Under the pieces are notes generated by a model. It was given only the letters and a program-made list of their open reading frames with translations, was not told where the DNA came from and ran no database searches. A program made the position numbers and the translations under genes. DNA of 49,818 bases from Candidatus Effluviviaceae Genus V sp. (GTDB lineage Bacteria; Joyebacterota; Joyebacteria; Joyebacterales; Joyebacteraceae), in the NCBI GenBank assembly GCA_014728125.1, contig WJMD01000108.1, positions 1 through 49,818 of the forward strand, read 5' to 3'. The number at the start of each line of letters is the position of its first letter. Position 1 is the stretch's first letter. Below, piece after piece: positions 1-49,818 of this stretch.

Positions 1-51
1 CCCCCCAGCCCGGTGGTCCGCGGGCGGGAGCCGATTTGCCGCGGTGGTCAT
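1..51 (-). CDS. 5' end of the gene after purN (truncated by window edge)
   Basis: An ATG at 51 overlaps the purN stop codon in an ATGA arrangement, and a GAGGAG ribosome-binding sequence lies just upstream inside purN. Seventeen codons are visible (starting M-T-T-A-A-N-R-L) before the window ends. In many bacteria purH, encoding AICAR formyltransferase/IMP cyclohydrolase, follows purN, and a short N-terminal lead before the conserved part would fit. Nothing in the visible residues identifies the product, so purH is only a guess from context. The overlap implies translational coupling with purN. Confidence 0.5.
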   Translation of the reverse strand, partial: MTTAANRLPPADHRAGG

Positions 52-695
52 GGCTCCTCGCTCCGCCGCGCTGTCTCCGGGGGCGCGACGATCACGCGCC
101 TCCCCTCGATGCTCAGGCGTTTCTCGGCCATGAGCTGGAGCGCCTCCGGGTAGGCCTCGTGCTCCTTCTCGAGGATCCTCGCGGCCAGTGTCTCAGCGCT
201 GTCGCCCGCGAGCACGGGAACGGTCTTCTGGAGGATGATCGGTCCGGTGTCCACGCCGGCGTCAACGAAGTGGACCGTGCAGCCGGACCACTTGACCCCG
301 TAATCGAAGGCCTGCCGCTGTGCATCGAGTCCCGGGAACGACGGAAGGAGCGACGGATGGATGTTGACGATCCTCCCCTCGTAGTGCCTGAGAAAGGTGT
401 CGTGGAGGATCCGCATGAACCCGGCGAGCGCCACGACGTCGACCTCGTGCTCGTCGAGTACCCTGATGTACTCCGCCTCGGCGTCCGGCGTCAGCCTGGT
501 TCTGAATCCCCCGGGCTCGAGATGGAAGGCCGGGACGCCGGCCTCACGGGCGCGGTCGAGGGCCTTCGCGTCCTGGACGTCCGAGATGACGACCGCGACG
601 TCGACGTCGATCGCCCCGTTCCGTGACCGCTCCAGGATCGCGCCGAGATTGGAGCCGCGGCCGGAAGCGAGGACCCCCGTGCGGAGTCGTTTCAT
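48..695 (-). CDS. purN: Phosphoribosylglycinamide formyltransferase, PurN
   Basis: Folate-dependent GAR transformylase of de novo purine synthesis: it transfers a formyl group from 10-formyl-THF to GAR in the cytoplasm. The 215-residue length is normal. The N-terminal phosphate loop ASGRGSNLGAI (about residues 10-20), the catalytic block VNIHPSLLPSFPG with the Asn and His, and VDAGVDTGPI with the catalytic Asp are all present. The reading frame stays open upstream to 881, but ATG 695 is preferred: it has GGGAGG about 8 bases upstream, the family N-terminus starts here, and a promoter lies between 755 and 784. It shares a 4-base overlap with the next gene, so it is probably part of a purine operon running out of the window. 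Confidence 0.96.
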   Translation of the reverse strand: MKRLRTGVLASGRGSNLGAILERSRNGAIDVDVAVVISDVQDAKALDRAREAGVPAFHLEPGGFRTRLTPDAEAEYIRVLDEHEVDVVALAGFMRILHDTFLRHYEGRIVNIHPSLLPSFPGLDAQRQAFDYGVKWSGCTVHFVDAGVDTGPIILQKTVPVLAGDSAETLAARILEKEHEAYPEALQLMAEKRLSIEGRRVIVAPPETARRSEEP

Positions 696-735
696 CCGGA
701 ACCTCCCGAGGACGGTGTCGTGAGGGCGAAGGCGC

Positions 736-764
736 TTGACGCCCGGTCTGAGCGAGCATAAGGT
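736..764 (+). promoter_or_regulatory. Candidate promoter for the M16 peptidase operon
   Basis: A -35 box TTGACG (736-741), 17-bp spacer and -10 box TAAGGT (759-764) lie upstream of the plus-strand start at 866. The -35 is strong and the -10 weak. It overlaps the divergent purN promoter on the other strand. Confidence 0.4.
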
Positions 765-784
765 CGCTCCGTTCGCTGAGTCAA
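755..784 (-). promoter_or_regulatory. Candidate promoter for purN
   Basis: On the minus strand TTGACT (784-779), an 18-bp spacer and TATGCT (760-755) form a good sigma-70 type promoter. Transcription would start near 748, leaving a leader of about 50 bases before the purN ATG at 695. Confidence 0.6.
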
Positions 785-865
785 GCGCCGCGGATCGTCC
801 GGCCCCGCCGTCGAGCAGAGGTTGCCGGCCGCGGCGCATTCGGACCCTCCCGTGTCGGAGACGGT

Positions 866-2125
866 ATGCAACCGGTGCCATCCGGACAGGACGTGCGGCG
901 CACGAGGCTCGAGAACGGTCTCGAGATCCTGACCGCCAGGCAGGAGCACTCCGACGTGGCGGCCGTTCTGGTCCTCTACAGGGCCGGACTCCTCCACGAG
1001 CCGGCCGACCTCTGCGGGGTCGCGCATCTGACGGAGCACATGCTCTTCCGGGGAACGAAGGACCGTCCGCAGGGCTGGATCGACGCCACGACCGGCAAGC
1101 TCGGCGGCGTCAACAACGCCGTGACGACGGCCGACTACACAGCCTACTACTTCGCCATGCCGAGAGAGCACTGGCGCGTGCCGCTCGAGATCGAGGCCGA
1201 CAGGATGTGCGGCTGTCTCTTCGAGCCTGCCGCTTTCGAGACAGAGCGTCGCGTTGCCATCGAGGAGCGCTCGATGCTCTCGGACGACCCGGACGCGGTG
1301 CTCGACGAGAGCGCGGCGGCGCTGGCCTATACGGTCCACCCCTACGGTCGACCGGTGGCGGGGCGTCGGGAGGATCTCGAGCGCATGTCGCTCGACGACG
1401 TTCGGCGGTTCTACGACTCCTACTACGTCCCGGGCCGCGCGATAGTCGCCGTCGCCGGGGGCATCGAGCACGACGCCGTCCGAACGTCGGTCGAGCAGCT
1501 CTTCGGCGGCATCCTCGCGTCCGGCGGAGAGCCTCCGCCCGTTCTCCGTGAACCCGAGCAGCAGCGCCCCCGGCGCCGGGTCGTGCAGCTGCCGGGCGTC
1601 TCGCGGCAGTGCATGGTCTCGTATCACTGCCCCGAGGCCCCCCACGAGGACAGCCCGGCGCTCGAGGTTCTGACGGCGCTCCTCTCCTCAGGTCGAAGCT
1701 CGAGGCTCTTCCGGAGATTCGTCGGTGACGGCGGCATGGCAACGGAGGTCTCGGCCGTCCGGCATCTCGACACGGACCCCGGTCTCTTTCAGTTGAGCGC
1801 CAGCGTCCTGTCGGACGTGGACGAACGCACGTTCGAGCGCGACCTCCTTGACAGCGTGGCGGGCGTCGTTGCCGACCCGCCCGCTGACCGTGAGATGGAC
1901 AAGGCCAGGACCCTCATCTCGGCCGACCTCGCGCTCAACAGGGAGTCGGCGCTGGGGCTGGCCGGGGCCCTCGCCTTCTGGGAGCTCCTCGGCGGATGGG
2001 AGAAGGGCATCGCCTTTGACCGGGCCGTACAGCGGGTCGGCCCCGACGACCTCGTGAGGGTCGTCGGGCGGTATCTGACGCCCGACAGGAGGAACGTCGT
2101 ATGGCTCCGCCCCCGCGCAGCGTAG
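866..2125 (+). CDS. M16 family zinc peptidase, catalytic member
   Basis: Insulinase/mitochondrial-processing-peptidase-like metallopeptidase. The inverted zinc motif HLTEH occupies residues 54-58 and is followed about 75 residues later by the AIEE stretch (residues 131-134) that supplies the third zinc ligand, so this member should be active. The 419-residue length fits the short bacterial M16B type that works as a dimer or heterodimer. ATG 866 has GGAG a few bases upstream. No signal peptide is apparent, so a cytoplasmic location is likely unless export uses another route. The last 25 bases overlap the next gene, which encodes a homologue lacking the zinc motif; the two probably form an active/inactive pair. 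Substrate unknown. Confidence 0.93.
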   Translation: MQPVPSGQDVRRTRLENGLEILTARQEHSDVAAVLVLYRAGLLHEPADLCGVAHLTEHMLFRGTKDRPQGWIDATTGKLGGVNNAVTTADYTAYYFAMPREHWRVPLEIEADRMCGCLFEPAAFETERRVAIEERSMLSDDPDAVLDESAAALAYTVHPYGRPVAGRREDLERMSLDDVRRFYDSYYVPGRAIVAVAGGIEHDAVRTSVEQLFGGILASGGEPPPVLREPEQQRPRRRVVQLPGVSRQCMVSYHCPEAPHEDSPALEVLTALLSSGRSSRLFRRFVGDGGMATEVSAVRHLDTDPGLFQLSASVLSDVDERTFERDLLDSVAGVVADPPADREMDKARTLISADLALNRESALGLAGALAFWELLGGWEKGIAFDRAVQRVGPDDLVRVVGRYLTPDRRNVVWLRPRAA

Positions 2126-3378
2126 AGCGGCACGTCATGCCCTCGGGTCTCATTGTCCTGACCGAGCTGATACCCGAGTCGCCGGTCGCCTCGGTCGTCC
2201 TCTCCGTTCTCGCGGGGACCAGGCGGGAACCCGCCGGCCGGGACGGGCTTGCGACCCTCGCGGCGGACGCTCTGCTCGAGGGCACGCGTGAACGCCCGGG
2301 ACCTGAGCTCGCGTGGGCCATCGATTCCCTGGGCGGCTCGGTCGACGTTCTGACCGGCTACGAGGCATGTCGGATCGTCGCGACGGGCCTGGGCGACACC
2401 GTTCACGAACTCGCCGGTCTCGTGGCCGAGATGGCCTTTCGTCCCACGCTCGAGCCCGCTGCCGTCGAGCGTTCGAAGCGCAGGCTCCTGCGGGAGATCG
2501 AGGAGGAGGACGACGACAGGTACGTCGTCGCCCAGCGGGCTCTGTTCCGACTGGTGTTCGGTGACCATCCCCGCGGCCGCGCGGGCATCGGCACGGCCGA
2601 CGGCGTCGGCGGCGCGACCGTCGAAGATGTGAGGCGCTTCCACGCTCGGGGCTACCGGCTCGACAGAGCGCTTCTCGCCGTCGCGGGCCGGTTCGACCGT
2701 GACGCCGTGTTCGCCGCTGCAGGGGACCTGGAGCGGCGGACCGCGCCCTCGGAGGACCCGCCGGTGCCGGCTCCCCCGCCGGTGCCGCCCGAGAGCAGGC
2801 TGATCCGTCGCGAGAGCGAGCAGGTGCATCTGGCCGTTGGCGCGCGCGGCATACGGCGGACCGATCCGCTGTATCTTCCCGCGTGCGTGCTCGATGTGAT
2901 CTTCGGTGACAGCGCCGGCTTCGCCTCCCGTCTGGCCGCGCGGCTCCGCGAGGGCGACGGTCTTGCCTACATGGTCGAGGGAGACCTCGTGGGCTCGGCC
3001 GGCGTCGACCCGGGGCTCGTCTCGGTCTACACGGCCACCGCCCCCGACCGGGTCCGAGCCGCTCTCGAGGCCGTCGGCGGCGAGCTTCGTCGAGCGGTCG
3101 GCGTGCCGCCGTCCGATGAGGAGCTCGACGCGGCGCGGGCCTTTCTCAAGGGGCGGAGGATCCTGGAGCGCGAGACGACCGAGGCCAGAGCCGCATCCCT
3201 CATCCGCATCGAGCGCTATCGTCTCGGCTTCGACTACGACGAACGATATCCCGGGCTTCTCGACGACGTCACGGGAGACAGTGTTCTTGAGGCCGCACAC
3301 AGGCTGCTCGACCCGTCCGGATGCTCCGTCGTCGTCGTCGGCCCGCTCGATGAGCCCCTGCCACTCCTCGCCCGCTGA
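2101..3378 (+). CDS. M16 family peptidase-like protein, non-catalytic partner
   Basis: A second M16 protein of 425 residues. The place where HxxEH should occur reads GLATLAADALLEGT, so the zinc ligands are absent and it cannot hydrolyse peptides by the family mechanism. The C-terminal half keeps the typical LREGDGLAYMVEGD segment used for substrate binding. In mitochondrial processing peptidase and in bacterial M16 pairs, one catalytic and one glycine-rich non-catalytic subunit assemble together; gene overlap and pairing here suggest the same. ATG 2101 lies inside the end of the upstream gene, consistent with coupled translation. Its last 110 bases are antisense to the 3' end of comEC. Confidence 0.9.
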   Translation: MAPPPRSVERHVMPSGLIVLTELIPESPVASVVLSVLAGTRREPAGRDGLATLAADALLEGTRERPGPELAWAIDSLGGSVDVLTGYEACRIVATGLGDTVHELAGLVAEMAFRPTLEPAAVERSKRRLLREIEEEDDDRYVVAQRALFRLVFGDHPRGRAGIGTADGVGGATVEDVRRFHARGYRLDRALLAVAGRFDRDAVFAAAGDLERRTAPSEDPPVPAPPPVPPESRLIRRESEQVHLAVGARGIRRTDPLYLPACVLDVIFGDSAGFASRLAARLREGDGLAYMVEGDLVGSAGVDPGLVSVYTATAPDRVRAALEAVGGELRRAVGVPPSDEELDAARAFLKGRRILERETTEARAASLIRIERYRLGFDYDERYPGLLDDVTGDSVLEAAHRLLDPSGCSVVVVGPLDEPLPLLAR

Positions 3379-5794
3379 CACCCTGACCGGCCGTTCCTCT
3401 CGAGTCCGCACGGACCCGCTCTATCCGGAGGTCGCTGCCGACCGTGCGGACCGTCATCGCGCCTTTGGCGATGTCGAGTAGGACGGCTCCATCGACGTCC
3501 GTCCGGAGGACGACCGACCCGGCACGTCGCAGGCGCTCGATGACACCCGGGTCGGGATGGCCGTGCCGGTTCCCCCGGCCGACAGATATGACCGAGACGC
3601 TCGGGCCGACGCACGCGAGGAAGCTCGATCGCGAGGAGGACGATGAGCCGTGGTGCGCCACCTTCAGGGCGCCGATGCCCGACGGCAGTCCCCGGTCGGT
3701 CAGGCGCCGTTCGGCCGTCTGCTCGATATCCCCGGCAAGAAGCACGTCGGTCACACCGTCCCGCAGGAGTGCGACGACCGAGGCGTCGTTCTCCGACGCG
3801 CCGCGCGCCGCGGCGGTGTCGGGCCAGAGCGCGACCAGGAACGGTCCCCCGGGTGCTGCCACGATCGTCTCGCCCCGCGCGATCTCGTGAACCGGGATCC
3901 CCAGGCTTCCCGCCACCGTGAGCGTCCGCTCGAGCTCCGCCGACCCGGAGCGTCCAGGCGGGACGATCAGACGACCGACCTCCACGGAGCGCATGACGTG
4001 GCCGGCGCCGCCGTAGTGGTCGGCGTGTGCATGCGTCACGACGATGGCGTCAAGTCTGGAGACGCCGCGTCGGGTCAGGTGCGGCACGATGACGGCCCGT
4101 CCGGCCCCGCGTCCGGGTCCAGGGGGACCCGCATCGACGAGGACGCGAAGCCCGCCCCTGAGTTCGAGCAGGGCGGCGTCCCCCTGTCCAACGTCGTAGA
4201 ACGTGACACGGCTCGACGTCCTGCCAGGTTCCGCGAGAGTGCAGAGCAGGCTCACGAGCACCGCCACGGCGGCCGCGGCGGACGCACGGGCAAAGCGCCG
4301 CCGCGCTCCGAACGCCGCGGCGACTGCAAGGAGCGCCGCCGGGAACGCGGCGTTCGTGCCGGGACGCAGGACCGCCCACGATAGCGCCGCCGCCCGCTCC
4401 GCGACCCAGGACAGTGCGGCCGTCGACGCCCACGCCGCACCCGAGAGGACGTGCGCCGCGCAAGGGACGAAGACGTCCGCGGCGACCGTCATCAGGCCGC
4501 ATGCGAGCGACGCGCCCGCCAGCGGCACGGCCAGGAGATTCGTGATCGGGGACACGACCGAGATCTCGCCGAAACTCGCCAGCAGCACCGGGGCCACGCC
4601 GAGCTGCGCGGCGACCGACAGCGCCAGCCCGTCGGCGACGCGGGCGGCGATCCCCGTGTTCCTGAGGAGCGTGCGGGCGCGTCTGCGGAAAGTCCGGAAG
4701 AGAACGATGATCGACGTCGCCGCGCCGAAGGACAACCGGAAGCCGAGGTCGTGGACGTCGCCCGGTCGTGCGATCAGGATGGCGAGGGCCGCGAGCGCGA
4801 TCGTGTTGGCCCCGCTGCTTCTGCGCTGTGCGAGCGCGGCCGCGACGAGCGCGGCCGCCCCGACCGACGCCCTGACGGCCGACGGCCTCGCGCCGACAAC
4901 GCCCACGAAAAGCGGGAGAACGCACACGGCCGCCAGCGAGGCGAGCCGGCGCGGCGTCCTCAGAGCGCGGAGGACCGTCCGGATCATCAGAGCGATCATG
5001 CCGACGTGGAGGCCGGAGACGGCCAGCACGTGCACCGTTCCCGAACGACGAAAGGCCTCGACGCGTTCCTCGGCCATGCGGTCCGATGCGCCCAGCATCA
5101 GCCCCCGGAGGACCGCCGATGTCCGCTCATCGAACCGCCGGGCCAGCGCCCGCTCGAGCCGGTCGCGGATCCGATCTGCGACGGTTCCGGGTTCGTCGAG
5201 ACGCTCGACCGACCTGGCCGTCATCGTCAGATGGATGCCGCGGGAACGGAGATAGGCTGCGAAGTCGAACGCCCCGGGGTTCGTCCTGCCCCTGGGACGA
5301 TGCGGCGAGCCGCGGAGCCGGACTCGCGTTCCCCTGGGCGGCGGAGCGCCGCTGAGCGACGTGACCCACACGTGTCCGCCTACGGCGGAAGTTGAGGGAG
5401 CGCGACCCAGCGTGTCGACCGAGACGACGGTCCGAAAGCCTTCCCCGCCTCTGGACCGCGCTTCCACGACACGACCCGAGACCACGAGGGTTGGCGAGCC
5501 CGCATGGAGCGATACGTCGTCGGGAGCGACCCGGTCCAGTCGGACCGACGCGTTGAGCGCCCCCGCGCCGGCCAGCGCGACAAGCGCCGCGGCGTCCAGA
5601 AGGAGCTGTCCCGACCGGAGGCGCCCCCAGGCTGTTCTGCGACCGGCAACGACGTACATGAGAGCCGCAAGGATGCACAGCCCGGCTGTCAACGCCGTTG
5701 GCACCGGGGGCAGGCCGTGCGAGGCGGCGGCCGTGCCGGCGGCAAGCGCCAGGGCGGCCGGTACGGCCGGCATACGGCCTCGATGCTCGATCAT
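3269..5794 (-). CDS. comEC: ComEC/Rec2 family DNA-uptake channel protein
   Basis: Polytopic inner-membrane protein of natural transformation that passes single-stranded DNA into the cytoplasm. About 840 residues: N-terminal membrane helices, a soluble OB-like region with the GRTNPGAFDFAAYL motif, the Competence domain (VHVLAVSGLHVGMIALM and following helices) and a C-terminal metallo-beta-lactamase domain with VTHAHADHYGG and VAHHGSSSSS. ATG 5794 is chosen because the frame further upstream runs into the repeats behind the neighbouring phosphatase gene; ATG 5773, with GAGG 4 bases upstream, is an equally possible start. The last 40 or so residues are Arg/Gly-rich, look unlike the family and lie antisense to the M16 gene. 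comF at 24.7 kb is another competence-family gene here. Confidence 0.9.
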   Translation of the reverse strand: MIEHRGRMPAVPAALALAAGTAAASHGLPPVPTALTAGLCILAALMYVVAGRRTAWGRLRSGQLLLDAAALVALAGAGALNASVRLDRVAPDDVSLHAGSPTLVVSGRVVEARSRGGEGFRTVVSVDTLGRAPSTSAVGGHVWVTSLSGAPPPRGTRVRLRGSPHRPRGRTNPGAFDFAAYLRSRGIHLTMTARSVERLDEPGTVADRIRDRLERALARRFDERTSAVLRGLMLGASDRMAEERVEAFRRSGTVHVLAVSGLHVGMIALMIRTVLRALRTPRRLASLAAVCVLPLFVGVVGARPSAVRASVGAAALVAAALAQRRSSGANTIALAALAILIARPGDVHDLGFRLSFGAATSIIVLFRTFRRRARTLLRNTGIAARVADGLALSVAAQLGVAPVLLASFGEISVVSPITNLLAVPLAGASLACGLMTVAADVFVPCAAHVLSGAAWASTAALSWVAERAAALSWAVLRPGTNAAFPAALLAVAAAFGARRRFARASAAAAVAVLVSLLCTLAEPGRTSSRVTFYDVGQGDAALLELRGGLRVLVDAGPPGPGRGAGRAVIVPHLTRRGVSRLDAIVVTHAHADHYGGAGHVMRSVEVGRLIVPPGRSGSAELERTLTVAGSLGIPVHEIARGETIVAAPGGPFLVALWPDTAAARGASENDASVVALLRDGVTDVLLAGDIEQTAERRLTDRGLPSGIGALKVAHHGSSSSSRSSFLACVGPSVSVISVGRGNRHGHPDPGVIERLRRAGSVVLRTDVDGAVLLDIAKGAMTVRTVGSDLRIERVRADSRGTAGQGVSGRGVAGAHRAGRRRRRSIRTGRAACVRPQEHCLP

Positions 5795-5892
5795 CTCGAA
5801 GGGACCGAACGGGGCGGCGGGGCGTCGAAGAGCGCAACAGTAAGCAACGGCCGTGCCCGGCGGCGCGGTCGACGGGAACGTCAGCGTGTCCG

Positions 5893-5976
5893 GTGGCTCA
5901 GCCGGCGAGGCGCGGGACAACGTCGTGGCTCAGCCGGCGAGGCGGGGAACCACGTCGTGGCTCAGCCGGCGAGGCG
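5893..5976. repeat. 32-bp tandem repeat, three copies, spanning a stop codon
   Basis: The 20-base core GTGGCTCAGCCGGCGAGGCG occurs without mismatch at 5893-5912, 5925-5944 and 5957-5976, a strict 32-base period; the two 12-base linkers are also alike (CGGGACAACGTC and GGGAACCACGTC). The copy at 5957-5976 contains the last codons and the TGA (5964-5962) of the SpoIIE-type phosphatase gene, so the other two copies are duplicated 3' ends of that gene in its downstream region. Confidence 0.9.
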
Positions 5977-7239
5977 CCGGGCCACGACGACCGTCATGTC
6001 GTCGACCGGCGTCCCGGCGCCCGCGAAGGCGTCGGCCTCGGTGATCAGGAGCGACGCCATGACGCGGGCGGGCGCGCCGCGGGCGCGCCGCGCGGTTTCG
6101 ATCACGCGACCGTCACCGAAGAGCTCGTCGCCCTGCTGAGACTCGCTCAGACCGTCCGTGAAGATGACCAGATATTCCTCGGGACGAAACCTGACGCGAT
6201 CGTGCTTGTACACGGCGCCGGCGAACATGCCGAGCACGGTCCCTCCCGTGGTCAGCCGCTCAGTCGTCCCGTCGTCACGGAGCAGGATGGGCGGGTTGTG
6301 CCCCGCGTTGACGTAGGTGAGTTCACCCGAAGGGTCGAGAACCCCGTAGAAGAGCGTTGCGAACGTGTCGGGCGGCGTGCTCCTCGCGAGCGCGTTGTTC
6401 GCCCGCTGCATGATCGTGGAGATCGAGTAGAGGTTCTCGACGTGGGATCTCAGGGTCCCCTGGAGCGCCGCCGCGAGAAGTGCGGCGGGGATGCCCTTTC
6501 CTGACACATCGGCGACGGCGATGCCGAGATGTCCGTTCGGAAGTTCGATGTAGTCGAAGTAGTCGCCGCTGATCGTCTGGCTGGGGAGGTTCATGCCCGC
6601 GATCTCGTATCCCTCGACCAGGGGGTCGCTCTCCGGCAGAAGCCGTTCCTGGATCGTGCGTCCGAGGTTGATCTGGTGTTCGAGTTCGCGGCGCTTGAGC
6701 GCTTCATCGCGGCTGGCGATGGCCGCCTCGTGGTTCCTGGCGTTGATGATGGCGACGCTCGCCACGGCGGCGAGGGCGGACAGGAACTCACTCGACTCCG
6801 GTGAGAAGGCGTCGAGCTCTGGACTCTGCACGTCGACCACCCCGATCACGCGTCCGCGGAACACCATCGGCACGACGAGCTCGGAGCGGGCACCCCGAAG
6901 GCCGTCGAGGTAGCGGTCCTCCACGGAGACGTCCGGCACGACGATCGGCTGCCCCGTCTGTGCCACGCGTCCCGTCAGCCCCTTTCCCACCTTGAGCTCG
7001 ACGCTCTGGACGATCGAGTCTGGATAGCCGTACCGCGCAGCGACATCGAGCGTCTCGCCGTCACGCCCTATGAGCAGGATCGTACAGTACTCGAATCCGA
7101 GGATGCGGTGCGTGAGGTACAGCAGGCGTTCGAGGATCGTCTCGACGTTGAGCGTCGACGTGATCGTCTTGACCGCCTCGAGAAGCGTTCGGTACCGGTC
7201 GATGCTCGAGCTGTCCGGCCGTTCCGTTTGATTGCTCAT
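5962..7239 (-). CDS. GAF domain-SpoIIE family protein phosphatase (RsbU-like)
   Basis: Two-domain signalling enzyme of 425 residues. An N-terminal GAF domain (about residues 20-180) senses an unknown ligand; a helical linker leads into a PP2C-type SpoIIE phosphatase domain (about 220-425). The metal-binding motifs SGDYFD, VADVSGKG, FTDGLSES and PVDDMTVVV are intact. Family members dephosphorylate anti-sigma-factor antagonists in partner-switching pathways; no such partner gene is present here, so the target must lie elsewhere. ATG 7239 is preferred over the longer frame because the GAF domain follows closely and upstream codons encode an unrelated segment; the SD is weak. The 3' end is tandemly repeated downstream. 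Confidence 0.9.
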   Translation of the reverse strand: MSNQTERPDSSSIDRYRTLLEAVKTITSTLNVETILERLLYLTHRILGFEYCTILLIGRDGETLDVAARYGYPDSIVQSVELKVGKGLTGRVAQTGQPIVVPDVSVEDRYLDGLRGARSELVVPMVFRGRVIGVVDVQSPELDAFSPESSEFLSALAAVASVAIINARNHEAAIASRDEALKRRELEHQINLGRTIQERLLPESDPLVEGYEIAGMNLPSQTISGDYFDYIELPNGHLGIAVADVSGKGIPAALLAAALQGTLRSHVENLYSISTIMQRANNALARSTPPDTFATLFYGVLDPSGELTYVNAGHNPPILLRDDGTTERLTTGGTVLGMFAGAVYKHDRVRFRPEEYLVIFTDGLSESQQGDELFGDGRVIETARRARGAPARVMASLLITEADAFAGAGTPVDDMTVVVARRLAG

Positions 7240-7243
7240 TTTC

Positions 7244-7272
7244 TTGACAGCGTGTTCAGTTTGTGATACGAT
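7244..7272 (+). promoter_or_regulatory. Strong sigma-70 type promoter for the 66-aa membrane protein gene
   Basis: TTGACA (7244-7249), a 17-bp spacer and TACGAT (7267-7272) give one of the best promoter matches in the window. It begins only four bases from the start codon of the divergent phosphatase gene and would start transcription near 7279, about 75 bases before the GTG at 7353. Confidence 0.7.
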
Positions 7273-7352
7273 GAAGTGTGTGAGAGAGCTCGAGCATGAT
7301 GTACCGGCCCATCCGTAGGGGCTTCTGAGCGCGATCGGCAAGGAGGAGGCCA

Positions 7353-7553
7353 GTGAGTCTGACTGCGAAGGTTCTGGGCATTGCCGTGCCGGTGTTTCTG
7401 TCGACGACCTTCTGCCTGACGGTCCCGTTCATCCTGCTCGTGGCCGATGCCGTCATCCTCGGTGCGGCCGTCGTGGTGTTCGTCGGTGAGCGTCGTGAAC
7501 GCCGCCGCCTGGCGGAGACCGCCGAGCCCGTGGCGGTCCTCTCTGCCGACTGA
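7353..7553 (+). CDS. Small uncharacterised membrane protein (66 aa)
   Basis: I do not recognise this gene. It starts at GTG 7353, six bases after a near-perfect AAGGAGG ribosome-binding site (7340-7346), and has its own strong promoter, which together make it a convincing gene despite its size. The protein is almost wholly hydrophobic from residue 5 to 44, enough for two short membrane helices or one helical hairpin, with one Cys, followed by an arginine/glutamate-rich stretch (GERRERRRLAE) and a short tail, presumably cytoplasmic. The 3' end converges on the MTH1187-type gene with only 8 bases between stop codons; a 6-bp palindrome (7548-7567) covers both stops and is a weak terminator at best. 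Confidence 0.72.
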   Translation: MSLTAKVLGIAVPVFLSTTFCLTVPFILLVADAVILGAAVVVFVGERRERRRLAETAEPVAVLSAD

Positions 7554-7561
7554 GCGAATCG

Positions 7562-7873
7562 TCAGTCCGTCCGCTCTCCCCGCTTCCGGCGTACCGACGC
7601 CAGCTTGCCCTTCATCGTCAGCTGTTTGTCCCTTCGGTCGTCCAGTGAGATCTTCGTCAGCACGCGAACGATCCTGTCGCTGAAGACGCTCTCGTGCATC
7701 TCGAGAACCACGTCGAAGATGCGCCGTGGGTCTCCCTCGATGATGGTCGCCATCGGTGTGAGCTCGTACGTGAGACCGCTCTTCTCAACGATGTCGACAC
7801 ACTGCGCGACGTAGGAGCTCAGACTGGCGTCGGGGGTACCCACCGGGACGATACTGACCATTGCCACAGCCAT
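7562..7873 (-). CDS. MTH1187/YkoF-type thiamine-binding family protein
   Basis: 103-residue protein of the MTH1187 (DUF77) family, ferredoxin-like fold, members of which bind thiamine-like ligands. Recognisable features are the start AVAMVSIVPVG, the YVAQCVDIVEKSGLTYELTPMATIIEGD segment and the later RVLTKISLDDR. ATG 7873 follows GGAGAAGGAA at a normal distance; the open frame continues further upstream without family similarity. The gene lies 68 bases after the stand-alone Lrp-type gene on the same strand and is likely co-transcribed with it from the promoter at 8290-8317. Physiological role unknown; binding of thiamine here is inferred from the family only. Confidence 0.85.
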   Translation of the reverse strand: MAVAMVSIVPVGTPDASLSSYVAQCVDIVEKSGLTYELTPMATIIEGDPRRIFDVVLEMHESVFSDRIVRVLTKISLDDRRDKQLTMKGKLASVRRKRGERTD

Positions 7874-7941
7874 GGTAGTTCCTTCTCCTTTCACGACACC
7901 TGCGTCCGGAGCGACACCCTCGGCCTCGACGCCGGCGGGCC

Positions 7942-8199
7942 TCATCCGATCTGAGGCGGCTCCTCGTCCTTGTCGATCACGAGGTTCGTCACGGTGCCCG
8001 TGACGCCGTCGATCGTCCTGAGCTGATTGAGTGTCAGATCGAGCAGCTCGTCGAAGCTCCTGGCCTCGACCAGGGCGATGATGTCCTGGTCGCCGCTCGT
8101 GAGATCGGCCGACTGAACCTCATCGCGCGCCAGTAGCGCGTCCTTCACCTCGCGTTCCCTGCCTGCTGCCACGTTGACCTTGACGTACGCGCGTGCCAC
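7942..8199 (-). CDS. Stand-alone Lrp/AsnC ligand-binding (RAM) domain protein
   Basis: 85-residue protein consisting only of the alpha/beta ligand-binding domain of Lrp/AsnC regulators: V-K-V-N-V-A-A-G-R-E near the start, DLTSGDQDIIALVEA in the middle and a final beta strand with GTVTNLVI. The N-terminal helix-turn-helix that would bind DNA is absent. Related stand-alone domains assemble into oligomers and bind amino acids or other small molecules. Translation begins at GTG 8199, with AAGGAGGG five bases upstream. It is the first gene after a promoter and precedes the MTH1187-type gene, so two small ligand-binding proteins are probably expressed together. Confidence 0.87.
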   Translation of the reverse strand: MARAYVKVNVAAGREREVKDALLARDEVQSADLTSGDQDIIALVEARSFDELLDLTLNQLRTIDGVTGTVTNLVIDKDEEPPQIG

Positions 8200-8289
8200 G
8201 AAGACCCTCCTTGCATGCGAGATCCGTCCCCGCCGCGTTCAGGCGGTTCGTTGTGAGGCGCGTCCGCCCGGACGCGCTTCCCTGTGGAG

Positions 8290-8317
8290 CATCTACGATG
8301 GAGGGGGGCGCTGTCAA
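8290..8317 (-). promoter_or_regulatory. Candidate promoter for the Lrp-domain/MTH1187 pair
   Basis: On the minus strand a full TTGACA (8317-8312) is followed after 16 bp by TAGATG (8295-8290). Transcription would begin about 85 bases before the GTG at 8199. The -10 box is only a partial match. Confidence 0.5.
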
Positions 8318-8363
8318 CAACGAGGCTCAACGGGTCGCTGGTGAGAGGGACATCGCTCGGGTC

Positions 8364-9746
8364 TCAATCCTCGGTCTGAGCGACCTCGTCCCAGAAGACG
8401 ACGCGGTTCTTCCCTTGTCGCTTGGCCGAGTAGAGGGCGATGCGGTCGGTCTTGTCGAGGAGATCGGCACGCGACTTCGCGTCGAGCGGATAGAGCGCCC
8501 CGCCGATGCTCACCGTCACGCGTCGCGTGGGCTCGCTCTCGTTCCCGGTGACGAACTGCTGCTCTGCGACCGTGCGCCTGATACGCTCGGCCACGGCGTA
8601 GGCGCTGTCCCGCGAGACGTTCGGGAGGATGACCGCGAACTCCTCTCCCCCGTAGCGGGCGACGATGTCCACCTGGCGGGCGTTCTCGGCCAGGACGCGC
8701 GCGACCTGTCTGAGGATGCTGTCGCCGGCCGCGTGGCCGAGGTCGTCGTTGACCTGTTTGAAGCCGTCAAGATCGGCCATGAGCAGGGCCATGGCCTGTC
8801 CCGTACGCTTGCAGCGCTCCATCTCTCGTGTGATCTGTTCCTCGAAATAGCGCCTGTTGTGGATCTGGCTCGCCTGGTCGACGAAGATGAGCTCCTCGAC
8901 CTCGAGGCGTCTCTTGATGAGGCCCCCGGCGAAGCGCGCGACGAAGTCGATCGTCGCGACGTCGTCTTCGCCGTAGGCCGACGGCTGCTCGCTCCAGAGC
9001 TCGAGGAGGCCGTAGACGTAGCCCTCCGCCAAGAGAGGGGCGGCCACGAGAGAGCCGTGCGCATCGCTCGGCAGGAAACGCTGGAGCCTCCTGTCCGAGC
9101 CCAGGTCCGGGATGGAGACCGGCCGACCGGACTCCTCGACGCGCGTCTTCAGGAACTCCGGCGTCACGCGGGCTCCGGGAGGCCATCGGAAGACGTCGTC
9201 GAGCTCGCTCGAGGTCCCGACGGTCGAGGCGACGAGCCCCTTCGACATGAAGACGGCGATGTGCTCGTAGCCGACGGTCCTCTTCAGAAGGTCGTAGAGA
9301 TGACTGAGCGACCCGGCGAGGTCGACGCGCCTGCTCGATGCCGCGACCGCGTCCAGGAACTCGGCCGGAAGCGACGCGGCACCCGGCACGTCCACCCCCT
9401 CCGAGCCGCGGTCCGGAGGCCGTTCGGGGGCACGGTCGGGCGCATCCGTCGCAGGCGGCTGCTTCGGGACGGCAGCGTCCGCCCGCGGCAGTTCGAGCGT
9501 GATCGAATCGAGGGTCGTCAGGTTCTGATAGGTTTCGCGGACCGCTCCGTTGGAGACCGTTCGCGCGGTCCGGCGCGCGTATCCGAGCTCACAGAGATGG
9601 TCCAGCAGCCACGCGAGACCCTGCCGCGCCGCCTCCTCGTCGGCCGTCAGAAGGCTGCGGTAGATACGGAGGCCCTCGGCATCCAGGAGATCGACAGAGA
9701 TGAGATGCTCGAGCAGCTCCCGCGCGGTTGTGGAGGACTTTCTCAT
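8364..9746 (-). CDS. GAF-GGDEF diguanylate cyclase
   Basis: Cytoplasmic enzyme making cyclic di-GMP from two GTP. The first ~75 residues resemble a helical, winged-helix-like module; a Pro/Ala-rich linker follows; a GAF-like sensor spans roughly residues 140-290; the GGDEF domain fills the C-terminal third. The active-site loop is ARYGGEEF, an allowed variant, and the inhibitory I-site RQVD lies exactly five residues before it, so product feedback is expected. No membrane helix or signal peptide is seen. ATG 9746 is chosen because the upstream extension to TTG 9830 lacks an SD and covers a promoter-like TTGACA. The PilZ protein at 46.5 kb could be one receptor of the same second messenger. 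Confidence 0.92.
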   Translation of the reverse strand: MRKSSTTARELLEHLISVDLLDAEGLRIYRSLLTADEEAARQGLAWLLDHLCELGYARRTARTVSNGAVRETYQNLTTLDSITLELPRADAAVPKQPPATDAPDRAPERPPDRGSEGVDVPGAASLPAEFLDAVAASSRRVDLAGSLSHLYDLLKRTVGYEHIAVFMSKGLVASTVGTSSELDDVFRWPPGARVTPEFLKTRVEESGRPVSIPDLGSDRRLQRFLPSDAHGSLVAAPLLAEGYVYGLLELWSEQPSAYGEDDVATIDFVARFAGGLIKRRLEVEELIFVDQASQIHNRRYFEEQITREMERCKRTGQAMALLMADLDGFKQVNDDLGHAAGDSILRQVARVLAENARQVDIVARYGGEEFAVILPNVSRDSAYAVAERIRRTVAEQQFVTGNESEPTRRVTVSIGGALYPLDAKSRADLLDKTDRIALYSAKRQGKNRVVFWDEVAQTED

Positions 9747-9945
9747 GCGCGCATCCACGCCGGGCAAGTGTAACGTAAGGGGGTTTCGGAACACTTCTTT
9801 CAAAGATGCTACCTGATTGTCAAGGAACAATCAACGGCACGAACGGTGCCGGCGGGCGCCGGACCACGTCGGGCACGCTGATCCGGGCAGCGTTTCGAGG
9901 AAACGACTTGCACGGTCCGCCGGTCGTCGTTTATCCTGTCACGCC

Positions 9946-11463
9946 ATGAGACGACTCATGCGACTTCTGGTGCTTCTCATGCTCGTCGGCGTCGTGGCCG
10001 GCTGCTCCACGACGCAGCCGCCGTCGGGAGACCCTGTCTCCCGGTCGCCGGTCACGGGGGCCCCCGCCGATTCGCTGGCGCGGGCCGAGCATCTCTACAG
10101 GGACGCCCTCGGTCACTACGTGCTCGACGAGTGGGACCAGGCCTCCGTTCTCCTTCGAAGGGCGGAGCGCGCCGTGTCGGGTGCCGCGTCCGGTTCTCGT
10201 GCCGAGCGGTCCGATGCTGCGAGCCTCACGAAGCGGATCGACTACTTCCTGGAGATCATCGGTACGAGGGACGCGCCCGTCGAGGTGGTCGAGGCGCCCG
10301 CCCGGGTGGACACGACGGTCGTCGACGCCGCCGATGCGGAGGTCCCTGAGCCGCCGCTGAGGCCGGTGATCGAGCCGGTCGTCAATGCCCGCGTCGAGAA
10401 GTGGCTCGACTACTTCCAGGGCAGAGGCCGGTCGCAGATGTCTCGGTGGCTCTCCCGGAGCTCGAAGTACCGCCCCATGATCGAGCAGATGCTCGAGGAG
10501 CACGGGCTCCCATCCGAGCTTTTCTTCCTCGCGATGATCGAGAGTGGGTTCAACCCGAAGGCCTACTCGCGGGCACACGCCTCCGGAATGTGGCAGTTCA
10601 TCTCGAGCAGGGCCAGAATGCACGGGTTGCGCGTCGACTGGTGGGTCGATGAGCGGAGAGACCCCGAGAAGGCGACGCGGGCCGCCTGCGAGTACCTGAG
10701 GGACCTCTACGGGATGTTCGGTTCCTGGGAACTCGCGCTGGCCGGCTACAACTCGGGCGAGGGACGCGTTGCACGCGCCCGGAGGCGGAGACCGGGGTGC
10801 CACGACTTCTGGTGCCTCGATCTTCCCAGGGAGACCGAGAACTTCGTTCCCAAGTTCATGGCGGCGCTCATCATCGGCAGCGATCCTGAGAAGCACGGCT
10901 TCACAGGCTGCACCCCGGAGCCTCCGCTGGAGTACGACACGATCCTGGTCGACGGGGCTTTCGACCTCGACGTCATCGCACGCGTGGCCGGTGTGTCGGT
11001 CGACGCGGTACGCGAGCTCAACCCCGCACTCAGGCGCTGGTGCACGGCCCCGAGCAGCGGACCGACGACCCTCCGTGTCCCGGTCGGTACGGGCGACAGG
11101 ACGCTGGCCGGGCTCCACGCGATCCCAAGGGAGGAACGGGTCTCATGGCAGCGGCACCGGATCGCCCGCGGCGAGACGCTGTGGGACATCGCCCGCGCCT
11201 ATGGGACCAGCGTCCACGCTATCGCATCGACGAACAGCATCTCGAATCCCAGCCGGATCCGCGCCGGTGATTTCCTGGTGATACCTGTCGGCGCCGTCGA
11301 GTCGGGCGACGGCGGGTACATCGAGTATGTGGTCCAGCGCGGCGACACCATCAGCTCGATCGCCCGGAGGCACGGGCGCTCGACGCGGCAGGTGCTCAGG
11401 ACGAACGGGCTGAGCTGGCACTCGCGCATCTACCCCGGCGACCGGATCAGGATCCCGATGTAG
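9946..11463 (+). CDS. mltD: Membrane-bound lytic murein transglycosylase D, lipoprotein
   Basis: Outer-membrane lipoprotein that cleaves the MurNAc-GlcNAc bond of peptidoglycan. Signal peptide MRRLMRLLVLLMLVGVVAGC ends in a lipobox with the lipidated Cys. After a helical, Pro-rich region comes the SLT domain with catalytic Glu199 in AMIESGFNPKAYS, followed by SGMWQFISSRAR and LALAGYNSGEGRV. Two LysM peptidoglycan-binding repeats end the protein (HRIARGETLWDIAR... and YVVQRGDTISSIAR...). Total 505 residues, typical for MltD. ATG 9946 sets the start at the signal peptide, although there is no visible ribosome-binding site; a weak promoter-like sequence ends almost at the ATG, so a leaderless transcript is conceivable. 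A strong hairpin terminator follows. Confidence 0.94.
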   Translation: MRRLMRLLVLLMLVGVVAGCSTTQPPSGDPVSRSPVTGAPADSLARAEHLYRDALGHYVLDEWDQASVLLRRAERAVSGAASGSRAERSDAASLTKRIDYFLEIIGTRDAPVEVVEAPARVDTTVVDAADAEVPEPPLRPVIEPVVNARVEKWLDYFQGRGRSQMSRWLSRSSKYRPMIEQMLEEHGLPSELFFLAMIESGFNPKAYSRAHASGMWQFISSRARMHGLRVDWWVDERRDPEKATRAACEYLRDLYGMFGSWELALAGYNSGEGRVARARRRRPGCHDFWCLDLPRETENFVPKFMAALIIGSDPEKHGFTGCTPEPPLEYDTILVDGAFDLDVIARVAGVSVDAVRELNPALRRWCTAPSSGPTTLRVPVGTGDRTLAGLHAIPREERVSWQRHRIARGETLWDIARAYGTSVHAIASTNSISNPSRIRAGDFLVIPVGAVESGDGGYIEYVVQRGDTISSIARRHGRSTRQVLRTNGLSWHSRIYPGDRIRIPM

Positions 11464-11541
11464 GACGCGGCGAGGCCGGATCGGTCCTGCGGACCGCCGG
11501 CAGGAGCCTCGGACAAGGACGGCAGGCGACCTGAGACAACA

Positions 11542-11570
11542 ACGACCCCGGGCCATCGGCCCGGGGTCGT
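11542..11570. terminator. Rho-independent terminator after mltD, possibly bidirectional
   Basis: Perfect 13-bp stem ACGACCCCGGGCC / GGCCCGGGGTCGT with loop ATC, followed on the plus strand by CTTCTTCCTCTTC. On the minus strand it is followed by TGTTGTCTC and could also end the lipoprotein operon that converges from 11691. Confidence 0.8.
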
Positions 11571-11690
11571 CTTCTTCCTCTTCAGTTCGTCGGTTCGCCG
11601 ACGGTCGTGCGGCCGCCGCACCCGCGCGGGTGACACGACCGCCCGGCCCGGCGCGGTTCCGACCACGCCGGTACCACTGCCGCCGAACTC

Positions 11691-13019
11691 CTACCGCGAG
11701 TGAGACTGCGGCAGGATCACCGCCGTCCTTCCTCTGCCCGAGGGGATGTCTGAGACGACCGCGCGGATCATCAGGTCTCGGGCATCCAGTACCCAATCGC
11801 CGCCGAGGTCCTTGATGTAGCTCTTGTAGTCGATCGGCTCGTCGATGTCGTAGCCGAGGCGCGGGTTGAAGCGCGACTCCCAGCGCATGCCGACGAAGAA
11901 CTGCTTGTTCGGGAACGACGTGAAGCTCGTGATGTCGACCGATTCCGGCAGCGGGAACTCGAGCCACGCGTCCTCAGGATAGAGGTCGCCCGTGTTGGCG
12001 CCGATGCCGTTGGCAACCTCCCCGGGCTGCGGGCTGTCGGGCGACGTGGGATAGTACACGCGGGCCGAGAACGCTTCCGTTGTCGGCGCCTCCGGATCGT
12101 CCGGATTGTCCTGGTCGTCGTTCATGATGTAGTAGTGGATCTCGGTCACGTAGTTGGCCCAGGTAGGCGCCTGGAAGAGTACCGCGGCCTCCCAGTCCTG
12201 ACGGCCGGTGATGTAGTTCGAGAACTGGCCGTAGTCGCCGTCGTCCCAGACGAGCGTGGTGTCCTTGCCCTCGACGACCCAGAGGATCTCGAACCGCTCG
12301 GATCCGATGTTGCCCGCGTCGTCGATCGCCTCGAGATAGTAGGTGACCGTGTCCTGGGGCGACTCCTCGGTCAGGACGGGCGCGTTCATCGGCACCCAGA
12401 ACCTGACGGAGTCCGGACCGCCGGCGACCTCGTACGTATCGGCCTCGGTCGCCGCGAACTCGTTGATGCCGAAGCGAACGCGGCGGGTCGACGACGTGAC
12501 GTCGGTCCGTCCGACCGCCTGCAGCCGCGTCACGCCGGTTTCCCACCAGCCCAGCGAGTCCTTGTACGTCGAGTCGGTGATGTGCTCGAGCTCGGCGGGC
12601 GGCGCCGTCGTGTCGAGGGTCACCGTGATCTCGAGCGGGTCCGCCTCGTTGCCGACCGTGTCGGTGATCTCGGCGCGGATCGTCTTCTCACCCTCCTCGC
12701 CGAGGTCGATGTTCGGCACGGTGAACCGGCCGTACTGTGTGTTGTCCTCGTCGTCCTGGTACACGTTGGCGGTTCCGGTTCCCTCGAGAACGCCGTCGAC
12801 GTAGATGTCGACCGTGGCCCCCACCTCAGCCCAGCCGAGAACGCTGATGACACGGCTGGAGAGGCTGGTACCGTTGGACGGACTCGTGATCTGACTGCCC
12901 GTCGGCGGAAGCTCGTCGGCCTCCATGAGGTCCTTCTCGCACCCGGTCACGGCGAACGCCGCAAGGGCCGCGAGCGCGATGAGCGCCGCGAACAGCCTCC
13001 TGTCGTGGACGATCCTCAT
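11691..13019 (-). CDS. Putative lipoprotein with Ig-like domain, function unknown
   Basis: 442 residues. The signal peptide contains a hydrophobic Ala/Leu run ending AAFAVTGC, a lipobox, so the mature protein should be lipidated at that Cys. The next ~100 residues resemble a bacterial Ig-like/fibronectin-type beta-sandwich (GTSLSSRVISVLGWAEVGATVDIYVDG, then DTVGNEADPLEITVTLD and TYYLEAIDDAGNIGSE). The second half, rich in aromatic and acidic residues, is not recognised. ATG 13019 follows GGAGGAGAGGG. It is the last gene of the operon with the C25 peptidase, a 99-aa protein and a PorV-like barrel, so a surface or outer-membrane role connected with them is plausible. Not assigned to a named family. 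Confidence 0.78.
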   Translation of the reverse strand: MRIVHDRRLFAALIALAALAAFAVTGCEKDLMEADELPPTGSQITSPSNGTSLSSRVISVLGWAEVGATVDIYVDGVLEGTGTANVYQDDEDNTQYGRFTVPNIDLGEEGEKTIRAEITDTVGNEADPLEITVTLDTTAPPAELEHITDSTYKDSLGWWETGVTRLQAVGRTDVTSSTRRVRFGINEFAATEADTYEVAGGPDSVRFWVPMNAPVLTEESPQDTVTYYLEAIDDAGNIGSERFEILWVVEGKDTTLVWDDGDYGQFSNYITGRQDWEAAVLFQAPTWANYVTEIHYYIMNDDQDNPDDPEAPTTEAFSARVYYPTSPDSPQPGEVANGIGANTGDLYPEDAWLEFPLPESVDITSFTSFPNKQFFVGMRWESRFNPRLGYDIDEPIDYKSYIKDLGGDWVLDARDLMIRAVVSDIPSGRGRTAVILPQSHSR

Positions 13020-13114
13020 TATCCCTCTCCTCCCGGGGGGTGGTTCTCAAGCCCCGCTCGCGGGGCCGTTCCTGTCGTCCGGTCTCTCTTCCTGCGTCGC
13101 TTCCCTGCGGCGCC

Positions 13115-14131
13115 CTAGAATGCGTACGCCGCCGACACTCTGTGACTCGAATCAAGATACTCGTGCTTCCCGAAGGCGTAGTCGACGGTGAAGCCGCCGA
13201 GGTTCAGACCCGCCCCCGCGGTCAACTGCCCCATCGCCAGACCGGCGCGGACACCGACCATCTCCCGGTAGACGAACTCGACGCCGTAGTGCGTGTCGGC
13301 CGACACGGGCCCGACGTGGTACTCGTCGGCCAGCAGTCGGTCCTCGAACCGCACGTCGGCGTCGGCCGCAAGCGTCAGCACACCGTTCATCGAGGCCACC
13401 GGCCTCACGTAGGCCGCGCCGATCTTCGCCGTCGGCATGATCTGCTCACGTTCCTTCGTGTCCCACGCGAGAAACGTGGTCGTGACGTCCTGTATCGCGA
13501 GACCCAGTGTCACGTGGTCCCAGAGGTCGTACTTGCCTCCGACGTCGAAGCCGACTCCGTAGCAGTTGTACTCCCCGACGCTTTTCCAGATGAGTTTGAG
13601 GCTGCCGCCGAGTCTCAGTCTGTCGGACGTCCTTCTGGCGTACGACAGAAGCAGGGCGGTCTCGGCGTCGCTCTCCCAGTCGATCCGGGCGGCGTCGTAG
13701 TAGATTCTCTCCTCATCGCTCTCGAAGTCCGTGAACGGGATGTCGTCGATCGCCAGGCGCACGATCGTGACGCCGACGGCCCCCTCCCATCCGCACGGGT
13801 TCATCACGTAGGCGCCGGTGTCGTAGTTGACGACGTCTCCGAACGTCTCCGAGTGCATGAGCTGCGCGTAGCGGGCTCCCTCCGGCAGATCGGCGAGGCC
13901 CGCCGGATTCCAGTAGCCGGCCGTGACGTCGTCGGCGACCGCCACGAAGGCGCTGCCCATGCCGAGCGGGCGGGCTCCGACCCCGTGGGTCAGAAACTCG
14001 CCGGCGTACTTGTTGGCGGCATCGGCCTCATCCGGAACCGTCGCCATGGTCGCGACCAGCATGAGGCCGACGAGGATACACGTATGCGCGGCGCGCGGCG
14101 TCGGCACGCCTCGACCGTATGCTCGTCTCAT
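13115..14131 (-). CDS. PorV/PorQ-family outer-membrane beta-barrel protein
   Basis: 338 residues with an N-terminal signal peptide ending near ATVPDEADA. Right after cleavage comes the diagnostic block: GVGARPLGMGSAFVAVADDVTAGYWNPAGLA, followed by alternating beta strands and an aromatic C-terminal residue (AAYAF), as in FadL-like barrels. PorV is the shuttle of the type IX secretion system that carries substrates to the PorU sortase; PorV/PorQ homologues also occur in many FCB bacteria without a proven T9SS. The gene sits in one operon with a C25 peptidase, the peptidase family to which PorU belongs. ATG 14131 with GAGGGG two bases upstream is preferred to an upstream in-frame codon at 14149. 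Confidence 0.85.
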   Translation of the reverse strand: MRRAYGRGVPTPRAAHTCILVGLMLVATMATVPDEADAANKYAGEFLTHGVGARPLGMGSAFVAVADDVTAGYWNPAGLADLPEGARYAQLMHSETFGDVVNYDTGAYVMNPCGWEGAVGVTIVRLAIDDIPFTDFESDEERIYYDAARIDWESDAETALLLSYARRTSDRLRLGGSLKLIWKSVGEYNCYGVGFDVGGKYDLWDHVTLGLAIQDVTTTFLAWDTKEREQIMPTAKIGAAYVRPVASMNGVLTLAADADVRFEDRLLADEYHVGPVSADTHYGVEFVYREMVGVRAGLAMGQLTAGAGLNLGGFTVDYAFGKHEYLDSSHRVSAAYAF

Positions 14132-14183
14132 GTCCCCTCTTTGTAGCATGCCTTTTCCAGCCTGTAAAGCGGAAAGCGGGGTG

Positions 14184-14483
14184 TCAGGGACTCTCGACCG
14201 AACGGCGCACGATCTCGGCCCTGATGGTCTCGACGCGCCGTCCGGCGACTCTGACGTTCCGTCCGACGGAGGCGCGACGCTCGGAGAGCCTCATGGCGTT
14301 CACGAGGTCGTACTCCTCCTCGACAAGGAACCCGAGATACCGGCTCTGTTCCCGCAGCCTCTCCTCCAGCAGCACTCCGTGGTCATGCATGAACCGGAGC
14401 GTCGACTCGCTCAGGTTCCGGAGCCTCTCGTCCTCCTCACTGATCCTGATCTCGCCGTAGGGTTGCGGCGCGATGGCGTCCAT
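14184..14483 (-). CDS. Uncharacterised 99-aa protein coupled to the C25 peptidase
   Basis: I do not recognise this protein. It begins at ATG 14483, two bases after the TAG of the C25 peptidase gene, so translation is probably coupled; the SD (GGTGAG) is weak. The sequence is hydrophilic and predicted helical, with the charged segment EEDERLRNLSESTLRFMHD and later RASVGRNVRVAGRRVETIR; there is no signal peptide, membrane segment or cysteine, which places it in the cytoplasm. Position between an exported peptidase and an outer-membrane barrel is unusual for a cytoplasmic protein. Coding status rests on the operon fit and the absence of a competing frame. Confidence 0.7.
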   Translation of the reverse strand: MDAIAPQPYGEIRISEEDERLRNLSESTLRFMHDHGVLLEERLREQSRYLGFLVEEEYDLVNAMRLSERRASVGRNVRVAGRRVETIRAEIVRRSVESP

Positions 14484-14485
14484 GG

Positions 14486-17400
14486 CTATCTCACCAACAG
14501 CATTTTCCGGGACTCCTCACGACCGCCGTACGACAGACGGTAGAGGTAGACCCCGGCCGCGATCTCGCCGCCGAGCTCGTCCCGGCCGTCCCACACGACG
14601 GCGTGTTCCCCCGCGCCGACGTAGTCGTCGAGCAGCGTCTTGATCAGGCGCCCCTGGACATTGTAGACGGCGACGACGACATGCCCGGGTGACGGCGTCG
14701 TGAAGCGAATGGTCGTCGACGGCGTGAACGGGTTCGGCGAGTTCTGGTGGAGCAGCGCCATGGGCTCCGGCATCGTCCCGCCGGGAACCGACGTTCCGGT
14801 CGACCCGGAGACCGTGACGATCGAGACGTCGTCGATGTGAACGCCCTCGACGACCTCCGAACCGTCCGAATGGAACCTGAAGCGTACTCGGACCGTGTCG
14901 CCCGGCTCGCCGAGACCGGCGTACCGGTACTCCAGCCAGTCGTTTCCGATCGAACCGAGCTCACCGAGCGCCCCGCCGCTTCCGATGAAGTCGAGTGTGT
15001 CGACCGCTCCGTCCGTCCCTACGAGTTCCACGAAGAGGCCGTCCTCGTGGTAGATCGGAAACTCGCACCACGCCCAGAACGCGAGTTCGCTCTCCTCCCC
15101 CAGCACGACCTCGGGCGAGATGAGTGACGCGTCCATGTTGTTCGTATACTCCGCGGTCGCCGGATCGCCGCAGTACCAGCTCATGGAGCCCGATCGTGCG
15201 CGGAGTTCGCTCAGCGTCCACAGGTCGTTCGCGCCGCCGTGGCTCCACCCGGGCGCTCCGCTCTCGAAGTCGTCCTCGATCCCGGCCGTGCCGACCGCGA
15301 CGTGCAGCGTATCGATGTCCGTGAAGCCGTCGGCGGTCTCGAACTCGAGGACGACCTCGGCGACGTGCGTGGGCGCGCAGTGCTCGTCCACGTCGAGCGA
15401 GAAGACCGGCCTGCCTGTCTCCTGCGGGCCGATGTCCCCGACGTCGGCCGAATCGTCGACCAGGAGGATCTCATCGTCGAACGTCCACGCGGTGGCCAGC
15501 GGGTCCAGCGCAACGGCTCCACCGAGGTTCGTCACGTCGACCATCAGAGCGGCCGACTCCCCGGGCTCGAGGATCCCGTCGCCGTCGCCGCCGACCGCGT
15601 CGTCGATCGAATAGAGTCCGGCGACAAGGCGGGGTGCGGCGACCGTCACGTTGAAGGAGCCCACCCAGGAACTCCCTCTCGAGTCGGTGGCGGTCACGTC
15701 GAAGGTGGCGACGTGTCCGTCCGGTGCCTCAGGAAGAACGGTCAGAACGAACGGCGTCCCCGGCGATGAGGTCTCTCCAGGGTCGACGGGCGGGAGGTCG
15801 GCGTCGGCGGTCGCCACGCTGACCCAGGGGTCGTCTCCTGCGACGGTGAGGTCCGCGGCGTCCGCCGTCTCTGTACCCACGTTCTCGAGGGAGACGGTCA
15901 CCTCAACGGTCTCACCCGGTCCGGCGAGCCCGTCGCCGTTGCCTCCGACCGAGTCATCGGTTTCGTGGGAGGCGACGCGCAGGAAGGCGCCGGACACGGC
16001 GACCGGGATGACGCCCTCGTACGGCATGTGGTCCGGCGCCGTGACGGTGATCGAGACACTGTCGGGGGTCGAGAGATTGAGCGGCAGCAGAACGGAGCCG
16101 CTCTGGTCCGTGTGCCCTCTCTCGTACGCGTCGAGGCCGTTCATCGCGCAGACGAGCGCCCCCTCCACCGGTCCCTGAGAGGACCGGACGGCGACCTCGA
16201 GGATCGACTGTCCGGCCGGGAGCGTGTCGGGATGGGAGACCGTGAGCGGCCTGGGGACGTCGGTCCAGACAGGAAGCTCCGGATCGCCGAGGAGGTTGAC
16301 CTCGTACTGATGCCAGCGGTACACGTTCTCGGCCCGCGAGAGTGGGACCATGGATGCCTTGGCGGCGGCGAGTGCCTGTCCCGCCGAGCTCAGACCGTCG
16401 ACGAAGACGGCCCGGTAGAATGCCTGCATGAAACGCTCGGAATAGCCGTACCCGGGGTTGCCCGGGGACGCCCACCCGTAGCGGGAGTTCCCGATGAAGG
16501 CGACCGCTCCGCCGTTCGGGCTTCCGATGAAGCGTTCGGCGATGCACTCGTCCGTCAGGTCGAAGGCGGCGGGCCAGCAGCCGATCGAATAGACGAGCGG
16601 TTGCTCGTCCGCGTTCGTCAGGTCGTAGATCTCCCACCGGTAGATGGCGCCGTCGCCGCACCCCATCGTAGTGTACCAGGCGTGTCCGCTGTGCAGGAAG
16701 TGCCCGGGTCCGGCGTTCAGCGCGTCGGTCACCGACGCTCCCGACTCGTTCCCCAGCGTCTCGTAGAGTTTCGTGATGGGATCGTAGCGCGGTGGTATGG
16801 ACTCGTTGTCGATCCAGTTGAGCGCGATGCCCGAGTCCGTGAACGGATCGCTCCAGAGCACCTCGGCCGCCATCAGCATGTCGAGCTGATAGCCGGACAG
16901 CGGGTCCCGCTCCCAGCGGAGCGTCTTCTCGACGAAGGCCTCGGCCTGGGCCGTGTTCTTGACGGAGGCGCGGCCCACGTAGACATCCGGGTAGAGGTCG
17001 ATCGCGTCCTCGATCTCGCCGAAGGTGTCGTCGCCGTCGGCGTTCCAGTCTCCGTCGAGGTCCGAGAGATAGAGATCGCAGGCGAGGGCGTCCTCGTCCG
17101 CGTGCATCCCCGCCTCTGAGGTCATCGCGTACGCCCGGCGGACGGGCACGAGAGACGGCTCTCCGCCCAGGAGGAACCACACGGTCCCCCAGGTCGCTCT
17201 GGCGTCTATGATGAAGTTGCGCAGCCGTTCGGCCCCGTCCGCTCCGTCGTAGGTTGCGTCGATCCACTGCCACTCGACGGTCGTGGCCGGTACGCCCTTC
17301 CTTGTCTTCCAGTCGGCCAGCGGCTGGAAGATATCGACGTATCCGCTTCCGCACACGATGACGTACTCGTGGTCGCCCGGTGTGAGATGACTGTCGCGCC

Positions 17401-18067
17401 CCGGCCGCGAACTCGCGCCGGCCGGGAGCGTGGCCCCGTTGGCGGCGACCTTCGTCAGAGTACGTGTCGTGGCGGGATGGGGGCCGAGATCCGGGACGGT
17501 GTCCGTGCCCTCGTACTCGATCTCCAGAACGAGCCGCGTGAACAGTCGGAGCTTTCCGTCGGACGGGATGTACTGGAGCGGGCGAACGGCGAGGTCGACC
17601 AGCGTGCGTCCCGAGAAGTGCCCGGTCCCATTGAAGTCGACGGGATTCTCCGGCCAGGGTGACCCGGTTCCGTAGACCGACGGGTCCGGAGCAACGAACG
17701 AGGGCAGCGCGACATCGCGGCCCGGGATCGGCAGAATGGCCGGCGGCTGCGCCGGTCGGATGCGGGCGCGCCGCAGAAGCTCGGTGGTCTCGGCGCTCCG
17801 GACGGAGACGCCAAGGACGTCGCAAGCACCCGGCAGGGCGATGGTGACGGGTACGACCGGCAGCTCGGGGAGCCCCGGTTCCCTCACGAGGTCGGCCCCT
17901 TCGAGACGCACGACGACGTAACCGTCCGCCGACGAGAATGTGAGGTCTCTCTCGTTGACGGTGACCACGTGTTCATGTATGGCGGCGTGACCGTCCGCCG
18001 CCGCGCCCGAAAGGAACGCTGCGGCCAGGGTCACGAACAGGAATCGGGCTATCAAAGGCCTCCGCAT
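14486..18067 (-). CDS. C25 (gingipain-like) cysteine peptidase with C-terminal FlgD-like/sorting domain
   Basis: Large exported protein of 1193 residues. A signal peptide starts at ATG 18067 (MRRPLIARFLFVTLAAAFLS); the frame is open to ATG 18148, but the extra 27 residues are hydrophilic and GGAG lies nine bases before 18067. A propeptide-like region is followed by the C25 domain: catalytic His462 in LHSGHAWYTT and Cys497 in YSIGCWPAAF, spaced 35 residues as in gingipains. Then come at least two CARDB/Ig-like beta domains (segments such as DDSVGGNGDGLAGPGETVEV), a jelly-roll-like region, and a C-terminal block opening with NSPNPFTPSTTIRF, typical of FlgD-like/type IX sorting domains. Family C25 also contains the T9SS sortase PorU. 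First gene of its operon. Confidence 0.9.
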   Translation of the reverse strand: MRRPLIARFLFVTLAAAFLSGAAADGHAAIHEHVVTVNERDLTFSSADGYVVVRLEGADLVREPGLPELPVVPVTIALPGACDVLGVSVRSAETTELLRRARIRPAQPPAILPIPGRDVALPSFVAPDPSVYGTGSPWPENPVDFNGTGHFSGRTLVDLAVRPLQYIPSDGKLRLFTRLVLEIEYEGTDTVPDLGPHPATTRTLTKVAANGATLPAGASSRPGRDSHLTPGDHEYVIVCGSGYVDIFQPLADWKTRKGVPATTVEWQWIDATYDGADGAERLRNFIIDARATWGTVWFLLGGEPSLVPVRRAYAMTSEAGMHADEDALACDLYLSDLDGDWNADGDDTFGEIEDAIDLYPDVYVGRASVKNTAQAEAFVEKTLRWERDPLSGYQLDMLMAAEVLWSDPFTDSGIALNWIDNESIPPRYDPITKLYETLGNESGASVTDALNAGPGHFLHSGHAWYTTMGCGDGAIYRWEIYDLTNADEQPLVYSIGCWPAAFDLTDECIAERFIGSPNGGAVAFIGNSRYGWASPGNPGYGYSERFMQAFYRAVFVDGLSSAGQALAAAKASMVPLSRAENVYRWHQYEVNLLGDPELPVWTDVPRPLTVSHPDTLPAGQSILEVAVRSSQGPVEGALVCAMNGLDAYERGHTDQSGSVLLPLNLSTPDSVSITVTAPDHMPYEGVIPVAVSGAFLRVASHETDDSVGGNGDGLAGPGETVEVTVSLENVGTETADAADLTVAGDDPWVSVATADADLPPVDPGETSSPGTPFVLTVLPEAPDGHVATFDVTATDSRGSSWVGSFNVTVAAPRLVAGLYSIDDAVGGDGDGILEPGESAALMVDVTNLGGAVALDPLATAWTFDDEILLVDDSADVGDIGPQETGRPVFSLDVDEHCAPTHVAEVVLEFETADGFTDIDTLHVAVGTAGIEDDFESGAPGWSHGGANDLWTLSELRARSGSMSWYCGDPATAEYTNNMDASLISPEVVLGEESELAFWAWCEFPIYHEDGLFVELVGTDGAVDTLDFIGSGGALGELGSIGNDWLEYRYAGLGEPGDTVRVRFRFHSDGSEVVEGVHIDDVSIVTVSGSTGTSVPGGTMPEPMALLHQNSPNPFTPSTTIRFTTPSPGHVVVAVYNVQGRLIKTLLDDYVGAGEHAVVWDGRDELGGEIAAGVYLYRLSYGGREESRKMLLVR

Positions 18068-18211
18068 GCGCGTCGGCTCCAATCCGGAATGAGGTGACAC
18101 GACGCCGTCCGGCGCACCTGGAGGCGTCGGTCCGGTCTCGGTCCTCATGTACTAGCTTGGACCCTGGAGGGGGCCGTGTCAAGCGTCAGACGCCCCTCGA
18201 CTGAGCGGTAT

Positions 18212-18877
18212 TCACGCGCTTCGCGGCGCCGGCAGATCATACTCCAGGGGGCAGCCGCCGCAGCGGGGCGAGGCGCCGCAGTGGTGCTTGCCGACCTGCA
18301 CGATGAGCGCATGGAACTCCCCGAGGATCGTCACATCGTCGCCGAGCGCGGTCCGTACGGACGCCGACAGCGTCTCGTACGACGACCGGGCGGGCAGGAT
18401 GCCGTGACGACCGACGACGCGCCGGGCGTACGTATCGACGGGAAAGGCCGGACGCCCGGACGCGTAGAGCAGGATGCAGTCGGCAGTCTCCCGGCCGATG
18501 CCGCAGACGCCCAGGAGCTGCTGACGGAGTTCCGCGGCGGGTCGCTCGAGGAGTTCCCTGAACCCGTCGGACGACGCGCCCGCCAGCCCGGCCAGCGACC
18601 TGAGCGTGCGCGCCTTTCTCCTGGAGAAGCCGGCCGGCCGGATGAGCGTCTCGAGCCGTTCGGGATCGGCACCGGCGATGCCGGCGGGCGACAGAAGGTC
18701 TGCATCCCCGAGCGCGGCAACGGCGCGCTCGACGTTGCGCCAGGCGGTCCCCTGGGTCAGCACGGCCCCGACGGCCGTCTCGAAGTCCGTCCGCGACGGC
18801 CACCAGCCCTGCGGCCCGTAGACCGCGAAGAGCGCACGTTCCATGCACCGAATCCTCTCCGCCGTCGTGCCGGGCAT
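18212..18877 (-). CDS. Endonuclease III-superfamily DNA glycosylase, MagIII-like
   Basis: HhH-GPD base-excision repair protein of 221 residues. The helix-hairpin-helix reads LLGVCGIGRETADCILLYA and the catalytic Asp is D148 in FPVDTYARR. The lysine that makes endonuclease III a bifunctional glycosylase/lyase is replaced by Glu130, and the helix resembles Helicobacter MagIII, a monofunctional 3-methyladenine glycosylase; that specificity is inferred. Three C-terminal cysteines (C200, C206, C209) recall the Fe-S loop but the fourth is missing. ATG 18877 is chosen because GGGGAG lies just upstream; ATG 18910 would start inside a hairpin following tRNA-Leu. It is the last gene after the glycolytic operon and tRNA, and may be expressed mainly by readthrough. 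Confidence 0.87.
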   Translation of the reverse strand: MPGTTAERIRCMERALFAVYGPQGWWPSRTDFETAVGAVLTQGTAWRNVERAVAALGDADLLSPAGIAGADPERLETLIRPAGFSRRKARTLRSLAGLAGASSDGFRELLERPAAELRQQLLGVCGIGRETADCILLYASGRPAFPVDTYARRVVGRHGILPARSSYETLSASVRTALGDDVTILGEFHALIVQVGKHHCGASPRCGGCPLEYDLPAPRSA

Positions 18878-18896
18878 ATGCTCCCCCAGAAACAGA

Positions 18897-18926
18897 ACGA
18901 CGGAACGCATCGCGTTCCGCCGTCGT
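18897..18926 (-). terminator. Hairpin after tRNA-Leu, probable terminator or processing site
   Basis: On the minus strand two stem blocks, ACGAC/GTCGT and GGAACGC/GCGTTCC, with a 3-base bulge and loop GAT, are followed by TCTGTTTCT. It lies just past the CCA end of tRNA-Leu and just before the ribosome-binding site of the glycosylase gene. Confidence 0.5.
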
Positions 18927-18959
18927 CCGTCACGGCCCCCACGGGGCCGACGTATCGAG

Positions 18960-19046
18960 TGGTGCCCGGAGCGAGACTCGAACTCGCACAGGCAAAGGCC
19001 CACCACCCCCTCAAGATGGCGTGTCTACCAGTTCCACCATCCGGGC
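18960..19046 (-). tRNA. tRNA-Leu (anticodon GAG)
   Basis: 87-nt class II tRNA. The 7-bp acceptor stem pairs GCCCGGA (19046-19040) with TCCGGGC, followed by discriminator A and an encoded CCA (18962-18960). The D-arm has GTGGAACTGGTAGACAC, the anticodon stem-loop is CCATC-TTGAGGG-GGTGG with GAG at 19012-19010, a long variable arm follows (typical of tRNA-Leu), and the T-arm is GCGAG-TTCGAGT-CTCGC. It reads CUC/CUU codons. It lies 35 bases after secG on the same strand and may be cut from the glycolytic-operon transcript. Confidence 0.97.
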
Positions 19047-19080
19047 ACATATGTCGCGCCTCGTGAGGCGCCGGTTCGCG

Positions 19081-19494
19081 CTACTCTCCGCCCTCCGTCT
19101 CAACAGGTGCCTCTCCGCCGCCGTCCGGAACGGCCGGCACCGGGGTCTCGTCGGTCATGGGTTCGCCGCTCGGCAGACCCTCCACCGGAACGGCCCCGCC
19201 GGTCGCACTGGCGGCAGTGCCGGTGCGGCGCTCGAGCCCGCCCTCGACGGTGCCCATCGTGCTGCCGCGTGACACGACAGCGAGTGTCAGGGACGAGACC
19301 ATGAAGGCAACAGCCAGATAGCGCGTCGCCTTCGTCAGGAGCGAAGCGGCCGTCTGTCCGCCGAACACGGCGCCCATGCCTCCGGATCCTCCGAAGGCGC
19401 CGGCCAGACCGCCGCCCTTGCCCGACTGGAGCAGGACGACGACGACCAGTGCGGCGCTGATCAGAATGTGAAGTGTCAGCAGCAGACCGACCAT
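19081..19494 (-). CDS. secG: Protein translocase subunit SecG
   Basis: Small membrane subunit of the SecYEG translocon. Two membrane helices (about residues 3-22 and 58-75) flank the conserved QSGKGGGLAGAFGG loop. The protein is 137 residues, longer than the usual 70-110, because of a Pro/Gly/Thr/Glu-rich tail from about residue 85 that looks disordered. ATG 19494 follows GGAGGAGC. It comes 50 bases after tpiA, an arrangement seen in many bacteria, and is followed by tRNA-Leu. A small GC hairpin (19515-19531) lies between tpiA and secG. Confidence 0.94.
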   Translation of the reverse strand: MVGLLLTLHILISAALVVVVLLQSGKGGGLAGAFGGSGGMGAVFGGQTAASLLTKATRYLAVAFMVSSLTLAVVSRGSTMGTVEGGLERRTGTAASATGGAVPVEGLPSGEPMTDETPVPAVPDGGGEAPVETEGGE

Positions 19495-19544
19495 GGACTT
19501 GCTCCTCCGCTCTCCCCCGCCTCAGGCGGGGCTTCTGAATCTGC

Positions 19545-20306
19545 TCAGGCCTTCTCGATGATCCGGGCGAACGAAACAGCCTCCAGACTGGCGCCGCCCA
19601 CGAGAACGCCGTCGACGTCGTTCTGCGACAGGATCTCCCCGGCGTTTCCGGGCTTCACACTGCCACCATAGAGTATGCGAACGCCGTCGGCGACGCAACC
19701 TCCAAAGTTAGCACGAATCAGGTCGCGAATCAAGCGGTGAACCTCGTCCGCCTGCTCCGGCGTGGCCGTCCTTCCGGTGCCGATGGCCCAGACGGGCTCG
19801 TAGGCTATGACCACGCGCACGGCGGCGTCCTCCGAGATGCCCTTCAGGGCCGAGGTCACCTGGGTCCGTACGACCTCCTCCGTCCTGCCGCCCTCTCTAT
19901 CCTCGAGCCGCTCACCGACGCACACGATCGGTACGAGGTCGCCGTCCAGGACCTTCCGGAGCTTGGCGTTGACCATGTCGTCGGTCTCGCCGAACACCCA
20001 CCGCCGCTCGGAGTGCCCTATGATGACGTAGCTGACGCCGAGGTCTTCGAGCATCTCGCTCGCAACCTCGCCCGTGAAGGCTCCGGAGCTCTCCGAGGAC
20101 ACGTTCTGGGCGCCGATCAGTATGTCGCTTCCCCGTGCGGCCTCGACAGCCGCGGAGAGCGAGGTGAACGGCGGACAGACGACGATCTCAGCCGACGTCC
20201 CGCCGGCCGCGTCCACGTTCGAGGCGAGCTCGCGGATCGTCTCCCGCGTCTCCCCCGCGTTCTTATGGAGCTTCCAGTTACCTGCGACGATCGGTCTCCT
20301 CGACAC
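19545..20306 (-). CDS. tpiA: Triosephosphate isomerase
   Basis: Interconverts dihydroxyacetone phosphate and glyceraldehyde 3-phosphate. 253 residues, a complete TIM barrel: GNWKLHKN with catalytic Lys12, IIGHSERR with the electrophilic His, AYEPVWAIGTGRTA with the catalytic Glu and flexible loop, and the phosphate-binding GGSVKPGN and GVLVGGASL. Starts at GTG 20306, preceded by GGAGGAGACG at a suitable distance. Fifth gene of the glycolytic operon, 57 bases after pgk. Confidence 0.97.
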   Translation of the reverse strand: MSRRPIVAGNWKLHKNAGETRETIRELASNVDAAGGTSAEIVVCPPFTSLSAAVEAARGSDILIGAQNVSSESSGAFTGEVASEMLEDLGVSYVIIGHSERRWVFGETDDMVNAKLRKVLDGDLVPIVCVGERLEDREGGRTEEVVRTQVTSALKGISEDAAVRVVIAYEPVWAIGTGRTATPEQADEVHRLIRDLIRANFGGCVADGVRILYGGSVKPGNAGEILSQNDVDGVLVGGASLEAVSFARIIEKA

Positions 20307-20363
20307 GCTTCGTCTCCTCCCGTTCGCGCGGCCCCCCGTTCCCGGGCCCGGTGGACCCGGTGT

Positions 20364-21566
20364 TCAGACGTCTGTCAGAACCTCGATGCCGGGGAGCGGC
20401 TTGCCTTCGAGAAACCTGAGCGAAGCGCCGCCGCCGGTCGAGATGTGCGTCATCTTCCCGGCGAGTCCCGCCCGGGCCACGGCCGCGGCCGAGTCGCCGC
20501 CGCCGACGATGCTGACGGCTCCCTGTGCAGTGCGGGCCGCCACGGCCTCCGCGACCGAGCGGGTGCCCTTCGCGAACGCCGGTTTCTCGAAGACGCCCAT
20601 CGGTCCGTTCCACACGATCGTGCTGGCCTTCGCTATCTCGTCGGCGAACATCCCCGCGGTCTCCGGACCGATATCCAGGCCCTTCCATCCGGAGGGAACG
20701 CCCTCGGCGACCGTGACCACGCGGGCCGAGCTCTCGTCGTCGATGTCGCTCGAGACGACGACATCCGCTGGCAGGAGGAGCGTCTTCCCGGCCGACTCGA
20801 CCCTGCCGAGGACATCCGAGGCGGTCTCGATGAGGTCCTCCTCGACCAGCGAATCGCCGATCCCGACGCCGCGGGCCTTGAGGAACGTGAACGCCATACC
20901 CCCGCCGATCAGGAAGACGTCGACGTGCGCCAGCAGGTTGTCGATGACGCCGAGCTTGTCGGACACCTTCGCTCCGCCGAGAAGCGCCGCGTAGGGCCGC
21001 TTCGGAGACTCGGTGGCCAGCGAGAGGTGCTCGAGTTCCCTTTCGATCAGGAAGCCCATGGCCCGCCGGTCGAAGAGCTCCGCGGCGCCGACGGTCGACG
21101 CGTGGGCGCGGTGGGCCGTGCCGAACGCATCGTCGACGTAGACGTCGCCCAGACGCGCGAGCCTTCGCGCGAAGTCGGAGGCGTTCTCCGTCTCGCCCGC
21201 GTGGAAGCGCAGGTTCTCAAGAAGAACGATGTCGCTGTCCTGCATGCCGGCGACGACCGCCTCGGTCCGGTCACCCACGCAGTCCGGAGCGACCGTCACC
21301 GCCATGTCGATCAGGCGTTCCAGCCTCTCCGCGACCGGCTTCATCCTGTAGTCGTCGACGACACGGCCCTTCGGGCGCCCGAGATGCGACATGAGGACGG
21401 CGCGTCCGCCGCGTTCAACGATGTTCCTTATCGTCGGCAGCGCTCTCTCGATCCTCGTGTCGTCGGCCACCGAGCCGTCGTCCCCGAGCGGGACGTTGAA
21501 GTCGACGCGCGTCAGCACCCGCTTCCCCCCCAGAGGGATGTCCTTGACGTGCAGCTTTCCGGCCAC
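20364..21566 (-). CDS. pgk: Phosphoglycerate kinase
   Basis: Transfers the acyl phosphate of 1,3-bisphosphoglycerate to ADP in glycolysis. 400 residues. The signature RVDFNVPL lies near residue 20, followed by the substrate-binding MSHLGRPKG, and the C-terminal nucleotide domain carries PMGVFEKPAFAKGT and the SIVGGGDSAAA loop, ending with THISTGGGASLRFLEG. The start is GTG 21566 with GGGAGG upstream. The gene follows gap by only 11 bases, so the two are translated from the same message. Confidence 0.97.
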   Translation of the reverse strand: MAGKLHVKDIPLGGKRVLTRVDFNVPLGDDGSVADDTRIERALPTIRNIVERGGRAVLMSHLGRPKGRVVDDYRMKPVAERLERLIDMAVTVAPDCVGDRTEAVVAGMQDSDIVLLENLRFHAGETENASDFARRLARLGDVYVDDAFGTAHRAHASTVGAAELFDRRAMGFLIERELEHLSLATESPKRPYAALLGGAKVSDKLGVIDNLLAHVDVFLIGGGMAFTFLKARGVGIGDSLVEEDLIETASDVLGRVESAGKTLLLPADVVVSSDIDDESSARVVTVAEGVPSGWKGLDIGPETAGMFADEIAKASTIVWNGPMGVFEKPAFAKGTRSVAEAVAARTAQGAVSIVGGGDSAAAVARAGLAGKMTHISTGGGASLRFLEGKPLPGIEVLTDV

Positions 21567-21577
21567 CGTGGGCCTCC

Positions 21578-22606
<1,029 letters not shown>

Positions 22607-23548
22607 TCATGCCCCCGGCCGGTTCTCGAGCGTGCCGGCCGAACCGAAGAGCTTCATTTTTGTGGTGACGACGTCCTTCATCCCGGCTCTTGCCGCGGCC
22701 AGGATCTTCCGTGGGTCGAAGACCTCCGGCTGTTCCGCAAGGAACTCCCTGACCCTCGCCGTGAACGCCAGCCTGAGATCGGTGTCGATGTTGATCTTGG
22801 CGATACCGTGCCCGACGGCCTCCTTGATGCTCTCCGCCGGGACGCCCCGGGCCCCCGGGAGATCCGCTCCGTAACGGCGCGCGAGCTCGAGTACGTCCTG
22901 CGGGACGGCGGATGCGCCGTGCAGCACGAGCGGGATCTCGACGCGGTCGGCTATCGCGCGCAGACGGTCGACGGCGAGCTTGGCCTCTCCCTTGAACTTG
23001 TATGCCCCGTGCGAGGTTCCGATGGCGACGGCGAGTGCGTCGCATCCGGTCTCCGAGACGAACCGCTCCGCCTCCTCGGGATCCGTGTAGACGGCCTCGC
23101 CCTCAGAGACCTCGATCTCATCCTCGACGCCCATCAGCCTCCCGAGCTCTGCCTCGACGGAGACCTCCTTAGGCCGGGCCATCTCGACGACCTGCCTGGT
23201 CACGGCGATGTTCTCCTCGAGCGGATGGTGCGAGCCGTCGATCATCACCGACGTCCATCCATGCTCGATGCAGGCCTGGATGACCTCGAGATCGGTCCCG
23301 TGGTCCAGATGGAGCGACGCTGGAACATCGGTCTCACGGGCCAGGTTCGCGACCATCGAGACGATGTTCGAATAGCCCGCGTACTTGATGGCCGACTGCG
23401 ACGTGGCGATGATGACCGGCGAGCGCTGCTCGACGGCCGCCTCGAAGACCGCCTGCGTGATCTCGAGGTTCGATGTGTTGAAGGCGCCGACGGCATATCC
23501 GCTCTCTCTCGCGGGGACCATCAGCGCGCTGTTCGTGACGAGGGACAT
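22607..23548 (-). CDS. fba: Fructose-bisphosphate aldolase, class II
   Basis: Zinc-dependent aldolase splitting fructose 1,6-bisphosphate, 313 residues. Class II features are GAFNTSNLEITQA, the zinc/catalytic stretch SLHLDHGTD, MIDGSHHP, EAELGRLMGVED, and the phosphate-binding LHGASAVP and KINIDTDLR. The C-terminal third resembles the shorter class IIB enzymes. ATG 23548 is chosen because a perfect AAGGAGGT lies nine bases upstream; the frame is open further upstream without similarity. Second gene of the operon. Confidence 0.96.
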   Translation of the reverse strand: MSLVTNSALMVPARESGYAVGAFNTSNLEITQAVFEAAVEQRSPVIIATSQSAIKYAGYSNIVSMVANLARETDVPASLHLDHGTDLEVIQACIEHGWTSVMIDGSHHPLEENIAVTRQVVEMARPKEVSVEAELGRLMGVEDEIEVSEGEAVYTDPEEAERFVSETGCDALAVAIGTSHGAYKFKGEAKLAVDRLRAIADRVEIPLVLHGASAVPQDVLELARRYGADLPGARGVPAESIKEAVGHGIAKINIDTDLRLAFTARVREFLAEQPEVFDPRKILAAARAGMKDVVTTKMKLFGSAGTLENRPGA

Positions 23549-23592
23549 GTTCGGACGACCTCCTTGATGTCGGGTTTGCCGACCGGTGCTCT

Positions 23593-24630
23593 CTAGCCGA
23601 AGAACGTCCGGGCGACCTCGTAGAGCTCGGAGTCGACCCGCTTCACACACTCCGTGGCGTGCGACATCTCGACGGGTATCACGCGGTCGCCGTGAAGACT
23701 CGCCATCTTGCCGAACTCCTGATTGTGGACGAGGTCGGCCGCGAGAACGCCGAAGCGCGTGCCGAGGACCCTGTCGAACGCTGTCGGCGTGCCGCCGCGC
23801 TGCGTGTAGCCGAGCACGGTCACGCGCGTCTCGTATCCGGTCTCCTTCTCGATGATCTTGGCCAGACGGTTGCCGATACCACCGAGCCTCACGTGCCCGA
23901 AGGAGTCGGTACCGGCCTGCTGTGTCACGAGCTCGCCGCCCTCGTCGTCCGGGAACTCCGCGCCCTCCGCAACGACGACGATCGAGAAGTTCTTCCCCCT
24001 CCCGTGACGCTTTCTGATGACGTCGCAGACGCCGTCGAGGGTGAAGGGTACCTCGGGGATCAGAATGAGATCGGCGCCCCCGGCGATGCCCGCCTTGACG
24101 GCGATCCAGCCCGTGTGCCGGCCCATGACCTCGACCACGACCACGCGATTGTGCGATTCCGCCGTCGTGTGCAGCCGGTCGATCGCCTCGGTCGCGATCT
24201 GGACGGCGGTGTCGAAGCCGAACGTGAAATCTGTCGCATTGATGTCGTTGTCGATCGTTTTCGGGACCCCGACGATCGGGAGACCCGATTCGAAAAGCCG
24301 GTAGGCGACTCCGAGCGTATCCTCGCCGCCGACTGCGACCAGCCCGTCGAACTCGTGGGCTTCGAAGACCCTCTGAATCGCCTCGACGCCCCCGTCCATC
24401 TTGAACGGGTTCGTCCTGGAGGTTCCGAGGATCGTCCCGCCTCTCGGCAGAATGCCGGATACCTCATCGATGCCCAGCTCGATGGTGTTCTCGTCGACGA
24501 CGCCCGCCCAACCATACCGGAAGCCCGTGACGCTGCCGCCGTACCGCTGGATCGTCCTTCTGACAACGGCCCTGATGACCGCGTTCAAGCCAGGACAGTC
24601 GCCGCCGCCGGTCAGGATGCCCACCTTCAT
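23593..24630 (-). CDS. pfkA: 6-phosphofructokinase, probably pyrophosphate-dependent
   Basis: Phosphorylates fructose 6-phosphate; 345 residues. Motifs in order: ILTGGGDCPGLNAVIR, the TILGTSRTNPF loop, GGEDT at 101-105, PKTIDNDI from residue 123, MGRHTGWIA and LGYTQRGG. In Escherichia coli numbering the residue after GG-E is Asp104 and the substrate-site residue is Lys124. ATP enzymes of the E. coli type have Gly at both places, while Asp104 with Lys124 is the known signature of PPi-dependent enzymes such as that of Amycolatopsis methanolica. The phosphate donor is therefore inferred to be PPi, making the step reversible. ATG 24630 has GGGAGG upstream; longer frames would run through the promoter. 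First gene of the glycolytic operon. Confidence 0.93.
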   Translation of the reverse strand: MKVGILTGGGDCPGLNAVIRAVVRRTIQRYGGSVTGFRYGWAGVVDENTIELGIDEVSGILPRGGTILGTSRTNPFKMDGGVEAIQRVFEAHEFDGLVAVGGEDTLGVAYRLFESGLPIVGVPKTIDNDINATDFTFGFDTAVQIATEAIDRLHTTAESHNRVVVVEVMGRHTGWIAVKAGIAGGADLILIPEVPFTLDGVCDVIRKRHGRGKNFSIVVVAEGAEFPDDEGGELVTQQAGTDSFGHVRLGGIGNRLAKIIEKETGYETRVTVLGYTQRGGTPTAFDRVLGTRFGVLAADLVHNQEFGKMASLHGDRVIPVEMSHATECVKRVDSELYEVARTFFG

Positions 24631-24692
24631 GTGTCGTTCCTCCCTTGAACGCGCTCCGTGTCGGCCCGATCCTCTGCGGGCTCGAATCTGTG

Positions 24693-24722
24693 ATGCTAGA
24701 GTGCCCCGCGCGTCGCTGTCAA
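24693..24722 (-). promoter_or_regulatory. Promoter of the glycolytic operon
   Basis: TTGACA (24722-24717), 18-bp spacer and TAGCAT (24698-24693) on the minus strand. The -35 box overlaps the stop codon of comF, so no terminator separates the long upstream operon from this promoter. Transcription would begin near 24686, about 55 bases before pfkA. Confidence 0.65.
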
Positions 24723-25402
24723 CCCGTTTCGGGCCGTCCCGTGGCGGCGAACGGGATGACGCTCTCGGCTCCGGCCGCCAGGAGCGCCGACGAGGCGGCG
24801 GCGAGCGTCGAGCCGGTGGTGATGACGTCATCGACGAGCAGGACCCGCGACCCGCTGAGCGGACTGCGCCCCGCACGGAAGGCCTCTCTCACATTGACCA
24901 GGCGCTCAGCTCGTCCGAGGTCCGTCTGCGGGCGTGTCGGGCGCGTCCTTGTAAGCCCCCGCTCGATGACGTCAAGACCGAGGCGCCCGGCCAACTCCCT
25001 CGCGATGGAGCTCGACTGGTTGAAGCCCCGCTCCCGCTCCCTGACGGGGTGGAGCGGAACGGGCACGACCGCGTCACACGCGCTGCCCCCGACGACGCGG
25101 CAGACCGGCAGTACCTTCTCCGCGAGGACGCCGGCGGCCGACGTGTGTCCGTCGAACTTGATGGCGTGGACGAGGGCCCGGGCCGCTTCCGTGAAGCGGA
25201 GCCCGTAGAAGGCGTGTCGCGGGCCCCGTCCGCCGTCGCGCGGCAGCTCGAGCGCGCACACGGCCGGCACCAGCTGCGAGGCACAGGAAGGGCACAGGAA
25301 CTCGAGGTCGACCGGGGCGCCGCAGGCTCGGCACGACGCCGGGAGCGCGAAGCGCCTGAGGGCGCCGATGACTGCCGGGGGCAGAGCGGACAGGCGGTTC
25401 AC
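24719..25402 (-). CDS. comF: ComF family phosphoribosyltransferase-like protein
   Basis: 227 residues. The N-terminal zinc-ribbon has CRAC and CPSC pairs; the C-terminal phosphoribosyltransferase fold ends with VLLVDDVITTGSTLAAA, the PRPP-binding loop. ComF is needed for DNA transformation in several bacteria, where it assists single-stranded DNA transport in the cytoplasm; its enzymatic activity is unknown. The start is GTG 25402, overlapping the lgt stop as GTGA. It closes the fifteen-gene efp-to-comF run. Confidence 0.9.
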   Translation of the reverse strand: MNRLSALPPAVIGALRRFALPASCRACGAPVDLEFLCPSCASQLVPAVCALELPRDGGRGPRHAFYGLRFTEAARALVHAIKFDGHTSAAGVLAEKVLPVCRVVGGSACDAVVPVPLHPVRERERGFNQSSSIARELAGRLGLDVIERGLTRTRPTRPQTDLGRAERLVNVREAFRAGRSPLSGSRVLLVDDVITTGSTLAAASSALLAAGAESVIPFAATGRPETG

Positions 25403-26211
25403 TCCTCGGTCGGGGGGGAGCTTCCTGGTTCCGGCCGGCCCCGCCGTGCCAGGACCGCCATGAAGACGGCGGCGACGGCGATGAGGATGAGCCCGGCGAG
25501 CTGGTTCATCGTGACGGCCGTTTCCCCGGCGCGAAAGGCGATCGAGGCCTCGCCGTACTGCCTGATGGGGTCGACGAGGAAGCGGAAGACCGCGAGGAGC
25601 ATGACGAAGAACCAGAGCGTGAAGCCGTGGAACGGCTTCCTCCGGTCGGCGATCAGCAGCACGGCGAGGATGAGGAGCGCGGCACCCGACTCGTAGAGCT
25701 GCGTCGGATGGACGGCCTGTCCCGGAAAGAGCTCGGCCGCGTGCGAGTCGGCCGGGAAGCGGACGGCCCACGGGAGACTGCACGGTCGGCCGAAGCAGCA
25801 CCCGTTCAGGAAGCAGCCGATGCGTCCGACGGCGATGCCGAGCGCCACCGACGGCGCGACGATATCCGCACCCCTCCACGGATCGATGCCCTTGCGCGCG
25901 AAGTAGATGAGCCCGGTCGCGAGTCCCGCCAGAACCCCGCCGTACTGAGCCAGGCCGCCGTCCCAGATGCGGACGATGCCGGCGGGATGGAGCTGGAAAT
26001 AGGACCAGTGCTGCGCCACGAAGACGGCCCGGGCGCCCACGATGGAGAGGACGATGACGTAGAACGAGAAATCGATGATCGTGTCGGGATCGAGCCCCTG
26101 GTCCCTCGCCCGCCGTCTCGCCAGCCAGATGCCGAGCAGGAAGGCGAGCGCCATCGCCACACCGTAGCTCCGTACGGGGAACGAACCGATCGAGAAGAGG
26201 ACGGGTTTCAT
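25399..26211 (-). CDS. lgt: Prolipoprotein diacylglyceryl transferase
   Basis: Inner-membrane enzyme that attaches diacylglyceryl to the lipobox Cys of prolipoproteins, the first step of lipoprotein maturation. 270 residues, about seven membrane helices. Recognisable are RSYGVAMALAFLLG, GGLAQYGGVLAG and the signature region GRIGCFLNGCCFGRPC, then HPTQLYES. ATG 26211 is four bases after the rodA stop, so translation is coupled; the SD is weak. The several predicted lipoproteins in this window are its natural substrates. Confidence 0.95.
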   Translation of the reverse strand: MKPVLFSIGSFPVRSYGVAMALAFLLGIWLARRRARDQGLDPDTIIDFSFYVIVLSIVGARAVFVAQHWSYFQLHPAGIVRIWDGGLAQYGGVLAGLATGLIYFARKGIDPWRGADIVAPSVALGIAVGRIGCFLNGCCFGRPCSLPWAVRFPADSHAAELFPGQAVHPTQLYESGAALLILAVLLIADRRKPFHGFTLWFFVMLLAVFRFLVDPIRQYGEASIAFRAGETAVTMNQLAGLILIAVAAVFMAVLARRGRPEPGSSPPTEE

Positions 26212-26215
26212 CCAG

Positions 26216-27439
26216 CTAGTACTCCATCCTGCGGATCCCCATGCCGAGGACCAGACCGATCGACGCCAGCGTGACGAGCAGCGATGAGCCACCGTAGCTC
26301 AGGAGCGGCAGCGGCATGCCCGTGACCGGCGATAACCCCAGCGTGACGCCGATGTTGATGGCGGACTGTATGAACAGCGTGCTCGCTATCCCGACGATCA
26401 CCAGACCGGCGAACCGGTTCCTGACCTGGGACGCAAGGCGGAGCATCCGGATGACAAGATACATGTAGAGGGTCAGGACGACAAGGCAGCCGACGAAACC
26501 GAACTCCTCGGCGAGGACGGAGAAGATGAAGTCCGTGTGGCGTTCCGGGAGAAAGGCGAAGTTCTTCTGCGTTCCCTGGAGGAACCCCTTGCCGAACACC
26601 GAGCCCGAGCCGACAGCGATCTTCGACTGGATGAGCTGGTAGCCGGTGCTGAAACGGAACTTCTCCGGGTTGAGGAAGGCCAGAATGCGGTGACGCTGGT
26701 ACTCCTCGAGGGCCTGCCACAGGAACGGACCGGCACGTCCCATGACGACATTGATGACGAAGACAACGACCTTGTCGACGATGAGCAGTCGCGAGACGTA
26801 CAGCACCCAGCCCAGTACCGCCAGGAAGGCTATCCAGGCGAACCAGTTGAAGGCCAGCAGCATCGAGATGACCGGGGTCGCCAGGAGCAGCAGGAAGAAC
26901 GGCCTCATACCTCCCCAGTAGAGCATGGGGATGAGCAGCAGAACGTAGATGACGGAGGTTCCGAGGTCCGGCTGGTTGAGAACGAGCGCGGTCGGCACGA
27001 GGACGATGGCGAGTGGAATGGCGACATGGAGCGGCCTGTCGAGCCGCGTCCGCTTCCGTGAGAGGTATCTGGCCAGCGCGAAGATGACGGCGAACTTCGC
27101 CAGCTCCGAAGGCTGGAGGCGCATGACGCCGAGATCGAACCAGCGCCTCTCCCCCGCCTTGCCGACGCCGACGAAGAGGACCGCGACCAGGAGCAGGACC
27201 GCGACGACGTAGAAAAAGGGTGAGAGCGCCTCGACGGTGTCCTGCGAGATGAAGACCACACCCAGCATGACTGCGATGCCGAGCGACGCCCAGAGAATCT
27301 GCCGCGACACGGCGTTCGACGTGACGGTGCCCTCCGCGCCGCGCGTCGCGCTGTAGATCATGACGATTCCTATCACCGTGATGAGCACGGTGACGAGGAA
27401 GAGCCCCCAGTCGAAGTCCCTGAGCCGCCGTCTATCCAT
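26216..27439 (-). CDS. rodA: Rod-shape SEDS glycosyltransferase RodA
   Basis: SEDS-family peptidoglycan polymerase of the elongasome, about ten membrane helices in 407 residues. Motifs: ATRGAEGT near the first helix, RWFDLGVMRLQPSELAKFA (conserved SEDS block), LNQPDLGTSVIY with the catalytic Asp, and SPVTGMPLPLLSYGGSS near the end. ATG 27439 overlaps the last bases of mrdA, with GGAG at a normal distance. RodA works with the PBP2 encoded directly upstream. Confidence 0.96.
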   Translation of the reverse strand: MDRRRLRDFDWGLFLVTVLITVIGIVMIYSATRGAEGTVTSNAVSRQILWASLGIAVMLGVVFISQDTVEALSPFFYVVAVLLLVAVLFVGVGKAGERRWFDLGVMRLQPSELAKFAVIFALARYLSRKRTRLDRPLHVAIPLAIVLVPTALVLNQPDLGTSVIYVLLLIPMLYWGGMRPFFLLLLATPVISMLLAFNWFAWIAFLAVLGWVLYVSRLLIVDKVVVFVINVVMGRAGPFLWQALEEYQRHRILAFLNPEKFRFSTGYQLIQSKIAVGSGSVFGKGFLQGTQKNFAFLPERHTDFIFSVLAEEFGFVGCLVVLTLYMYLVIRMLRLASQVRNRFAGLVIVGIASTLFIQSAINIGVTLGLSPVTGMPLPLLSYGGSSLLVTLASIGLVLGMGIRRMEY

Positions 27440-29423
27440 CGAGGGGCTCCGTTTCTCCGGTCCCGTTCGCGGCCGGTGCAACGGGCTCCGGCACGTCTCC
27501 GGTCTCCGTCATCTCCCCCGCCGCCCCGTCTGTCTCTGCCGTCCGGCCGGGCGGCGACGGTGCCGGGTCCCCCACGGCGTCCGGCGTCTCTCCGGGACCG
27601 GGCGAGGCAGTGTGGAGCGCCGGGGGCGCCGGCTCCGGGAGGCGCAGGTAGGAACGCAGCACCTCGCGCGCTATCGGGGCGGCGATCGCGCCTCCGCCTC
27701 CCGCGTTCTCAGCAAGCACCGCCAGCACGATCTCTGGATCGTCCGCCGGCGCGTAGGCGACGAACCAGGCGTGGTCTTCTCCGTGGGGGTTCTGTGCGGT
27801 GCCGGTCTTGCCGGCCACCTCGATGCCCTCGAGACGCGACAGCTTGCCTGTCCCGTTGGGAGCCTCGACGACGTCGACCATCGAGCGTCTGAGGAACGCC
27901 AGCGTCTTCTCCCGGAAGGGGAGCCTGACGAACGTCCCGGTCCGTGCCGTTCCGATGACGCGTCCCGAGTAGGTCTCCACGCGCTTGAGGAGGTGCGGGG
28001 TCGGAACGATGCCGGCGTTGACGATGCCGGCGACGAAGCAGGCCGCCTGAAGGGGCGTGACGAGCAGCTCGCCCTGTCCGATCGACAGGTTGAGCACGAC
28101 GCCCCTGCTCCACTTCCTGCGTCCGTAGTTCCGGTCGTACCACTCGGGCGTGGGGACGTTGCCCGCGACCTCGCCGCCGATGTCGATCCCCGTCGTTCGA
28201 CCGAAGCCGCAGCGCTCGGTCCACTCCATCAGCGTCGCCACACCGAGCTTCGCCCCGAGCTGGTACATGTAGACGTCGCACGATTCAACGATGCCCTTCA
28301 GAACGTCGACCAGGCCGTGTCCCTCCGGCTTCCAGCACCTGAAGGTCCGGATGCCGTACTTGTAGGCTCCCTTGCAGACGACCTCGGTCGAGTGGGTGAT
28401 GACGCCCTCCTCGAGCCCGACGCCGGCCGTGATCAGCTTGAACGGGCTTCCGGGCGGGTAGGTCGCCTGGACGGCGCGGTTGAGAAGCGGATGTCTGGGC
28501 GATCTCAGAAGCTCGTTCCAGTCCTCCCGCCCGAGGCCGCCGACGATCGCGTTCGGGTCGGGAGACGGGTGGGACGCCATCACCAGGACGTCGCCGGTTC
28601 CGGGCTCGATACCGACGATCGCTCCGGCCTCGTACTGCTGCAGGAGCCTCTCGGCCGTCCTCTGTGCCGGCATGTCGATCGTCAGAATGAGATTGTGCCC
28701 GGGTCTCGCCTCCCTGGCGAGGCCTCCCGCGAAGGGGTAGATCTCACGGCCGGCGGCGTCGACGACCCAGTACTCCGCTCCGTCGCGGCCGTTCAGCAGC
28801 AGCTCGTATCGCTTCTCCAGTCCCGTCTTGCCGACGATGTCTCCCTGCGTGTATCCGAGGGGCTCGACCTCCTCGAGCTCCGAGTCCGATATCTCGGCGA
28901 CGTAGCCGATGGCATGCGTCGCGAGGTCTCCCTGAGCGTAGCGGCGGGTGGCCGTCATGACGACCTTGACGCCCGGCAGCTCGGAACGGTGCTCCTCGAT
29001 CCGGGCGACCTCGTCGAACTCGGCATCCTCAAGGAGCACGACGCTGCCGTAGAACCTCGAACGGCTCTCCTGGAGCTTCGAGGCGACGAACGACGGCGGG
29101 AGGTCGAGCAGGTCGGCGAGTCGCCCGGCGACCTCATCATCGTTGCGATCGCGGACACGGGAGAGCGTGATGGAGAGCGACGCTCTGTTGTCGGCGAGCG
29201 TGATGCCGTTCCGGTCGAGGATGAGGCCCCTCGGCGCGCGCACCTCGAATCCCTGGACGTAGTTCTCCTCCGACAGCTCCCGGTAGATGGTCCCGCGCGC
29301 GAGCTGGAGCCATCCGAGCCGTCCGATGATGAGCACGAAGAGGGCGAACGTCGCGATGCGCAGCACCCGGGACCGGCGCCTTGCTACATCGCTTCCTCCG
29401 GCATGATCACCCGAGTGAGCCAC
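27432..29423 (-). CDS. mrdA: Penicillin-binding protein 2 (PBP2)
   Basis: Transpeptidase cross-linking peptidoglycan during elongation; 663 residues. One N-terminal membrane helix (about 22-40) and the dimerisation domain (RAPRGLILDRNG) precede the transpeptidase domain with Ser326 in YPPGSPFKL (SxxK), SCD in IVESCDVYMYQLG as the SxN-type motif, and VAGKTGTAQ as KTG. The C-terminal ~75 residues are Pro/Gly/Thr-rich and probably disordered, a tail longer than usual. The start GTG 29423 overlaps the end of mreD by 17 bases; no better start is visible. Confidence 0.95.
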   Translation of the reverse strand: MAHSGDHAGGSDVARRRSRVLRIATFALFVLIIGRLGWLQLARGTIYRELSEENYVQGFEVRAPRGLILDRNGITLADNRASLSITLSRVRDRNDDEVAGRLADLLDLPPSFVASKLQESRSRFYGSVVLLEDAEFDEVARIEEHRSELPGVKVVMTATRRYAQGDLATHAIGYVAEISDSELEEVEPLGYTQGDIVGKTGLEKRYELLLNGRDGAEYWVVDAAGREIYPFAGGLAREARPGHNLILTIDMPAQRTAERLLQQYEAGAIVGIEPGTGDVLVMASHPSPDPNAIVGGLGREDWNELLRSPRHPLLNRAVQATYPPGSPFKLITAGVGLEEGVITHSTEVVCKGAYKYGIRTFRCWKPEGHGLVDVLKGIVESCDVYMYQLGAKLGVATLMEWTERCGFGRTTGIDIGGEVAGNVPTPEWYDRNYGRRKWSRGVVLNLSIGQGELLVTPLQAACFVAGIVNAGIVPTPHLLKRVETYSGRVIGTARTGTFVRLPFREKTLAFLRRSMVDVVEAPNGTGKLSRLEGIEVAGKTGTAQNPHGEDHAWFVAYAPADDPEIVLAVLAENAGGGGAIAAPIAREVLRSYLRLPEPAPPALHTASPGPGETPDAVGDPAPSPPGRTAETDGAAGEMTETGDVPEPVAPAANGTGETEPLDG

Positions 29424-29904
29424 CCGACACCTCTCTCAGGCCCAGAGCGCGGGCGAGCGCGTAGATGACGACGCCGATGGCCGCCGTGTAAAGCGCTCCG
29501 GGGATACTGTAGCGGATGATGAAGCGGCCGAACATGTCGAGGTGGTTCCTGTAGTAGCCGAGGTAGTAGATGACGTCGTGGAGCAGGGTCGCCGCGAAGA
29601 TGACGGCGCATTGTACGAGGACCGAGGCGCGCACGAGGTGGTTCCAGACGCGGAACGTGGCCAGGCCCGTGATCGACAGGGCCAGTGCATTGAGCCCGAG
29701 GTAGCTCGGGATGTCGGCATCGGAGGCGACGCCCATCAGGAAGCCGGCGACGATCGCCTGCCTTCCACCCACCAGCAGGCTGCCGTAGACGACCACCAGG
29801 ACGAGGAGATCGGGGCGTGCTCCGAGGATCTCGATCTCGGGTGCGAGAGCCGAGTCCAGGATGACCGCGGCGAAGGCGATCGCGCTGAAGAGACCGATTC
29901 TCAT
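29407..29904 (-). CDS. mreD: Rod shape-determining protein MreD
   Basis: Polytopic membrane component of the elongasome, 165 residues with about five hydrophobic helices. The segments ILGARPDLLVLVVVYGSLLVGG and AIVAGFLMGVASDA are typical of MreD. ATG 29904 overlaps the mreC stop as ATGA. Assignment rests on both sequence and its place in mreBCD-mrdA-rodA order. Confidence 0.92.
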   Translation of the reverse strand: MRIGLFSAIAFAAVILDSALAPEIEILGARPDLLVLVVVYGSLLVGGRQAIVAGFLMGVASDADIPSYLGLNALALSITGLATFRVWNHLVRASVLVQCAVIFAATLLHDVIYYLGYYRNHLDMFGRFIIRYSIPGALYTAAIGVVIYALARALGLREVSGGSLG

Positions 29905-30794
29905 GGGGCCTCCATCGGAGGGCCGATCGGCGCGAACTGTCTCATGACCTCGGCCTCGATCTCCGACCAGTCGTGGGGCGTCGCCGTCCTCGAGGTCAGG
30001 ATGAAGACCTGCTCGACCGTCGCCAGGTCGATGGCGAGCTCCGCCTCGACATGCATCGTCAGAGGGCCCGGGGCGACCCTGGTGACCGTGCCGACGGCCA
30101 GTCCCGGAGGGTAGACGCCCCCGAGGCCCGACGTCACGATGCGGTCACCCGGCCTCACGTCCGAACGCGCGGGGACGTAGTCGACATGCCATCCGAGCAC
30201 GTCGCTCGCCGAGCCGAACCGCGGGCGCACGACGCCGCGGACCCGGCTGCGCTCGACGACGACGCTGACGGCCGACGAGGCGCTGGTCAGCGGCTCTACG
30301 AGCGAGCGGCGGCGCATGACCGTCGAGATCTTGCCGACCACACCTTCCGGAAGCACGACGGGCATGTTCTCGCGGACCCCGTCGACGACGCCTCTGTCGA
30401 TCTCGAGCCGCTCCACGACGCGTGTCCCCGGCATACCGATGACCCGCGCCGGAAGCATCCTGAAGCGCTCCTCCTCCGGGAAGCTGACGAGGAAGCTCAG
30501 GAGCTCGCGGAGCCGTTCGTTCTCGCTCCGGTATATCAGCAGTCTGGACCGCTCCTCGGCCAGCCTGACGGCAAGCTCCCGCAGCCTCATGTTCTCCTCT
30601 CGCGTCGACTGAAGCGAGGCCGTGTAGGTCGCGAGCCTCCGGAACGGTCCGAAGACGACGGTCGAGACGCCTTCGCCGATGCCGTTTCTGACGGGCTGCG
30701 GCAGGGCCAGCAGAACGAGTGATATCGCCGCGCAGACGGCGAATGCGGCGAGCTCGCGGTTCCTTGTGAAGAGCCGCGCGAGAAAGGCGAACAT
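29901..30794 (-). CDS. mreC: Rod shape-determining protein MreC
   Basis: Periplasmic scaffold of the elongasome anchored by one N-terminal helix (about residues 17-35), followed by a coiled coil (LRELAVRLAEERSRLLIYRSEN within 70-100) and the beta-rich MreC domain with VVLPEGVVGKISTV, DRIVTSGLGGVYPPGLAVGTV near the end. 297 residues, normal. ATG 30794 lies 10 bases after mreB with GAGGTA as a loosely placed SD. Confidence 0.95.
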   Translation of the reverse strand: MFAFLARLFTRNRELAAFAVCAAISLVLLALPQPVRNGIGEGVSTVVFGPFRRLATYTASLQSTREENMRLRELAVRLAEERSRLLIYRSENERLRELLSFLVSFPEEERFRMLPARVIGMPGTRVVERLEIDRGVVDGVRENMPVVLPEGVVGKISTVMRRRSLVEPLTSASSAVSVVVERSRVRGVVRPRFGSASDVLGWHVDYVPARSDVRPGDRIVTSGLGGVYPPGLAVGTVTRVAPGPLTMHVEAELAIDLATVEQVFILTSRTATPHDWSEIEAEVMRQFAPIGPPMEAP

Positions 30795-30804
30795 GGTGTG
30801 CGGA

Positions 30805-31839
30805 CTACCTCTTGGCGGAACGCATCAGCACGGGCTCGTAGTGCGAGAGGTTCTCGAGGATCTTGCCCGTCCCGAGCACAACGCAGGTGAGCGGGTTCTC
30901 GACCACGTTGATCGGCAGCTTCGTTTCCTCACGGAGCAGCACGTCGAGTCCTCGGAGGAGCGAGCCGCCGCCGGTCATCACGATGCCCCGGTCGACCAGG
31001 TCGGCCGCGAGCTCTGGAGGCGTCTCCTCGAGCGAGAGCTTGAGCGCCTCGACGATGGCCGAGATCGGTTCCTGGAGCGCCTCGCGGATCTCCTCGGACG
31101 TGATCTTGAGCGTTCTCGGCACGCCGCCGACGAGGTCGCGGCCCTTGACCTCGACCTCCATCTCCTCCTCGAGCGGATAGGCCGATCCGATCCTGATCTT
31201 GATCTGCTCCGCGGTCTGCTCGCCAATGAGGAGATTGTAGCTTCTGCGGAGGTGGTTCATGATCGCTTCATCCATCTCGTCGCCGCCCACGCGGACCGAC
31301 GTGTGGTTGACGATCCCGGAGAGCGCGATGACGGCGATCTCGGTGGTGCCTCCGCCGATGTCGACGATCATGTTGCCCGACGGCTTGTCGACCGGGAGTC
31401 CCACACCGATGGCGGCCGCGATCGGTTCGGCGACCAGGAAGACCTCGCGGGCGCCGGCGTGGTCGGCCGAGTCCGTCACTGCCCGGCGCTCGACCTCCGT
31501 GATCCCGGAGGGGACACAGATGACCATCCTGGGTCTCACGAGCAGTCTGCGCCGCTGAACTGCCAGGATGAACTCGCGCAGCAGGTCCTCGGTCCCGTCG
31601 AAGTCGGCGATGACCCCGTCCTTCATCGGACGGACGGCCTTGATGCCGTCGGGCGTCCGCCCCAGCATCTCCTTGGCCTTGCTGCCGACCGCCACGACCT
31701 TGCCGCTCGCCTTCTCGACCGCGATCACCGAAGGCTCGTTCAGGACGACGCCGCGTCCCTTGACATAGACAAGGGTGTTCGCCGTGCCGAGATCGATCGC
31801 AACGTCGTTGACGAGTCCGAGAACCGAATCGAAGAGCAT
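30805..31839 (-). CDS. mreB: Rod shape-determining actin homologue MreB
   Basis: Cytoplasmic actin-like filament protein that guides wall synthesis along the cylinder, 344 residues. Actin-fold phosphate loops are present: [34 protein letters not shown] and [13 protein letters not shown], as well as the MreB-specific [18 protein letters not shown] 31839 follows GGAGAGAGG. It heads the mreBCD-mrdA-rodA block that builds a rod-shaped cell. Confidence 0.97.
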
Positions 31840-31871
31840 GTGTGCCTCTCTCCGTGCCTGTGGGACGACGC

Positions 31872-32549
31872 TCAGACGTGTCCGAGCTCTCTCAGGGAGA
31901 CGAATCCCTGTCGTCCGAGGATGATGTGATCGAGGACCTCGATGCCGAGGATCCGGCCCGCTTCAGCCAGCCGTTCGGTCACGACGATGTCCTCCTCGCT
32001 CGGGTCGGGAATGCCTGACGGGTGGTTGTGGACGAGAACGACCGCCTGAGCGCTCTCCGATACCGCCGCCTTGAAGACCTCGCGCGCGTGGACGACCGAT
32101 GCATTGAGCGATCCGATCGCGATCGTCCGGACGCCGAGGATCCTGTTCTTCGTGTTGAGAAGGATCGCGCGGAAGTGCTCTCTGTCGAGCGACGACATCT
32201 CACGGAGCAGCAGGTCCGCCACGTCCTCCGGGCCCGACAGGTAGACGACCGGCCGTCCCTTCTCCGCTCCGAGGAACCGGCGCGCGATCTCGCCGGTGGC
32301 CCTCAGCCGCGTCGCGAGCCCTCGACCGACACCCCTGACGCTCGTCAGGCTTGACGGCGGCTCTCTCAGGATGGAGCTCACGCTTCCGAACCGTCCAAGA
32401 AGCTCGCGCCCGACGAGGTCGGCGGGCCGGGGACCTGTGCTCCCCGCGATCAACGCGCACAGCAGCTCGAACTCGGTCGGTTGGACCGGAGGAACGGCGC
32501 CGGCCGCAGCCTGAGGCGACACGGCCGCGTCGACGGAGACCCCTCCCAT
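31872..32549 (-). CDS. radC: RadC family JAB-domain protein
   Basis: 225 residues. An N-terminal helix-hairpin-helix region ([39 protein letters not shown]) precedes a JAB/MPN metal-binding domain with His174, His176, Ser184 and Asp187 in [15 protein letters not shown], a complete JAMM motif. RadC was once linked to DNA repair, but its biochemical role is unresolved. The start is uncertain: ATG 32549 has GAGG close upstream; a GTG nine bases earlier is also possible. It sits between rimO and mreB, the same radC-mreB neighbourhood seen in many bacteria. Confidence 0.9.
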
Positions 32550-32636
32550 CTTCCTCACACTGCGCTCCCAACCCGGGGGCAAAGCTAGCACAGGGGCAAA
32601 TCGGTCAGCAAGCGGTTTCTGCCCTCTGCGTGGGCA

Positions 32637-33959
32637 TCAGCCGACCTGCGGCGTCGCGGCCTCGAGGTCGAATCCCGAGGCGCCGGTGACCTCGACCGTT
32701 GCGAACGCGCCGGGCCGAAGGGCGCCCGCAGGATCGTCGATCCGTACGACGCCGTCCAGTTCCCAGGCGAGACCCTCGGTCCTGCCGACCGCGGCGGGGC
32801 CGGGCTCGTCGATGAGCACCTCGACCGTGGAGCCGACAAGCTCACCATGGCGTCGCTCGGTCCGCTCGCGCGCCTCCTCGAGCAGAATGCCCGCCCGCTC
32901 GCGGGTCTCTTCTCTGGAGGCGCCCTCTCCGAGACGGAATGCCGGGCTCCCCTCCTCCGGCGAGTACTCGAAGACTCCCAGGTGGTCGAACGGACCTGCG
33001 GCGAGGAACCTCCTGAGTTCCTCGAACTCCGTGGGGCCCTCACCTGGAAAACCGACGATCACCGAGGTCCGGAGCGTCATGTCCGGGACGACCCGTCTGA
33101 TCCGGTCTGCCAGTCCCCTGACGGCGCGGCCGTCGGTTTTCCGGTTCATCGGAGCCAGGATCGCGTCCGAGACATGCTGGATGGGGACGTCGAGATAGCG
33201 CGCCAGATGCCGCCCGCGGCCGAGGGTCTCGAGCAGATCATCGGTGATCCGGGCCGGATGCGCATACAGGAGCCGGATCCACGGAATCCCGACGTCGTCG
33301 AGCTCGGCGAGAAGTCCCGCCAGGGACACGGAGGGAGCAATGTCCATGCCGTAGGCCGTCGTATCCTGAGCGACCGGGATCAGCTCCCGGACGCCGGCGC
33401 GGTGAAGCTCGCGCGCCTCGTGGATGATGGCACGGGCGGGATGACTCACCAGCGGTCCGCGGATCGACGGGATGACGCAGTAGGCGCACCGGTTATCGCA
33501 GCCCTCGGAGATCCTGATGTACGCGAGGTGTCCGGGCGTTCCCAGGATCCGTGGGAATCGCCCGTCGACCGAACGCCCGCGGGTTCCGACATGCAGTGGT
33601 CGGTCACCGGCCGCTGCGCCCTCGACCGCGTCGAGGATCCTCGCGACGGACAGGCAGCCGACAACGGCGTCCACACCCGGGAACATCTGGAATGTCCTCC
33701 GGCCGTACCGTTCGGGCAGGCACCCCGCGACGAGGACGCGCCCCCGCCATCCCTCCTCCCTGAGCGCCAGGACATCACGGACGGCCCTGGACGACTCGTC
33801 GACCGCCGACGCGATGAACGAGCAGGTGTTGACGATGACGACATCGGAGGAGGCGGGGTCGCCGACCAGGTCGTGTCCGGCGTCGTGGAGCGCGCCGAGC
33901 ATATGCTCGGCATCGATGAGGTTCTTCGGGCATCCGAGTGTGATGAGCGCGATACGCAT
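32637..33959 (-). CDS. rimO: Ribosomal protein S12 methylthiotransferase RimO
   Basis: Radical-SAM enzyme adding a methylthio group to an aspartate of ribosomal protein S12. 440 residues: the N-terminal UPF0004 domain has three cluster cysteines (LGCPKN, NTCSFI, AGCLPE); the radical-SAM motif is CDNRCAYC; a C-terminal TRAM domain ends the protein. ICAYR-type residues for MiaB are not seen, and the SEGCDNRCAYCVIPSIRG block is typical for RimO. ATG 33959 follows lolA by 9 bases without a clear SD, suggesting coupled translation. Confidence 0.95.
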   Translation of the reverse strand: MRIALITLGCPKNLIDAEHMLGALHDAGHDLVGDPASSDVVIVNTCSFIASAVDESSRAVRDVLALREEGWRGRVLVAGCLPERYGRRTFQMFPGVDAVVGCLSVARILDAVEGAAAGDRPLHVGTRGRSVDGRFPRILGTPGHLAYIRISEGCDNRCAYCVIPSIRGPLVSHPARAIIHEARELHRAGVRELIPVAQDTTAYGMDIAPSVSLAGLLAELDDVGIPWIRLLYAHPARITDDLLETLGRGRHLARYLDVPIQHVSDAILAPMNRKTDGRAVRGLADRIRRVVPDMTLRTSVIVGFPGEGPTEFEELRRFLAAGPFDHLGVFEYSPEEGSPAFRLGEGASREETRERAGILLEEARERTERRHGELVGSTVEVLIDEPGPAAVGRTEGLAWELDGVVRIDDPAGALRPGAFATVEVTGASGFDLEAATPQVG

Positions 33960-33968
33960 TGTGTCGGG

Positions 33969-34661
33969 TCAGAACCCGCCGAAGGGCATTCCCGTGACGA
34001 GCTCCGCGCCCTCGGGGCGTCTGAGCGCGAAGGCGCCCTGCGGATGGTCGTTCACCGGCCGTTCATCGACGATGTCGTATCTGGTCCAGTCGCCGCCCGC
34101 CGCGACCGCGAGGATCGCAAGGACCCGCAGCGATGCCGGAGCGACCCGGACGACGAGCCGGGACGGCTCGGCGAGCGGGTCGCGCGGGAGAAGCGCCAGT
34201 GTGACCGCTCCTTCCGGCGGCGGACCGCCGAACCGCGGATCGTCCTGTGGAGGGAGTACAGGTGTCTCAGGATCGGTGCGGTACGACCGAAGGAGTCGCG
34301 CGGGGTCGATGACCGAACTCGTCGTGTCGACGCGCGCGACGAAGAACTGTCGGCTCTCAGGGGCGTACGCCTTCAGACTGTCACCGACGATCACGATCCG
34401 TCCCCCCGTTCCGTAGGAGACGGCGATCCTGCCCGGGCGTTCGACGCGCAGCGTCCCCGACGTGGAGACGGTCGAGTCGGCAAGGGACCAGTAACTGGTC
34501 TGTACGAAGTCCAGCGCATAGGCTGAGAGTGAGGCGTACCGATCCGCGACCGACGCCGCAAGGGCCGCGGCGTCGAGCTCCCCGGCCCGCGCGTCGGGAG
34601 CAGAGAAGAGCGAGAGGGCGACGAGGACGGCGACGAGGATCGATTCAATACTCCTCGTCAT
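33969..34661 (-). CDS. lolA: Outer-membrane lipoprotein carrier protein LolA
   Basis: Periplasmic chaperone that carries lipoproteins from the inner to the outer membrane. 230 residues with a signal peptide (SILVAVLVALSLFSAPDARA). The mature part has the LolA pattern: VADRYASLSAYALDFVQTSYW, GTLRVERPGRIAVSYG, and beta strands of the half-barrel. ATG 34661 overlaps the end of ftsK by 17 bases, with GAGGAAGAGG immediately before it inside the acidic-tail coding region; the frame remains open far upstream, but those codons only mirror the low-complexity tail of ftsK. Fits with lgt downstream and the lipoproteins in this window. Confidence 0.85.
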   Translation of the reverse strand: MTRSIESILVAVLVALSLFSAPDARAGELDAAALAASVADRYASLSAYALDFVQTSYWSLADSTVSTSGTLRVERPGRIAVSYGTGGRIVIVGDSLKAYAPESRQFFVARVDTTSSVIDPARLLRSYRTDPETPVLPPQDDPRFGGPPPEGAVTLALLPRDPLAEPSRLVVRVAPASLRVLAILAVAAGGDWTRYDIVDERPVNDHPQGAFALRRPEGAELVTGMPFGGF

Positions 34662-37167
34662 CCTCTTCCTCTTCGTCTTCGTCGTTCTCTTCCTCTCCGT
34701 CGATCTCGATGTCGGTCTCACCGAACTCGTCGTCGTCCTCCTCCTCATCGTCCTCCTCGTCCTCGTCGTCGAGCTCGTCGTCCTCGAGAAGGGGATCGTA
34801 GCCCTCCTCCTCTTCTTCGAAATCTTCCCCATCGACGCCGTCGGCGTCCTCGTCCGGCCCGTCGTTCCATGCGTCTCCGTCGTCTCCCGGGGCCGCCGCG
34901 GTCGCCACGGCGACCTGCTCGAGGTACTCCGGTCCAACGAGCACGTCGCGCGCCTTCGAGCCCTTGAACGGTCCGACGACGCCGTTCGCTTCCAGGAGGT
35001 CCATCAGACGTCCCGCTCGCGCGTAACCGACGGACAGCTTCCGCTGGAGCATGGACGTGGAGCCCATCTGCGTGCCGACGACGATCTCGACGGCGTCGTC
35101 GTAGAGCTCGTCCTGCTGCGTTGCGGCGATCCGCGCCATCCCCTTGCTGTCCCCGAGGTCGAACAAGTACCTGGGCGGCCCCTGCTTCCTCAGAAACGCC
35201 ACGACTCTGGCGGTTTCCTCGGGCGCTATGTAGGCCCCGTGGAGCCGAACGGGCTCCGGCTTGCCGGTCGGGAGGAAGAGCATGTCGCCGTTGCCGAGGA
35301 GCGTCTCGGCGCCGTTGCGATCGAGCACGGTTCTTGAGTCGGTCATGGAGATCACCCTGAATGCGATCCGTGAGGCGAAGTTCGCCTTGATGACACCCGT
35401 GATGACATCGACCGAAGGTCTCTGTGTTGCGAACACCAGGTGGATGCCGACCGCTCTGGCCATCTGTGCCAGACGCTGGACCGGCGCCTCAACCTCTCTG
35501 GGGGCCCTGACCATCAGGTCGGCGAACTCGTCGACGAAGACGACGATGTGCGGCAGTCTGTGCCTGTCCTCGGGCGCGAGACCGTCGAGTTCGGCCCCCT
35601 CCTCGATCCTCCTGTTGAACCCGTAGATGTCCCTGACGGTCAGCTCCGACAGGATGTCATAGCGCCTGTCCATCTCCGTCACGAGCCACTGCAGGGCCAT
35701 CGCCGCCTCCTTGGCCTCGGTGATGACCGGGGCCAGAAGGTGCGGGATGCCCTCGTAGCGCGGGAGCTCGAGCCGCTTGGGGTCGATCATGAGGAAACGG
35801 ACCTGCTCCGGCGTGGAACGGAAGACGAGGCCCGTGAGAAGGGCGTTCAGACAGATGCTCTTGCCTGACCCGGTCGCGCCGGCCACGAGAAGATGAGGCA
35901 TCTTCGCAAGGTCCGCGCAGGCCACCCTGCCTGTTGTGTCCTTTCCGAGGGCCAGTGGAATCTCGGTCCGCGTTTTCTCGTATGCCTCCGAGGAGAGCGT
36001 GTCCTTGAGATAGACGACCGCCGGGTGCTCGTTCGGGATCTCGATGCCGACCGCGCCGCGTCCGGGAATCGGAGCGATGATGCGGATCGCCGTCGCCCGC
36101 ATCGCGAGGGCGAGGTCGTCCTGAAGATTGGCGATCTGACTGACCTTGACGCCGCGCGCGGGCTCGATCTCGAAGCGTGTGATGACCGGACCGGGGTGGA
36201 CCTGGACGACGGCGGCCTCGACGCCGAAGTCGGCCAGCTTCTCCTCCAGCAGCTTGGAACGCGCCAGCAGCTCGTCCTTCGAGACCTCTCTGTCGGCCTC
36301 GGGTGGGGGGTCGTCCAGCAGCGAGAGCGACGGCAGACGGTATCCCCCCGCCGGCGCCTTCGGTCGTGCCGAGGCGCGGCGCTGCGACGACGATTGTGAC
36401 ACGATTGTCGGTGCCTTCGGCTTCTTCCTGGGCGGGCGCGGTTCGGGTTCGGGGTCAGGCCTCCCGGGCGCGGGTTTCCCTTCAGCGCGTGCGTCGCTGC
36501 TCTTCGGTTCCTTCTTCGTTCGTGACGCTGTCTTCCCGCGCCTCGACTTCTCGCGTTCCGCGCGCCGCTCTGCGCGGCGCTCGCCGACGCGCTCGAACGC
36601 TCCGGCGACCGACGAGCCGGCTCCCATGACCCATCGACCGAAGTCGGCGAGCCGCTCACCGACCTCGCCGAGGTCGAGCTCGGTGGTCAGAAGCGTTATG
36701 ACGACCGCGGCGCCGGCCCCGGCCAGCAGCGTGCCGATGCGGCCGATGTGGCGGGTCCCGAGGTCGGCGATCCACGCCCCGACGACGCCCGTGATCCCCG
36801 CGACGGCGTCTCCCCCGAAGAGATGGATGAGCGAGACGACGATCAGAGAGACGGCCGTCAGGAAGACGCTCCGGAGGGCCAGCGATTCAGCGTCGCCGTC
36901 GACGATGCGGTTCCAGCCCCACAGGATGAAGAGAAGGGGAATGAGCCAGGCGCAGACGCCCAGAAGATCGAAGAGCCAGTTGGAGAGATGACGGTTCGCG
37001 ACGCCGAGCTCGGTGGCCCAGATCTCGGGGCCGAGGCCGTCCGAGACGGCGAAGTAGACATGCGTCCCGAGGGAGACTCCCACGAGGAGTCCGAGGAAAA
37101 GCAGCAGAACGCCGAGAAGCTGGCGTCGCTGGTCGTCCGTCATGTGATCGAAGAGAGCCACGTTCAC
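34645..37167 (-). CDS. ftsK: DNA translocase FtsK with long acidic C-terminal tail
   Basis: Septal DNA pump that resolves chromosomes during division; 840 residues. Four N-terminal membrane helices (within residues 15-160), a short basic/Pro-rich linker with KKPKAPTIV, then the motor: the alpha/beta domain, Walker A VAGATGSGKS with Lys436, Walker B VVFVDEFADLM, and a gamma winged helix (VGYARAGRLMDLLEANGVVG). After the gamma domain, where FtsK/SpoIIIE proteins normally end, about 88 residues follow, of which about 56 are Asp or Glu. The start is GTG 37167 or, six bases on, GTG 37161, which has better spacing to GAGGGAG. Confidence 0.95.
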   Translation of the reverse strand: MNVALFDHMTDDQRRQLLGVLLLFLGLLVGVSLGTHVYFAVSDGLGPEIWATELGVANRHLSNWLFDLLGVCAWLIPLLFILWGWNRIVDGDAESLALRSVFLTAVSLIVVSLIHLFGGDAVAGITGVVGAWIADLGTRHIGRIGTLLAGAGAAVVITLLTTELDLGEVGERLADFGRWVMGAGSSVAGAFERVGERRAERRAEREKSRRGKTASRTKKEPKSSDARAEGKPAPGRPDPEPEPRPPRKKPKAPTIVSQSSSQRRASARPKAPAGGYRLPSLSLLDDPPPEADREVSKDELLARSKLLEEKLADFGVEAAVVQVHPGPVITRFEIEPARGVKVSQIANLQDDLALAMRATAIRIIAPIPGRGAVGIEIPNEHPAVVYLKDTLSSEAYEKTRTEIPLALGKDTTGRVACADLAKMPHLLVAGATGSGKSICLNALLTGLVFRSTPEQVRFLMIDPKRLELPRYEGIPHLLAPVITEAKEAAMALQWLVTEMDRRYDILSELTVRDIYGFNRRIEEGAELDGLAPEDRHRLPHIVVFVDEFADLMVRAPREVEAPVQRLAQMARAVGIHLVFATQRPSVDVITGVIKANFASRIAFRVISMTDSRTVLDRNGAETLLGNGDMLFLPTGKPEPVRLHGAYIAPEETARVVAFLRKQGPPRYLFDLGDSKGMARIAATQQDELYDDAVEIVVGTQMGSTSMLQRKLSVGYARAGRLMDLLEANGVVGPFKGSKARDVLVGPEYLEQVAVATAAAPGDDGDAWNDGPDEDADGVDGEDFEEEEEGYDPLLEDDELDDEDEEDDEEEDDDEFGETDIEIDGEEENDEDEEEEDDEEY

Positions 37168-37195
37168 GCTCCCTCAACGCTGAGGCGGCACGGCG

Positions 37196-37933
37196 TCAGC
37201 GCGGACGCTGGTCGTCTCCCGTGATCCGTCCCTCGATGACGATCGGTACGGAGTTGTACTTGTCGATGTGCGCGCAGAACTCAAGGTCCTGTTCGAAGCC
37301 GAGCTCGGCCAGTCGCCTGCCGTGGGAGGACTCCCTTATCACCTCTCCGACGTCGCTCATCGAGGACGCGGTGGCCCGGGCGGCGACCGCACCGTCGTTC
37401 AGATCCAGTCTGGCCCGCGAGGATCGCCCGAGACGCTCGACGATCTGACCGCCGCAGACGAAGTCCTCGAGCGCAAGCTGTCCGGAGTTCCCCGCGCACA
37501 GCACCACGACGCGCTTCGACCTGGATGCCACGATGTACTTGACGACGGCCGATATGTTCAGGAAGCAGCCGATCACGATCTCCTTCGCGGCCCCCGACAA
37601 CGTGATCGCTGAGGTGCCGTTGGTCGTCGACAGGATGAGCGTCTTCTTCCTGACGGCCTTGCCGGCGTACTCGAGCGGCGAGTTGCCGAGATCGAATCCC
37701 TCGATCTTCTTCCCCTCGCGTTCGCCGCCGAGGAGACTCTTCTTGCGCTCGAGCGTCTGCAGGAGCCGCGTGGCATCCTCGACATCGGCGACAGGTATGA
37801 CGCGTTCGACGCCGTTCTCCCACGCCTGCACGATCGTGCTCGATGCTCTGAGGACATCCACCATGACGACCAGGCTGCCCTTGACGTGGGCCTCGGCGAT
37901 CTCGTCGGTCCTCGTGTAGAGGCAGAGCTCCAT
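37196..37933 (-). CDS. comB: ComB family, probable 2-phosphosulfolactate phosphatase
   Basis: 245 residues matching the ComB family: VVMVDVLRASSTIVQAWENG, FDLGNSPLEY, LSTTNGTSAI, VVVLCAGNSGQLALEDFVCGG with conserved metal and substrate residues. In methanogens ComB dephosphorylates 2-phosphosulfolactate in coenzyme M synthesis; bacterial homologues are widespread and mostly of unknown role. No other coenzyme M or sulfolactate gene is visible. ATG 37933 is nine bases after accC with GAGGGAT upstream, so it belongs to the efp-acc operon. This comB is unrelated to the competence genes of the same name. Confidence 0.88.
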   Translation of the reverse strand: MELCLYTRTDEIAEAHVKGSLVVMVDVLRASSTIVQAWENGVERVIPVADVEDATRLLQTLERKKSLLGGEREGKKIEGFDLGNSPLEYAGKAVRKKTLILSTTNGTSAITLSGAAKEIVIGCFLNISAVVKYIVASRSKRVVVLCAGNSGQLALEDFVCGGQIVERLGRSSRARLDLNDGAVAARATASSMSDVGEVIRESSHGRRLAELGFEQDLEFCAHIDKYNSVPIVIEGRITGDDQRPR

Positions 37934-37942
37934 GATGATCCC

Positions 37943-39295
37943 TCAGACCTTCGCGGAGGCCAGGCGCCTCCGCTCGAGTGTTCCCGTGTCAAAGCGTCCC
38001 GACACGAAGTCGGCGTCCTCCATCATCGTCCTGTGGAACGGGATCGTCGTCGGCAGCCCGTCGATCACGAACTCGTCGAGCGCTCTCCGCATTCTGGCGA
38101 TGGCCTCGTCCCTCGTGTTTCCGTACGACAGGAGCTTGGCGATCATCGAGTCGTAGTACGGAGGGATGTCGTATCCGCTGTAGACGTGCGTGTCAACGCG
38201 GATGCCCGGGCCACCCGGCACGTAGAAGTCGGATACGTGACCCGGCCTCGGAGCGAAGTCGTGCTCGGGATCCTCCGCGTTGATCCTGCACTCGATCGCG
38301 TGGCCCCTGATCTCCACGTCGTCCTGGCCGAACGGAAGAGCGTCGCCCGACGCGACGCGCAGCTGTTCCTTGATGAGATCGACGCCCGTCACGAGCTCCG
38401 TCACCGGATGCTCGACCTGGATCCGCGTGTTCATCTCCATGAAGTAGAAGGAACCGTCCTCCGTCAGGAGGAACTCGACCGTTCCCGCGCTCTGGTAGCC
38501 GACCGAGGCCGCTCCCTTCGTCGCCGCCTCTCCCATGCGCCGCCTGAGATCCTCGTCCACGGCGGGCGATGGAGACTCCTCGATGAGCTTCTGATGCCGG
38601 CGCTGGATGGAGCAGTCGCGCTCTCCCAGATGGACCACGTTGCCCGTGCTGTCGCCCAGGACCTGCAGCTCGACGTGGCGGGGGTTGACGATCAGCTTCT
38701 CCAGGTAGAGCTCGTCGTTCCCGAAGGCCGCCTCGGCCTCGGCGCGTGCCATCCTGAGCCCGGTCTCGAGCTCCTCGGGGTCGGCGGCCATCCTCATGCC
38801 CTTGCCGCCCCCTCCGGCCGAGGCCTTGATCATGATCGGATAGCCCAGCTCCCGGGCTGTGTCCGCGGCCTCGTCGTTCGTCACGGCCCCGTGGCTTCCG
38901 GGTATGATCGGCACCCCCGCGGCGCTCATCGCCCGCCGGGCGCTGGCCTTGTCGCCCATCATCCTCATCATGTCCGCGGAGGGACCGATGAAGACGAGAT
39001 CGTGCGTCTCGCACATCTCGGCGAAATCGGCGTTCTCAGCGAGGAAGCCGTAGCCGGGATGCACCGCCTCGGCGCCGGTCAGCTCGCACGCCGCCAGAAT
39101 GCCCCGCACGTCCAGATAGCTCCTGGCGGCCGGCGCCGGTCCGATGCAGACCGCCTCGTCGGCGAACTTCACATGAAGCGCCCGCTCGTCGGCCTCGGAG
39201 TGGACGGCCACGGTCGCGATGCCGAGTTCCTTGCACGCCCGCATCACGCGCAGCGCGATCTCGCCTCGGTTGGCTACCAGTATCTTCCGGAACAT
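37943..39295 (-). CDS. accC: Acetyl-CoA carboxylase, biotin carboxylase subunit
   Basis: ATP-dependent carboxylation of the biotin on AccB, first step of fatty-acid synthesis. 450 residues, full length: [20 protein letters not shown] at the start, ATP-grasp glycine loop [29 protein letters not shown], the catalytic [14 protein letters not shown] and [16 protein letters not shown] 39295 lies 34 bases after accB with GAGGTGCGG upstream. The carboxyltransferase genes accA and accD are not in the window. Confidence 0.97.
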
Positions 39296-39329
39296 GGGTC
39301 CGCACCTCGCGCGGAAGGGATGGCGGAGG

Positions 39330-39791
39330 TCAGTCCGGCTGTACGAGGAAGAGCGTCTGGCCGTACTCGACCGGCTGAGCGTTCTCGACCTCGATGCGAG
39401 CGACGGTCCCGGAGACCTCGGACTCGATCTCGTTCATCAGCTTCATGGCCTCCACAATGCACACGACCTGCCCCTTGCTGACGCGGTCTCCCTGGCGCAC
39501 GTAAGCAGGTGACTCGGGCGACGACGACTCGTAGAAGGTGCCGACCATCGGCGAGACGATCGGTACGAGGTCCGAGTCCTCTCCCGGCTCGGCTTCGGCC
39601 GCGGCCGGAGCCGGCGCGGGCGAAGGCGCGGCGACCGGGGGCGCCGCAGGAACGGCCGCAGGTACGTCAGGGGCCGCCGTCCGGCTCCCCTTGACGATCC
39701 GCACGGAGGAGAACAGGTTTCTGATCGAGAGCTCCGTCACCTCGCTGTCCTCGACCAGTCTGATCAGTTCCTCGAGCTGCTTCCTGTCCAT
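39330..39791 (-). CDS. accB: Acetyl-CoA carboxylase, biotin carboxyl carrier protein
   Basis: 153 residues. An N-terminal helical part ([17 protein letters not shown]), a Pro/Ala-rich flexible linker (about 40-72) and the biotinyl domain with the biotin-accepting Lys117 in [10 protein letters not shown]; the thumb sequence [14 protein letters not shown] is conserved. ATG 39791 follows GGAGGCCGG; the frame is open further upstream but runs into efp antisense to nothing recognisable. It forms the usual efp-accB-accC trio. Confidence 0.96.
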
Positions 39792-39816
39792 CCGGCCTCC
39801 AGATCGGTGCTCTTGC

Positions 39817-40371
39817 CTAGACCCTCGAGACGTACTCACCGGTCCTGGTGTCGATGCGAAGGACGTCGCCCTCCTCGATGAAGAGCGGCACCTGGATGAC
39901 GGCGCCCGTCTCCATCGTCGCGGGCTTCGTGCCGCCCGAGACCGTGTCACCCTTGACGCCGGGGTCCGTTTTCTTGACAGCAAGCTCAACATGGGTCGGG
40001 AGCTCTATGATGATGGGCTCCGCGCCCTCGAACAGCATCTCGACCTCGAGATTCTCCTTGAGGTAGGCGGCGTTGTCGCCGACGGTCTCCGGCGGCAGGT
40101 CCAGCTGCTCGAACGTGTCCATCTTCATGAAGTGGAAGAAGTCATCCCTGTAGAGGAACTGGACCTTCGATCGCTCGAGGCGGACGTCGTCGACCTTCTC
40201 CCCGGCCCGCCAGGTGACGTCGAGGACCTTGCCGGTCTTGATCTCCTTGAGCTTGCTTCTGACGAACGCGCTGCCCTTGCCCGGCTTGACATGAAGGAAC
40301 TCGACGATCGAGTAGAGCTTTCCGTCCTTGCGGATGACCATTCCGTTGTAGAAGTCGTTGCTGGTAGCCAT
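39817..40371 (-). CDS. efp: Translation elongation factor P
   Basis: Relieves ribosome stalling at polyproline stretches. 184 residues in three beta-barrel domains. The tip loop of domain I reads [11 protein letters not shown], placing a lysine at the position that is post-translationally modified in many bacteria; no modification gene is visible here. The final domain ends with [23 protein letters not shown], the family signature. ATG 40371 follows GGAACCGGAAG; the frame continues upstream across the promoter. First gene of the long operon. Confidence 0.96.
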
Positions 40372-40420
40372 GTTCTTCCGGTTCCTTGCGCGGTTGCTGT
40401 GCCTGTTCCTGAACAGATGA

Positions 40421-40449
40421 ACGATACTAGGGAACGCCCGGACCGTCAA
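40421..40449 (-). promoter_or_regulatory. Promoter of the efp-accBC-...-comF operon
   Basis: TTGACG (40449-40444), 17-bp spacer and TATCGT (40426-40421) on the minus strand, giving a start near 40414 and a ~40-base leader before efp. It is the only good promoter seen ahead of the long same-strand run. Confidence 0.6.
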
Positions 40450-40493
40450 CTCCGTTGTCCCCGTCGCCGACGCGGGTTCCGATGCCCGTGAGG

Positions 40494-40558
40494 CTCCGCC
40501 GAACGGAGAGACCGCCGGGCGTATCCGGCGGCCGCTATCCTCCGGGCGTGATGCCCGG
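40494..40558 (-). terminator. Cluster of three GC hairpins after the TPR gene
   Basis: Past the stop of the TPR gene (40564) the minus strand contains CCGGGC-ATCAC-GCCCGG (40558-40542), CCGCCGG-ATACGC-CCGGCGG (40531-40512, followed by TCTCTCCGTT) and CTCCG-TTCGG-CGGAG (40508-40494). They separate the gene from the efp promoter and probably terminate transcription, though no long T-run is present. Confidence 0.45.
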
Positions 40559-40563
40559 GACCT

Positions 40564-41193
40564 CTATCGCCCGGCCGATGCCGCCTCGCCCGCGAGCTCG
40601 GCGTCGGCGGAGCGCTTCCTGTAGGTCTCGAGGCGCTCTCTGGCCTTCCTGTCGTCCGGGTCCCGTTCCACAAGCATCTCGCAGACGCCGATGGCGCGTT
40701 GCAGGAGACCCTGCCTGGCGTAGATCTCCGCCAGCGTCAGCGTGGCGATGCCGCCCTCCGGAGGCGACTGGCCGGGTCCGCGCGGCTCAAGGAAGAGCTC
40801 CGAGAGATGAGCGAGTTCCTCGGAGAGCGTCCCGGCGTGGGGCGGCTCCGGCTCCTCGACTGGAGGTGGGGCCGGCGCGTCGCTGCGGCTCTCATCGAGG
40901 GCCGCCATCGCCTCGAGGTTCTCAGGGTCGAGTGTCAGGGCGTCTCGGTAGGTCCGGCGCGCGCCCTCGGTATCCCCCGTGTCGCTCAGCGCGCGGGCCA
41001 GCGCGATCCGCACGGCGACGTGCCGCGGCAGCGCCCCGGCGGCCTCTCTGGCCACCCGCACGGCGTCTTCCGGACGTCCCTGAAGACGATACGCCTCGGC
41101 AAGTGACGCCGCCGTCCGGCCGCGTCCCTCCGCCTCCTGAAGCTCCTCCAGGTGCGCTACGACACCGTTCAACGACTCGGGTTCGAGCGTCAT
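40564..41193 (-). CDS. TPR-repeat protein, function unknown
   Basis: 209 residues, no signal peptide, so cytoplasmic. Tetratricopeptide-like pairs of helices occur at about residues 18-90 (AASLAEAYRLQGRPEDAVRV, then LARALSDTGDTEGARRTY) and again at about 150-190 (LTLAEIYARQGLLQRAIGV), separated by an acidic Pro-rich linker containing PPPVEEPEPP. Such proteins act as protein-interaction scaffolds; the partner is not known. ATG 41193 is preceded by GGGAAC at about ten bases. It has its own promoter (41255-41283) and is separated from efp by hairpins. Confidence 0.82.
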   Translation of the reverse strand: MTLEPESLNGVVAHLEELQEAEGRGRTAASLAEAYRLQGRPEDAVRVAREAAGALPRHVAVRIALARALSDTGDTEGARRTYRDALTLDPENLEAMAALDESRSDAPAPPPVEEPEPPHAGTLSEELAHLSELFLEPRGPGQSPPEGGIATLTLAEIYARQGLLQRAIGVCEMLVERDPDDRKARERLETYRKRSADAELAGEAASAGR

Positions 41194-41254
41194 GGCAACA
41201 TGTTCCCACAGTGTGCCGGGTTGAAGCACGACCGGGTCCCTGACCGCCCGGCGG

Positions 41255-41283
41255 AAGATATCAGAACGGCTTCGCTTTGTCAA
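41255..41283 (-). promoter_or_regulatory. Promoter of the TPR gene
   Basis: TTGACA (41283-41278), 17-bp spacer and TATCTT (41260-41255) on the minus strand. It lies in the gap after the DUF4837-like gene; transcription would begin about 55 bases before the ATG at 41193. Confidence 0.65.
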
Positions 41284-41299
41284 GGTTGCCGGGTTGTCG

Positions 41300-42286
41300 T
41301 CAGTCCCCGGTCCGGAAGGTCCTGACAATGGCCTCCAGGTTCCGCATCAGGGCCGTCTTGTCGAAGCTCGGGGCGAAGAGACTTGCGTCGACCAGGTAGA
41401 CCCTCCCCTGTTCCGGCACGGCGAAGCAGTACGAGACGAACGGACCTCCGCCGACCAGCTCCGTGTTGGCCCACCATCCTCTGAGCCGCACGGCCCGCCG
41501 ACCGGCCAGGCGGGCCGTCTCTGCAGAGAACGGTCGCCTTCGTTCGATCTCGTCTCCGTCCAGGTACTTCACCGACAGTTCCTGGCGCCAGGCCGTTGCG
41601 GCATCCTCGGTCACGTCGGCTGCGTCTCCCTGCCTCCAGGCGACGAACACCGTTCTGTCGGGTCTCGTGCGGCGGAAGAAAGCGAACGGTTCGCCCTCCT
41701 GCGTCGTGAACAGCTCATACTGGTCGGGCAGGCAAAGCGACCACCCGAATCGCTCGATGAGGGCCGCGGCCCTCCGGTCCGCCTCCCCTGTCGAGCAGAG
41801 GTTCCGGGCGAGTCGACGCTCCGAGACGAGTTCGATCTCCAAGATGATCCCCGCGGCGCGCTCTTTGAGAAAGGCCACGACCGACTTCTCGTCCGGGCCG
41901 ACGACCGCCGCGGCCACCTGTCCCTCGGCCCACACATCGGTTGCGATGACGAACTCCGGGGGCGCGCCCCGCTCGAGGCCTTCGAACCGCCGCTCGGCGA
42001 ACGCGCCGAGTTCGTCCTCCCAGGTGCCCACCAGCAGGAGGTGTCGCCGGTTGGTGACGCGCTTGATCTGGTCGAGCGTCCGGACCGTCGATGCGAACAC
42101 GGGCTCGTCGAGCAGCCAGGCGACGGGTTGCTCGGCCACCCCGACGGCCGTTCGCACAAGACGGTCGGACGCGCCTCCGGCGGTCACGATGACGAGGTCG
42201 TCGCTCTCGCCGACCGCCGAGATCGTGGGGCCGGAACAGGACACCATCAACAGGAGGGCCGGCAGCAGACAGATGATGCGTCTCAT
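41300..42286 (-). CDS. Putative lipoprotein, DUF4837-like
   Basis: 328 residues with a lipoprotein signal (MRRIICLLPALLLMVSCSG). The layout resembles DUF4837 lipoproteins of Bacteroidota: a first part beginning ESDDLVIVTAGGASDRLV, a middle with RHLLLVGTWEDE, and a second half with tryptophan-rich strands (RLRGWWANTELVGGGPFVSYCF). Function of that family is not known; the assignment itself is moderate. ATG 42286 has AAGGAG ten bases upstream, overlapping the last codons of the LolB-like gene, so the two are coupled. Third gene of the TPR-lipoprotein-lipoprotein operon from 44.35 kb. Confidence 0.7.
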   Translation of the reverse strand: MRRIICLLPALLLMVSCSGPTISAVGESDDLVIVTAGGASDRLVRTAVGVAEQPVAWLLDEPVFASTVRTLDQIKRVTNRRHLLLVGTWEDELGAFAERRFEGLERGAPPEFVIATDVWAEGQVAAAVVGPDEKSVVAFLKERAAGIILEIELVSERRLARNLCSTGEADRRAAALIERFGWSLCLPDQYELFTTQEGEPFAFFRRTRPDRTVFVAWRQGDAADVTEDAATAWRQELSVKYLDGDEIERRRPFSAETARLAGRRAVRLRGWWANTELVGGGPFVSYCFAVPEQGRVYLVDASLFAPSFDKTALMRNLEAIVRTFRTGD

Positions 42287-42290
42287 GGTT

Positions 42291-43103
42291 CTACTCCTTG
42301 TCCCCGAAGAGGTCGCGCCACGAGAGCAGCCGCGCTCCCGGCGGGACGGGAAGCGCATGCCGCCCGCGGTCGACGCCCTCGGCCGCACGGAACGTCTCGA
42401 ACTCGAGCCTCATCCGCGTCTCGTTCGTTGTGCCCTCGCGGGCCACGACGCTCATGACCCTCGGACACGGCGGGGCGTCCTTCCACCCGTGTCCCTCGTA
42501 GCGGATCGTCACCTCGTCGAACGCGTCCGGGTCGCCTGCTCTGATGCCTGTGACGACCCCGCTTTCGCCGGCCATGGTGAGCTCGATCGGCGATCCGCCG
42601 AGGGTGCCCCGAAGCACCAGCGCATCGCCCTCGGTCCTGATCATCGCCCCTTCGATCGACTCGACGAGAGAGGCGTCCGGAAACCCGGTCGCGAGCGAGG
42701 CCGCGCCCTCGAGGGCGGGGAAACCGAAGATCTGATCGAAGCAGCCTCGCACCTCGATCACCCGCGCCGGGAAGTAGGCTCTCGCACACGCGCCCTCGAC
42801 GAGGATGAGCGAGTTGAGGGCGCTTCCGAACCCCACGAGGTCGGGACGGATGTCGAGCCGGAGCCACGACGGTCCGCTCTGGAGGAGCGCGAACCCGAAG
42901 CGCAGGGTTCTCCCGGAGACCGTCATCTGTCCTGTACCGGTCGCTCTGACTGCCTCGACGTCTGACAGCGGCTCGTAGATCCTCTCCGCGAGGTCGCTGA
43001 GCTCGACGTCATCGAGGGGCCTGAGCGCGCCGGGCGGCGGGCCGCATCCGGTGCAGACGAGCGCGGCGATGAACGCCGTCGCGATCAGGAGCGCGGCTCT
43101 CAC
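42291..43103 (-). CDS. Putative outer-membrane lipoprotein, LolB/DUF4292-like
   Basis: 270 residues with lipoprotein signal ending ALVCTGC. The mature sequence begins PPPGALRPLDDVELSDLA and continues with beta strands such as TGTGQMTVSGRTLRFGFALL and SWLRLDIRPDL, in the manner of LolA/LolB-fold lipoproteins (LolB, DUF4292). A receptor role for lipoproteins delivered by LolA is possible but unproven. The start GTG 43103 overlaps the stop of the TPR gene (GTGA) and has AGGAGG seven bases upstream. Confidence 0.7.
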   Translation of the reverse strand: MRAALLIATAFIAALVCTGCGPPPGALRPLDDVELSDLAERIYEPLSDVEAVRATGTGQMTVSGRTLRFGFALLQSGPSWLRLDIRPDLVGFGSALNSLILVEGACARAYFPARVIEVRGCFDQIFGFPALEGAASLATGFPDASLVESIEGAMIRTEGDALVLRGTLGGSPIELTMAGESGVVTGIRAGDPDAFDEVTIRYEGHGWKDAPPCPRVMSVVAREGTTNETRMRLEFETFRAAEGVDRGRHALPVPPGARLLSWRDLFGDKE

Positions 43104-44347
43104 CTGGGGTCCTCCTGGTCGTCCGTCCGGCGTGCGCGCTCACGCATCGCCCGCGCCTCATCGACGCGGCCGGTGTGTTCGTAGGCGTCGGCCAGGTGTT
43201 CGAAGATGACGGGGTCCTCGGCCCCCGCCTCGATCGCACGTTCGAGCTCGCGGACCGCGTCCTCGTAACGACCGAGCTTGTAGTAGACCCACCCGAGAGT
43301 GTCCAGGATACGGGGGTCGTCGGGTTCGAGCGCGACGGCCTTCCGAGCGTACCGGAGGGCGTCGTCAAGTCTGGTTCCCCACTCCGCGAGTGTGTAGGCC
43401 ACGAAGTTGAGTGCCGGGACCGATTCCGGGTTCTCCTCGAGCACCTGCTCGTAGACCCCGATGGCCGCCGTGGAGTCGCCGGCAGCGAAGAGGATCGATG
43501 CCCTGGCGTTGACGACGGCCTCGGACATGCCGTCACGCTCGGTGACCTCGTCCAACACCTCGAGGGCGCGCTCCGGGCGTCCCAGCTCGGAGTATCCCCG
43601 GGCGAGCGCTATGTACTCCGACTCCGAGGCTCCGCTTCCGAGGAACCGCTCCAGCAGTCTGACGCCCTCCTCCGTGTGCCCGCTGGCCAGAAGAAGCCGC
43701 GAGAGGAGTCCCGCGACGGACGGGTTGGTAGGGTCCAGATGGTGAGAACGCCGGAGCTCGGCGAGCGCCTCGTCGACGCGGTCGAGCAGCAGCAGCGTGC
43801 GGGCATGTTCGAATGCGATGTCGGCCGCGAGGGAGTCCTCGGCCGCCCTCTCCGCGAGCAGCGCCTCGGCTTCCTCGGCCCTGTCCTGACCGACGAGGGC
43901 GCCCGCCAGGAGAACCGTGATCCGGCGCGGCGGGTCTCCACGTTCGGTCAGAGCCACCAGGAGCGACTCCGCGACCGCCGGCCGCTCGTCCGCCAGCTCG
44001 ATCCTCGCGCGAAGCGCCACGACCTCGAGATCCTCCGGGCAGCGCTCCTCAGCCTCGAGTGCGGCCTCCCTCGCCTCATCGAGCCGTCTCATCGAGAGAA
44101 GCACTCTGGCGATCGCGGCGCGGGTCTCACAGTGACCGGGCTCGACGGACTCCGCGCGCCGGTACTGCACGAGCGCGCTCGAGTAGAGCCCCTCGAGCTC
44201 CATCAGCCTGGCGATACTGTAGCGGCTGAAGAACTCCGATGCCCGTTCGACGCGCACCGCCGTCGGCAGGGCGACGGCCGAGGCCCCGGCCGCCGGAAGA
44301 AGAGCGGCCAGGAGAACGAGTGCTGAGAACCGCGTGTTCCTTCTCAT
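43100..44347 (-). CDS. Exported TPR-repeat protein
   Basis: 415 residues: a signal peptide (FSALVLLAALLPAAGASA) followed almost wholly by tetratricopeptide repeats, roughly ten of them, e.g. SALVQYRRAESVEPGHCETRA, then ALRYARKAVALEPDDPRILDT and YEDAVRELERAIEAGAEDP. Presumably periplasmic, a scaffold for envelope proteins. ATG 44347 follows GGAG; longer frame to 44368 is possible. It is the first gene after the minus-strand promoter 44388-44416 and overlaps the LolB-like gene, which suggests a shared envelope function. Confidence 0.87.
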   Translation of the reverse strand: MRRNTRFSALVLLAALLPAAGASAVALPTAVRVERASEFFSRYSIARLMELEGLYSSALVQYRRAESVEPGHCETRAAIARVLLSMRRLDEAREAALEAEERCPEDLEVVALRARIELADERPAVAESLLVALTERGDPPRRITVLLAGALVGQDRAEEAEALLAERAAEDSLAADIAFEHARTLLLLDRVDEALAELRRSHHLDPTNPSVAGLLSRLLLASGHTEEGVRLLERFLGSGASESEYIALARGYSELGRPERALEVLDEVTERDGMSEAVVNARASILFAAGDSTAAIGVYEQVLEENPESVPALNFVAYTLAEWGTRLDDALRYARKAVALEPDDPRILDTLGWVYYKLGRYEDAVRELERAIEAGAEDPVIFEHLADAYEHTGRVDEARAMRERARRTDDQEDPR

Positions 44348-44387
44348 GCTGTCTCCAATGGAAAACACCGCGTCATGAAGCCGCCGG

Positions 44388-44416
44388 AGTGTACCACGTC
44401 CGAGGCCTCGTCACAA
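44388..44416 (-). promoter_or_regulatory. Promoter of the TPR-lipoprotein operon
   Basis: TTGTGA (44416-44411), 17-bp spacer, TACACT (44393-44388) on the minus strand, start near 44381, about 35 bases before the TPR gene. Divergent to the promoter at 44437-44465. Confidence 0.5.
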
Positions 44417-44436
44417 ACTGCCGGACGTCCTACGCT

Positions 44437-44465
44437 TTGACCGGGCTACGGGGGCGTGCTATGTT
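44437..44465 (+). promoter_or_regulatory. Promoter of the CxxCH lipoprotein/barrel operon
   Basis: TTGACC (44437-44442), 17-bp spacer, TATGTT (44460-44465) on the plus strand. Transcription would begin near 44472, about 80 bases before the ATG at 44553. Confidence 0.6.
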
Positions 44466-44552
44466 GAATGTTGACGTTGCGAACGGCGTCGTATTCGCTG
44501 GGTCATAGCGCTCGGCTTCGACCGTGCTCGAGCAGCGTGAGGGAGGAACATC

Positions 44553-45071
44553 ATGGCTCGATGGCGTATCGGACTCGTGCTCGTCTTACTCGTGGCCGTC
44601 GCCGCGATGACGGGCTGCTACACCGTCCTCCGTCATCCGACCGGAACGCAGGCAGTCGAGGCGGGCGGCTACTACCGGTCGTGCGCCGACTGCCACGCGA
44701 ACGCCGCCTACTACCACCCCTACTACAGCTACGGCAGATCGCACACGTGGTGGAGCGGCTACTACGGGTATCCCTGGTGGTACGATGACTACTGGTGGTG
44801 GGACCCGTATGACGGGGACGATGGAGACTACGAGGGGCCGGAGATCGAGAAGGGCACGAGGCATCTCTGGTCGAGCGGCGGCTGGGCGACGAAAGGCTGG
44901 GGCTTCACGCGTCCCGACAACGACAGTCGTTCCGGTCCCCCCTCCTCGAGGCCTCCGGGCGCGAGTATCTCGCAGCCCAAGCACGAGCCCAAGCAGGAAC
45001 AGAAAGAGGAAGAGAAGAAGGAGACCAACGAGGAGCGCAGCCTGTGGCGATCCGGGAAGAAGGGCAAGTGA
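44553..45071 (+). CDS. Lipoprotein with CxxCH motif and Tyr/Trp-rich core, function unknown
   Basis: 172 residues that I cannot assign to a family. Signal peptide with lipobox AAMTGC (lipidated Cys22). Residues 44-48 form CADCH, the c-type haem attachment motif, so covalent haem binding is possible; the motif could equally bind a metal. The following ~40 residues hold an exceptional density of Tyr and Trp (for example YYHPYYSYGR and PWWYDDYWWWDPY). The C-terminus is Pro/Ser-rich and then charged (KEEEKKETNEE), ending SGKKGK. ATG 44553 follows GGGAGGAAC. The stop overlaps the start of the barrel gene (GTGA), so the two are coupled and probably both act at the outer membrane. Confidence 0.82.
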   Translation: MARWRIGLVLVLLVAVAAMTGCYTVLRHPTGTQAVEAGGYYRSCADCHANAAYYHPYYSYGRSHTWWSGYYGYPWWYDDYWWWDPYDGDDGDYEGPEIEKGTRHLWSSGGWATKGWGFTRPDNDSRSGPPSSRPPGASISQPKHEPKQEQKEEEKKETNEERSLWRSGKKGK

Positions 45072-46390
45072 GCGGGCCGGGGGTTCTGCTCCGGCAGCGA
45101 CGGGGCGCTCTCGCGGCGCTCGTGGTACTGGCATCGCTCGTTCTCGCCTGCGGGACGGCGCAGGCGTACGACTACTATGTCGCTCCCGGCGTCTTCGAAC
45201 TCCCGCTGATGGCGCCGGTTCCCGTGGGCGCCAGAGCGATGGGCATGGGAGGCGCGGGACTCGCTGTCGTCGACGACGCATCGGCGGCCTATGTCAACCC
45301 AGCCGGGCTCACCCGGCTGCGTCGGATCGAGATCGCCGGCGGGCTCGCGCGAAACGCGATGTCCATGGACGGCAACGCGTTCGGGACCGATTTTGATACC
45401 GAGCTGACCGGGACCGACCTGACGTCGCTGCGCGTCGCCTATCCGTTTCCGACCTTCAGAGGGAGCTTCGTGCTCGCGCTTTCGGGCGAACACGTCTACG
45501 ATTTCGACAGCGATTTCGTCGCCGCCTACAGCGGCAGCTTTGACGGCACGGATGGTAACGTCGTCGACCAGGCCGAGGCCTTCGAGGCCGACGGCGGCAT
45601 CATGTCGTGGAACGCCGCCGCGGCAATCGAGGCGTCCGAGAACGTCGCGCTCGGTGCGACGGTGTCCTTCCTGAGCGGGAGCTACGACCAGCGATTCGCG
45701 TGGGCGGCCGACGGCGAGGACACGCCTCCCGATTACGACGGCACCCTCGGCTACGCCTCGGACGCGACGTCCGATGTGTCCGGGTTCCGCGCCACCGTGG
45801 GAGGGCTCTTCTACGTGAACGAGCTCCTGACGTGCGCGCTGGTAGCCAGGTCGCCTCTGACGCTGAGCTTCGACGGGACGATCAGGGAAGAGGTCGAGTG
45901 GTACGACGGGCAGACCGAACAGCAGGTCGTCTACTTCGAGGACGAGGTGACGCTTCCCTTCACGTTCGAGGCCGGCGCGGCCTTCACACCGACGGATATC
46001 ATCGTTCTCGCCGCTGACGTTCGCTATACCGACTGGTCCGAGACCGACTACGCGGGCAGGGTCTTCCTCGAGGACGGCGGGCTGCTCGAGAGCCGGCGCA
46101 CGGCATACGAGGAGGCGCTCGACATCAACGTCGGGGCCGAGTTCATCGTCCCGACGTGGCCGCTGAGGCTGCGCGCAGGCTACATGACTCGCCCGATCGC
46201 CTACCGGGGACTCGACATCGACACCGACAGATCGTACTTCACGGTCGGTGCCGGCGTGCTCATCGACACGGTCTTCTCCATCGACGCCGCGTGGATGGGC
46301 GGCGGGTACGAGCGCTCGGGTCCCGACTACGACTACAGCGAGTCGACGGACGAGAGTGCCGTGGTCGTCGAGGCGGCGTACAGGTTCTAG
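45068..46390 (+). CDS. FadL/PorV-like outer-membrane beta-barrel protein
   Basis: 440 residues with signal peptide (ALAALVVLASLVLACGTAQA). The block VGARAMGMGGAGLAVVDDASAAYVNPAGL matches the N-terminal hatch of the FadL/OmpP1/PorV group and also the PorV-like protein at 13-14 kb. The rest alternates beta strands and acidic loops, ending in VVEAAYRF with a terminal aromatic residue recognised by the BAM complex. Family members transport hydrophobic compounds or act in secretion; which applies is unknown. GTG 45068, overlapping the previous stop, is preferred over GTG 45044 inside that gene. A strong hairpin follows the stop. Confidence 0.85.
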   Translation: MSGPGVLLRQRRGALAALVVLASLVLACGTAQAYDYYVAPGVFELPLMAPVPVGARAMGMGGAGLAVVDDASAAYVNPAGLTRLRRIEIAGGLARNAMSMDGNAFGTDFDTELTGTDLTSLRVAYPFPTFRGSFVLALSGEHVYDFDSDFVAAYSGSFDGTDGNVVDQAEAFEADGGIMSWNAAAAIEASENVALGATVSFLSGSYDQRFAWAADGEDTPPDYDGTLGYASDATSDVSGFRATVGGLFYVNELLTCALVARSPLTLSFDGTIREEVEWYDGQTEQQVVYFEDEVTLPFTFEAGAAFTPTDIIVLAADVRYTDWSETDYAGRVFLEDGGLLESRRTAYEEALDINVGAEFIVPTWPLRLRAGYMTRPIAYRGLDIDTDRSYFTVGAGVLIDTVFSIDAAWMGGGYERSGPDYDYSESTDESAVVVEAAYRF

Positions 46391-46417
46391 CGGTCAGCGC
46401 ATCAACCGCAAAGAAAG

Positions 46418-46445
46418 AGCCCCGGGCTCGCGAGAGCCCGGGGCT
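46418..46445. terminator. Bidirectional terminator between barrel gene and pilZ gene
   Basis: Perfect 12-bp stem AGCCCCGGGCTC / GAGCCCGGGGCT with a GCGA tetraloop. On the minus strand it is followed by CTTTCTTTG, a good T-rich end for the PilZ operon; on the plus strand only TCGTG follows, but the stem lies 28 bases after the barrel-gene stop. Confidence 0.8.
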
Positions 46446-46472
46446 TCGTGTATCCGCTCGTGGTCCGTTCAC

Positions 46473-46874
46473 TCACGTCGTCTCGAGATGCTGCCGCACG
46501 TACTCGGTCAGTTTCTCTCGCGTCGCATCGTCGACGCCCGTGAAGAAGCAGGCGATGCGGTAGCCGCCCTTGTCGCTCCCGGCCGGCTGGCACCTGACGA
46601 CGACGCCGTCGGTCTTGATGATCTCGTTCTTCGTCTGTCCCTTGCGTCCCTTGAGCGGCAGCACCATCGTCACCTGGAGCTTCGTCAGCGGAGCGACGAA
46701 GTGATCGACGTGGCAGTAGATGCCCTCCGCGCCGACGTTGATGCTCTCGGTCGTGATCGACTCGGCTGGAAACGCCTCGTCGCCGCCGGAGAGCTGGAGC
46801 GCGATCTGGGCGTCGACCCGCTGGGACTGCCGCCTCTCGCGGCCCTCCCATCCTGTCTGCGTCCGGTCGCTCAT
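46473..46874 (-). CDS. PilZ domain protein
   Basis: 133 residues, a single PilZ domain, the common receptor for cyclic di-GMP. The N-terminal arginine motif is ERRQSQRVDAQ (RxxxR present). The second motif, usually N/D-x-S-x-x-G, reads NVGAEG, so the Ser is replaced by Gly; ligand binding may be altered. The end, TEYVRQHLE, is helical. No membrane segment. ATG 46874 lies 18 bases after the flavin reductase gene. Last gene of the HU operon, before a strong terminator. The GGDEF enzyme at 8.4-9.7 kb is a possible source of its ligand. Confidence 0.85.
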   Translation of the reverse strand: MSDRTQTGWEGRERRQSQRVDAQIALQLSGGDEAFPAESITTESINVGAEGIYCHVDHFVAPLTKLQVTMVLPLKGRKGQTKNEIIKTDGVVVRCQPAGSDKGGYRIACFFTGVDDATREKLTEYVRQHLETT

Positions 46875-46892
46875 TCGACCTCCCTCACGACG

Positions 46893-47444
46893 TCAGGCCG
46901 CCGAGATGATCTCGCCGGCTGATGTCAGGAACTCGCTGCCGCCCAGATGATGCAGTGTGTGGTGCCTGTCCCGGAGCGTCAGCCTGCCATCGAAGGCGCC
47001 GTCCTCGACGGACGCCGCGACAGCAGTTCCCATGAAGACGGTATGATCTCCCGCGACGGGCGCGGAGTCGACCCTGCACTCGATGTGCGCGATGCACTCG
47101 TCGATCAGGGGCGCCCCGATGACGCTCGGCTCGCACCTCGTGAGCCCGCTCGCGGCGAACTTGTCGCCGTCGCGGCCGCTGACCGTTCCACAGCGCCATA
47201 CGGCGTCAAGAAGTCCGGCGTGCGGCACGTTGACCGTGAACTCGCCGGAATCCCGGATGAGGTCATGCGAGAAGCGTGCCGGAGCGATTGCAACACCGAC
47301 CATGGGCGGCCGGATGCTCACGGGCATGCACCAGGCAAGGGTGATGATGTTGTCTCGGCCCGTGTGCGCAGACGTGACGAGGACCGTCGGCCCGTGGTTG
47401 ACGAGCCGGGCGAGCTTCCCACTGTCGAGCGCGCGTTTCGGCAA
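46893..47444 (-). CDS. Flavin reductase-like (FMN-binding split-barrel) protein
   Basis: 183 residues of the flavin reductase/FMN-binding family: NHGPTVLVTSAHTGRDNIITLAWCMPVSIRPPMVGVAI at the start, then the typical FSHDLIRDSGEFTVNVPHA and a later ECIAHIECRV. Likely an FMN-dependent oxidoreductase or flavin reductase; its partner and substrate are unknown. No ATG or GTG is available near the family N-terminus, so TTG 47444 is used, with GGGGAG about ten bases upstream. It sits between the mS38-like mini-gene and pilZ. Confidence 0.85.
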   Translation of the reverse strand: MPKRALDSGKLARLVNHGPTVLVTSAHTGRDNIITLAWCMPVSIRPPMVGVAIAPARFSHDLIRDSGEFTVNVPHAGLLDAVWRCGTVSGRDGDKFAASGLTRCEPSVIGAPLIDECIAHIECRVDSAPVAGDHTVFMGTAVAASVEDGAFDGRLTLRDRHHTLHHLGGSEFLTSAGEIISAA

Positions 47445-47471
47445 GGCCTTCAGACTCCCCGTCGGACGAGG

Positions 47472-47567
47472 CTACCGCGACTTCTTCTTGTGACGATCCT
47501 TGCGGCGCCGCTTCTTCAGCTTGTGCTTCGCCATCTTGCGGCGGCGCTTCTTCTTCAGACTGGCCAT
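47472..47567 (-). CDS. AURKAIP1/COX24 (mS38-like) ribosomal mini-protein
   Basis: A 31-residue, extremely basic protein: it starts MASLKKKRRRKMAKHKLKKR and ends with DRHKKKSR, about two thirds Lys/Arg. This is the pattern of the AURKAIP1/COX24 domain, whose mitochondrial member mS38 belongs to the small ribosomal subunit and whose bacterial forms are found chiefly in Bacteroidota and relatives. ATG 47567 is 13 bases after the HU stop; SD weak (GGGGAA), so translation is probably coupled to HU. Easily missed by annotation because of its length. Confidence 0.82.
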   Translation of the reverse strand: MASLKKKRRRKMAKHKLKKRRRKDRHKKKSR

Positions 47568-47580
47568 GGGTTCCCCGTTC

Positions 47581-47910
47581 TCAGGCGGCTGCGTCCGGGG
47601 GCGTCCTCTGCTCGTCCTCGCCCTCCGGCTCCAGCCAGTTGACTCTCTCCTTCAGGAACTTGCTCGGCTTGAAGACCGGCACCATCTTCTCGGGCACGAT
47701 CACCTTCTGAGACCGGTCGCGCGGGTTGTACTTCATGCTGGCCTTGCGCTTCTTGACCTTGAAGGTGCCGAACTCCCTGATCTCGATGTGCTTGTGCGCA
47801 GCGAGCGAGTCCTTGATGGCCGCAAGCAGTCCCTCGACGACGAGCGCGACGTCGCGCTTCGTCAGCCCTGTCTTGCCCGCGACCTGGTCGACCAGATCCG
47901 CCTTCGTCAT
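47581..47910 (-). CDS. HU/IHF family DNA-binding protein
   Basis: 109 residues, histone-like DNA-bending protein of the nucleoid. TKADLVDQVAGKTGLTKRDVALVVEGLL gives the helical dimer body; HIEIREFGTFKVKKRKASMKYNPRDRSQKVIVPEK includes the GTF motif and beta-arm; FKPSKFLKERV is the C-terminal helix, followed by a 17-residue acidic/Pro tail not usual in HU. ATG 47910 has GGAGG nine bases upstream; upstream frame is not conserved. The promoter lies about 210 bases away, leaving an unusually long leader. Confidence 0.93.
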   Translation of the reverse strand: MTKADLVDQVAGKTGLTKRDVALVVEGLLAAIKDSLAAHKHIEIREFGTFKVKKRKASMKYNPRDRSQKVIVPEKMVPVFKPSKFLKERVNWLEPEGEDEQRTPPDAAA

Positions 47911-48129
47911 GGTTTTCGGACCTCCGTCAGACCTGAACCTGGGCCCGCAGTTCAGCACGCGGCGCACGAGGCCGCGCATCACTCGGCGGGGCGCTTGGTA
48001 TCTATCATCCAGGAAGTGAAACCGCCCGTCCTGAGGGGACCTGCCCTCCCCGGACGACGGTCATCAGGTCTTGCGTCGTTCGCTACGGCACAGCGGAGCC
48101 GATCACATCGACCGTCCCGCTCCGAGGAT

Positions 48130-48158
48130 ATCCTAACAGCGTTGCACGGGGCTGTCAA
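48130..48158 (-). promoter_or_regulatory. Promoter of the HU-mS38-flavin reductase-pilZ operon
   Basis: TTGACA (48158-48153), 17-bp spacer, TAGGAT (48135-48130) on the minus strand. It lies just past the sppA stop (48174). Predicted start near 48123; the region 47911-48122 would be an untranslated leader in which I see small GC hairpins but no known riboswitch. Confidence 0.65.
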
Positions 48159-48173
48159 ATGCTTTTGTCATGC

Positions 48174-49067
48174 TCACTTGCCGGGATACCAGAGGTACTG
48201 GGCACCCGCCTTCGCGGGCGACTCGTCGGCCAGTGAGCCGAGCGTGCTCCCCACCAGATCCAACAGCGTCAATCTCCTGGGCCTGACGGGACGACGGACA
48301 TTCGGTTCCCCCTCGATGCCGGCGAGCCGGCCCGCCACGGCAAGCGCGTCATCGAGCGTTCCCAGGCGGTCCACGAGTCCGGCCCCGAGCGCCTGGCGTC
48401 CCGACAGGACGCGTCCGTCGGCCAGGCTCTCGACGCGCGCCGGCTCGAGCCCTCGCTCGAGGATGACCGTCTCGACGAACTGCCTGTGGATGTCGTCGAT
48501 CGTCTCCTGCAGCAGCGCGCGTTCCTCGTCGGTCATCTGCCGCGACCAGGAACCCGTGTCCTTGTAGCGACCGCTCTTGACGACCTCCATGTCCACGCCG
48601 ATCTTACCGAAGAGCTCCTCGAAGTTCATGAAGGACAGGACGACGCCGATGCTGCCGGTGAGCGTTCCTGGATTGGCGAGGATGGACTCCGCGGGACAGG
48701 CGACGTAGTAGCCGCCCGAGGCCGCGACCGTCCCCATGGACACGACGAACGGCGTGCCGTCATCCCGGGCCTCGACGATCCGGGAGTAGACCTCCTGTGA
48801 GGCTGCCACGCCCCCACCGGGGCTGTCGATGCGGAGCACGACGGCTCCGATCGACGGGTCGTCCGTGAGCTCGTCGATGTCCGAGATGATCCGGGTTGGA
48901 TCGGCGAGCAACCCCTCGATCCGGATGAGACCGACGTGCCGTCCCGGCATGGGCAGCGAGATCCGCTCACCCAGAACCGACTCGATGGTGACCACGGTGA
49001 CGAGCACGATCAGGAGCAGCGCCGCCACCCCGATGATCCATCCCCAGAGACACCCTCTGCTGGCCAT
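48174..49067 (-). CDS. sppA: Signal peptide peptidase SppA
   Basis: Membrane-anchored serine protease of the S49 family that degrades cleaved signal peptides. 297 residues, the short (36K) type: one N-terminal helix (about 10-30), then RIDSPGGGVAASQEVY, catalytic Ser117 in GTVAASGGYYVACP and the general-base Lys169 in SGRYKDTGS, 52 residues later as in Bacillus SppA. Forms an oligomeric dome on the outer face of the inner membrane. ATG 49067 follows GAGGGGAGAGG. It is 12 bases after the aldolase gene and is probably co-transcribed from the promoter at 49773-49801. Confidence 0.95.
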   Translation of the reverse strand: MASRGCLWGWIIGVAALLLIVLVTVVTIESVLGERISLPMPGRHVGLIRIEGLLADPTRIISDIDELTDDPSIGAVVLRIDSPGGGVAASQEVYSRIVEARDDGTPFVVSMGTVAASGGYYVACPAESILANPGTLTGSIGVVLSFMNFEELFGKIGVDMEVVKSGRYKDTGSWSRQMTDEERALLQETIDDIHRQFVETVILERGLEPARVESLADGRVLSGRQALGAGLVDRLGTLDDALAVAGRLAGIEGEPNVRRPVRPRRLTLLDLVGSTLGSLADESPAKAGAQYLWYPGK

Positions 49068-49079
49068 GTCCTCTCCCCT

Positions 49080-49718
49080 CTAGTCGCCTTCGGAACGAAG
49101 CTCACTGAGCTTCTCGACGGCCGCTCCCGGAAGCCGGCGGGGTCCTCCGAGGGTCCGCGCCCTGATCGCGACGTCGGCCGCGTGCTCGACCGTTTCCATG
49201 CGGAAGTAGGCCGTCTCGAGGTCGGGTCCGACCGTCAGCGCCCCGTGGTTCTCGAGCAGCACGGCGGCATGTTCCGCCAGAAACGGCGCCACTGCGGCCT
49301 CGAGCTCTGACGTGGAGGGGGTGCCGTATGGGGCCGTCGGCACGCGTCCCAGCGTGACGACGACCTCCGGAAGGATGTCGTGATCGAGTTCGACGCCCGC
49401 GGCCGCGAACGCCGTCGCTGCGGGTGGATGGGCGTGAACGACCGCCATGATGCGCGGCGATGCGGCGTACGCCGCCAGGTGCACGCCGAGCTCGGAGGTC
49501 GGGACGCGGGGGCCGCGGATCCGCTCCCCGGACCGGCTCACGACAACGAGGTCTTCGGAGCGCAGGAAGCCCTTTGAGACGCCCGTCGGTGTCACGAGGA
49601 TGCTGCCGTCGTCCAGACGCACGCTGATATTGCCGTCGTTCGACGCCACGTAGCCCCGAAGCCAGAGACGGCGGCCCGTTTCGACGATGAGGTTCCTGAA
49701 TGCTGTTTCATCGGCCAT
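49080..49718 (-). CDS. Class II aldolase/adducin family, L-fuculose-phosphate aldolase-like
   Basis: 212 residues. Zinc-dependent class II aldolase: SNDGNISVRLDDG and TPTGVSKG bind phosphate, the zinc site uses HAH in VVHAHPPAATAF and the His in LLENHGALTVG, with a conserved Glu in PTSELGVHLAAY. Closest to L-fuculose-1-phosphate or related sugar-phosphate aldolases; the true substrate (including methylthioribulose-type or other phosphates) cannot be decided from sequence. ATG 49718 follows GGAGGAAG. A near-consensus promoter lies upstream, making it the first gene of the aldolase-sppA pair. Confidence 0.88.
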   Translation of the reverse strand: MADETAFRNLIVETGRRLWLRGYVASNDGNISVRLDDGSILVTPTGVSKGFLRSEDLVVVSRSGERIRGPRVPTSELGVHLAAYAASPRIMAVVHAHPPAATAFAAAGVELDHDILPEVVVTLGRVPTAPYGTPSTSELEAAVAPFLAEHAAVLLENHGALTVGPDLETAYFRMETVEHAADVAIRARTLGGPRRLPGAAVEKLSELRSEGD

Positions 49719-49772
49719 GGACTTCCTCCGAGCCGCGGCGCCGTGAGGCGTGCCGGGGCGCCCGGCGCGCAG

Positions 49773-49801
49773 AGTCTACCAGCGGGCCCCGGTGGTGTCA
49801 A
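49773..49801 (-). promoter_or_regulatory. Promoter of the aldolase-sppA pair
   Basis: TTGACA (49801-49796), 17-bp spacer, TAGACT (49778-49773) on the minus strand, start near 49766, about 48 bases before the aldolase ATG. Confidence 0.7.
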
Positions 49802-49818
49802 CGCGGCCCGAACGCGCC

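Follow-up and report, generated by a model that had tools for sequence, protein, structure and literature searches.

The window (the whole stretch of DNA analysed, 49,818 nucleotides) carries a gene for a protein with GAF and SpoIIE phosphatase domains followed by comEC, both on the minus strand, and the end of the phosphatase gene lies in a short tandem array. The features, from high to low coordinates, are:

5962–7341, minus strand: GAF and SpoIIE phosphatase gene (domains from Pfam); longest ORF, from TTG, with the stop codon at 5962–5964
5957–5988, minus strand: repeat copy 3, gene-proximal, with the final codons of the SpoIIE gene and its stop
5953–5989, minus strand: inverted repeat CGTCGTGGC...GCCACGACG around copy 3; predicted RNA hairpin of −26.9 kcal/mol, z −3.1
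5925–5956, minus strand: repeat copy 2, 3′ of the stop; same 20-base core, with 5 of the remaining 12 bases different from copy 3
5920–5958, minus strand: weaker predicted hairpin around copy 2, −19.5 kcal/mol, z −3.5
5893–5924, minus strand: repeat copy 1, 3′ of the stop; core identical, 3 of the remaining 12 bases different from copy 2
5843–5858, minus strand: sigma-54-like −24/−12 element GGGCACG-GCCG-TTGCT before comEC, recurring in genomes of the family
3269–5794, minus strand: comEC, with DUF4131, Competence and metallo-β-lactamase domains; ATG at 5794 picked by eye by comparison with relatives

A repeat search delimited three head-to-tail units of 32 bp between 5893 and 5988, spaced by 32 and 32 bases and 100, 91 and 88% identical to the first unit. 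TRF returned the array at 5893–5986 (period 32, 2.9 copies), with a score of 153 that was the highest of the 21 rows for the window. The three error-free 20-base cores at 32-base spacing of the original prediction were confirmed, and its start of the array at 5893 was right as well, but the array does not end at 5976; it reaches 5988, 12 bases further. The core, GTGGCTCAGCCGGCGAGGCG, is present exactly three times in the array, and when up to three mismatches were allowed, there were three matches in the window compared with a mean of 0.08 in 100 shuffles; the array exceeds chance. Viewed on the gene strand, every unit ends in the identical 20 bases CGCCTCGCCGGCTGAGCCAC, which are preceded by the 12 bases GTCGTGGCCCGG, GACGTGGTTCCC and GACGTTGTCCCG in units 5957–5988, 5925–5956 and 5893–5924, respectively. 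The six variable columns all lie outside the core, that is, in these remaining 12 bases; at unit positions 2, 8 and 11, copies 1 and 2 have changes in common that set them apart from copy 3. What had been described as an inverted CCGGC/GCCGG in each copy is really just the 6-bp palindrome GCCGGC. No fourth copy was found on either flank of the array (5–12 of 32 matches). With a head-to-tail unit of tens of bases, the array has the make-up of a minisatellite, and the repeat by itself is ordinary, its anatomy being of a known kind.

The innermost copy does carry the last codons of the gene, as originally claimed, the stop at 5962–5964 (minus strand) lying inside the gene-proximal copy. The further expectation, that each copy encodes the same gene end again, also held: SHDVVPRLAG-stop is spelled by copy 2 as well as by copy 1. 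The period of 32 is not divisible by 3, which puts every copy in a different frame, the stops falling in frames 0, 2 and 1, that is, in all three. Wherever copies 1 and 2 differ, the change is at the third position of a codon in the TGA-ending frame; for all three differences to be so placed, chance is ∼1/27, a value that was noted post hoc and is not leaned upon.

The core is unique to this one locus in the genome of 2,519,156 bases (2.52 Mb). A genome-wide search with up to three mismatches gave three other matches, compared with two for the reversed-pattern control. A dispersed repeat family, or a MIRU-like scatter, was therefore ruled out, the core being confined to a single locus and the three-mismatch matches being at the level of the control. 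At up to one mismatch, the core was absent from 19 of 19 other family genomes, which are all the others that the phylum search returned, every one of them of the same family, and viral contigs contained no exact match. Close SpoIIE orthologs are present in seven relatives (62–69% identity over the match), and comEC follows directly in six of the seven, the contig of the remaining one (G017) ending 126 bases past the stop. None of these seven orthologs has the repeat: upstream of the promoter element, their best direct repeats over 20 bases matched at 11–14 positions, a value reached by 28–60 of 60 shuffles. Conservation of the repeat in relatives was thus ruled out for the seven orthologs and the 19 other family genomes searched, so that the conservation across species that had been named as support for a functional element was not seen in these genomes.

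Because the core is absent elsewhere and the orthologs lack the repeat, the array is regarded as a private, VNTR-like duplication rather than a conserved element. Of the origins first suggested, slippage at a VNTR-like locus fits best, the unit being private among the genomes searched, which included no other member of the species or genus; the array is known from one genome. Probably, it is a neutral tandem duplication with little or no function. We infer that strand slippage or unequal exchange produced a downstream duplicate of a 32-bp segment, comprising the final SpoIIE codons and the stop, and that a second duplication of the unit followed the first. The original copy would have retained the stop of the gene, leaving the SpoIIE end unaffected, the two extra copies (64 bp) would be non-coding spacer, most likely neutral, and the SpoIIE end would have been shifted from ∼39 to 103 bases away from the sigma-54-like element of comEC. 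The stop-to-promoter gap minus the 64 extra bases is 39, and the gaps of the seven relatives are 3–37 bases; because the gap without the two units is near those of the relatives, two successive gene-end duplications explain the anatomy. The changes common to copies 1 and 2 but not copy 3 are the pattern that stepwise duplication would leave.

Several observations speak against neutrality. The six variable columns fall within 11 of the 32 positions (chance ∼0.009; Monte Carlo 0.0097), and this clustering is a hint that the core is constrained in copies 1 and 2, although it is weak evidence because the boundary was chosen after the data had been seen. The period is near three helical turns and the position would suit an enhancer. 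Beside the third-codon-position differences, the array also stands alone among the five TRF arrays sampled in the genome (see below), both in its period and in its overlap with a stop.

The closest parallels found are intergenic arrays of mycobacteria, and in its anatomy the present array appears to be of that kind. Like the rnc-fpg1 VNTR of Mycobacterium tuberculosis (ETR-F / VNTR3239), as far as described in the available part of PMC2734929, it is a clade-private set of intergenic tandem repeats just upstream of the second gene, where relatives have a short gap only. For rnc-fpg1, the same text reports that species outside the M. tuberculosis complex have the short gap and that longer arrays go along with higher mRNA levels of the second gene. 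That locus differs in its units (55 and 79 bp, starting 40 bp past the stop) and in that variation across isolates was demonstrated, whereas the present array is known from one genome; moreover, no sigma-54 promoter is mentioned in the accessible text of PMC2734929. The MIRU array between senX3 and regX3 (PMC4213456, in part) is likewise a small intergenic tandem array, with three copies in H37Rv, in an intergenic region reported to drive the second gene. In contrast to the single-locus unit described here, its 77- and 53-bp units belong to a family scattered over the genome, with 41 places in H37Rv according to the portion of PMC2734929 at hand.

More useful than the repeat is the recurring sigma-54-like element before comEC. 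It was missed in the original prediction, which considered a variable distance between SpoIIE and comEC, and it may weigh more than the length of that gap. A −24/−12 match is found downstream of the SpoIIE stop in eight of eight genomes, at a distance of 103 bases in the window and 3–37 bases in the others, with scores reached by 0–17 of 500 shuffles per region. In another genus, where comEC was surveyed irrespective of SpoIIE, GGAACG-N4-NTGCT precedes comEC in five of five further genomes; these scores were reached in 5–36 of 500 shuffles, and in G019, the opposite strand scores equally. Thus, of the 20 genomes in the family, all 13 that had usable sequence carry the element; being related, they are not independent cases. 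For the survey upstream of comEC, 16 loci were read. Seven genomes (G007, G013, G017, G016, G003, G001 and G005) were skipped because the alignment started too far inside comEC or there was too little upstream sequence; G017, G003, G001 and G005 were covered by the survey downstream of SpoIIE, and G007, G013 and G016 by neither. Genomes G006, G009, G011 and G015, with weak partial ComEC matches, were left out.

As a background, 172 upstream and 190 downstream regions were scored for a sample of the genome's own ORFs. The lowest score of the 13 was reached by 12 and 6 of them, respectively, that of the window by none of the 172 and one of the 190, and this one may be the element at 5843–5858 itself, which is in the sample. 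Genome-wide, the sigma-54 pattern with up to one mismatch has 31 sites, compared with 29 for the reversed-pattern control, so that many of these sites may not be promoters. Because of this near-control count, support for the element comes from its recurrence before comEC and not from a single match. With GG at −24, GC at −12, fixed spacing and recurrence before orthologs, 5843–5858 is a putative sigma-54-dependent promoter, and RpoN is encoded in the genome (by a profile search, in which the profile also matches in 4 of 14 control genomes). The presence of the element before comEC across an uncultured family, probably close to the records named Ca. Eisenbacteria, suggests enhancer-dependent control of DNA uptake or of another ComEC function. 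A PMC search of titles and abstract openings, which is no proof of absence, returned nothing on comEC being controlled by sigma-54 in Eisenbacteria, and PMC3162934 uses neither “natural competence” nor “com genes”. The title of that paper has a “bacterial exterior” theme, and this agrees with the type of ORF seen by eye after sigma-54-like sites at L142, L143, L150 and L159, where the protein starts resemble those of secreted proteins, lipoproteins or pilins. In genus g5, four loci (L172, L174, L178 and L184) share a similar block around GTCACA..CTACCA.GC, which lies some tens of bases ahead of the comEC element and is a possible activator site. In one relative (L004), a long near-perfect inverted repeat, GCTCCGCGGGAGG...CCTCCCCGCGGAGC, was seen by eye between the element and the comEC start.

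Given such a promoter, the cores could be tandem upstream activating sites (UAS) for an enhancer-binding protein looping to it, duplication having raised the strength of the enhancer while keeping it on one helical face; we consider this unlikely. It would agree with the recurrence of the element (eight of eight loci downstream of SpoIIE and five of five further ones upstream of comEC), with the presence of RpoN, and with a core that stayed identical while the remaining 12 bases diverged. Counted from the inferred start, the core midpoints would be at about −70, −102 and −134, spaced by ∼3 helical turns. The sigma-54 activator domain family has 13 matches in the genome, eight of them at E ≤ 7e-26, but it also matches in 14 of 14 control genomes, and the weaker matches therefore say little. 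Against this reading, the seven relatives have no similar core or repeat, and the genome-wide pattern count (31 versus 29) hardly exceeds the control. Among 29 of the 30 other sigma-54-like sites (of the 31 in total, one, without a locus, was left out), the best match to the core had 6 mismatches in 20. Repeated cores matching at more than 16 of 20 positions were found at none of the 29. In favour of the reading, two of them had a 16/20 direct repeat upstream, which 0 of 60 shuffles reached. These two repeats, at L150 and L153, have spacings of 67 and 62 and are unrelated to the core. A motif conserved before orthologous promoters or common to a regulon, which would mark a UAS, was not found in the seven relatives or at the 29 sites, and the palindrome CCACGTCGTGG, considered as a common operator, recurred in one other upstream region at one mismatch and in none exactly.

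Compared with the UASs of sigma-54 promoters in the available part of PMC4641369, the arrangement is alike in having one or several sites upstream of −24/−12, the cores extending from about −61 to about −144 if the start is as inferred. That text places UASs at least 100 bp upstream, and promoters with the closest site no more than 100 nt away make up the largest fraction in its data. The present array differs in that no known activator motif was recognized in it, in that relatives do not share it and in that it overlaps a coding end. Less likely still is the more specific notion of a sigma-54 enhancer array for comEC built by repeated duplication of the SpoIIE stop end, with phased sites tuning competence by copy number; strain-to-strain variation of the array, should it exist, would make this a case of gene-end duplications tuning such a promoter.

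A transcript-end structure had also been proposed. Tandem hairpins over the SpoIIE stop might protect the 3′ end, block readthrough into comEC or slow down the polymerase, which is quite improbable. Copies 3 and 2 do fold well on their own (−26.9 kcal/mol, z −3.1, and −19.5 kcal/mol, z −3.5, respectively), the left arm of the stronger hairpin being coding sequence, namely, the last valine codons of the phosphatase. However, copy 1 folded alone is no better than shuffles (z +0.7), and the entire array on the minus (gene) strand is not clearly exceptional (z −0.9 for 113 nt and −1.8 for 121 nt), while the plus strand, which is not that of the gene, reaches −2.0. An intrinsic terminator, that is, a G+C-rich stem with a T run, was not found at the array, neither terminator-like nor sigma-70-like sites were found in 5500–6500, and no Rfam family matched at E ≤ 1 in 5500–6400. 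For each of the seven relatives, the top hairpin from a scan of sequence no more than 60 bases from the stop was taken; these had z values of −2.1 to −2.5 in three and −0.3 to −1.5 in four; inconsistent as these are, and at differing places, a conserved hairpin at the SpoIIE end was rejected.

It is very unlikely that the array is a translation backstop, in which RLAG-stop in all three frames would end shifted ribosomes with nearly the same tail before the comEC promoter region. The stops in frames 0, 2 and 1, and the SHDVVPRLAG-stop common to copies 1 and 2, which differ at third codon positions alone, would suit this purpose, but the former is the automatic outcome of two duplications with a non-multiple-of-3 period around a stop, and the seven relatives do without the repeat. 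Equally improbable is an artefact of assembly: the genome looks like a MAG (190 contigs), as are the records of its nearest relatives, and a single assembly of the species was found, but a 96-bp array would probably fit within one short read, and there are differences among the copies, which a looped assembly would not create. A neutral duplication remains the preferred explanation.

How common such arrays are was assessed with TRF (period of at least 15, score of at least 80), ORFs being taken mechanically. In 281,783 sampled bases of the genome, there are five arrays, including the present one, so that arrays of moderate strength are not uncommon, in line with the neutral reading. Of the five, the present array is the only one whose period is not divisible by 3 and the only one lying over a long ORF's stop codon. 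In other bacteria (70 loci, 551,475 bases), there are 10, two of which overlap the stop of a long ORF. Another tandem array, at L134 (G000:C60; 9908–10107), has a 60-bp period and 3.4 copies, and its consensus contains TGTTTCACGTGAAACA, which we take to resemble a parS partition site.
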